A DNA stretch of 32,591 bases, from IMG/VR virus record IMGVR_UViG_3300030012_002475, positions 1 through 32,591 of that record, one strand, 5' to 3'. The notes beneath the pieces are model-generated. The model was not told where the DNA came from, made no database searches, and saw nothing but the letters and a program-made list of their open reading frames with translations. The DNA is from a virus. The position numbers were made by a program, and so were the translations under genes. Of this stretch, positions 1 to 32,591 are shown in pieces (the stretch's first letter is position 1; each line of letters opens with the position of its first letter).

Positions 1-151
1 TAGACTGCACAACGGAGGGCCGAGCTTTCACCGGAAACTAGGGGCAACGCAACCCCATTGGAACAAAGTGGAAAAAGAACTTGCAAGGCTAGGGTTTTTC
101 AACTCTAGTAATAACTGAACGGGGCATTGCCCCACTAATGAAAGGAAAAAG
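1..151 (+). promoter_or_regulatory. Non-coding leader before the early genes
   Basis: No open frame with a credible start lies here. The stretch probably carries the early promoter and 5' leader. TTGCAA at 81-86 with a TAGTAA at 106-111 could be a sigma70 pair, but the spacing of 19 is long and the -10 is poor, so the promoter is unproven. A perfect short hairpin (GGGGC-ATT-GCCCC) sits at 121-133. The AAAGGA at 141-146 is the ribosome binding site of the first gene. The region probably joins 32374-32591 if the molecule is circular. Confidence 0.45.
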
Positions 152-427
152 ATGACAACTAATGAAAGAATAAAAGAAGCCCTTCAAATGATTGAAGGAG
201 CAAGGGAAGATATAAAGAATAATTGGGGTGACCCTGATGCAAGGGTTGCAACTGACATGCAACTATCCGTTGCCGAAAGCTGGCTTAAAATCCTGCCCAA
301 CTTAATATCTTATGAGATAAATGATGCAAAGTGGGAGGCAAAGCTTGAGGGCATGGATAGAATGTCAGAGCTTTACACCACGCTACAGGATCAACTCCAA
401 GCTGGGGAGGGCAACCTGTCGCTATGA
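152..427 (+). CDS. Small early protein of unknown function
   Basis: This 91-residue protein starts at an ATG with AAAGGA a few bases upstream, so the start is well supported. It looks soluble and mostly helical, is acidic, and contains two tryptophans near the middle (around residues 28 and 46). I see no signal peptide, membrane segment or catalytic motif and do not recognise the family. It is the first gene of the rightward early block and overlaps the next gene by an ATGA, so the two are probably translationally coupled. Position suggests an immediate-early host-interaction or regulatory role, but that is only inference from location. Confidence 0.75.
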   Translation: MTTNERIKEALQMIEGAREDIKNNWGDPDARVATDMQLSVAESWLKILPNLISYEINDAKWEAKLEGMDRMSELYTTLQDQLQAGEGNLSL

Positions 428-633
428 GGGATTTTAAGATAGAAGGGCTGAAGGTGTCCATTGACTCGGACGGCTACGTCCAGTCCGTAATTGAAGACGG
501 GGAAGAAATATTAGATACGCTTCCCGACTCAAAGGTCTTTGATCTCATTGGCCTTGCCGAGCAAGAGGCGAGGGATCAGTATGAAGAAGACCGGGCTGAG
601 GCGTGTTTTGACGATTGCTATCACGGAGCATAG
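424..633 (+). CDS. Small acidic early protein of unknown function
   Basis: A 69-residue strongly acidic protein whose ATG overlaps the previous stop (ATGA). The N-terminal half has alternating hydrophobic residues suggesting beta strands (residues 1-30), followed by an acidic helix ending in a short stretch with two cysteines close to the C-terminus (FDDCYHGA). No known domain is recognised. It lies three bases before the helix-turn-helix gene, so it is likely co-transcribed with the replication genes. High net negative charge could suit a DNA-mimic or protein-inhibitor role, but nothing in the sequence proves this. Confidence 0.7.
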   Translation: MRDFKIEGLKVSIDSDGYVQSVIEDGEEILDTLPDSKVFDLIGLAEQEARDQYEEDRAEACFDDCYHGA

Positions 634-636
634 TAA

Positions 637-930
637 ATGTCGTTTGAACTGGAACGGAGGGTTTGGGCTATCCCCTTGCCCTCAACAGAAAAGCTTGTCC
701 TTCTGTGCTTGGCTCACCACGCCAACCCAGACAATGGCCTGTGCTTCCCTTCCACCTCAAAGATAGGGAAAGACACAGGGCTTCACCCGAAAAGCGTTTC
801 TAGGGTGCTTACAAGGCTTCAGAAACGCAAGCTAGTTACAATCAAAAGAAGGGTGGACAACTCCAACCTGTTCACCGTCACACTACCTAGGGGTGGTAAC
901 CCTGCGTTACCCTATCCTAGTATTATCTAA
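637..930 (+). CDS. Winged helix-turn-helix replication/regulatory protein
   Basis: This 97-residue protein is essentially one winged helix-turn-helix domain. An N-terminal helix covers residues 15-30, the helix-turn-helix itself residues 38-61 (pattern FPSTSKIGKDTGLHPKSVSR), and a basic beta wing residues 62-82. This is the HTH_36/replication-initiator type domain found at the front of many phage origin-binding or helicase-loader proteins. Those are usually two to three times longer, so this is the DNA-binding part only. A GGAG about eight bases upstream supports the start. The 3' end of the gene holds a perfect 17-bp palindrome, and two related sites follow, much as iterons lie within initiator genes of other phages. 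It likely binds them. An alternative role is early-operon repressor. Confidence 0.75.
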   Translation: MSFELERRVWAIPLPSTEKLVLLCLAHHANPDNGLCFPSTSKIGKDTGLHPKSVSRVLTRLQKRKLVTIKRRVDNSNLFTVTLPRGGNPALPYPSII

Positions 931-1001
931 TCTAAAGAAAGGTTATAGTCTGTTAGAGTAACCAAGAGTTACTTACTGACTAGGAATTTACCAAGAATTA
1001 T
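895..1001. promoter_or_regulatory. Palindromic iteron-like sites (candidate origin or operator)
   Basis: Two perfect 17-bp inverted repeats share the design GTAAC-N7-GTTAC. Site one, GGTAAC-CCTGC-GTTACC, is at 895-911 within the end of the helix-turn-helix gene. Site two, AGTAAC-CAAGA-GTTACT, is at 957-973 in the 72-bp gap. A third degenerate copy (11 of 15 positions matching site two) covers 987-1001, just before the HNH gene. GGTTA at 941-945 pairs with TAACC at 959-963 as a further inverted element. The sites are best explained as binding sites of the adjacent helix-turn-helix protein, for origin recognition or autoregulation. Confidence 0.6.
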
Positions 1002-1002
1002 T

Positions 1003-1518
1003 ATGAAAGAAGAATGGAAAGATGTTATTGGCTATGAGGGACACTACCGAATATCCAATCAAGGGAGAGTCATGTCACTGAAGTTTGGCAAGACTAGGAT
1101 TAGGAAGCCAAGTTTCCAAAGGGATGGGTACCTTCAGATTGTTTTGAGTAAAAATAAAAGGAAGAAACTTTTTTTCATTGCTCGCCTTGTGGCCCAACAT
1201 TTCCTTCCCGATTGGGACAAGTCCTTGCAAGTGGATCACATCAATGGGGTGAAGACTGAGAACCACGTTGACAATTTAAGGATGGTGACACACTCCCAAA
1301 ACTGTAGGAGTTTTCAAAAGGTACGGGGAGGAACATCGTCTAAATTTCGGGGTGTTAGTTTCAACAAGCAAATCGGAAGTTGGAGGGCTTATTTTTGGGA
1401 TTCTAATGGGAAACAGAAACACCTCGGATGCTTTGATGATGAAGAGGAGGCGGCGAGAGCCTATGACGCAGCAGCCATAGAGAATGGATACAATCCAGAA
1501 GCACTAAATTTTAAATGA
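1003..1518 (+). CDS. NUMOD4-HNH-AP2 homing endonuclease
   Basis: This 171-residue protein shows three domains in order. A NUMOD4 DNA-binding motif is at about residues 4-50 (WKDVIGYEGHYRISNQGRV). An HNH nuclease core follows at about 60-105, with the D78-H79 metal site and N91 and N100. An AP2/ERF-type DNA-binding domain lies at about 112-170 (FRGVSF, W127, then LGCFDDEEEAARAYD). This set is typical of free-standing phage homing endonucleases that nick or cut a host or phage target and spread their own gene. It separates the helix-turn-helix gene from the DnaA-like gene and has no clear Shine-Dalgarno, consistent with a mobile insertion that is weakly translated. Its stop overlaps the next ATG. 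Confidence 0.88.
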   Translation: MKEEWKDVIGYEGHYRISNQGRVMSLKFGKTRIRKPSFQRDGYLQIVLSKNKRKKLFFIARLVAQHFLPDWDKSLQVDHINGVKTENHVDNLRMVTHSQNCRSFQKVRGGTSSKFRGVSFNKQIGSWRAYFWDSNGKQKHLGCFDDEEEAARAYDAAAIENGYNPEALNFK

Positions 1519-1859
1519 AGTATGAACCAACAGAAAAGATGAAGGGAAAAATTGAGGCTGTGTTCACCGCAGTTTCCGATTGGTACGGCATACCACTGGA
1601 ACAAATATTAAGCAGAAGGAGGGATGCACACACCGCAGAAGCACGGTTTGTTGCAATCCATCTATCCGGTAAAATTCCAATGGCTTCATGGCCCACCATT
1701 GCTTGGTATGCAGACAGGCACCACTTGTCCTGCATCTACGCAAACAAGCAGGTGATGGAGTGGAAAGATACAGACTCTCAGTTTGCACAGAGACTTGCCG
1801 GAGCGACAGAAGCAGTCGATCCATTATTAAAAGCAACCGATAAACCTAAAAAAATATGA
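1515..1859 (+). CDS. Stand-alone DnaA domain IV-like DNA-binding protein
   Basis: The 114 residues match the C-terminal DNA-binding domain of the bacterial initiator DnaA without its AAA+ ATPase. Residues 11-30 form the first helix (VFTAVSDWYGIP). Residues 33-50 carry the basic SRRRDAHTAEARFVAIHL pattern. Residues 66-76 (ADRHHLSCIYA) align with the DnaA signature FGRDHTTVLHA, keeping R68, H70 and the final A but losing the DHT triad as such. In DnaA this domain reads the 9-bp DnaA box. The ATG overlaps the upstream stop, and the gene sits between HTH, ribbon-helix-helix and helicase genes. A role in origin recognition or in competing with host DnaA is inferred. Confidence 0.75.
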   Translation: MKYEPTEKMKGKIEAVFTAVSDWYGIPLEQILSRRRDAHTAEARFVAIHLSGKIPMASWPTIAWYADRHHLSCIYANKQVMEWKDTDSQFAQRLAGATEAVDPLLKATDKPKKI

Positions 1860-2137
1860 CCGAAAACAAAAAAACTAAACAGCAGTTGACAGAAAACAAT
1901 CCATCGGACAGGGATCTTGCACTTGTCAGATATAAAAACAGAAAAGAGAGACGAGGTAGGCCACGCAAATGGATGCCCGGAGACAGGGTGAGGTTGCAGA
2001 CAACTATCACTCCCAAAACTCACGATCTACTACACAAGCTGGCCGATGAGAACCATTGCTGCACTGGAGTTATAATTGATTGGATGCTAAAACCTGAACC
2101 AAGAGAGCAAAACGAGCCCTTGCATATTAAAATATGA
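1856..2137 (+). CDS. AT-hook plus ribbon-helix-helix-like DNA-binding protein
   Basis: A basic protein of 93 residues with a polar, disordered N-terminus. An AT-hook core, RGRP, is at residues 33-36 inside a basic run. Residues 46-77 have a strand-helix-helix pattern (VRLQTTITPKTHDLLHKLAD, then GVIIDWML) like ribbon-helix-helix repressors of the Arc/MetJ type. AT-hooks insert into the minor groove of AT-rich DNA, and ribbon-helix-helix proteins bind operators as dimers. It overlaps both neighbours by ATGA, so it is made together with the DnaA-like protein and the primase-helicase. It may be an origin accessory or early repressor. The ribbon-helix-helix call is moderate; the AT-hook is plainly visible. 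Confidence 0.6.
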   Translation: MTENKKTKQQLTENNPSDRDLALVRYKNRKERRGRPRKWMPGDRVRLQTTITPKTHDLLHKLADENHCCTGVIIDWMLKPEPREQNEPLHIKI

Positions 2138-3981
2138 AAACACCTGAAGAGATAAAGCGTGAGCTGTCATCTAAAATTGATAGGCTCATGGCCGAAATGT
2201 TTCCCGGAGCAAAGAGGGAAGCGGGTGGTCGGTATGTCATGGCAGATATGCGGGGCGATGCCGAAGGCAGATCTTGCAATGTATTCAAGGCCAAGAACAG
2301 TAGTGTATATGTCGCAAAGGATCACCAAACTGGTGAATCCTGCAACATCTTAGAACTGTGCCACCGCAAGCTAGGAGGATCGTTCTCAGAGACAATGAGA
2401 TGGGCTCTCAAGTTCTGCGGCTTTGAGCAAATCAGAACGGTCAAGACAGAGGAGAGAGTTGAGGTGAAAGCACTCCCCGAAACTGCTCTCAGGGGCAGCG
2501 AGGTTCACAAGTACATGGTGGAGAAGCGGGGTATCAACGAGCGTACCCTTGGTAAGTATAACATCTTTGCCGAGGAAAAGAATGGCTCTCACTGGTGGGG
2601 AGCTCCGCTCTATGATACCGAGGGTCGTTGCCGGATGCTCAAGTATACGTGCATCACCCGCATAGGAAACAAGAAACAAATCTATTCCACCCAACCAGTT
2701 TTCAACACACCGTTTGGACTGCACCTAGTTGGGGAGGATGACCGAGAGCTTATCATCTGCGAGGGGGAGATTGATTGTATGAGTCTGCACCAGATACAGA
2801 AGGAGAGCAACATACCTGTCATTGCTGTACCGTCAGCAAGCAACCACGGGTGGATTGAGAACTGCTTTGAGATGCTGACTAGGATGGAACGCATCTACGT
2901 TGCCAGCGACATGGATGACGCAGGTCAGCAGATGTTTATCAAGCTATCTCAGAGGCTCTCAGCGGATCGTTGTTACCGGATAGAGATTCCAGAGCCACAC
3001 AATGATGTGAACGATTGGCTGGTCAAGGATCACCCCACTGAGGACGATCTAAAGAGGCTCATGGACAGTGCCAAGGGCAACGAGCCAGAGGCATTGGTAA
3101 GGCCCAACGATTTTGTGTTGCAGATGCAGGATTGTGTCACCCAGCAGGAGAGGGAAAGGGAATGGAAGAACTGGTGTTTCCAAGATATGCCATTGTCCTT
3201 GAGGGAGAGCGAGCTGTTCACTATCATTGGCATCCCCGGTTCAGGGAAAAGCCAGATAGCATACCAGCTACTGCTCCACCTAGCCAGCACAGGAACCAAG
3301 TGCATGGCGGTGAGCTTTGAGGTACCCATTGAGAACATGATGCTTCAACTAGGAACACAACTCCTTGGAGAGGAGCCCAAGCATGAGCAGTGTGCCCAAG
3401 TTGCAGAGGAGCTAGGAGAGAACATCTACTTCATAGACGATACCAACTTCCGAGACTGTGGAAACAACTGGGAAGGACTGAAGGCAGAGATTATTTTAGC
3501 CAAACAAAAGTATGGGATTAACACCATTCTAATAGACTCCTTTTCTTACCTTGCACCCAAGCTTGACTTTGAACAGCAAGGTCTTATCAGTAAGGACTTA
3601 GCTAGGACGGCGGTTAAGCATCAGCTTTCTATTGTCCTTATAGCTCATGCCGATGCAAAGTCCAAAGAGAATGGGGGCACTAAGTATGCCCCTACCAGTC
3701 CGGGATCTATTCTGGGCAGCCAAGAACTGTCTCAGGCTAGCCACACCATATGCTCTATGCACCGCAACACTGCTAAGGAGTTGGCAATGTCCAACGGAAG
3801 TGCAGAAGAGCAGGATAAATACAAGAAGCAGGGTGATGCAGTTTTCACCGTCTTCAAGCAACGCAACAGCGGGGTCAACTTTAGCCGCGACCTTTGGTTT
3901 GATACCAAAACCCGGCTATTCCAAACAACTCCAATCTCTACCCTCTCACCTGAGGATGAGTATTGGTACAACGTAGACTAA
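2134..3981 (+). CDS. Bifunctional primase-helicase (T7 gp4-like)
   Basis: This 615-residue protein combines a Toprim primase with a RecA-type DnaB-family helicase, as in T7 gp4. The Toprim motif is EGEID at residues 210-214, with the acidic pair D259 and D261 in SDMDDAG and a later NDWLV motif. The helicase half carries Walker A GIPGSGKS at 366-373, Walker B ending at D468 (TILIDSF), an IVLIAHAD motif H3 and a C-terminal arginine-containing motif near KQRNSG. The first 100 residues lack the paired CxxC cysteines of the usual primase zinc ribbon. It should unwind the fork and synthesise primers in the cytoplasm. It is the largest early gene and starts within the stop of the AT-hook gene. Confidence 0.92.
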   Translation: MKTPEEIKRELSSKIDRLMAEMFPGAKREAGGRYVMADMRGDAEGRSCNVFKAKNSSVYVAKDHQTGESCNILELCHRKLGGSFSETMRWALKFCGFEQIRTVKTEERVEVKALPETALRGSEVHKYMVEKRGINERTLGKYNIFAEEKNGSHWWGAPLYDTEGRCRMLKYTCITRIGNKKQIYSTQPVFNTPFGLHLVGEDDRELIICEGEIDCMSLHQIQKESNIPVIAVPSASNHGWIENCFEMLTRMERIYVASDMDDAGQQMFIKLSQRLSADRCYRIEIPEPHNDVNDWLVKDHPTEDDLKRLMDSAKGNEPEALVRPNDFVLQMQDCVTQQEREREWKNWCFQDMPLSLRESELFTIIGIPGSGKSQIAYQLLLHLASTGTKCMAVSFEVPIENMMLQLGTQLLGEEPKHEQCAQVAEELGENIYFIDDTNFRDCGNNWEGLKAEIILAKQKYGINTILIDSFSYLAPKLDFEQQGLISKDLARTAVKHQLSIVLIAHADAKSKENGGTKYAPTSPGSILGSQELSQASHTICSMHRNTAKELAMSNGSAEEQDKYKKQGDAVFTVFKQRNSGVNFSRDLWFDTKTRLFQTTPISTLSPEDEYWYNVD

Positions 3982-3984
3982 AAT

Positions 3985-4524
3985 ATGTCACAAATAAAAA
4001 CAATAAAAACAGTACGTCTCATGGGAGACGAACCAAGAAGCACACCTAACGGGGATCTCTGGGGGTTCTGGTTAGAATTTGACGATGGCACAAAAGGAGT
4101 TGCCAACGGCAAAAGCAAAGCCCCTCGTTGGGCAGAGGTGGGAGCCACAGTAGAGGCAACCGACTCAACATACAAGACCCCGAAGGGTCACACTAAATGG
4201 AAAATCTCAATACCAAGAGAGATTCCACAGGACAGTCAAGGGTACACCGGGCATCAGTCAAAGGATGGAACCGAGACGTTCTACAAACGACCGAACTACT
4301 CCAACAATGGCAGTAGCGGAGTAGACAAGGGAAGAGAGATTGCCATTCAAGCTTGCATCAACCAAGCAAGCCAAGTGGCGGCTCAAGACAGCACGTTTAA
4401 AAGCGGTGGATACAATGAACAATTCAAATACATTGTATTCTCCATTGCAAAGGACTTGCTGGAAGTGAGGGAAGCTATCCAAGAGGGCCGAGATTTGGTT
4501 CAGGAGGAAGGAGCACCTTTCTAA
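3985..4524 (+). CDS. Single-stranded DNA-binding-like protein
   Basis: The 179-residue protein has an N-terminal beta-rich region (about residues 5-75: GFWLEFDDGTKGVANGKSK, then TKWKISIP) consistent with an OB fold. A polar linker follows, then a helical segment at about 115-165 and an acidic C-terminus ending EEGAPF. Such an acidic tail with terminal Pro-Phe is the hallmark by which SSB proteins recruit partners. It begins three bases after the primase-helicase stop and is followed at once by a strong terminator, so it ends the replication transcript. SSB function is inferred from fold pattern, tail and context. No strong sequence family was recognised in the helical part. Confidence 0.6.
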   Translation: MSQIKTIKTVRLMGDEPRSTPNGDLWGFWLEFDDGTKGVANGKSKAPRWAEVGATVEATDSTYKTPKGHTKWKISIPREIPQDSQGYTGHQSKDGTETFYKRPNYSNNGSSGVDKGREIAIQACINQASQVAAQDSTFKSGGYNEQFKYIVFSIAKDLLEVREAIQEGRDLVQEEGAPF

Positions 4525-4531
4525 TTAAACT

Positions 4532-4556
4532 GCGGGGGCTCCGGCCCCCGCTTTAT
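4532..4556 (+). terminator. Rho-independent terminator after the SSB-like gene
   Basis: An 8-bp GC-only stem, GCGGGGGC/GCCCCCGC, closes a TCCG loop at 4532-4551 and is followed by a short T-rich stretch. It lies in the 35-bp gap between the SSB-like gene and the RecB-like nuclease. The T-tract is interrupted, so read-through into the nuclease genes is likely. The start codon of the next gene lies only eight bases after the stem, so the hairpin may also limit its translation. Confidence 0.75.
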
Positions 4557-4559
4557 ATT

Positions 4560-5327
4560 ATGCCCCACTTTTATGAAATCAAAAAAGACTCAGGCTTCCT
4601 CCGGGATGACCTGTCCACTCCCTTCCAAGCAAGGAGGGAGGCCAATAACAGTGGAAAAATAATCGTTGCTAGCGTCACCGAAAAGCTGAAGGTTTTTCCT
4701 GATCCATTCTTTGAAACTTGGAGAACCAAGAAAGCAATAGAACTCAGCAAGGAACACCCGCATCTCAGTGAGGAGAAAATCATGGAGATGATGTGGGGAA
4801 TGAGGGTTCACCCGAAGACGGGTGAGGAAGTGACGTCATCTTCTTGGGGGACTGAATGTCACAAGCATTTAGAAACCACCATTTGCGGGGGTCAGTGTCC
4901 CCCATCTTGGGAACCATTTGTAATGCCATTTATTGAATGGGCGGAATGCGAACAATTAGAAGTGGTCGATGTTGAGGGTGTGATTTCCAACAGCGACAAG
5001 GAATTTAATACGGCAGGAACGATTGACCTATTGGCCGTACACAATGGAAAGCTTTCCTTGTTTGACTACAAGACGAGGGAGGTGGCAGAGCATCAGGACA
5101 TTACTCGCAAAGGATACCACAAAGATGCTATGCAACTAGCTTCGGAATCTAGGATGGTAAAGATTGCTAGTTACCTAGATTATGACCCTCCAATCCACAC
5201 CGTTATCATCAACACCAACAACGGAGACACCCATGTCAAGACGTGGACTGAGCAGGCACAGGCCAAGGCACTGGATGATGCTATAAGTTGCTTCATGTTC
5301 TATGACTTGGTAAACAAAATGAGATGA
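4560..5327 (+). CDS. RecB/Cas4-like PD-(D/E)XK exonuclease
   Basis: This 255-residue protein carries the motif series of RecB-like PD-(D/E)XK nucleases. A histidine motif is in GTECHKHLE (H101), an acidic residue at E139, the metal-binding D156 in GTIDLL, then D169-x-K171 in FDYKT, and finally a glutamine motif around Q192. Phage enzymes of this kind degrade DNA ends to feed recombination, processing or host DNA recycling. Here it follows a terminator by a few bases and overlaps the HNH nuclease gene, forming a nuclease cluster. It may act with the upstream SSB-like protein in single-strand annealing repair, although no annealase was recognised. Confidence 0.78.
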   Translation: MPHFYEIKKDSGFLRDDLSTPFQARREANNSGKIIVASVTEKLKVFPDPFFETWRTKKAIELSKEHPHLSEEKIMEMMWGMRVHPKTGEEVTSSSWGTECHKHLETTICGGQCPPSWEPFVMPFIEWAECEQLEVVDVEGVISNSDKEFNTAGTIDLLAVHNGKLSLFDYKTREVAEHQDITRKGYHKDAMQLASESRMVKIASYLDYDPPIHTVIINTNNGDTHVKTWTEQAQAKALDDAISCFMFYDLVNKMR

Positions 5328-5701
5328 AGGTTTGGACTGAAGCTAGACTAAGATCTTTTATTATGTCCTGCGTTAGATCTGGCACCAGACGATGGGCACC
5401 CAAGTACCAGACCCTTAACGAAGCATTTGTAGAGAGCCAGAAGAACCCCAAGACTGGCAGGATGCGGAAGATGTATCGCTGTGCAATTACCAAGGAGCTT
5501 TTCCCAGCAAAGGATATGCAGGTCGATCACATCGAGCCGGTAATCCCCGAAAAGTGGGGACGCAAAACCAAGTGGCTTGGATACAATTGGAACGAGCTTC
5601 TTCCTAGATTGTTCTGCGGTAAAGAAAACCTACAGGCAGTCAGCAAAGAAGCACACAAGGCCAAGACAAAGGAAGAGAACGCTAGGAGAAAAAAGAAATG
5701 A
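5324..5701 (+). CDS. HNH endonuclease
   Basis: A small basic protein of 125 residues with an HNH fold core. D68-H69 lie in MQVDHIEPV, followed by N102 in the KENLQAVSKEAH segment and H111, the classical D-H...N...H metal and catalytic arrangement. C53 precedes it, but no second zinc pair is visible. The C-terminus is a lysine-arginine tail. Unlike the homing enzyme upstream it has no NUMOD or AP2 module, and it is tightly embedded between overlapping genes. It is more likely a resident nuclease for junction resolution or host DNA degradation. The exact substrate cannot be told from the sequence. Confidence 0.8.
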   Translation: MKVWTEARLRSFIMSCVRSGTRRWAPKYQTLNEAFVESQKNPKTGRMRKMYRCAITKELFPAKDMQVDHIEPVIPEKWGRKTKWLGYNWNELLPRLFCGKENLQAVSKEAHKAKTKEENARRKKK

Positions 5702-6153
5702 ACGACAATGAAAGATTTAAAAAGCACCTAGCCAAAAGTCACGGGCCAGTATGGAAAATTGCAAACCACATCAGCTCGATGGGTTATCCGGTGAACATAC
5801 CACCAACCTTTGTCGCTCCATCACATGAAGAGTGGGAGGAGTTTGCAGATGACGGGGACTTGTATGTTGGTCAAAGGATTGAAGTGAAAAAGCTAGGGGT
5901 TGATTTTACCAGCAGAGCAGACTGGCCCTTTGGTTCTAAGTTTATTGTGTGTGCTAGACATTCATTTGACAGAGCAAAGCCAAGACCATACAGGTATTTT
6001 TATTTAAACAAAAAGGAAACCCATGCAGCAATTGTGAAGGGAAGCTCACACAAGAGCTGGTATTGCGAAACTAAAAAAGACTCACGCTATGAAGATATGG
6101 TGCAGGATTGCTATATGTGTCCCTTGCACTTGGTTAAATTTGTAGAGCTATGA
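5698..6153 (+). CDS. Possible PD-(D/E)XK-type nuclease
   Basis: This 151-residue protein has an aspartate-rich loop followed by a strand reading GQRIEVKK at about residues 58-65. That D...E-x-K spacing is typical of PD-(D/E)XK nuclease cores. Downstream are a conserved-looking aromatic segment (DWPFGSKFIVCARHSFD), and three cysteines near the C-terminus in YCETKK and CYMCPLH that could bind a metal. I do not recognise a named family. It overlaps both neighbours by ATGA and sits directly after two nuclease genes. Nuclease function is an inference from the motif and context. A small phage protein of another kind is possible. Confidence 0.4.
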   Translation: MNDNERFKKHLAKSHGPVWKIANHISSMGYPVNIPPTFVAPSHEEWEEFADDGDLYVGQRIEVKKLGVDFTSRADWPFGSKFIVCARHSFDRAKPRPYRYFYLNKKETHAAIVKGSSHKSWYCETKKDSRYEDMVQDCYMCPLHLVKFVEL

Positions 6154-6470
6154 TATTCCGATCAGATCCTCAGCACAAGGTTAGTATCTTACCCCAAGAC
6201 AGCGATGAAAGAAAAAAGTGGCCCATATATTCAGGCGTACTATCCCCTTTTCCAAATGCAATTGCAGCAGTGGCACGGCAATCCTATGCTGGCAATGAGA
6301 AACATTGCGATCCACTTGAACCCCTGCACTGGGAACCAAACAAATCTAACGATCACCATGACTGCCTGATGCGACACCTTTTAGAAGAGGACTATGTAGC
6401 TGTGGCATGGAGGGCTCTGGCTCTCCTTGAAACTAAAATACAACAAGAGAAATATAATGGACCTAGATAA
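6150..6470 (+). CDS. dATP/dGTP diphosphohydrolase N-terminal domain-like protein
   Basis: The 106 residues match the phage family known as the dATP/dGTP diphosphohydrolase N-terminal domain (formerly DUF5664). Key blocks are FPNAIAAVARQSYAGNEKH (ending at H52), LHW at 59-61, KSNDHHDCLMRHL at 65-77 and VAWRALALLE at 85-94. In MazZ-type enzymes this helical domain is associated with hydrolysis of dATP and dGTP to monophosphates. This copy is the domain alone, without a recognisable MazG-like C-terminal half. No PurZ-like partner for 2-aminoadenine synthesis occurs in the window. It probably adjusts nucleotide pools during replication, but catalytic activity of the short form is uncertain. The ATG overlaps the upstream stop. 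Confidence 0.72.
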   Translation: MIFRSDPQHKVSILPQDSDERKKWPIYSGVLSPFPNAIAAVARQSYAGNEKHCDPLEPLHWEPNKSNDHHDCLMRHLLEEDYVAVAWRALALLETKIQQEKYNGPR

Positions 6471-6690
6471 ACTAAAACAAGACTACTCTAATTATCTAAT
6501 CAACACAGCAACGATAGACCAAGTGAAAGATTTACTAACTTCTTCGTTGACTGTTGTCGGATGTGCCAATGTTCTAAAAGCACAAGCTGCAAAAGCCATC
6601 GACGAGATGAGTGAGGAGCAGCGTGAAAAACTAGACGATCAGCTAAATCCTAAAGAGGAAGAAAATTTAGACGGTAATCCAGACGAGTAA
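6457..6690 (+). CDS. Small acidic helical protein of unknown function
   Basis: A 77-residue protein. I place the start at the ATG at 6457, which has AGAGA about seven bases upstream, rather than at a TTG thirty bases earlier. It overlaps the previous gene by 14 bases. The first 45 residues look like two or three amphipathic helices. The last 30 are very acidic (DEMSEEQREKLDDQLNPKEE) and probably disordered. No family recognised. It is the last gene before the early terminator. Confidence 0.68.
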   Translation: MDLDKLKQDYSNYLINTATIDQVKDLLTSSLTVVGCANVLKAQAAKAIDEMSEEQREKLDDQLNPKEEENLDGNPDE

Positions 6691-6740
6691 TCTCTGGAAA
6701 TGGTGTTTTATCTTTTTTCACCTTTCATTAAACCCGTCGG

Positions 6741-6770
6741 GGCCGAGGTTATTCTCGGCCTTTATTTTTT
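6741..6770 (+). terminator. Rho-independent terminator ending the early operon
   Basis: A perfect 7-bp stem GGCCGAG/CTCGGCC encloses the loop GTTATT at 6741-6760 and is followed by TTTATTTTTT at 6761-6770. This is a strong intrinsic terminator for rightward transcription. On the other strand no T-tract follows, so it should not stop leftward late transcription. It isolates the next gene, which has its own promoter starting six bases later. Confidence 0.88.
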
Positions 6771-6775
6771 AGGGC

Positions 6776-6804
6776 TTGACAAGATTATCTTTTTCAGCTG
6801 TAAT
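6776..6804 (+). promoter_or_regulatory. Near-consensus sigma70 promoter
   Basis: TTGACA at 6776-6781 is a perfect -35. Exactly 17 bases later TGTAAT at 6799-6804 matches the -10 consensus at five of six positions. It directly follows a terminator, so it is an isolated promoter. The expected transcription start, about seven bases after the -10, coincides with the ATG at 6811, predicting a leaderless message. It is the best host-type promoter I found in the window. Confidence 0.82.
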
Positions 6805-6810
6805 AATTGG

Positions 6811-7179
6811 ATGATAAAATATAAAACAAAATATGAATGGGTGGTTGAGCCATTAAATGAAAACGATGACATCATTGACCCTAACTACAGAGAAAATCTG
6901 GACGACTATCAGCCTTCGGACATCAAGCTAGACGAAGTAAAAAAACATATGCCAGAGACTGTGCGTTTGGAATTCGCTTTAGTTGTACGCATCTACAAAC
7001 AAGAAGAAGATTTTGAGCCAGACTTGCTAGAGCAAGAGTACGCATACGTTGAAAATGGCAACTTACCAGATAGGTTTGAATACGGGTACCCAGTGCCGAA
7101 GTACAAACGCCGGGAACTAGAAAGATTTAAAAAGAAGCACGGCGATGTTTTACTATCGTCTTTAATAAGAGGCAAGTGA
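6811..7179 (+). CDS. Independently transcribed protein of unknown function
   Basis: The 122-residue protein starts at the ATG at 6811, right at the predicted +1 of a strong promoter. An in-frame start at 6700 would run through the terminator and promoter and is not credible. The protein is rich in charged residues and tyrosine (about ten), mildly acidic overall and basic at the C-terminus (YKRRELERFKKKHG). No known domain, signal peptide or membrane segment is visible. It is separated from the early operon by a terminator, and its last 18 bases overlap the stop end of the convergent late operon. A self-contained gene with its own promoter at an operon edge is typical of accessory genes that act on the host or on other phages. 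That role is inference. Confidence 0.72.
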   Translation: MIKYKTKYEWVVEPLNENDDIIDPNYRENLDDYQPSDIKLDEVKKHMPETVRLEFALVVRIYKQEEDFEPDLLEQEYAYVENGNLPDRFEYGYPVPKYKRRELERFKKKHGDVLLSSLIRGK

Positions 7180-10100
7180 ACCTCTAAGTCGCATGGCCTT
7201 TAATACATCATCAGTAATGATGCCCTTCCTGCGATACTCGTTAATCAAAACTGAGTTGGTTGCACCTACACCAAGAACATTCATCAGCATTTCAGCCCTT
7301 TCGGAAACCCCCAAACTGAGTAAGCTTCTGTCAAACTCGCTTATGTTTCTTCTAGCATAGGTTTGTTCCTGCCTGAGCTTGGACAGGAGAGCCTTGCGTA
7401 CTTTGATATTCCCCTTGGTATTGGCAAAGATGTTTCTCCTTGTCTCTGCAAACGTGCTTCCTTCAATGGCTTCATAAGCATCAGACATTGTGTCTGCCTT
7501 GATGTAGTCAATTGGCTTAGTTTTGTTTTGGGATATTTGAATTACGTCCGAGTTGGATACGTTGCTATCCTTGAATGTCTTGATAGCTTCATCGTCACTA
7601 AGACCAAGAGTCTTTAGGGAATCATAAACCGTCATCAACTTGTTCATTGATGCGTCTCTGTCTTGATTGGCTTTTTGATAAAGCCTCTGACGCACATCCT
7701 CTGGGGTGTTCTCATCCAAGTTGTTGTAACGACCCTTAATAATCCTTATGTTTTCGTTGGACGGCCTAATTTTATATCTTGTATCGTCTATACTGAAGGA
7801 GGTTTGTCTAATTCCTATCAGTCTCATCAGTAACTGATTCTCTGTGTAATCTCCAGTTCCATTCAAGGCTTCAACCCACTTGTCCAGTTCTCTAGTAATA
7901 CCCGGAGTCAAAAGCTCTTTGAAGAAAAACTTTGTCCTATCTATGGTGCTGGCAAACTTATCCTCGCTCACGGAAATGGGCCTTCCGTAAGTATCTTGAT
8001 TCCTCAAGGCATTTCCAAGTGATTGAAACATAAAGCTTCCTTCGCCAAAAAACTGATCGGACATAATAGAAGCAACATCCCTCATTCCAGCAGCAGGAGC
8101 TTTGCCGCTTGATAAAGCGTTAAATATTCTGTTGAACTCAGAGAAAGGATTTATGTAGGCAGCATTGATATATGTTCCAGACCTGCCGTCTGGGTTCATA
8201 TTTATAATCAAGTCCTTGGACCTGTCATAGTCGGGTATAACAGTGTTCTTCAGAGCTTCCATCTTTTCAGAGTCAATGCCATTGCTTTCATTGAGGGCTT
8301 TTACACCCATACCAAATGCGGCTGTTATCCCTGCAAGTATTACACCACGCTTAACTCCCTCGCCTTGAATGGCTTTGCGGTTTGCGTTGGCAAGAAGCTC
8401 GTCGCTAAAGCCAAGTCCCTTGCCGAAGGTTCCACCTCCTAGCTTTGCAGGACCAGACATCTTTATAATAGATGTTACGTTATTCCATAGATTTCTGTGA
8501 AGTTCTGCGGTAAAAGAAATAAAAGGATCAACAACCCCTAACGCCGAAAACTGCCTCAATGATTTGTTGAGCTTATTGTAATTTTGATAAGTGTCGTTGG
8601 TGAAGAATGCGGCACCCCTTTCAATCTCCTCAAGGTAGCGAGAATCCGCCATACCTGCTGGCTTAGGAAACATTTCCCTAAATTTGTTTATGTTGCTCTT
8701 CCAAACCAAATAACGGAAAGCGTTGTCAGTAACTTGATAGCTCTTGCTCAACGGATCAAATACCTTGTTGGCAAACTTGCCGATGCTGCCATCTCCTAAA
8801 GCTCTTACGGTATCAGAGCTTGCTACATCAGCACCCATCATTCCGTACTTACGCATCTTGCCAACGTCGTCTATCAACGCTTGCGTTTGCTTTGCATCAA
8901 GACCCTTTCTGGCCGCCCTTGAAACTGGATCTCCTATAGCTTGAGCCAATCCCTCCATCGTCCCGAACTCGTCAAGGGACATTCTTATACCCTTTCTCAA
9001 ATCAGAACCAATCAAGTTGAAGTTTCCAGAAGCCAAAGCAGTTATTGCTCCACCCATAGCGTTTGTTGAATATGCTATAGGACTGGCTATAACTTTAACA
9101 GCTTTACTTGCCCCAGCTAAAGTTCCATAGAGATCCTTGAACTGTTTTACAAATCTAGTTGTTGAATCCAAAGCCTCACTTGTGGCTTTATTAACCATAC
9201 CGGAATCAACGATTTCGTTGACAGCTAAGGCAACTTCTTCGGGAGCGTTGCCAACAATGGCTCCATTGAAAAAACTAACCTCCTTGGGATTTTGAAATTG
9301 AATAAATGGAGCTTCGGTTGCTTTGCCATCTATTGATACTATATTAAGCTTACCTTGTTGCTGCAAATCCCTAAGCAAAACTTCCTGAGCTTTTAACCCA
9401 GAAACTCTTTTGGCCAATTTACTTATAGTTCCAAAAAGATTTTCAGCAACATCAGGCTTTCCTGTTATTGGATCTTTCAATTCAGCACCAAGAAAATCAG
9501 TAAGCTCCTTCGGCATTGATCTATTCTTATTGAGCAAAATGTCGCTTGTCCTGAATTCATCTTGTATCTTTCTTTTGCTAGGAGAAGAGGCTACTCTGTT
9601 TTTGGGGTTTGCCGATCTTCTAAGATAAGTTCTGTTTATGTAGTCCTCGGCAGCTTCCCTTTGGGCTCTCAAACGATCTTCCCCTTTTAAAATCTTGCCA
9701 GTCGCATCACTCTTATACTCAGCACCAGATATAGATTCATCGTTCTTTACCATCCAGTTTATCAAGGCCTTCTTAGAATCCTTGCTAGGAGAATATTTTA
9801 CGCTCTCAAAAAGTTGATACTCTTGGGTAAGGTAGTTTTGAAGTTTAATGCTTTCGGCTATACTTTGTTTACTAGATATATCTCCTCCGGACTCATCCAA
9901 TATAGATCTCAATGCAATAGATTCATCCTTTCCTACAAAACCATCTATGGTTTTGGGCTCAACAAACTCAAGCAGCTCTGTTTGTAATTTTGTTCTGTGG
10001 GCTTTCCATTGATTTAAATCAGCTTCAAGCCTAGACAAATATTCAGGAAGCTTTGCTCTCCTTACAAACCTTCCCCTGTCTCCTCTTAATCTACCCCCAA

Positions 10101-11160
10101 AAGCTTCTTGAACAAATTCCCCAGTCTCATGTGGAGATGTGACATATCTCCTTATATCTTCCATGATATTGGAATTAGGATCTTTCTGTATTTCTGTCTT
10201 TATCTCCTTCCTTATCCTGCCACCAAGAGCGTCGGCTTCATCTACCATTCCCTGTATAGCAGATATTTGATTGTTAAGTTCTTTGCCAAATACTGTAGAT
10301 GGAGCAACAGTATTAAGCATCTTGGTTAGAATATTTCCCTGAACAACATCAGCTCCAGAAATTGGATCTCTGGAATATATAAGAGCCTTTAAACTAGCCT
10401 CACTTATGGCGTTCCTTCTGGATAGTGAAACAAACTTATTAAACTTATTATTGAGTTCAGATTCTGGAAAATCTCCAACAATGTCTTCTCCAAGCTGTTT
10501 TAAAAAATCAATCTTGTCTTGGTAAGACATGGTTTTCCAGCTTTTATTGGCATCCTCCGTGACATCTATCGCAGACTGCTCCAAGCTTTTACCAAGACCT
10601 TTTCTTTGAACTGAACCAAGAACGCCGCCAAGAGTCCCTCCAATAAGACCACCAAATCCACCATACTTCAAAACCTCGTCATAGGTTGGTAGATTCCCAT
10701 CATTGATTAAATTCTCTACAGTAATTTCAGAGATGCCAAGAGCTGATCCACGGAAAGCCTCTCGCTGTACGGCACCGGGAATAGTTTTAGTGCCATATTT
10801 GTTTAAGCCCTTGGCAGCATTGTTAAGGGCTTTTGTTATAGTGCCAGCCTTACTAGCCCCTTTTATTCCAGCGGCTCCGGGTATTAAATTAACTACGCTG
10901 GCGGCAACCGCCCTTCCCAAATTAAATGGCTCGTCGTTTATCGACTGATTAACAACGCTCCCAAGAAACCCACCAGCAAGAGCTATTGGAACATAACCAA
11001 TTCCAGTTGCGGCACCAAGAGCTTGAGAAGTTCCAGCAATACCAACCTCCGCTCCAAGGCCACCAAGAATTGAAGCAAGTCCCGGAGACTCTGCCAAACG
11101 ACCCTTCTCCTCGTCTGACTCAAAGGGATTTATATAGTTTCCGTATTGGTCAAAAGGCAT
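7162..11160 (-). CDS. Large internal virion / DNA ejection protein
   Basis: At 1332 residues this is the largest gene. The N-terminal 190 residues hold glycine- and alanine-rich hydrophobic stretches with zipper spacing (around 28-60, 85-105 and GGFGGLIGGTLGGVLGSV near 167). The remainder is long, polar and mostly helical. Last position in a podovirus tail block, size and membrane-active glycine zippers match the T7 gp16-like class of ejection proteins, which leave the capsid and form a conduit across the cell envelope. No lytic transglycosylase motif is apparent, unlike T7 gp16. It overlaps the upstream gene by TAATG and converges with the 6811 gene. Sequence identity to gp16 is not claimed. 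Confidence 0.72.
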   Translation of the reverse strand: MPFDQYGNYINPFESDEEKGRLAESPGLASILGGLGAEVGIAGTSQALGAATGIGYVPIALAGGFLGSVVNQSINDEPFNLGRAVAASVVNLIPGAAGIKGASKAGTITKALNNAAKGLNKYGTKTIPGAVQREAFRGSALGISEITVENLINDGNLPTYDEVLKYGGFGGLIGGTLGGVLGSVQRKGLGKSLEQSAIDVTEDANKSWKTMSYQDKIDFLKQLGEDIVGDFPESELNNKFNKFVSLSRRNAISEASLKALIYSRDPISGADVVQGNILTKMLNTVAPSTVFGKELNNQISAIQGMVDEADALGGRIRKEIKTEIQKDPNSNIMEDIRRYVTSPHETGEFVQEAFGGRLRGDRGRFVRRAKLPEYLSRLEADLNQWKAHRTKLQTELLEFVEPKTIDGFVGKDESIALRSILDESGGDISSKQSIAESIKLQNYLTQEYQLFESVKYSPSKDSKKALINWMVKNDESISGAEYKSDATGKILKGEDRLRAQREAAEDYINRTYLRRSANPKNRVASSPSKRKIQDEFRTSDILLNKNRSMPKELTDFLGAELKDPITGKPDVAENLFGTISKLAKRVSGLKAQEVLLRDLQQQGKLNIVSIDGKATEAPFIQFQNPKEVSFFNGAIVGNAPEEVALAVNEIVDSGMVNKATSEALDSTTRFVKQFKDLYGTLAGASKAVKVIASPIAYSTNAMGGAITALASGNFNLIGSDLRKGIRMSLDEFGTMEGLAQAIGDPVSRAARKGLDAKQTQALIDDVGKMRKYGMMGADVASSDTVRALGDGSIGKFANKVFDPLSKSYQVTDNAFRYLVWKSNINKFREMFPKPAGMADSRYLEEIERGAAFFTNDTYQNYNKLNKSLRQFSALGVVDPFISFTAELHRNLWNNVTSIIKMSGPAKLGGGTFGKGLGFSDELLANANRKAIQGEGVKRGVILAGITAAFGMGVKALNESNGIDSEKMEALKNTVIPDYDRSKDLIINMNPDGRSGTYINAAYINPFSEFNRIFNALSSGKAPAAGMRDVASIMSDQFFGEGSFMFQSLGNALRNQDTYGRPISVSEDKFASTIDRTKFFFKELLTPGITRELDKWVEALNGTGDYTENQLLMRLIGIRQTSFSIDDTRYKIRPSNENIRIIKGRYNNLDENTPEDVRQRLYQKANQDRDASMNKLMTVYDSLKTLGLSDDEAIKTFKDSNVSNSDVIQISQNKTKPIDYIKADTMSDAYEAIEGSTFAETRRNIFANTKGNIKVRKALLSKLRQEQTYARRNISEFDRSLLSLGVSERAEMLMNVLGVGATNSVLINEYRRKGIITDDVLKAMRLRGSLASY

Positions 11161-12398
11161 TATTTGCCACCACTTAGAAAGTTCAGCGTAGCCCTAGCGA
11201 TACCCGGAACCGTGTAATTCAACGGGTTCAAAAACGGATTCCCTCCCCCATTGGCTGAACGTGATTCAGCACTCTGCAAGAAAGAAGAAGAGGGACGGAA
11301 ATCTGGAATTGGTAAACCCAAAACCCTAGCCTCCCTATTGGCCTGTATCCTGAACAAGTCATATGCGTCTCCAATACTTTTAACTGTTGCCTGATCTCCT
11401 GCGAGTTCAGCTTCTTCCAATTCAGCCTGTAGCATCCTAGCTTTTTCCTCAGGAGTTTTTGACTCAAACGCTTCTTTAGCAGCATTAGACATTCCACCCG
11501 TGTATAAATCAATGGTTCGTTGATTTTTAAACAAAGGATCTGTTTCGGCCAACTCAGTTCTTTGAATGGCCGTCTCTACTCCTACACCTTCAGCTTGCTT
11601 TGAAAACAATTCAGCCCTTCCCTCTATCTCGCCTATCTCTGCCCTAGATTCCCTTTTAAGTCTTTTTTCCTGCTTATTTTGCAAGGCCAATTTATCTTTA
11701 TGAAACTTGTTGTTTTGCCTCAATTGCTTATCCAATTGTCTAATATTGGATCTGATTTCCCTTTTCTGACTAGCCTTAGCAGCGTCCAACTGGGTCTTTA
11801 GGTTTGCCTTTTCTGCGTTAATTTCAGCATTAACAACATCAAGCCTACCTTTTATTTCGCCTGCACTAATTGTTTTTCTTGTTTCAGCCTCAATATTGGC
11901 AATTTCTTTTTGTAGATTAAAGCCCGCTCGAGCCAGCTTACCTTCTTGAGTCAGCGTTTCTTTTCCCAAATTCAGAGTTCCCTTTTGATATGCTGCATCA
12001 GCTTCCTGAGCTGCCTGTTTAATAGCCGTTTCTTGTTGGGCATTTCGGAAATCAGCTTCTGTTCTCCAAGCATTAAGGGTGTCTTGTAGAATAGAATTAG
12101 CCAATCTAGGTGGAACTTTTTTCTCACTTACTAACCTTCTAAATTTAGCCTGATCTAAGCTTTTGAATCCAGTGGGGTTTCCCTCTTCATCCTCTTCATC
12201 AATAGTAGACTGATCTAAAATTTCAGCTATCTTTGCGTCTGTCTTACGTTGAGCCTGATCCTGAACAACACCAGCAATGGACCTGCCAAGGTTGGCATAC
12301 ATCTGTCCCGTTGCCGCTCCAGCTTGTGAGAGTGCCTGTATTGCCGCAGGGTTTACGGCCCCCAATCGGGGATCAACTGTGCTACCTAATATTGCCAT
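11160..12398 (-). CDS. Internal virion protein, coiled-coil
   Basis: A 412-residue protein that is almost entirely helical. Residues from about 110 to 260 are a charged coiled coil with repeated AEINAEKANLKTQLDAAKAS-like heptads. The N-terminus is alanine-rich and the C-terminus becomes glycine and proline rich (NGGGNPFLNPLNYTVPG). It lies between two other large helical proteins in the tail end of the late operon. That matches the middle internal virion protein (T7 gp15-like position) involved in genome ejection. No enzymatic motif is visible. The function is inferred from architecture and gene order rather than from a recognised family. Confidence 0.62.
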   Translation of the reverse strand: MAILGSTVDPRLGAVNPAAIQALSQAGAATGQMYANLGRSIAGVVQDQAQRKTDAKIAEILDQSTIDEEDEEGNPTGFKSLDQAKFRRLVSEKKVPPRLANSILQDTLNAWRTEADFRNAQQETAIKQAAQEADAAYQKGTLNLGKETLTQEGKLARAGFNLQKEIANIEAETRKTISAGEIKGRLDVVNAEINAEKANLKTQLDAAKASQKREIRSNIRQLDKQLRQNNKFHKDKLALQNKQEKRLKRESRAEIGEIEGRAELFSKQAEGVGVETAIQRTELAETDPLFKNQRTIDLYTGGMSNAAKEAFESKTPEEKARMLQAELEEAELAGDQATVKSIGDAYDLFRIQANREARVLGLPIPDFRPSSSFLQSAESRSANGGGNPFLNPLNYTVPGIARATLNFLSGGK

Positions 12399-12410
12399 AA
12401 TTTTCCCTAT

Positions 12411-15089
12411 CTATTTGTAATGCTTCTTTACTATTGAGGTCATCCACTTTCGGATGAAAGACTTAATAAATGGTTTGTTGCTAATAAACTCAGCAAACCG
12501 CTCACCATGCTTGATGTAAATTTTGCGGAACCAAGAAGGAGCTTCATCCAGAAGCCAACCTCTGAACAATAACCACATTGGATTGTTTTGTCCATAAACT
12601 TCTCTGGCTACCCAACAAAAAGGCAGTGCTTGTGCTATTCCTCCGCCAAGAGCACCAAGACCACCAAACAATCCACCTTGAGCTTGGGCCGAACCAGCCA
12701 TTGCTCCAGCTTGTAGAGCTGTCTGATTAGCCTGTTGCTGTAGAGCCATATTGACACCCAACATTGGATCGGTTGCTTGTGGTGTGGTTCCGTACATTGC
12801 TTGTTGCTGACCCATACCAAGAACTTGCAGTCCTTCAGCTTGAGAAGCAGGGCGACCAAAGAACGCTCCAATGTCTGGACCCATAGCCCTTTGCATTTGA
12901 AATGCTTGACCTAAACGCCTGTCGTCCTGTCCAGCCAATGCTTGCTGTTGGGCAAATCGCTGTTGTTCAAGACCAGCTTGTTGACCAAATAAACTAGCCA
13001 ATGCCGCATCTCTCTGAGCCTGTTGCTGAAACTGTTGCTGCTCAATTCCAGCTTGTTGTGCAAATTCTTGTCCAGCAAGACGAGCCTCTTGTCCCGCAAA
13101 AGCTGCTTGTTGACCAGCAAGACCTGCTTGCTGCCCTATAACCTGAGCTCGCATTGCATCCTGTTGAGCCTGCTGCTGTGCAAAACGAGCTGCCTCTTGT
13201 GCTCCAACACCAAACTCCCGAAGCTGCTGTTGTCTTCCAGCCATTTCTGAAGCAAACCCAGCTTGAGCAATGTCTTGGGCCAGTCCGGTTCCTTGTAGCT
13301 GTTGACCCATGCGAGCCTGCTCTAGTCCACCAGCAGCCTGCAAAGCTTGCTGCTGCAAGCCAGCTTGCTGAGCCTGTAAACCAGCAGCGGTGCTGGTTGC
13401 ACCAACGCCCATTTGCTGCATGGCCCTCTGTTCAGCCAAACGCTGTTGAGCCAATGCCTCGGTTTGTCCTGCAAACTGACCGCCCATGCCCATGCGTTGC
13501 AATTCTTCTGCTGTACGCGCTTGCTGCATGGCTTGTTGCTGACCAAGAAGCTGCTGTGCAGCCATAAGGTCTTGGGCTTCATCAGCTCTGCGAGCCTCAG
13601 ACAATCTACCAGCAACACCAGCCGCAGTAGAAGTGTCCCTAACCCTGCCTTGACGTTGACCCAACGCAAGGGCTTCCTGCTCTATTTGTCTTTGCTGTGT
13701 AGGAGAAAGTGTTCCTGCACTTTCAATTAAACCACCAATACGTTGCTGAAGAGCCTGCTCTTCTGGAGAAGCTCCAGCAGCTTGAAATCCTAGTTGCTGT
13801 AAAGCCTGCTGTTGTAACGCTTGCTCTACATCCGAAGCTGCACGTTGATCAGCACCTAAAGCTTGCTGTCCAAACCGACTAAGAGCTTGAGCCTCATCCG
13901 AAGGAGCTTGATCAGCCGCTCGCAACAAAGCCTGTTCTGCTGCACCAGCTTGTGGTCCTGACAACAGCTTTTCAATTTGACTAGCAACAGTTTGCTGATC
14001 GGCTGTCTGCCCCATTGCAGGTTGACCAATAAGATTTGCAGCTTCTTCTCTGGCCTGTCTTCCAAGTTCTCCACCGGGAACTCTCTGACCCACTGTTTGA
14101 GCTAGGTTACCAAGCGCATCCTGAGCTTGACCAAGATTGGCTCCAGCAGCCTGAAGGCCCTCCCTTGCTGCACCAACTCCAGTCTGTGCCTGTGTAGTGG
14201 GATCTCCACGTTCAGCTAAATTTGTAGCAAGAGTTCTAAAGCTTGCCTGTGCTTCTGAAGGGCTTTGAGTGCTTATCTGCTCTGCTCTTCGCGTCGCTAG
14301 GTCTGCAAGATTTTGAGAAGCTGGATCAGATTTCCTGTACAGATCTACAAGGTCGGGAGCCAGTTGGCTTATTGTGTCAAACTCACCCTTGGCCGCAGCG
14401 TCTTTTAATCTTCTGCCTACCTCTGCTTGGCTTTCAACTGCCCTTCTGGACAGTTCAATCAGTCCGGGATTTTCTCCTAAAACAGCATCGGCAGCCTTAT
14501 CAAATCTGGTTTGCAATGTTGCAATGGCATCATCGCTCAAATCTCCGCTTTCTTTTAACGCCTGAAGTTCTGATGCAAGGTTTTCAACCTCTCTGGCGTT
14601 CCTTTCTTTTTGCTGTGTACCAAAACGCTCTTGTCTTTGTTCTGGGCTAAAACCTATTTCTGCGTTTATGGTGTCTAGTGTTGCTTGAAACGCTTCTTTG
14701 TTCTCACCACCCGCAGCAACAAGATCTGTGTACTCATCTTTCAGATTACGCAAACGTGCTAGTTCTGCACTATCATCATAAGTGTCGCCCTTACTAGAAA
14801 GCCTATCAATGTCACCTTGTATTCTTGCTTCGGCAGAACGTCTTTCTTGTTGTGCTCGTTCAAGGTTTTGTTGAGCCGTATCTCTAGCCTCAGAAGTTGC
14901 CCTAGTAACGCCACCCAGCAAAGCTGTTTGAGCATCCTGCAAGGCAAGCTGCTGCATCGGACCACGCAATGCGGTTTCAGCCGCAATTATGTCTGGAGTT
15001 GCTTCTCTGTAAGCCCTAGAAGTGTCCCTTATTTGTTGAGCTACATCTATCGGCTGAACTTGTGGTGCGTCTATTCTTGTGCTACCCAT
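12411..15089 (-). CDS. Gln/Ala-rich internal virion protein with CWVAREVYG tail domain
   Basis: This 892-residue protein is dominated by alanine and glutamine. Most of residues 1-800 form long helices with dense Q and A runs, suggesting a rod or pore-lining bundle. The last 68 residues (825-892) are completely different: a compact tryptophan-rich basic domain starting CWVAREVYG, with FRGWLL, PSWFRKIY, HGERFAEF and IKSFIRKWM blocks. That tail domain recurs at the C-termini of many phage structural proteins, but its function is unknown to me. The gene starts 12 bases after the small upstream gene and precedes two further internal virion proteins. It is likely the first ejected internal protein or a tail-core component. 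Confidence 0.62.
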   Translation of the reverse strand: MGSTRIDAPQVQPIDVAQQIRDTSRAYREATPDIIAAETALRGPMQQLALQDAQTALLGGVTRATSEARDTAQQNLERAQQERRSAEARIQGDIDRLSSKGDTYDDSAELARLRNLKDEYTDLVAAGGENKEAFQATLDTINAEIGFSPEQRQERFGTQQKERNAREVENLASELQALKESGDLSDDAIATLQTRFDKAADAVLGENPGLIELSRRAVESQAEVGRRLKDAAAKGEFDTISQLAPDLVDLYRKSDPASQNLADLATRRAEQISTQSPSEAQASFRTLATNLAERGDPTTQAQTGVGAAREGLQAAGANLGQAQDALGNLAQTVGQRVPGGELGRQAREEAANLIGQPAMGQTADQQTVASQIEKLLSGPQAGAAEQALLRAADQAPSDEAQALSRFGQQALGADQRAASDVEQALQQQALQQLGFQAAGASPEEQALQQRIGGLIESAGTLSPTQQRQIEQEALALGQRQGRVRDTSTAAGVAGRLSEARRADEAQDLMAAQQLLGQQQAMQQARTAEELQRMGMGGQFAGQTEALAQQRLAEQRAMQQMGVGATSTAAGLQAQQAGLQQQALQAAGGLEQARMGQQLQGTGLAQDIAQAGFASEMAGRQQQLREFGVGAQEAARFAQQQAQQDAMRAQVIGQQAGLAGQQAAFAGQEARLAGQEFAQQAGIEQQQFQQQAQRDAALASLFGQQAGLEQQRFAQQQALAGQDDRRLGQAFQMQRAMGPDIGAFFGRPASQAEGLQVLGMGQQQAMYGTTPQATDPMLGVNMALQQQANQTALQAGAMAGSAQAQGGLFGGLGALGGGIAQALPFCWVAREVYGQNNPMWLLFRGWLLDEAPSWFRKIYIKHGERFAEFISNKPFIKSFIRKWMTSIVKKHYK

Positions 15090-15101
15090 ATCTCTTCCTC
15101 T

Positions 15102-15452
15102 TTAAAAATCCCTGTAGTACATTACCCCTTCCCACATCTTCTTGTTTCCAAGACGTTCCATGTTGGGAAAAAAATTGCTGCCCTTGTCACACATTATGAA
15201 AGCCCGGTGAACGCCGTTTGAAGCATACTCCCCCTCAAGTTTCTTGATGGCCCGAACGCTGTCCAAAGCCTTTGCTCTCTTGCTGTCCATCCACCACCAA
15301 ACAAGTGGTGCAGCACCAACACTGGCAGAGCCAATGATGTCGCCATCCTTCCGTATGATGTGGGTTGGCATGACAACACTGTGGTTATCAGCTAACATAC
15401 GCTCTGACAAACGTGGCAAAGATCTTTCGGTAACGTGTGAAATGCTTATCAT
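15102..15452 (-). CDS. Small conserved tail-region protein, possibly GNAT-like
   Basis: This 116-residue protein has mixed alpha/beta character. Residues 25-55 look like two beta strands ending in a striking triple tryptophan (WWW at 52-54). A helix around 58-76 (KRAKALDSVRAIKKLEGEYA) and a strand with CDKGSNFFPNMERLG follow. The strand-helix-strand order and the motif near LG recall small N-acetyltransferase-like phage proteins, but the acetyl-CoA loop is not convincing. It overlaps the tail-fibre stop (ATGA) and precedes the internal virion proteins. It may be a structural accessory or an assembly factor for the fibre. Confidence 0.4.
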   Translation of the reverse strand: MISISHVTERSLPRLSERMLADNHSVVMPTHIIRKDGDIIGSASVGAAPLVWWWMDSKRAKALDSVRAIKKLEGEYASNGVHRAFIMCDKGSNFFPNMERLGNKKMWEGVMYYRDF

Positions 15453-18400
15453 TCTTCTTCTTGCAAATTTTTTAAGGGATCAGACATCACATTTAGCCTT
15501 TCCTCTGGACTTAATTCTGTCTCTGACTCTTGAGCTTCTGGCTCTTGTTTTTCTTCTGGTGTTGGCTCTGGAATTAGTGGCTCAACAATAACCTTACCGT
15601 TTTCATCGGTCCAATCGGTGTTATACATGTGCTCATCTTGACGTTCACCAACAACCATCCAGCTAATGGAATCTGTGCAGGTGTTATCTTGGGCCTCAAT
15701 GGTAAGAATGTTTCCGTCAACGCTAGAGCGTACAGCCGTCCATCCAGACTCATTAGTAGTAAAGCTTTGTACATCACGACAAAGTAGAACAAATGTTCCA
15801 TCTGTCATGTCTGATGCCATATCTATGTTTACTGATGCAAGACCATCAACCAAGTCAACACGACCCCTGTAGATCAAGTCAGCTTGTGGACTTTCCAAAA
15901 ATGAATGAACTAGGTTGTGGGTGTCTTTCTTGGATTCTAGTGGGTGAGCAATTTTAAATGAACCAGATCCCTTGGACACAGTGCTAAAAATAGCTCCACC
16001 AGAAGAATTGATTGATGCAACTTCACCGCCACTGTTCTCAAACTTAATAAAGTCGTTAGAAGTAGTTCCTGCACCATTGCGTAAAAACGTCATCGTGGGA
16101 CAAAGCGAGCTGTCCTCGTCGTTGACTACAATGCTTCCTGAACCGCCGCCGTTTACACGGAACTCGCCTGATACATCAAGAGTGTGACCGGGAGATATAC
16201 CGATGCCTAATTTTCCATCAGAATCAAACCTAGCTATTTCATTGGAACTGTCCTTATAAAATGCAATGTTGCCAGCAGTAGATCCTCCGGCCATGATTAT
16301 AGATGTCATTGCTGACCCACTGCTGTTGTCGTTCCTGAAAACAAAGTTTCCACTGTTGTCTCGATAAACTATGCCAGTTCCAGATGCTTGGTCATTTGAC
16401 CAATCAGCTCTAGCCCAACTTGAAGCATCTCCATTGTTAGCAAATATAGCAGCTTCAGCAAAAGAACTATCTCCAACAGTGTGAATAGGTGCTTGAGGGC
16501 TTGTGGTGCCGATGCCAACCAGCCCCGTCGCTCCGACCCGTAGCTTTTCATTCCCATCTTTGTCACTCAACTGGAGAATGCGGTCGCCTGAATTATCACC
16601 AGCATTGATTTTTAATCCGTTACCGCTGGAAGTGCTATTGGCAATCAGAGCAGCAAAATCTGTTGATGCTTCAGATAAATGTAATTTATGAGACGCACTC
16701 GTGGTGCCAATTCCCACCCTATCAGCAGAAGCATCTACAAACAGTGTACCTGAATCAAAATTGGCATCATCAGCAACAGTGAGTGTAGACGCCATATCAA
16801 CAGCTCCATCAATATCTACAGCATCAAGATTGGTAGTTCCATCAACGTCTATATCCCCAGATATATCAAGATTTGTAAATACTGAGGTTCCTACAGCCGT
16901 AATCTTGTCATTAAATGTAGCAGCTCCAGCGGCTGACATATCAAGCGTTAATGCAGTAATTTGTACTCCACCATCACTACCATTAAACAAAATGTCCTTA
17001 TCTGAAACAGAAGAAGCAACAATAAGATTGCTTGCACTATTTGCAAATCTACCAAATTGGGTTCCATCGTCTTTTAATCGGATGTCTGCACCATCAGCAT
17101 CTAGGATAATATCCCCAGACGAGTCGATAGTAACATCAGTCCCGTCATTAGTAATTGTGTCTAATGCAATGGAGCCAACATTAGTAATGTCGTTGTCATT
17201 AAAAGACGTTGCTCCTAGGCTAGTTGTGCCAGATGCCGTAATGCCGTTATCTTTTATAAGAACGCCATCAATGGTTACGCCAGATGCAGAAGTAGTTTCT
17301 GAAATTGTGTTAGTAGTTATAGACTGACCATTACTAACAACAATGTTGTTAGATCCAGTAGTGTTACCAACAGCAAGAACTTCAGCCAAAGTATCAGACG
17401 TTGCAACCTGAGCATCCACATAAGCAGTGGTGGCTACCTTGGTTGAGTTGTCTCCAGCACTTTGGGTAGTTGCCGTTACACCATCAGCTAAAATACCAGA
17501 AAGTGTTGTAGCAGTAAGAAGGCCGCTGCTTGAGTTGAATGTCAGGTTTGATCCACTCTTAGGCCCAAGGCTACCAGTAGCAGCGGTAGCAAACAGTGGG
17601 AAGCAGGTTGTGTCCGAAGATTCATCGGCTACCGTCACTGCACTTACCGTGGCAGCACCGCCAGCAGCTATAGCAACAGCACCACTAACATTACCAAAAA
17701 TTTGATCCTCTAGGTTAGAAAAAGTAATTTTACCATTACCGCTATCGGTGTTGTCCACCATTATAACAAAGTCATCTTGAGCGATGCTTGTTTCAGTGGC
17801 TAGTTCATTGAGGTCCAACGCGACAGTAAGCGTTTGGCTGCTAGCTGTAGTGTCCAAACCAGTTGCACCAGCAATAGTAAATGTCTGGCTATCTAGGTCT
17901 ACTGAGCCACTTCCACTATCTCCAGCAAAGTCTAGGTCCTCAGCAGTCAGTTGAGTGTCAACATACGCTTTGATGCTCTGTTGTGTAGCAAGGGAAGTAG
18001 CAGAGTTAGAGGACATATTATCCTCATCCAATATTGCCACTTCCGCAGGAGCGGCAGCTCCACCAGAAACATTGCCAAGAACCTTGTAGTCTGCTAAGTT
18101 TTCTATCTTAGCCTTTGTGACATTGCTGTCTGCAATAAGAGAGGTGGTAATGTTGGCGGCAGCAATCTTAGCTGTAGTTACGTTACTACCTGCAATTTTA
18201 GCAGTGGTCACTGCACTTGTTGCAAGCTTGCCAGCACTGATACCAAGATCCTTTACAATTATTTTGCCACCAGAAAGCTGGGTCGTGGAGTCATCAACTG
18301 CTCCAGATGCAAATGTTGCACTATCAACAAGTGCATTAAGATTGGTAGACGTTACTTGATCGCCATCTGAATATGTAGTACCTTTGCTTAAAATAGCCAT
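15449..18400 (-). CDS. Tail fibre / host-recognition protein
   Basis: A 983-residue beta-rich protein of low complexity. The N-terminus (residues 1-60) carries a short motif, DGDQVTSTNLNALVD, common in marine phage fibres. Residues 63-102 form four 10-residue repeats (VTTAKIA type). Later come motifs such as DGVTATTQSAGDNSTKVATT, then many aspartate, serine and glycine rich strands. The last 45 residues are acidic and proline-rich (PTPEEKQEPEAQESE), probably disordered. I see no self-cleaving chaperone domain. It should trimerise and bind the host surface. It directly follows the tail nozzle gene with overlapping TAATG, as expected for a nozzle-attached fibre. Confidence 0.75.
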   Translation of the reverse strand: MAILSKGTTYSDGDQVTSTNLNALVDSATFASGAVDDSTTQLSGGKIIVKDLGISAGKLATSAVTTAKIAGSNVTTAKIAAANITTSLIADSNVTKAKIENLADYKVLGNVSGGAAAPAEVAILDEDNMSSNSATSLATQQSIKAYVDTQLTAEDLDFAGDSGSGSVDLDSQTFTIAGATGLDTTASSQTLTVALDLNELATETSIAQDDFVIMVDNTDSGNGKITFSNLEDQIFGNVSGAVAIAAGGAATVSAVTVADESSDTTCFPLFATAATGSLGPKSGSNLTFNSSSGLLTATTLSGILADGVTATTQSAGDNSTKVATTAYVDAQVATSDTLAEVLAVGNTTGSNNIVVSNGQSITTNTISETTSASGVTIDGVLIKDNGITASGTTSLGATSFNDNDITNVGSIALDTITNDGTDVTIDSSGDIILDADGADIRLKDDGTQFGRFANSASNLIVASSVSDKDILFNGSDGGVQITALTLDMSAAGAATFNDKITAVGTSVFTNLDISGDIDVDGTTNLDAVDIDGAVDMASTLTVADDANFDSGTLFVDASADRVGIGTTSASHKLHLSEASTDFAALIANSTSSGNGLKINAGDNSGDRILQLSDKDGNEKLRVGATGLVGIGTTSPQAPIHTVGDSSFAEAAIFANNGDASSWARADWSNDQASGTGIVYRDNSGNFVFRNDNSSGSAMTSIIMAGGSTAGNIAFYKDSSNEIARFDSDGKLGIGISPGHTLDVSGEFRVNGGGSGSIVVNDEDSSLCPTMTFLRNGAGTTSNDFIKFENSGGEVASINSSGGAIFSTVSKGSGSFKIAHPLESKKDTHNLVHSFLESPQADLIYRGRVDLVDGLASVNIDMASDMTDGTFVLLCRDVQSFTTNESGWTAVRSSVDGNILTIEAQDNTCTDSISWMVVGERQDEHMYNTDWTDENGKVIVEPLIPEPTPEEKQEPEAQESETELSPEERLNVMSDPLKNLQEEE
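18095..18214 (-). repeat. Four 10-residue repeats in the tail fibre
   Basis: Residues 63-102 of the fibre consist of four consecutive decapeptides of the form (A/N)-(V/I)-T-T/K-A/S-K/L-I-A/E-x-x. They read AVTTAKIAGS, NVTTAKIAAA, NITTSLIADS and NVTKAKIENL. The 10-residue period suits a triple-beta-helix or spiral shaft near the attachment end. Length changes by repeat slippage would be easy here. Confidence 0.7.
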
Positions 18401-20580
18401 TATTCTGCTTTTTGTATGCTTCTAAAGGTTATAGCTCCTGCCACCTTCAATGCTCTTAGTCTGGGTCGCCCCTTCGTTGTTGTTAATTTAAATTGTAATC
18501 CGTAGGCCCGTTTGTTACCAAATCTTCCCCGAAGAGACACATCTTCATCAATAGCAAGCTCTTCACCGTTTATGTTAGAAACTGTTCCAAGATCTATAAT
18601 AGCATCAATGTTCTCTGTTATTGCTTCCAAATTTGCATCAGAAACATTGTTTTCAGAAGATTGAAGATGTAGTTCAAAGTTATTCCACTTCTTCCGGTCT
18701 ATAGAACCAACAGTAAACATCCTGCTTGTGGCCGATGCTGCTACCAAAATAGAACTAGTTGAAGCTCCAATGGCATCAACATATAGATCTACGTCATCTA
18801 CTCTGGACTCATATTTGTGAACTCCACCATTTCGGTTAATAGCATAAACGCCTCTCTGAACACCTGATCCACCAGTCAATAAATATGTATACTCCCAGTC
18901 TGAATCATTTATGGAATCCAACGACTCCCATTGTTTGTTAAGAAAGTTGTAAACCAAAAGAGCGTTGTTTGTAGTGGAGTCATCCAAAGGAACAGCAATG
19001 TAATACCTGTTATCAAAGTAAGCAGAAACTGCTTTATCTGCATGATCCTTGTTGATTCTTGAAATGGTTCCTTGGATAGAAGAAGACAATGGTACGTCTT
19101 GCCCTCTCAAGTTGTAAAGATCAACGAAGTCTAGTGCGTACACTCCATTGTCGGATAGAAACATTAGCTTGTTTCCTATCTGCTGTATGCTGTTTCTAGC
19201 CGAACACCCTATATCGCTTGTGATAACTTGTGATACACTGCTTCCCAGATCTAAGCTATTCTTTACTGTGTGAATGCTATTGCGGTTGAATACTACCAAT
19301 TGGTCATCAGAGAAAGAATGAAAACCTACAATAAAATCTGCTTCTCCGGCATTAAATCTAAACTGACCGTAAATTCTGTCATACGTGTTTTGATCTAATA
19401 TATCCGAAAACAAAGCCTCATCCAAAATATTTCTATCGGTAATTGTGGCAGATCCAGAAGACCCGGTAATATCAAACTGATATGGAACAACCAACCTACG
19501 TTGATGTGGTACACCAAACTCTGGAGCCGGCATATGGCTAAATCCTAGACCAATAGATGTTTTCTTTTCAACGGTAGCACTTTTGTTTGTAGCATCAGCT
19601 TTGTCCGTAACAAAAGTAAAGGTTGTTGAGTTTGTTATAGATCTAACCCGAACGGTGTCACCAACAGAATAACCAGAACTTCCTGCGGTAGTCACTGTAA
19701 GCTCATCTCCAACCAACAAAGAACTAGTGCTAGACACTGTAGCCGTTGCTATACCTGATGCAAAATCAAGATCAGTAATTGATAAAGGTGTAGGTTGAGT
19801 GTATGCTCCGTTAGAAACTAAAGAGAATGTAGTGGTGCTAATGTCTCCATCCCACTGCATAGCTATCTTTCCCTTTCGGAATATAAACAACTTGTTAAAT
19901 GCTTGAACCACATTGCTTCCTCTCGGAACCGTTTCTCCGGTAGGATATGTAAGAGATACTGTAGTTGCCCCACTGTCCGAGGTTTTTACCAATACTGTTT
20001 TATTGGTTCCAACAACTGCAATGTAAGATGTTGCGTCGTTGTTCGGGTCTGAAAATTCACAAGATGCTTCTATAAAGTTTGAATCACTATCTAGCAGTCT
20101 CATTCCTTTGACGACCATAGTGCCGCCCGGTGTTTCAGCTAAATCAGTAACTGTGTAGGTTATTGTATCTGCATCTACAACTGTAGCGATAAAGTTGCCG
20201 TTCGGGTCAACGCTTCCAGAAAACGTCAATCCGCTAATGTTCACCCCAGTATCAGTTGTTATGTTGTGGGCTGAGTTAAAATTAACCTGTATGGTTGAAT
20301 CGGTCCTAGAGAATGAAGCAACTCCACCACCTATATTGGTTGAGTCATACAGCTTGAACGGAAGAGAAAGAACAGCAGCAGAAAATGGAGCAGAGAATAT
20401 ATCCATGCCTTTCCTTGGTTGCCACTCACCATTCAAATCCATTCGTCCATTTTCAGAAACAGACAAGACTCCAGAAGGAAGCTGGTCAGGTCTAAGCTTA
20501 TTGTTAAAGCCAGAAAAGCCTTGGTCTAGGTCTTCTACAACCCGATCATCGGCCTGTCCATATGTATCATATCTAGCCAT
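18400..20580 (-). CDS. Tail nozzle / tail tubular protein B-like
   Basis: The 726-residue beta-rich protein begins with a motif typical of podovirus nozzle or stabilisation proteins: DLDQGFSGFNNKLRPDQLPSG followed by NGEWQPRKGMD around residues 15-60. The rest is a series of beta repeats consistent with a propeller or platform fold, including YIAVPLDDSTTNNALLVYNF and GVYALDFVD segments. In T7-like particles gp12 forms the nozzle below the gp11 adaptor and carries fibres. Here the gene lies just before the fibre gene and downstream of an adaptor-like gene. Its ATG directly follows the stop of the last micro-gene (TAGATG). Confidence 0.75.
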   Translation of the reverse strand: MARYDTYGQADDRVVEDLDQGFSGFNNKLRPDQLPSGVLSVSENGRMDLNGEWQPRKGMDIFSAPFSAAVLSLPFKLYDSTNIGGGVASFSRTDSTIQVNFNSAHNITTDTGVNISGLTFSGSVDPNGNFIATVVDADTITYTVTDLAETPGGTMVVKGMRLLDSDSNFIEASCEFSDPNNDATSYIAVVGTNKTVLVKTSDSGATTVSLTYPTGETVPRGSNVVQAFNKLFIFRKGKIAMQWDGDISTTTFSLVSNGAYTQPTPLSITDLDFASGIATATVSSTSSLLVGDELTVTTAGSSGYSVGDTVRVRSITNSTTFTFVTDKADATNKSATVEKKTSIGLGFSHMPAPEFGVPHQRRLVVPYQFDITGSSGSATITDRNILDEALFSDILDQNTYDRIYGQFRFNAGEADFIVGFHSFSDDQLVVFNRNSIHTVKNSLDLGSSVSQVITSDIGCSARNSIQQIGNKLMFLSDNGVYALDFVDLYNLRGQDVPLSSSIQGTISRINKDHADKAVSAYFDNRYYIAVPLDDSTTNNALLVYNFLNKQWESLDSINDSDWEYTYLLTGGSGVQRGVYAINRNGGVHKYESRVDDVDLYVDAIGASTSSILVAASATSRMFTVGSIDRKKWNNFELHLQSSENNVSDANLEAITENIDAIIDLGTVSNINGEELAIDEDVSLRGRFGNKRAYGLQFKLTTTKGRPRLRALKVAGAITFRSIQKAE

Positions 20581-20829
20581 CTAACAATTCCAAGCCCTTC
20601 TACTCCAGTAGTTTGCAGACAGTTTATTGTTTTTACCTTTAATCCCACCTGACCTAGCACAATAACTTTTCTTACGTGCCGGGTTATTCTTTTTGATGCT
20701 CATGTTAGCATCACCAAAGCGTACAATTTTTTCCTTACCACCCTGACAAGCTTTCACGACAAACTTCTTCCCGCCAGAAACATCTCTGCGGGGTGAGTTA
20801 CACTTCATTTTTTTCTTATCTATTGCCAC
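20581..20829 (-). CDS. Small basic cysteine-containing protein (micro-gene 8)
   Basis: This 82-residue protein starts at a GTG preceded by AAAGGT at good distance. An internal ATG seven codons later has a weaker site. It has about a quarter lysine and arginine plus four cysteines (C9, C28, C57 and the C-terminal C82) that could bind zinc or form bridges. The C-terminal block, SYCARSGGIKG and LSANYWSRRAWNC, is a conserved signature I recognise from small proteins of marine phages, without a known function. It overlaps the previous gene by 14 bases and abuts the tail nozzle gene. A nucleic-acid-binding or virion-packed role is speculative. Confidence 0.7.
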   Translation of the reverse strand: MAIDKKKMKCNSPRRDVSGGKKFVVKACQGGKEKIVRFGDANMSIKKNNPARKKSYCARSGGIKGKNNKLSANYWSRRAWNC

Positions 20830-21064
20830 TTCTGACCTTTGCTTTGGGTGTGTTAGCTACAACTGTTTTTCCTTTGGCTCCTGCTCGTTTCTTTTTCTTT
20901 GCAGTGGCGGCTCTTTCAGCCTTGGTAAGACTTAGTGCCTTGCGTCTAGGCAAGCACCTATCTGGCATCTTCTTGTTAGGAGAAGTTCCACACTTGCCCT
21001 TGATAGATCCATCAACACCTATCCTCACCCAATCTTGCTTTAGCCACTGTTTAAGTTGAGCCAC
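20816..21064 (-). CDS. Small basic protein of a DUF5872/6321-like family (micro-gene 7)
   Basis: The 82 residues start at a GTG overlapping the preceding stop (TAGTG). An N-terminal block, WLKQDWVRIGVDGSIKGKCG, is followed by MPDRCLPRRKALSLTKAE and a run of lysines (KKKKRAGAKGK), ending in a disordered basic tail. The C-G-T-S and DRCLP motifs with two cysteines are typical of a small uncharacterised family found in marine bacteria and viruses. The family number is from memory and should be treated as approximate. It is part of a run of eight consecutive tiny basic genes. Its function is unknown. Confidence 0.7.
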   Translation of the reverse strand: MAQLKQWLKQDWVRIGVDGSIKGKCGTSPNKKMPDRCLPRRKALSLTKAERAATAKKKKRAGAKGKTVVANTPKAKVRSGNR

Positions 21065-21237
21065 TATCTTCCCTTTCTTTTACCGCCTTTGGCTTTCTTA
21101 GCGTAGTTGGGGTCCTTGCAATACTTGCTCGCAGCTAGGTTAGCGTAAGCAGAAGGGTACGTATCAAACGTCCTTCTAGCCCAAGCTTTGCCCTCTGGAC
21201 AAATCTTACCTCCGCTTTTTGCTTTTTTTCTTGGCAT
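21064..21237 (-). CDS. 57-residue Lys/Arg-rich protein (micro-gene 6)
   Basis: I found this ORF by reading the minus strand; it starts at an ATG at 21237 with GAAAATG-poor context and ends at a TAG sharing a base with the next GTG. The sequence has basic ends and a central conserved-looking block, KICPEGKAWARRTFDTYPSA followed by NLAASKYCKDPNY, with two cysteines (C13, C40). Seventeen of 57 residues are Lys or Arg. Similar short proteins occur in marine phage genomes. The conserved central block argues that it is a real gene. Its function is unknown. Confidence 0.66.
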   Translation of the reverse strand: MPRKKAKSGGKICPEGKAWARRTFDTYPSAYANLAASKYCKDPNYAKKAKGGKRKGR

Positions 21238-21328
21238 TGACAATAGCTCTTAATGTTTTGGCCTGACCAGCATGAGCCTTTGAAGCCTTTTCTAGTTTCT
21301 TAGCTACGTTTATTAGTTTTCTTTCCAC
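21206..21328 (-). CDS. 40-residue Lys-rich helical peptide (micro-gene 5)
   Basis: This short frame starts at a GTG at 21328 with an AAAAGGG ribosome binding site seven bases upstream. It overlaps its neighbours by about 30 bases on each side. Fifteen of 40 residues are Lys or Arg. The sequence forms one amphipathic basic helix (LINVAKKLEKASKAHAGQAK), then TLRAIVNAKKKSKKRR. A peptide of this kind is seen beside the same neighbours in other marine phages, as far as I recall. Overlapping coding on both sides and a good ribosome binding site support reality. Its function is unknown. Confidence 0.55.
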   Translation of the reverse strand: MERKLINVAKKLEKASKAHAGQAKTLRAIVNAKKKSKKRR

Positions 21329-21437
21329 TGTTTTTCCCTTTTCTAAGTGCTATAAAATCAGCACGTGTGATTTTTTTTCTAGGCGGTGCAACAGCAGCAA
21401 TCCGTTTTTGAGCTGGGCTATATTTACTAAAAGGCAT
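21300..21437 (-). CDS. 45-residue basic protein (micro-gene 4)
   Basis: The frame starts at an ATG at 21437 that shares a base with the preceding stop (TAATG). It encodes 45 residues with 14 Lys or Arg. The opening motif FSKYSPAQKRIAAVAPPRKK, followed by ITRADFIALRKGK, is a recognisable small-protein pattern of marine phages. No membrane segment, signal or cysteine is seen. Strong translational coupling with micro-gene 3 and conserved-looking opening support a true gene. Its function is unknown. Confidence 0.62.
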   Translation of the reverse strand: MPFSKYSPAQKRIAAVAPPRKKITRADFIALRKGKNSGKKTNKRS

Positions 21438-21619
21438 TATTTCCCCCTAGACTTCATGGCTTTAGTTTTTGCAGTTTTAGATAATTCACCAAAATGATAT
21501 AATCTCTTAGAGGTTTTACCATGTGTTTTTCCAGAGTGAAGCTGACCATTGGGCATTTTATGCTTATTGCCCTTATGCTCTGTTCCGTCTCGGAAATAAT
21601 GTTTTGATGACTTAGCCAC
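21437..21619 (-). CDS. 60-residue His/Lys-rich protein (micro-gene 3)
   Basis: This protein starts at a GTG at 21619 two bases after the preceding TAG. It is rich in lysine, histidine, glycine and serine, with GTEHKGNKHKMPNGQLHSGK and THGKTSKRLYHFGELSKTAK segments. Histidine spacing might bind metal, and the composition also suits a flexible nucleic-acid-binding peptide. It has no cysteine or hydrophobic segment. It is coupled to micro-gene 4 by TAATG. Similar proteins in marine phages are annotated only as hypothetical. Confidence 0.65.
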   Translation of the reverse strand: MAKSSKHYFRDGTEHKGNKHKMPNGQLHSGKTHGKTSKRLYHFGELSKTAKTKAMKSRGK

Positions 21620-21621
21620 GA

Positions 21622-21681
21622 CTAATATTTCTTTCCTTTACCTCTACCTTTGCCTTTTGGTTTTTTGTATGAGTAAGCCAT
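21622..21681 (-). CDS. 19-residue basic micro-peptide (micro-gene 2)
   Basis: The frame MAYSYKKPKGKGRGKGKKY starts at an ATG at 21681, overlapping the preceding stop as TAATG, and ends with a TAG two bases before the next GTG. Eight of 19 residues are Lys or Arg and the others are mainly Gly and Tyr. AGGAAGACG a few bases upstream provides a ribosome binding site. Very small genes are hard to prove from sequence. Its exact fit between two coupled genes is the main support. Confidence 0.48.
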   Translation of the reverse strand: MAYSYKKPKGKGRGKGKKY

Positions 21682-21746
21682 TATCGTCTTCCTTTCTTTT
21701 TCATAGTTTTTCCCATTGGGCATTTTTTACGTTTTCCGTAGTCCAT
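21681..21746 (-). CDS. 21-residue basic micro-peptide (micro-gene 1)
   Basis: This frame begins at an ATG at 21746, one base after the stop of the coiled-coil membrane protein. It encodes 21 residues, ten of them Lys or Arg, with one cysteine (MDYGKRKKCPMGKTMKKKGR plus a final R). It ends in TAATG, coupling it to micro-gene 2. The same style of tiny Lys-rich peptide recurs in the following frames. It is the first member of the basic cassette. Function unknown; expression unproven. Confidence 0.48.
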   Translation of the reverse strand: MDYGKRKKCPMGKTMKKKGRR

Positions 21747-21747
21747 A

Positions 21748-22098
21748 TTATTCTTTTACGTCTAAGTAGTTTTTGTCGCGTAGTTCAAAATTAACACTAC
21801 CATAGCTTTTCAATTTTTCTACAGTAGAGCCAATTTCCTCCATGTTTTTTTCAAGGTATTGTAACCTTAAATTCTGTTCAGCATCGTCAGGTAGGGCTCC
21901 TAGCTCTCCTCTAGGCCATTTGATACGGAACTCAGTGTTCATCCCTATCTCGACATCCCTAATGTTCTGAGCGTTCTCTAGCGACGCTATACGCGAAGTC
22001 ATATTCACGTAACCCGTCACACTAACTACAGTAAACCCAATCAACGCAATCAAGTTGCGTAGGGGTATAGTCACTGCTGTCTTGTCGCTTATATCCAT
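21748..22098 (-). CDS. Membrane-anchored coiled-coil protein, possible spanin-like
   Basis: This 116-residue protein has one N-terminal transmembrane helix at about residues 13-32 (LRNLIALIGFTVVSVTGYVN). A long charged coiled coil follows at about 35-105 (MTSRIASLENAQNIRDVEIG and NLRLQYLEKNMEEIGSTVEK). The topology, with cytoplasmic tail, single membrane anchor and periplasmic coiled coil, resembles inner-membrane spanins that help disrupt the outer membrane. It follows two likely holin genes with overlapping start and stop. No outer-membrane lipoprotein partner was seen, so the spanin role is an inference. A virion or anchor function is the alternative. Confidence 0.5.
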   Translation of the reverse strand: MDISDKTAVTIPLRNLIALIGFTVVSVTGYVNMTSRIASLENAQNIRDVEIGMNTEFRIKWPRGELGALPDDAEQNLRLQYLEKNMEEIGSTVEKLKSYGSVNFELRDKNYLDVKE

Positions 22099-22508
22099 TA
22101 TTTAACTTGTGAACTTCCAAAGTAAAATCCTAGTAAAGCCAGCATCCCTTGCCTAACCTCGGGCAATAATACAAACCCTTCTAGGTTTTTCCATTTGTCT
22201 GCTCCGATTCCTAAAAATTTAAATATGCCTAGTTTCTGTGCTTCAATGGTTACTGGTATGTCAAAGAAGGCCATGATGAAGGGAGCAAATACCACTGAAA
22301 ACAGGATGCACATAGCGATGAGTTTTCTAACCCATGCTCCACTTTCTCCTGATCGCTCTGCTGCTCTGTCTGCTGAAGCATCCGAAACTTTCTGCTTCTG
22401 AATCATGGACTTGATAGCATTTGCTTGGATATTCATTTGAGCCGAGATTAGTTTCATTACAAATCCCGTGACTCCACCTCCAAGCATTGCCACTAGTTCA
22501 CCACTCAT
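22098..22508 (-). CDS. Multi-span membrane protein, holin candidate
   Basis: A 136-residue protein with about three hydrophobic segments. These are a glycine-rich N-terminal one at residues 4-20, a strong one at about 62-82 (LIAMCILFSVVFAPFIMAFF), and one near the C-terminus at 118-132 (GMLALLGFYFG). A polar, charged loop with QKQKVSDASADRAAERSGES lies between the first two. This layout resembles the three-segment holin class found in gene transfer agents and marine phages. It begins within the stop of the 54-residue membrane protein (ATGA). Holins permeabilise the inner membrane to trigger lysis. The call rests on topology and position. Confidence 0.58.
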   Translation of the reverse strand: MSGELVAMLGGGVTGFVMKLISAQMNIQANAIKSMIQKQKVSDASADRAAERSGESGAWVRKLIAMCILFSVVFAPFIMAFFDIPVTIEAQKLGIFKFLGIGADKWKNLEGFVLLPEVRQGMLALLGFYFGSSQVK

Positions 22509-22669
22509 CGCTTTCTTAACTCTACTATTGTTTTATATATCCAAAGACCCATGTATGCTATCGTGCATACCGAAGCGATAATAGACATTACCTCGCTAAT
22601 CCCTTGAAAAGAAACAGCCAGTATTGATCCTGTCGCTCCTAGTCCAAGCTTGTTCAGCTCGGGGTTCAT
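22505..22669 (-). CDS. 54-residue membrane protein, small holin candidate
   Basis: I read this short frame on the minus strand. The ATG at 22669 shares a base with the upstream stop (TAATG), and the stop overlaps the next ATG (ATGA). It encodes a polar N-terminus, a semi-hydrophobic stretch (LGATGSILAVSF), a transmembrane helix at about residues 27-48 (SIIASVCTIAYMGLWIYKT) and a basic C-terminus ELRKR. This fits a small single-span holin or holin regulator. Perfect coupling on both sides strongly supports a real gene. It could also be an antiholin paired with the three-span protein. Confidence 0.66.
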   Translation of the reverse strand: MNPELNKLGLGATGSILAVSFQGISEVMSIIASVCTIAYMGLWIYKTIVELRKR

Positions 22670-22977
22670 TACACAAATTGTGAACCGTGAACTACTGAAG
22701 CACCTGATACACCCAAAAACTTAGCAGCTTTAGCTGCTCTAGCACTAAGTGTAATAAGTCCCTTCTCTTTCAGAAGAAGATGACCATTAGATGCGGTAGG
22801 AGTGCTACCGTCAAACGTCACGATAACATTGTTATCTTGAACGTCGATCATTACATATTTGGTGTTGCTATCAAATGCAGCAAATGAAACACCAGATCCT
22901 GATGTTGCACAGGATAGGTTTTCTCCAGATACCGTTCCGTTTGGCCGTGGATATAGGTTTGTTACTAGACTATTCAT
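22669..22977 (-). CDS. Small conserved virion-type protein
   Basis: This protein of 102 residues is beta-rich. The central block TKYVMIDVQDNNVIVTFDGS followed by TPTASNGHLLLKEKG is a pattern common to small proteins encoded next to head-tail adaptors of many phages. The C-terminal AAKAAKFLGVSGASVVHGSQ also fits. It has no membrane segment. It overlaps the adaptor-like gene and the 54-residue holin candidate by TAATG. A minor structural role, for example in the head-tail interface or fibre, is likely from gene order, but no activity can be stated. Confidence 0.6.
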   Translation of the reverse strand: MNSLVTNLYPRPNGTVSGENLSCATSGSGVSFAAFDSNTKYVMIDVQDNNVIVTFDGSTPTASNGHLLLKEKGLITLSARAAKAAKFLGVSGASVVHGSQFV

Positions 22978-23603
22978 TATCTCGATTGTTGGCTGACATA
23001 CGTTTTAAAACGCTGTCCTACTGTGTTATTGTTATAAACTTGCTGGGGATTGTCTAAAGCCTCAGCTAAAAAGTTATTGGCAATTTCTTCTTCAAAACCT
23101 GCCTTTGAATGCTGACCGTCCATACGCAAAAAGTCAGCGTAAGTTGCATGGGTCATAAACAAAAAGTATTCGTTAGGAACTTCAGTTTCTCCACCCGTCC
23201 CATTATTGTCTAATGTTGTCAGGAGGGTTAGCGGTTTTCTGTAAGTAACAAAAACGCTTGTAGCATCAGAAGCTGTAAGGTTAATGACGTGAGCTCCATC
23301 GCTCTCTACAAAAAACTCAAAGTCAATAGTTGAGTTTTTCAATAAAGGTTGCTCTCGATTTATTCTAAGAAACTCTCCTATGTCAGTTTTGCTTGTTTGA
23401 GTAAAAGGAACTACTGAGTTTGATATAGTTCTTTCTTCGCCAACAGTTAAATATCTAACCCAATATGGGGTGGTGTTGTAGGCTTGAGAAAACCTTCTGT
23501 TAGCCAAAGCCAACAACTGAGATATTTCCTGCGTGGTAAAATCTGAATTACCAGCAAGTGCGGAAATTAAATCAAATAAATCTTTGTTGGCTCTATTTTG
23601 CAT
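22977..23603 (-). CDS. Head-tail adaptor / tail tubular protein A-like
   Basis: The 208-residue protein has an N-terminal helical part (residues 1-45), a central beta-rich domain (about 50-140), and a C-terminal helical part with PNEYFLFMTHATYADFLRMD and a following EEEIANNFLAEALDN. This helix-beta-helix order matches podovirus adaptor proteins of the T7 gp11 type, which join the portal to the nozzle. It lies upstream of the nozzle gene in the tail block. It is linked to the preceding gene by TAATG. Fold assignment is by pattern; primary sequence similarity to T7 gp11 itself is not obvious. Confidence 0.6.
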   Translation of the reverse strand: MQNRANKDLFDLISALAGNSDFTTQEISQLLALANRRFSQAYNTTPYWVRYLTVGEERTISNSVVPFTQTSKTDIGEFLRINREQPLLKNSTIDFEFFVESDGAHVINLTASDATSVFVTYRKPLTLLTTLDNNGTGGETEVPNEYFLFMTHATYADFLRMDGQHSKAGFEEEIANNFLAEALDNPQQVYNNNTVGQRFKTYVSQQSR

Positions 23604-23908
23604 TACGCTTTATTAGGACTAAGTTCTGGAAACTTCTTGTTATAATATTTTAAGAACTCTTTGCTGTGTACGTGATCTACTCCGTACTTCTTGACTAGTC
23701 TGAAGTAGTCTCTGGCAGGAATGTTGGCAACGCATTTCCCTAAAACTGGGTGAGTTTTACCAACATTTGTCTTTGCCTCTTTAGCAGTAGCATTGATGCG
23801 ATCTTGCTCTTTGGCTCGCTCCATCTTGAAGCCAGTTTCAATCTCACGCAGAAACGCTCGATTGACCTCACCGTCACTATACTTAGGTACTGATGTAATA
23901 ATATTCAT
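23603..23908 (-). CDS. Small basic protein of unknown function
   Basis: I start this gene at the ATG at 23908 (101 residues) rather than at a TTG 21 bases upstream. The N-terminal 60 residues are charged and helical (NRAFLREIETGFKMERAKEQ) and the C-terminal half is basic, with ARDYFRLVKKYGVDHVHSKE and YYNKKFPEL. It is the first gene after the capsid terminator and therefore heads the tail block, with a weak ribosome binding site. No family is recognised. A head-completion or assembly role is suggested only by position. Confidence 0.62.
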   Translation of the reverse strand: MNIITSVPKYSDGEVNRAFLREIETGFKMERAKEQDRINATAKEAKTNVGKTHPVLGKCVANIPARDYFRLVKKYGVDHVHSKEFLKYYNKKFPELSPNKA

Positions 23909-23929
23909 TTCTTTTTTAGGAACAAACAA

Positions 23930-24060
23930 CTTTTAAAAAACCTATGAAGGCTTTTTGCTACAACGAAAAACGATTGTCCTTCGTCAACAGATACCCCTAG
24001 GGGGTAATATCTACTGCACGATGACTTAACATTGCAGCTCACTCCTTGGCATTTAATAAT
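23930..24060 (-). promoter_or_regulatory. Intergenic control region before the tail block
   Basis: Most of this gap lies between the capsid terminator and the first tail-block gene. It contains a perfect inverted repeat TACCCC-TAG-GGGGTA at 23992-24006. Downstream on the minus strand is a TTGACG, but no good -10 follows at proper spacing. Nearer the gene, ACAATCG-TTTTT-CGTTGT nested in a GAAGG...CCTTC pair (about 23944-23984) can form a two-part RNA hairpin ahead of TTTTTT. The region may hold a promoter, a protein-binding operator and an attenuator or processing site. None is proven. Confidence 0.45.
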
Positions 24061-24070
24061 ATTCATAAAT

Positions 24071-24104
24071 AAAAAAGGGAGGCCAGAACTGGCCTGACCT
24101 CCCC
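24071..24104 (-). terminator. Terminator after the capsid and decoration genes
   Basis: On the minus strand a bulged GC-rich hairpin, with GGCCAG/CTGGCC at its core and GGGA/TCCC outside, is followed directly by six T residues (24076-24071). It sits 22 bases after the decoration gene stop. It likely stops a fraction of late transcripts, letting capsid proteins be made in excess over tail proteins. Confidence 0.8.
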
Positions 24105-24126
24105 TAGATAGTTTTATTTTAAAGAA

Positions 24127-24588
24127 TTATGATGCGAATAACTCTCCTGCTGTCGGATAGTATTTCATCAAAAGACGAATCTTTCCTTCAGTAGCAACGT
24201 CTGGTCCTTCACCTGTGAAGTTGTAGGTAAGATCAACAGCACTAACAAGATGAAAACCTACAACAGAAAGTGCTCCTGTGTTGGCAAAAATCTTGCCTAG
24301 GTTTCCACTGTCATTGAAAACATCAACTTCATCGACGAAACCATCAGCGTCACCATCATCGCCAATAGCGATAGTGGCATCCGTGATGCTGGTTCCAACG
24401 ACAAGTTCATCAACAATGATTGCGGCTCCGAAGATACCTCCAGCCATAGCAGCTCCACCAACTTGAATATCTACAGCAGTCGCTGAACCAGCGGTCGTGC
24501 CGAGAGTAGACAGGTCAATAGAAGCTTCATAATTGAATCCCAATGCTAGGGTTTCAATGTTTTGTACTTTCTTTAGTTCAATAGCCAT
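24127..24588 (-). CDS. Capsid decoration protein with a calcium-loop motif
   Basis: The 153-residue beta-rich, acidic protein directly follows the major capsid gene (21-bp gap). That is where capsid-stabilising decoration proteins are normally encoded. Residues 78-89 (DGDADGFVDEVD) match an EF-hand or dockerin-type calcium loop at all main positions: D1, D3, D5, G6, hydrophobic 8 and D12. Calcium could therefore stabilise it on the capsid, which suits seawater. The rest is made of alternating strands, with glycine and alanine rich parts around 44-57. Decoration function is inferred from position and style; the loop is visible directly. Confidence 0.6.
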   Translation of the reverse strand: MAIELKKVQNIETLALGFNYEASIDLSTLGTTAGSATAVDIQVGGAAMAGGIFGAAIIVDELVVGTSITDATIAIGDDGDADGFVDEVDVFNDSGNLGKIFANTGALSVVGFHLVSAVDLTYNFTGEGPDVATEGKIRLLMKYYPTAGELFAS

Positions 24589-24608
24589 TTTAATGTACCT
24601 CCTATGGT

Positions 24609-25601
24609 TTAGCTAAGAGCTGTGATTTTACCGTGAGCACCGGGGTGGAATACTGTCAGTGTCAAAGCACAGTCAACAAATCCACGTTCGCCACCACCTT
24701 GATTGGGGAGACGGGCACTACCCATTGGGATCAACTCGGAAACACCGTAGTATTCTGGGTGAACCAGATAACCAGTGTCCTTGTTGGTCGTGTCGGGCAT
24801 ACAGTCAGGGTTTCCGTTAACGATAGCAACCGTGCCGTGGTCAGACTCATAAAGCTCAACAGAGAGCTTAATCTGAGCAACGTCACCATTGTAGTTTACG
24901 TTACGGATAGAAGTTCCAGCACCGGAACCATCTGGATCAAGGCGAGCAAAGTCGCTGATCTCACGACGCAGAGCAGTGTCAGCAACCAACGTCAAACCAT
25001 TGCTCATTCCAGTAACACGGAAGATCGAGGTGATGAGGTTGTTGAATACTGTTTCCGTGAAAGCACCAGTTGAATGGATGCTGTCAGCAGGAGTGCGGAA
25101 CGCAGCAGGAACGTCAGACGGTCCTGCGGAATCAATCCAGTCACCAAGTCCACGCAACTTGTAAACCGTTCCAGCTCCATCTTCCGCAGCACGGTCGTTT
25201 GTAGAGCAGAGAGTGGCTTCAACGTCACGCTTTAGTTCGCGAATTGCCTTTGCTTCGGCTTGTGCTACTTTAGCAGGACCAACGGAGTCAACAGCTTCCT
25301 GTAAGTCGGAAACCATGTAGTCGCGGCGGAACTTCTGAACGTAGTTGCCTAGACGAGCTCGGCCACTGAATTGGTCGGTGAACGTAGTAACGTCAGCTCC
25401 TTCAGCTATACCAGATGTACTGGGAGATGAAAGAGAGTCTACAGTCCACTCAACAAACGTAGCGTTTGCTCGTGATTTAGATGCGGATGAAAGAACGGGA
25501 GTTTCTTCGGGAGCCAAGATGGTAAGTACGTCCATCAAGTCCTCACGATTGGAAACAGCCGATCCGGGATTTGTGGTATCAAATGTATCTGAGAATGCCA
25601 T
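24609..25601 (-). CDS. Major capsid protein (SU10/HK97-fold type)
   Basis: The 330-residue protein matches the SU10-like major capsid family (DUF5309) of HK97-fold phages. The opening TNREDL-like segment (AVSNREDLMDVLTILAPEET) is followed by P35, a WTVDSL strand near 52-57, then YVQKFRRDYMVSD and the long spine-like helix AQAEAKAIRELKRDVEATL at about 112-131. The middle carries FNNLITSIFRVTG and the C-terminus TLTVFHPGAHGKIT. There is no obvious N-terminal delta domain, in keeping with a separate scaffold gene just upstream. It will be the most abundant protein of the particle. A good ribosome site precedes the ATG, and the terminator lies two genes on. Confidence 0.85.
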   Translation of the reverse strand: MAFSDTFDTTNPGSAVSNREDLMDVLTILAPEETPVLSSASKSRANATFVEWTVDSLSSPSTSGIAEGADVTTFTDQFSGRARLGNYVQKFRRDYMVSDLQEAVDSVGPAKVAQAEAKAIRELKRDVEATLCSTNDRAAEDGAGTVYKLRGLGDWIDSAGPSDVPAAFRTPADSIHSTGAFTETVFNNLITSIFRVTGMSNGLTLVADTALRREISDFARLDPDGSGAGTSIRNVNYNGDVAQIKLSVELYESDHGTVAIVNGNPDCMPDTTNKDTGYLVHPEYYGVSELIPMGSARLPNQGGGERGFVDCALTLTVFHPGAHGKITALS

Positions 25602-25603
25602 GA

Positions 25604-26638
25604 TTATTTACTTTGTAATTGTAAGGTTCTTAACGTGATGAAATCGTCTTTTCGTCCAGATGATTTAAATCGGGTTTTATGTTCTTTTAAAGCCTTGCCT
25701 AAAGGTCTTTCAGTTTTTTCAGACATTGCAGAAGCTGGAGTTGAACCACTAGAAGGAGTAAGCTTTAACGATTTTTTTGAAACCGGTGTGCCTTTTCCGT
25801 TTACTGGTTTTCTCCCGTATATGCTATTTACAGCGTGAGACATGAAGTAGGGAATCTGAGAGTATAAATCTGGAGAAGAACTCTCCAAATCTTTTAGTCT
25901 AGGATCACTCATAATTGATATGAACTGACTCTTTAGCTCATTTTCATTCTCGTCCCTTAGCCATTCAAGTTCCTCTACGGCTTTACTACCGAGCTGCTGA
26001 CGCATTGTTTTTGCATTTTCCAAACCCTGAAGTTTTTTCAATTGGTCTGGAATATATGAATCACGCGATTTTCTGGCACTTTGAAGAGCTTTACGCACTT
26101 CGGCCTTAGTCATCGGGCGACCTTCTACAGTAGTTATTTCTTCGTCAGCAGAATATTCATCGGACTCAAACAACAAATCTTCAGCCCAACTAATCACATC
26201 ATTCACCTCATCAGACTTCTTTTGGAGGTCTTCAATGGTTGATAAATTAGAAAGTGGGTTGTCTTTAACTTGTGGCTGCTTGATTGTTAGTTGCATAGTT
26301 TGCAACTCCTCTTCAGCAGCTTTCCGTCTTGCCGTAAGTTCACTAATACGTGACTGCGCGCCGGGAATGAGTTGCTGACGCAAAGCGTCTTTTTCCTCAT
26401 CCGACAAACTGTCTAAATCAAACTGTGAAAGAACATTACCCTCAGTTGCTTGCTCTGGAACTTCTTCCTCACTAGCTTCCTCGGCCGATTCTTGAGACTT
26501 TTCTTCAGACTGCTGTCCTAGTAAAGCCTCACTACGTCTCTGAACAAAGTCAGACGCAGATATGTTTTGGTTGTCCACTGATTCTGGTTCAGCCTCAGCG
26601 ACGGCTGTGTTGATTTCATCTTCCATAACTGTTTCCAC
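25604..26638 (-). CDS. Scaffolding protein
   Basis: This 344-residue protein is very acidic and helical. Residues 1-75 are rich in glutamate and serine (EEKSQESAEEASEEEVPEQA). A coiled coil covers about 80-115 (SRISELTARRKAAEEELQTM), and the C-terminus is basic (KALKEHKTRFKSSGRKDD). Acidic body with basic C-terminal tail, placed between portal and capsid genes, is typical of internal scaffolds that direct shell assembly and then leave or are degraded. I use the GTG at 26638, with AGG eight bases upstream; an ATG four codons later is equally possible. No protease domain is visible. Confidence 0.78.
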   Translation of the reverse strand: METVMEDEINTAVAEAEPESVDNQNISASDFVQRRSEALLGQQSEEKSQESAEEASEEEVPEQATEGNVLSQFDLDSLSDEEKDALRQQLIPGAQSRISELTARRKAAEEELQTMQLTIKQPQVKDNPLSNLSTIEDLQKKSDEVNDVISWAEDLLFESDEYSADEEITTVEGRPMTKAEVRKALQSARKSRDSYIPDQLKKLQGLENAKTMRQQLGSKAVEELEWLRDENENELKSQFISIMSDPRLKDLESSSPDLYSQIPYFMSHAVNSIYGRKPVNGKGTPVSKKSLKLTPSSGSTPASAMSEKTERPLGKALKEHKTRFKSSGRKDDFITLRTLQLQSK

Positions 26639-26679
26639 TATTTACGCCTAGCGATTGCGTGGGAACATATTATCATGTA

Positions 26680-26898
26680 TCAAATAAAATCTTTGTGTCT
26701 TTTTTGTAGTTTTTTCACGTCAACCATTTGTAATATCTGATCATAGGTTATTATCCTACCAGATATTTGCTGAAGCTGCTCTGTTGGAGCCTCGTGCATA
26801 TCTCCTATGCACTCCTCACGCAAAGCTGATATTACATTTATAAAACGAGCAAAAGACTCGTGGTTGTGTAGTGACTGTATGTCTTTTTCTAAACTCAC
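26680..26898 (-). CDS. Small protein between portal and scaffold genes
   Basis: This gene encodes 72 residues that look fully helical: LHNHESFARFINVISALREE, CIGDMHEAPTEQLQQISGRI and a basic end LQKRHKDFI. The ATG overlaps the portal stop (ATGA), so it is produced along with portal. A small protein of this kind lies between portal and scaffold in related marine podovirus-like genomes, as far as I recall. It may assist portal or scaffold assembly. No motif or enzyme signature is seen. Confidence 0.65.
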   Translation of the reverse strand: MSLEKDIQSLHNHESFARFINVISALREECIGDMHEAPTEQLQQISGRIITYDQILQMVDVKKLQKRHKDFI

Positions 26899-28985
26899 TG
26901 ATCCATGTTTTGGGTTTGCACCCCACCCATTTGGGCAGGTGCTGTACCAATTCTACCTATTTGTGCGTTCTCAGCTTGTTGCATAGAGAACTGATATTGG
27001 CCCATATACTTTTGCAAACGCTGCGAGAAAGCAGGATCGCCTTGCATACGTTGGGCAATATCCGGTTGCTGCAAATATTGCTGAATAATTTGCATAGCCG
27101 CTTGAGCACCGTTTGCACGTGCTGGAACCTCGATTCCCGCATAAATTTTAGATAAGTCATCTGTAATATCTTTGAGAATTTGCTGCTGTGCAGCTTCTAC
27201 TGGTTGAAGAACACTATCAGCCAAAACAGGATCTACGCTTCCAGCAATTAGTGTTACTAAATTATCTACGTTTATTCTTCCATTCCTGTCCAACTGAAGC
27301 AGAGAAATCATAGAGTTTAGTTTGTTCTCCTGTTTTTCTGGGTCAGTGTTCTGGACATCATAGGAAATTGTTATATCAAAACTTTCGTCTGGGTTTCCTT
27401 TGCTAAACATTTGAGGATCTGGAACACCAGTAACCTGAAAGAAAACACTGTCTGGGCCAAAACGCTGAAAGCATTTGTAGCACATTGCTATTACTTTAGA
27501 GCAATGAGTTAAAAATTTGTCTACCAAGAACTGCTGCCTTATCTGGCTAACTGGACCCTCGCGATCCAGACCAACAAGCCTATCGGCCTGAGCCTCTTGG
27601 GTCTTCTCCATCTCAACCGATCCTTGGTTGTACACAGGAGTGGGCCCAAACTCAAAGTCTCCTTTGCGGCGATATGGTATCATTCTACCGGGACCCCAAT
27701 CTGTAGGAGCTTGCCCAACTGGGTGCATTATTGGGGGCACCGTGGAAAGACTGTTTCTGTCAATTCGGCTGTCACGCTCAACCTTTACTTGATTCTGTAT
27801 ACCACGCAGCAAGTCGGGTATGGTCATCGTGTCATACAACCTTTTGCTGTCCTCGGACAGCTTAGTAACTACAACAGGATAGTCTTCATATCCATTCAGC
27901 AGTTCAAACTTTGCATAACCCGGTATACCCGGCATTCCGCTAAACTCACGATGGAACACTGTGCAATATATGCCTTCGGAACCATCTTCCTTGTCTATCA
28001 ATCTTTGATAACCGTAAACAATTTCAATAAGCTCTTCGGCCTCATAAGCATTATCGGTAAGACTAAGAGATCTTCGTCCTTCTTGCTCACGCTCGATAGA
28101 ATCTATGTTCACTCCACGGTAACGATCAATAACGTGATCTACAAAATTTTCATCCCAACCATCGGTAATCACTTTGTTCTGCAACTCCTGTGGTGTGTAA
28201 TAGGTTTTCCAAAAACAATATGGGGCTCGCTGAGGATCAGTAACATACGGAGGAAAGATGAAGTCTCCATCCGGAGCTAGTGTCTTTACCTCTGGGGCAT
28301 TTACTTGACGCCTTACTATTGGAAGTTCTGCAACTCCTAGTTCCCTTAAATCGGACAAAGCCTTATTGGCTCTAGCTTCAGAAACACCATCAAAGCTAGA
28401 CTGCAACATCCTGACAACCTGATCGTTGTCGTTTTCAGAAACAATCATCTCGCCCAATTCAGGGTTGATTGCAGATATTTGTTCTAAACTAAGACGTTGA
28501 AGGAAAGACCTGTCTTCCATGTGCCAGCCAACGTAAGTAATCAATATACCACGCTCTAACATATAGTTGGCTCCTAGTTCCATCTCTTGCTTGAAGCGAG
28601 GGATGTAACCACTTTTTACCATCCATTTTAAAAAATTTGTAACTACGCGACTTCTGGCAACGTCTGCTATCTCTACAGGAAATGCTCGGATGTTTGCTCT
28701 GTTCATTGCAGAGAGAAACAAAGAAACCAATCTGGTTATACGCTCGTCAATAACATGACTCTCCATGTCCGAGGCTCCCTCCCAAGGGAAAGCGTCTGCC
28801 CCATGCTTTCTCAAGTCTCGGCTTTTGCCGGGCCACCAGTTACGGCGGTCATCATAGCTGCTTCGGCATAAATCAAAATATGCTTCAAGCTCAGTAACAG
28901 ACTGATCATAGGCGTACCTAAGAGATGTAATGTCGGGATCGTCACTAACGTATGTTAGAGACTCGGAAATAGAATCATTTTGCAT
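26895..28985 (-). CDS. Portal protein
   Basis: The 696-residue protein has the size and features of a podovirus-type portal. An N-terminal DRRNWWPGKSRDLRKHGADA segment precedes a FPWEGASDMESHVIDERITR motif (around residues 66-85) common to marine portals. A central stem and clip region with long helices follows, with a basic PPIMHPVGQAPTDWGPGRMI segment. The last 90 residues are glutamine-rich helices that would form the barrel. Twelve copies form the DNA channel at one capsid vertex and dock the terminase. Gene order (large terminase, portal, scaffold, capsid) is canonical. The ATG overlaps the upstream gene by 11 bases. Confidence 0.88.
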   Translation of the reverse strand: MQNDSISESLTYVSDDPDITSLRYAYDQSVTELEAYFDLCRSSYDDRRNWWPGKSRDLRKHGADAFPWEGASDMESHVIDERITRLVSLFLSAMNRANIRAFPVEIADVARSRVVTNFLKWMVKSGYIPRFKQEMELGANYMLERGILITYVGWHMEDRSFLQRLSLEQISAINPELGEMIVSENDNDQVVRMLQSSFDGVSEARANKALSDLRELGVAELPIVRRQVNAPEVKTLAPDGDFIFPPYVTDPQRAPYCFWKTYYTPQELQNKVITDGWDENFVDHVIDRYRGVNIDSIEREQEGRRSLSLTDNAYEAEELIEIVYGYQRLIDKEDGSEGIYCTVFHREFSGMPGIPGYAKFELLNGYEDYPVVVTKLSEDSKRLYDTMTIPDLLRGIQNQVKVERDSRIDRNSLSTVPPIMHPVGQAPTDWGPGRMIPYRRKGDFEFGPTPVYNQGSVEMEKTQEAQADRLVGLDREGPVSQIRQQFLVDKFLTHCSKVIAMCYKCFQRFGPDSVFFQVTGVPDPQMFSKGNPDESFDITISYDVQNTDPEKQENKLNSMISLLQLDRNGRINVDNLVTLIAGSVDPVLADSVLQPVEAAQQQILKDITDDLSKIYAGIEVPARANGAQAAMQIIQQYLQQPDIAQRMQGDPAFSQRLQKYMGQYQFSMQQAENAQIGRIGTAPAQMGGVQTQNMDQ

Positions 28986-29202
28986 TGAGCTTGCCCTTAA
29001 TGTTGTGGAAAACGTGATAAAAATATTGCTCGTTGGCTCCTATCTTATCACATAACTCGCTGGATTTTATTGAGTAAAGCTCATCATGGGTAGCTACTTT
29101 GCACAAAATCTCCCAAGCAAGCAGTCGATCTATCTGCTCACATATCCATTGACGGTTCATTGTGATGTCATCTGACGTATCTGTAGGACACTCCAACTTC
29201 AT
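28975..29202 (-). CDS. Small helical protein in the packaging block
   Basis: I set the start at the ATG at 29202, with AGAGG upstream, giving 75 residues. A TTG two codons earlier and an ATG 14 codons later are alternatives. The sequence shows an N-terminal polar stretch, a helix MNRQWICEQIDRLLAWEILC and a likely helix-turn-helix-like end (SSELCDKIGANEQYFYHVFH). It overlaps the preceding gene by 35 bases and the portal gene by 11. No family is recognised. A DNA-binding or portal-accessory role is conceivable. Confidence 0.55.
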   Translation of the reverse strand: MKLECPTDTSDDITMNRQWICEQIDRLLAWEILCKVATHDELYSIKSSELCDKIGANEQYFYHVFHNIKGKLNAK

Positions 29203-29542
29203 CTTCAATAGCCTCTATTTTAATATTTTTACCAACCAAGGCTTTTCTTAATTTTCTAGGAACACACACCGGAACCTTCTTATCAATTTCCTTAATTAAA
29301 GCGTATATGTATCTGGGATTTGCAGCAGACTTTATAACATATCCTTTGTAGTGTTTTGGAACAATCTCAGGAATGTCTACAGCCATACGCAATATTTCTT
29401 GTCCATCTTCATTAATCCACAATGCCTTGCCACCTTTTCCTGTAATCATTGAGGAACATAACTTTGATTTAGCTAGGCTAACTAAATTATCTACATCAGC
29501 ATCAAGCTCATCAGCTAATGCTCCTATCCTAATTTTCGGCAT
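29168..29542 (-). CDS. Small possible DNA-binding protein
   Basis: This 124-residue protein begins with IRIGALADELDADVDNLVSL, a helix-turn-helix-like or IF2-N-like three-helix pattern at about residues 4-28. A beta-rich middle with KHYKGYVIKS and RYIYALIKEI follows, then a basic end VPRKLRKALVGKNIKIEAIE. Its start shares a base with the large terminase stop (TAATG). The ORF lies between terminase and portal, a place usually filled by accessory packaging or host-acting genes. No named family fits with confidence. Confidence 0.58.
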   Translation of the reverse strand: MPKIRIGALADELDADVDNLVSLAKSKLCSSMITGKGGKALWINEDGQEILRMAVDIPEIVPKHYKGYVIKSAANPRYIYALIKEIDKKVPVCVPRKLRKALVGKNIKIEAIEDEVGVSYRYVR

Positions 29543-31194
29543 TAATATCCTCCTTTTGATTTGCTAGTTGTTAGCAAGCTTCTGTTCTCCATGTGATCTG
29601 GGCCTTCTCCTCCATTTGCCATTCTCAAATAGCGTATAAGATCAAAGAAATCTTTAAGAGCCTCATCCGCTTTACCTTGTGAATTATAATTTAATAAACT
29701 GTCAATCAAATTTCCACATTCCTTGTGTATGTAACACAACGGCCTATTGGCAGCATCTATTGGATCGTTTGGATTGTAGGTAAACCATTCGTCAACCGCA
29801 CTAATACCAACCTCTTCCATTCGGCCATCTGATGGATGGAAAAGCATTCCATATTCATCAAACAACATAAACAAATCTTCATTGTTGTCATTCTCCCTAG
29901 CAAAATACCTAGAGTCCCCTATACGCTCAAAAACATCTATACCAAGAGCGTCCTCAATCTCTCGGAACAACTCAGCATATCTTTCTACGTTTAGTCCTAG
30001 TTTCTTGGTGGCTGGCCCCACTTTCCATTTAGGATCACCAAACATAGCCCACTCTCCATAGGTGTCCCTATCGGGCCATTCTCGGCGAATGTAAACATAG
30101 CCGTCCCGATCCACAGCAGCCCATATAGCAGTGAAGTTGCGAGCCCCGGCAGGGTCAACCACCTGATAACAAGTAAACCTGCTTTTGTCCGATATGTCAG
30201 GGAAGGACATACCATACTTATTCTTTTCCTCACCAAGAACATTAACCTCTGTATTGAAAAGCGGAAGTAACGATGTTACACTCTTTACAGGAACACCATA
30301 AGCACGGACTAATATTTCCTCATCTGGTCTGTCCCGCAAATCCTTAGCTATACGCTCATAACCACCAAACGGGTTTTCATCCGAATGCAGGTAGACTACT
30401 GATGCGTCCCGTTTCGGGCTATATTGCTGCACTGGCAGTTCTCGGTTGAGAAGGACTGCCTTCCTCGTCTTTAATGTTTCGGAACCTTTTAAATATTCGG
30501 ATATAAACGGAGTGTACCCATTAATCGGGGTGAAGGCTATCAACATCTTGGAATTCCTAGTAGCCAACCGAAAACGCAAAGTGTTTATCAAAGCATCGTC
30601 ACCAAGATATTCGTCTAACCAAGTTCCAATGTTCAAGTTGTCCCCAGACCTAAACCCAAACTCAAAACCTTCTAAGATGGTTTGGTTATTGGAAAACTGG
30701 GTGTAGGTTTTAAAATCCACCCTAGTCCGGGTATCAGGAAAGATAAAGCTGCTTCCGGTAAACCCATTCTGCATCGAGTAGTTTATGTAGCCCTCAATAC
30801 TCTTGGTCTTCTTCTTAAACTCCTTGGGCATCATCTCCCATACCGCAGCTTGCTGCACTTTTACACTGGTATCAGCGTTCTGGGAAAAACAAACAACATG
30901 ACCATCTGGATTGTTTATCACGCTCTCCATGACAATTTTAGCACAGCCAGTGGTTTTACCGCTCCGGTTTCCCCCAAGGCACAGACATTCGTTGTATGTT
31001 CCTAGTCCATCTTTAATACGCTCCCAGCCATCTAGGTTAAACCCATGCCTTACCGGATCTTGCTCAGAAGCCTCTATACGGCCCTCATGGGCCTCGTGCA
31101 GCTCCTTTAGCATCTTGGGGTGGTTCTCCCCCAAGAACACTATCTCTTCATCTGTAGGAGGCTTTAATATTGGATGATCGCTAAACTCAATCAT
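29542..31194 (-). CDS. terL: Terminase large subunit
   Basis: This 550-residue packaging motor carries Walker A GGNRSGKT at residues 74-81 and a Walker B with catalytic acid in TWLDE at 191-195 (D194, E195). Its coupling motif is near FTPINGY around 221-227. The C-terminal RNase H-like nuclease has acidic residues D347 (VVDPAG), D427 (GDSRY) and D518 (FFDLIRYL). It pumps DNA into the prohead and cuts the concatemer. The ATG overlaps the upstream stop (ATGA). The nearby HNH gene may aid cleavage. All main catalytic features are intact, so confidence is high. Confidence 0.93.
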   Translation of the reverse strand: MIEFSDHPILKPPTDEEIVFLGENHPKMLKELHEAHEGRIEASEQDPVRHGFNLDGWERIKDGLGTYNECLCLGGNRSGKTTGCAKIVMESVINNPDGHVVCFSQNADTSVKVQQAAVWEMMPKEFKKKTKSIEGYINYSMQNGFTGSSFIFPDTRTRVDFKTYTQFSNNQTILEGFEFGFRSGDNLNIGTWLDEYLGDDALINTLRFRLATRNSKMLIAFTPINGYTPFISEYLKGSETLKTRKAVLLNRELPVQQYSPKRDASVVYLHSDENPFGGYERIAKDLRDRPDEEILVRAYGVPVKSVTSLLPLFNTEVNVLGEEKNKYGMSFPDISDKSRFTCYQVVDPAGARNFTAIWAAVDRDGYVYIRREWPDRDTYGEWAMFGDPKWKVGPATKKLGLNVERYAELFREIEDALGIDVFERIGDSRYFARENDNNEDLFMLFDEYGMLFHPSDGRMEEVGISAVDEWFTYNPNDPIDAANRPLCYIHKECGNLIDSLLNYNSQGKADEALKDFFDLIRYLRMANGGEGPDHMENRSLLTTSKSKGGY

Positions 31195-31403
31195 TCCGGA
31201 AAAAAATCATTTAAGTCCTTCATGGCTGAAGCATTAACCAATGCTAAAAAACAAGACATTTGATCTTCTAAGTCAGGATCAAATCCCCGACTAAAAGTGT
31301 CATACTCAAAGCCATTCTTCCCCATAGAGGCTACCAAAAACACCTCCCATTCTGGGTTTATGGTATCCAATGATTTCTCAACTAGCTGAATGTTTCTGTT
31401 CAT
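31191..31403 (-). CDS. Small acidic protein before the large terminase
   Basis: A 70-residue acidic protein, coupled on both sides (TAATG with the HNH gene and ATGA with the large terminase). The pattern WEVFLVASMGKNGFEYDTFS around residues 19-38 looks like two beta strands, followed by a helix MSCFLALVNASAMKDLNDFF. No membrane segment or known family is recognised. Its coupling suggests it is made in step with the terminase and may regulate packaging, but this is inference. Confidence 0.62.
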   Translation of the reverse strand: MNRNIQLVEKSLDTINPEWEVFLVASMGKNGFEYDTFSRGFDPDLEDQMSCFLALVNASAMKDLNDFFPE

Positions 31404-31822
31404 TATAAAATTCTGTTTATGTCATGCCTTATTGGCTTAGAAGTAAAAGGTTTTGTTTCAATTGGAAACATCTCATGCTCTAGCCTATGGCAATTAGCAC
31501 ATAACAAATCACACTTTTCCAGCTCTCTTAAAAAAACATTTTTACTGCTTACCGCTTTTCTAAAATTCTCAGATATTTTAAATCTTTTAATACCCCTAGC
31601 ATGGTGACAATCAAACTGAATGGGCCTACCCTCAAATCCACACCTAGAGCATTTCCACTTCCCAAAATGGTTTTTAATTAACTTATTTCTTTGGGTTCTT
31701 GCTATACTATTAATACATTTTCTGCATCTAGGTTTGTACCTTTTCTTGCCCCCTTGTCGGCCGTTGCTGTGAAACTCCTTAAACAACAGGTATTTGCCAC
31801 AGTTTTTACACTTCTTGGTCAT
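31403..31822 (-). CDS. HNH endonuclease of the packaging module
   Basis: This 139-residue protein has two zinc-binding units: C5-x2-C8 with C33-x2-C36, and C58-x2-C61 with C108-x2-C111. The HNH core is H73-H74 in FDCHHARG with N110 and H112 in LLCANCHRLEH. It lies between the small and large terminase genes, five bases after the small terminase stop. HNH proteins next to terminases are known in HK97-like phages to be needed for end cutting during packaging. A homing role is the alternative, and its AT-rich codon use hints at recent arrival. Confidence 0.82.
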   Translation of the reverse strand: MTKKCKNCGKYLLFKEFHSNGRQGGKKRYKPRCRKCINSIARTQRNKLIKNHFGKWKCSRCGFEGRPIQFDCHHARGIKRFKISENFRKAVSSKNVFLRELEKCDLLCANCHRLEHEMFPIETKPFTSKPIRHDINRIL

Positions 31823-31827
31823 TGAAA

Positions 31828-32373
31828 TTAAGAATCATTATTAATAACCACCTCTGCTTTCTTCATATTGGCTATACGCTCTCTAGCAGCCTTAACCGTA
31901 GCCTCATAGTCCTCTTGGCTTACCACTTTACGCTCCTCTACAATGGTGCTAGCTTCTCCCCGAAACGTGTTGCTTCCCTTCTCAGCCTTCTCCAAAGCAA
32001 TAGCCAAAGGAAGCAAGTCCCTAAAGCTAGCCTTTATCTCCCCAGCTTCCATCCTCTCTCTTAGCTTCTCTATCAAATCTTCTTCTAACGATGATAGTTC
32101 CAAGAATGCTCTGCCTCTTACCTTGCTTCCTAGCTGCTTCCACTTCCCTGTAAAGTCGGCATAGTCCAACAGGACGTTTACAATTGTTTCACGTTTGAGC
32201 CCATACTTCTTTATCATCTGAGTCTGGGTCACCCCAGTAGCGTGTAGGTACAATATCTCAGCAGTTTTCTCGGGGTTACTCTTAGACAATATGCTATTGT
32301 TCTTAGGATTGTGTTCTTGGATTTCCAAGATTCCCTCACGAATTGAGTCTATTAGTTCCTCCTTAGGCTCCAT
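31828..32373 (-). CDS. terS: Terminase small subunit
   Basis: The 181-residue protein begins at the ATG at 32373, preceded by GGGGG seven bases upstream; a GTG two codons earlier is an alternative. A helix-turn-helix is seen at about residues 45-72 (LHATGVTQTQMIKKYGLKRE). A helical oligomerisation region covers about 85-125 (LSSLEEDLIEKLRERMEAGE), and a conserved-looking KASFRDLLPLAIALEKAEKG segment follows before a charged tail. Small terminases bind the packaging site and hand DNA to the large subunit. It is the first late gene next to the repeat-rich non-coding region, the expected place for its binding site. Confidence 0.78.
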   Translation of the reverse strand: MEPKEELIDSIREGILEIQEHNPKNNSILSKSNPEKTAEILYLHATGVTQTQMIKKYGLKRETIVNVLLDYADFTGKWKQLGSKVRGRAFLELSSLEEDLIEKLRERMEAGEIKASFRDLLPLAIALEKAEKGSNTFRGEASTIVEERKVVSQEDYEATVKAARERIANMKKAEVVINNDS

Positions 32374-32383
32374 CTGCACACCC

Positions 32384-32428
32384 CCAATAGCCCTAAGCCC
32401 TTATTTGTCAATATTTTTTACAGGGCTA
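32384..32428 (-). promoter_or_regulatory. Candidate late promoter with flanking inverted repeat
   Basis: A perfect -35 TTGACA reads leftward at 32411-32406. Sixteen bases on, TATTGG (32389-32384) is a poor -10, so activation by a phage factor may be required. The pair TAGCCCT (32388-32394) and AGGGCTA (32422-32428) forms a 7-bp inverted repeat around the -35. This layout suggests a regulated operator-promoter for the whole late operon. Confidence 0.45.
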
Positions 32429-32457
32429 GTAGATACATATATACGCGACAGGCACCG

Positions 32458-32476
32458 CCCCCCCGACCCCCGCCCC
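32458..32476 (-). other. G-quadruplex motif on the minus strand
   Basis: The plus strand has C-runs of 7, 5 and 4 separated by GA and G. The minus strand thus reads GGGG-C-GGGGG-TC-GGGGGGG. The 7-run can split into GGG-G-GGG, giving four G-tracts with loops of one or two bases, which satisfies the standard quadruplex pattern. It stands out strongly in a genome of moderate GC and lies in the divergent non-coding region upstream of the late promoter. Confidence 0.7.
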
Positions 32477-32482
32477 GCTAGC

Positions 32483-32538
32483 AAGTGCGTATCCACGCAG
32501 CAACTACAGAAAGCACGTATCCGCTAGCCAACTACAGA
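32483..32538 (+). repeat. Two 28-bp tandem repeats
   Basis: The two units, 32483-32510 and 32511-32538, are exactly adjacent and agree at 21 of 28 positions. Both start with AAG, share CGTATCC in the first half, differ at an internal block, and end with the identical CAACTACAGA. The internal differences include GCTAGC, a palindrome also present just before unit one. CGTATCCAC in unit one resembles a DnaA box (7 of 9 against TTATCCACA). Likely a protein-binding array for replication or packaging. Confidence 0.65.
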
Positions 32539-32591
32539 CAAGGCGGCAGGTTAATCTTGGTTGACCTCTTATTTTTTGGAGCGGTAGGTCC

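Follow-up and report, generated by a model that had tools for sequence, protein, structure and literature searches.

What common task, if any, is carried out by eight consecutive genes that encode only 19–82 residues each and whose products are all strongly basic? This arrangement is found on the minus strand at 20581–21746 of the IMG/VR virus IMGVR_UViG_3300030012_002475, whose 32,591 bases constitute the whole stretch analyzed here (the window). Its other genes include those of a large terminase (phrog_2), the major head protein (MCP, phrog_1328), and a head-closure/nozzle protein (phrog_578 and phrog_3287). A first-pass annotation had described eight coupled minus-strand frames with very basic products, and the frames and their lengths were reproduced exactly (Table 1). 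The 116-aa gene and g21 are separated by a 1-nt gap, g21 and g19 are joined by TAATG, a 2-nt gap separates g19 from g60, and a second TAATG connects g60 to g45. The frames of g45 and g40 overlap by 29 nt and those of g40 and g57 by 32 nt, which are followed by a TAGTG junction (g57/g82a) and a 14-nt overlap (g82a/g82b), and the TAG stop of g82b directly abuts the ATG of the nozzle gene. Four of the genes use GTG starts. The cassette is located approximately 2.9 kb downstream of the MCP gene, and in the lineage of the window it is flanked by membrane-protein genes and the nozzle gene, outside the head block. The 116-aa gene that bounds this slot is gained or lost among relatives, among which the 136-aa probable membrane protein marks its 5′ side. 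A strong terminator-like hairpin (24105–24075, minus strand), composed of 13 pairs and a T-rich tail, lies downstream of the MCP gene and a 153-aa gene and separates MCP from the cassette; the genes past it, including the cassette, probably need their own promoter or read-through.

Table 1. Cassette genes and neighboring genes in the window.
Feature	Position	Strand	Length	Description
g21	21681–21746	−	21 aa	MDYGKRKKCPMGKTMKKKGRR, K+R 0.48
g19	21622–21681	−	19 aa	MAYSYKKPKGKGRGKGKKY, K+R 0.42
g60	21437–21619	−	60 aa	GTG start, motif HKMPNGQLHSGKTH
g45	21300–21437	−	45 aa	Homolog of EF-hand-like 41-aa protein of cyanopodovirus cassette
g40	21206–21328	−	40 aa	GTG start, motif L.+ASKAHAGQAK
g57	21064–21237	−	57 aa	Motif C..GKA...YPSAYAN...C, PHROG 27331, N-terminal half of DUF5872-type proteins
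g82a	20816–21064	−	82 aa	GTG start, PHROG 23735, homolog of DUF5872 C-terminal part
g82b	20581–20829	−	82 aa	GTG start, Tlr6F/DUF5754-like domain, PHROG 7595
Nozzle/head-closure gene, downstream neighbor	18400–20580	−	726 aa	PHROG 3287 and 578
116-aa gene, upstream neighbor, bounds slot	21748–22098	−	116 aa	PHROG 20984
Probable membrane protein, upstream neighbor	22098–22508	−	136 aa	PHROG 38283

The basicity of the products was also borne out: the K+R fraction of the eight proteins is 0.27–0.48, the pI is 10.3–11.9, and the net charge is +8 to +20 per protein, which amounts to +109 for the set. As a null, 281 spurious ORFs of 18–90 aa lying inside large genes were evaluated; they averaged 0.106 K+R, and only one of them combined a K+R fraction of at least 0.27 with a net charge of at least +8. 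This indicates that the basic composition of the eight frames is not due to chance. Homologs of all eight were present in other IMG/VR contigs, which were scanned with g82a and with MCP, 80 loci being kept from each scan among at least that many matches. At least 13 distinct sequences were obtained for g21. Among the matches listed, g21, g19, and g60 were seen only within the lineage of the window, and g40 was patchy among near relatives and frequent in a sister lineage. The families are common throughout marine phages, three of the single-family scans giving at least 600 matches each. The pooled dN/dS values (NG86) were 0.06 for g57 and g82b, 0.13 for g82a, 0.18 for g60, 0.24 for g40, 0.26 for g45, 0.31 for g21, and 0.38 for g19, the reference values being 0.11 for the nozzle gene and 0.14 for MCP. 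All eight genes are thus under purifying selection, and of the refuting conditions named in the first-pass annotation, neither a lack of conservation nor a dN/dS near 1 was observed, though the values of the short genes are less certain because the pairs are non-independent and the g45, g40, and g57 frames overlap, and estimates are weak for genes of 19–21 codons. The eight genes are real, conserved, and coupled.

The complete set of eight was detected only in L003, the closest contig, among the matches listed. Contigs neighboring it retain g57-g82a-g82b, while the other members are swapped, gained, or lost. Small basic ORFs occur in every intact slot of the relatives, and nearly all of these slots hold 4–9 of them. 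The locus, in which relatives carry other sets of mostly 4–9 basic ORFs, is therefore modular and variable rather than a fixed eight-gene unit. The position of g82b is taken by a 97-aa form in L100 and by a DUF6321 form in L015, that of g57 is occupied in some relatives by a 44-aa protein containing ...FPSAYASG..., and proteins within the same slot of L083 and L108 match PF19197. In the nearest isolate-level record, Phage C75C1 (OQ984151; L001:2850–4720), the basic ORFs are divided between both sides of a 130-aa membrane-protein gene; the slot therefore rearranges.

Individual members had been said to recall uncharacterized marine phage families, and this was substantiated with PHROGs 7595, 23735, and 27331 and with DUF5754, DUF5872, and DUF6321. 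PHROG matches were obtained for g57 (27331, E = 5.6e-24), g82a (23735, E = 1.3e-20), and g82b (7595, E = 7.9e-14), all catalogued without known function; the same search gave no match for g21, g19, g60, g45, and g40. In the Pfam search of the eight proteins, nothing reliable appeared except the match of g82b to DUF5754 (PF19058), whose 22.9 bits (E = 8.7e-5) are under the gathering score of 27.4, and a relative sharing the g82b domain (L329) scored 38.4 bits, above this cut-off. Profile comparison (hhalign) related g82b to its T4-like set at 100% and also to DUF6321; a relationship between g82a and g82b was rejected (0.1%). The AlphaFold2 model of g82b (pLDDT 81.5, pTM 0.70) consists of a β-hairpin and two helices, and a search with this predicted fold independently led to the structural models of ICP1 ORF125 and of proteins annotated as XkdF. 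A comparison of the predicted folds with solved structures yielded no match, and the search of solved structures by sequence gave none either, two weak matches for A2 being designed proteins.

For g57 and g82a, the scores of each protein and of their concatenation were below the gathering score of DUF5872 (PF19197), and the correspondence was established through relatives matching PF19197 and natural fusions: positions ~1–43 of the DUF5872 profile are g57-like, and positions ~48–112 are g82a-like. Both domains were found on one chain in 15 ORFs within 80 contigs; in one example (L336:5001–5408), g57 and g82a of the window align to its two halves. Because such natural fusions occur, it is suggested that the g57 and g82a products act together. 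Conserved cysteines are present among the cassette proteins. In other lineages (L036, L045, L051, L055, L058, L060, L068, L070, L077, and L079), the g82a homologs possess an extra C-terminal tail, GG...RGCGAVM..RRKRTK, and comparable tails are found on a g45 homolog (L045:417–605) and on a g57-like HTVC023P protein (L169:2995–3378). The idea of a shared targeting tag was dropped, as the strict motif is confined to the g82a homologs.

A second cassette was found when the g57 search reached cyanophage P-SCSP2, in which the interval between scaffold and MCP contains five small basic ORFs. They are c57, a relative of g57; cEF, an EF-hand-like protein of 41 aa that matches EF-hand models; c50, of 50 aa; c5872, a DUF5872 protein; and c6321, a DUF6321 protein. 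Profiles were compared with hhalign using sets built from one strict pass. The pair g57–c57 gave 99.9% with a forward E-value of 4e-33, against 77% for its reversed control; g45–cEF gave 96.4% (E = 1.3e-9; reversed control 1.5%), g82b–c6321 gave 91.8%, and g82a–c5872 gave 80.4% (reversed control 0.6%). With the exception of g57–c57, the reversed-profile controls stayed at 0.5–1.5%, and non-partner pairs were below 3%. Neither g40 nor g60 was accepted as a homolog of c50 (0.2%). The gene order F57>F82a>F82b is common to the window and cyanopodovirus cassettes, and F57>F82a is retained in most contigs of both types. A set of 80 contigs was fetched with one query, a DUF5872 protein, and hence represents related phages; it includes two clades whose MCPs are only ~30% identical. 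The scaffold gene was located in 64 of the 80 and was upstream of the cassette in all 64; MCP was located in 55 and was downstream in all 55, and both were always within 3.5 kb. A cyanopodovirus relative of g45 (L167:3171–3296) contains a recognizable EF-hand loop, DANKDGKISREDF, of which g45 of the window retains only KITRADF, the acidic ligands being gone; g45 is possibly a basic protein derived from a decayed calcium site.

Further links to the head module were obtained for the g82b domain. It is located C-terminally in ICP1 ORF125 and N-terminally in a Vibrio 1.101.O protein, both of which match Peptidase_S78_2 (XkdF) with E-values of 7.5e-10 and 3.1e-9, respectively; both genes belong to the head module and lie a short way upstream of MCP. 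The Vibrio gene directly follows the portal gene. In ICP1, gp123 and gp124 are the decoration and scaffold proteins (PMC10945586), so that ORF125 comes next. In the Melnitz phage, the domain forms a single protein with a cytidylyltransferase, and in HTVC008M a g82b-like gene directly follows the cytidylyltransferase gene. Purified S-SM1 virions yielded a putative cytidylyltransferase, T4-GC190 (PMC3037559), and its name suggests the same family as phrog_3041. A placement of the HTVC008M gene beside portal proved wrong; because portal lies elsewhere, its position was not counted as head synteny. The T4-like versions begin with an acidic leader, which in 36 of the 43 unique sequences ends in (L/I)xE immediately ahead of the basic domain, 30 of them at one fixed offset; shuffles gave a mean of 17.8 and a maximum of 28. 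(L/I)xE is the cleavage consensus of the gp21 prohead protease and a mark of capsid-targeting leaders. The HTVC008M genome encodes a gp21-type protease, and natural g57-g82a fusions exhibit comparable sites before their first domain (LLYE, LIYE, and ILSE). On the other side, some g82b relatives, including those of SIO1 and HMO-2011, are away from head genes, and basic domains are also fused to PAP2 and YkuD/LysM enzymes without an obvious head role. In large multidomain phage proteins (L221:1131–2987, L223:1283–4282, L329:3948–7055, and L329:7112–9421), these basic domains occur together with those of cytidylyltransferase, PAP2, LysM, and YkuD. No head-gene link of their own was seen for the g21, g19, g60, and g40 families in the contigs compared.

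These comparisons show that the families of g45, g57, g82a, and g82b have cyanopodovirus members whose genes lie between scaffold and MCP, and that in other phages such domains are fused to one another or to proteases of head maturation. The location, DNA binding, and purpose of the window proteins themselves are what we infer. With moderate confidence, we interpret the cassette products as small basic proteins that gain entry to the (pro)head and remain associated with the DNA, in the manner of the T4 internal proteins. As the shared job, the first-pass annotation had offered condensing DNA inside the capsid, acting on the nucleoid or ribosomes of the host, or acting on membranes during lysis; the capsid interior is now favored, with condensation itself a candidate, and lysis is disfavored, because of the scaffold–MCP cassettes and the fusions of the g82b domain to head proteases. 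The cassette would thus form a late modular operon of small basic proteins, whose translational coupling to the nozzle and tail genes may time their production with assembly. The proteins would enter the prohead through their charge or through the scaffold, contact DNA non-specifically, and offset a small part of its charge, and they may exit with the DNA into the next host. In the T4-like relatives, the same domains appear in a precursor that has a leader, or in a polyprotein, with (L/I)xE sites, and in the window each has a micro-gene of its own. For g21, g19, g60, and g40, only membership of the cassette and equal basicity suggest the same role. One set of the proteins carries approximately +109 against ~65,000 phosphates in 32.6 kb, so that bulk neutralization would need hundreds of copies of each; local DNA organization or an injected function is as plausible. 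The literature searched contained no virion proteomics, DNA-binding, or mutant/knockout data for stand-alone members.

The same head linkage could be explained, though we think it unlikely, by head-assembly cofactors that bridge scaffold, portal, or protease to DNA or capsid, reside in the prohead transiently, and are lost at maturation, leaving none in the virion. The scaffold–MCP position in cyanopodoviruses and the head-protease fusion fit such an assembly role equally well. A strong positive charge is however more typical of DNA-associated lumen proteins, many different families at one locus are unusual for assembly factors, and for the T4-like version there is a link to a cytidylyltransferase of a family that mature virions apparently retain. 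Somewhat more doubtful is host takeover, in which late cationic proteins bind the nucleoid, RNA polymerase, RNA, or ribosomes within the cell. It would account for products that are very basic, small, modular, and different among close relatives, as host-interaction loci tend to be, and for homologs distant from head genes. It is less easily reconciled with genes that form part of the late structural strand, show coupling to the nozzle gene, and are conserved beside head genes in a distant phage group, and with purifying selection on the core members that matches the structural genes in strength. That the products are cationic, membrane-active peptides that aid destruction of the envelope at lysis is improbable: the upstream genes 22098–22508 and 22505–22669 resemble membrane proteins and the g82b homolog of HTVC106P overlaps a peptidase M15 gene, but the homologous cyanopodovirus cassette belongs to the head block and has no lysis genes in its vicinity, and conserved cysteines, a predicted β-hairpin with helices, and protease fusions are unlike such peptides. 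Chance or over-called ORFs within a lysine-rich, low-complexity stretch, for which only the shortness and simple composition of g21 and g19 speak, can practically be dismissed given the homologs of all eight frames, the dN/dS range of 0.06–0.38, the precise coupling, and the rarity of equally basic spurious ORFs (1/281), and are already refuted for g60, g45, g40, g57, g82a, and g82b.

If the cassette indeed encodes capsid-lumen proteins, a testable role would be given to many hypothetical genes of common ocean phages. No member family has a known function despite being widespread in marine phages, and a specific prediction for this orphan set follows from the placement beside head genes, the fusions to proteases, and the leaders with (L/I)xE. 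A broader and quite tentative idea, which we rate well below the capsid-lumen reading, is that a shared pool of basic domains (Tlr6F/DUF5754, both DUF5872 halves, DUF6321, and the EF-hand-derived domain) serves viruses in general as a DNA companion or as a module for entry into the head. This pool would be deployed as micro-gene cassettes in podoviruses, as cleaved precursors in T4-like phages, and as fusions to head proteases or enzymes elsewhere, and the presence of its members in giant and polinton-like algal viruses might then reflect a chromatin-like or capsid-targeting system of unrelated dsDNA viruses.

The T4 internal proteins IPI, IPII, IPIII, and Alt are small and basic, vary as a set, and are proposed DNA companions in the capsid. 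A leader with the (L/I)xE site, as they have, occurs on the T4-like g82b homologs and on the g57-g82a fusions but is missing from the window proteins, which begin directly with the basic domain. The tests made revealed no sequence relation between the window proteins and the T4 internal proteins, and the likeness would be functional only, not family membership. DUF5872 is elsewhere one protein, whereas the window has two separate coupled genes. Tlr6F, which is identical to DUF5754, is described as a protein of no known function whose conservation extends over polinton-like viruses, virophages, Megavirales, and a number of phages (PMC4642659; PMC12220804), giant viruses being included; the literature examined proposes no head role for it. 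The window version, assigned by PHROG 7595 and by a DUF5754 match below the curated cut-off of PF19058, differs in being one gene of an eight-gene cassette. The chlorovirus PBCV-1 also has basic DNA-binding virion proteins associated with its packaged DNA, but those identified include large ones of ~60–70 kDa and kinases (PMC3281028). For dsDNA phage genomes, the same study states that there is no evidence that basic proteins neutralize much of the charge (PMC3281028). If the families at issue here are capsid-lumen proteins, the claim that dsDNA phages make little use of basic proteins alongside their DNA would have to be revised. The families are already catalogued as DUFs and PHROGs, and it is the cassette and its head linkage that appear to be undescribed. 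The view of the first-pass annotation that the cassette is new as a unit holds for the open-access literature searched, in which neither a head-linked, multi-family basic cassette common to unrelated marine podoviruses nor the presence of its small proteins in virions is described and the papers on P-SCSP1u and P-SSP7 say nothing about it; this view needs qualification in that the locus is variable and a related, unnamed cassette exists in cyanopodoviruses. This cassette of the T7-like cyanophages (P-SCSP2, S-SBP1, and relatives), annotated merely as hypothetical proteins, differs from that of the window in that g21, g19, g60, and g40 have no counterpart there and c50 has none in the window, and in that it stands between scaffold and MCP while the window cassette is elsewhere, but the two share four homologous families, all of small and basic proteins.
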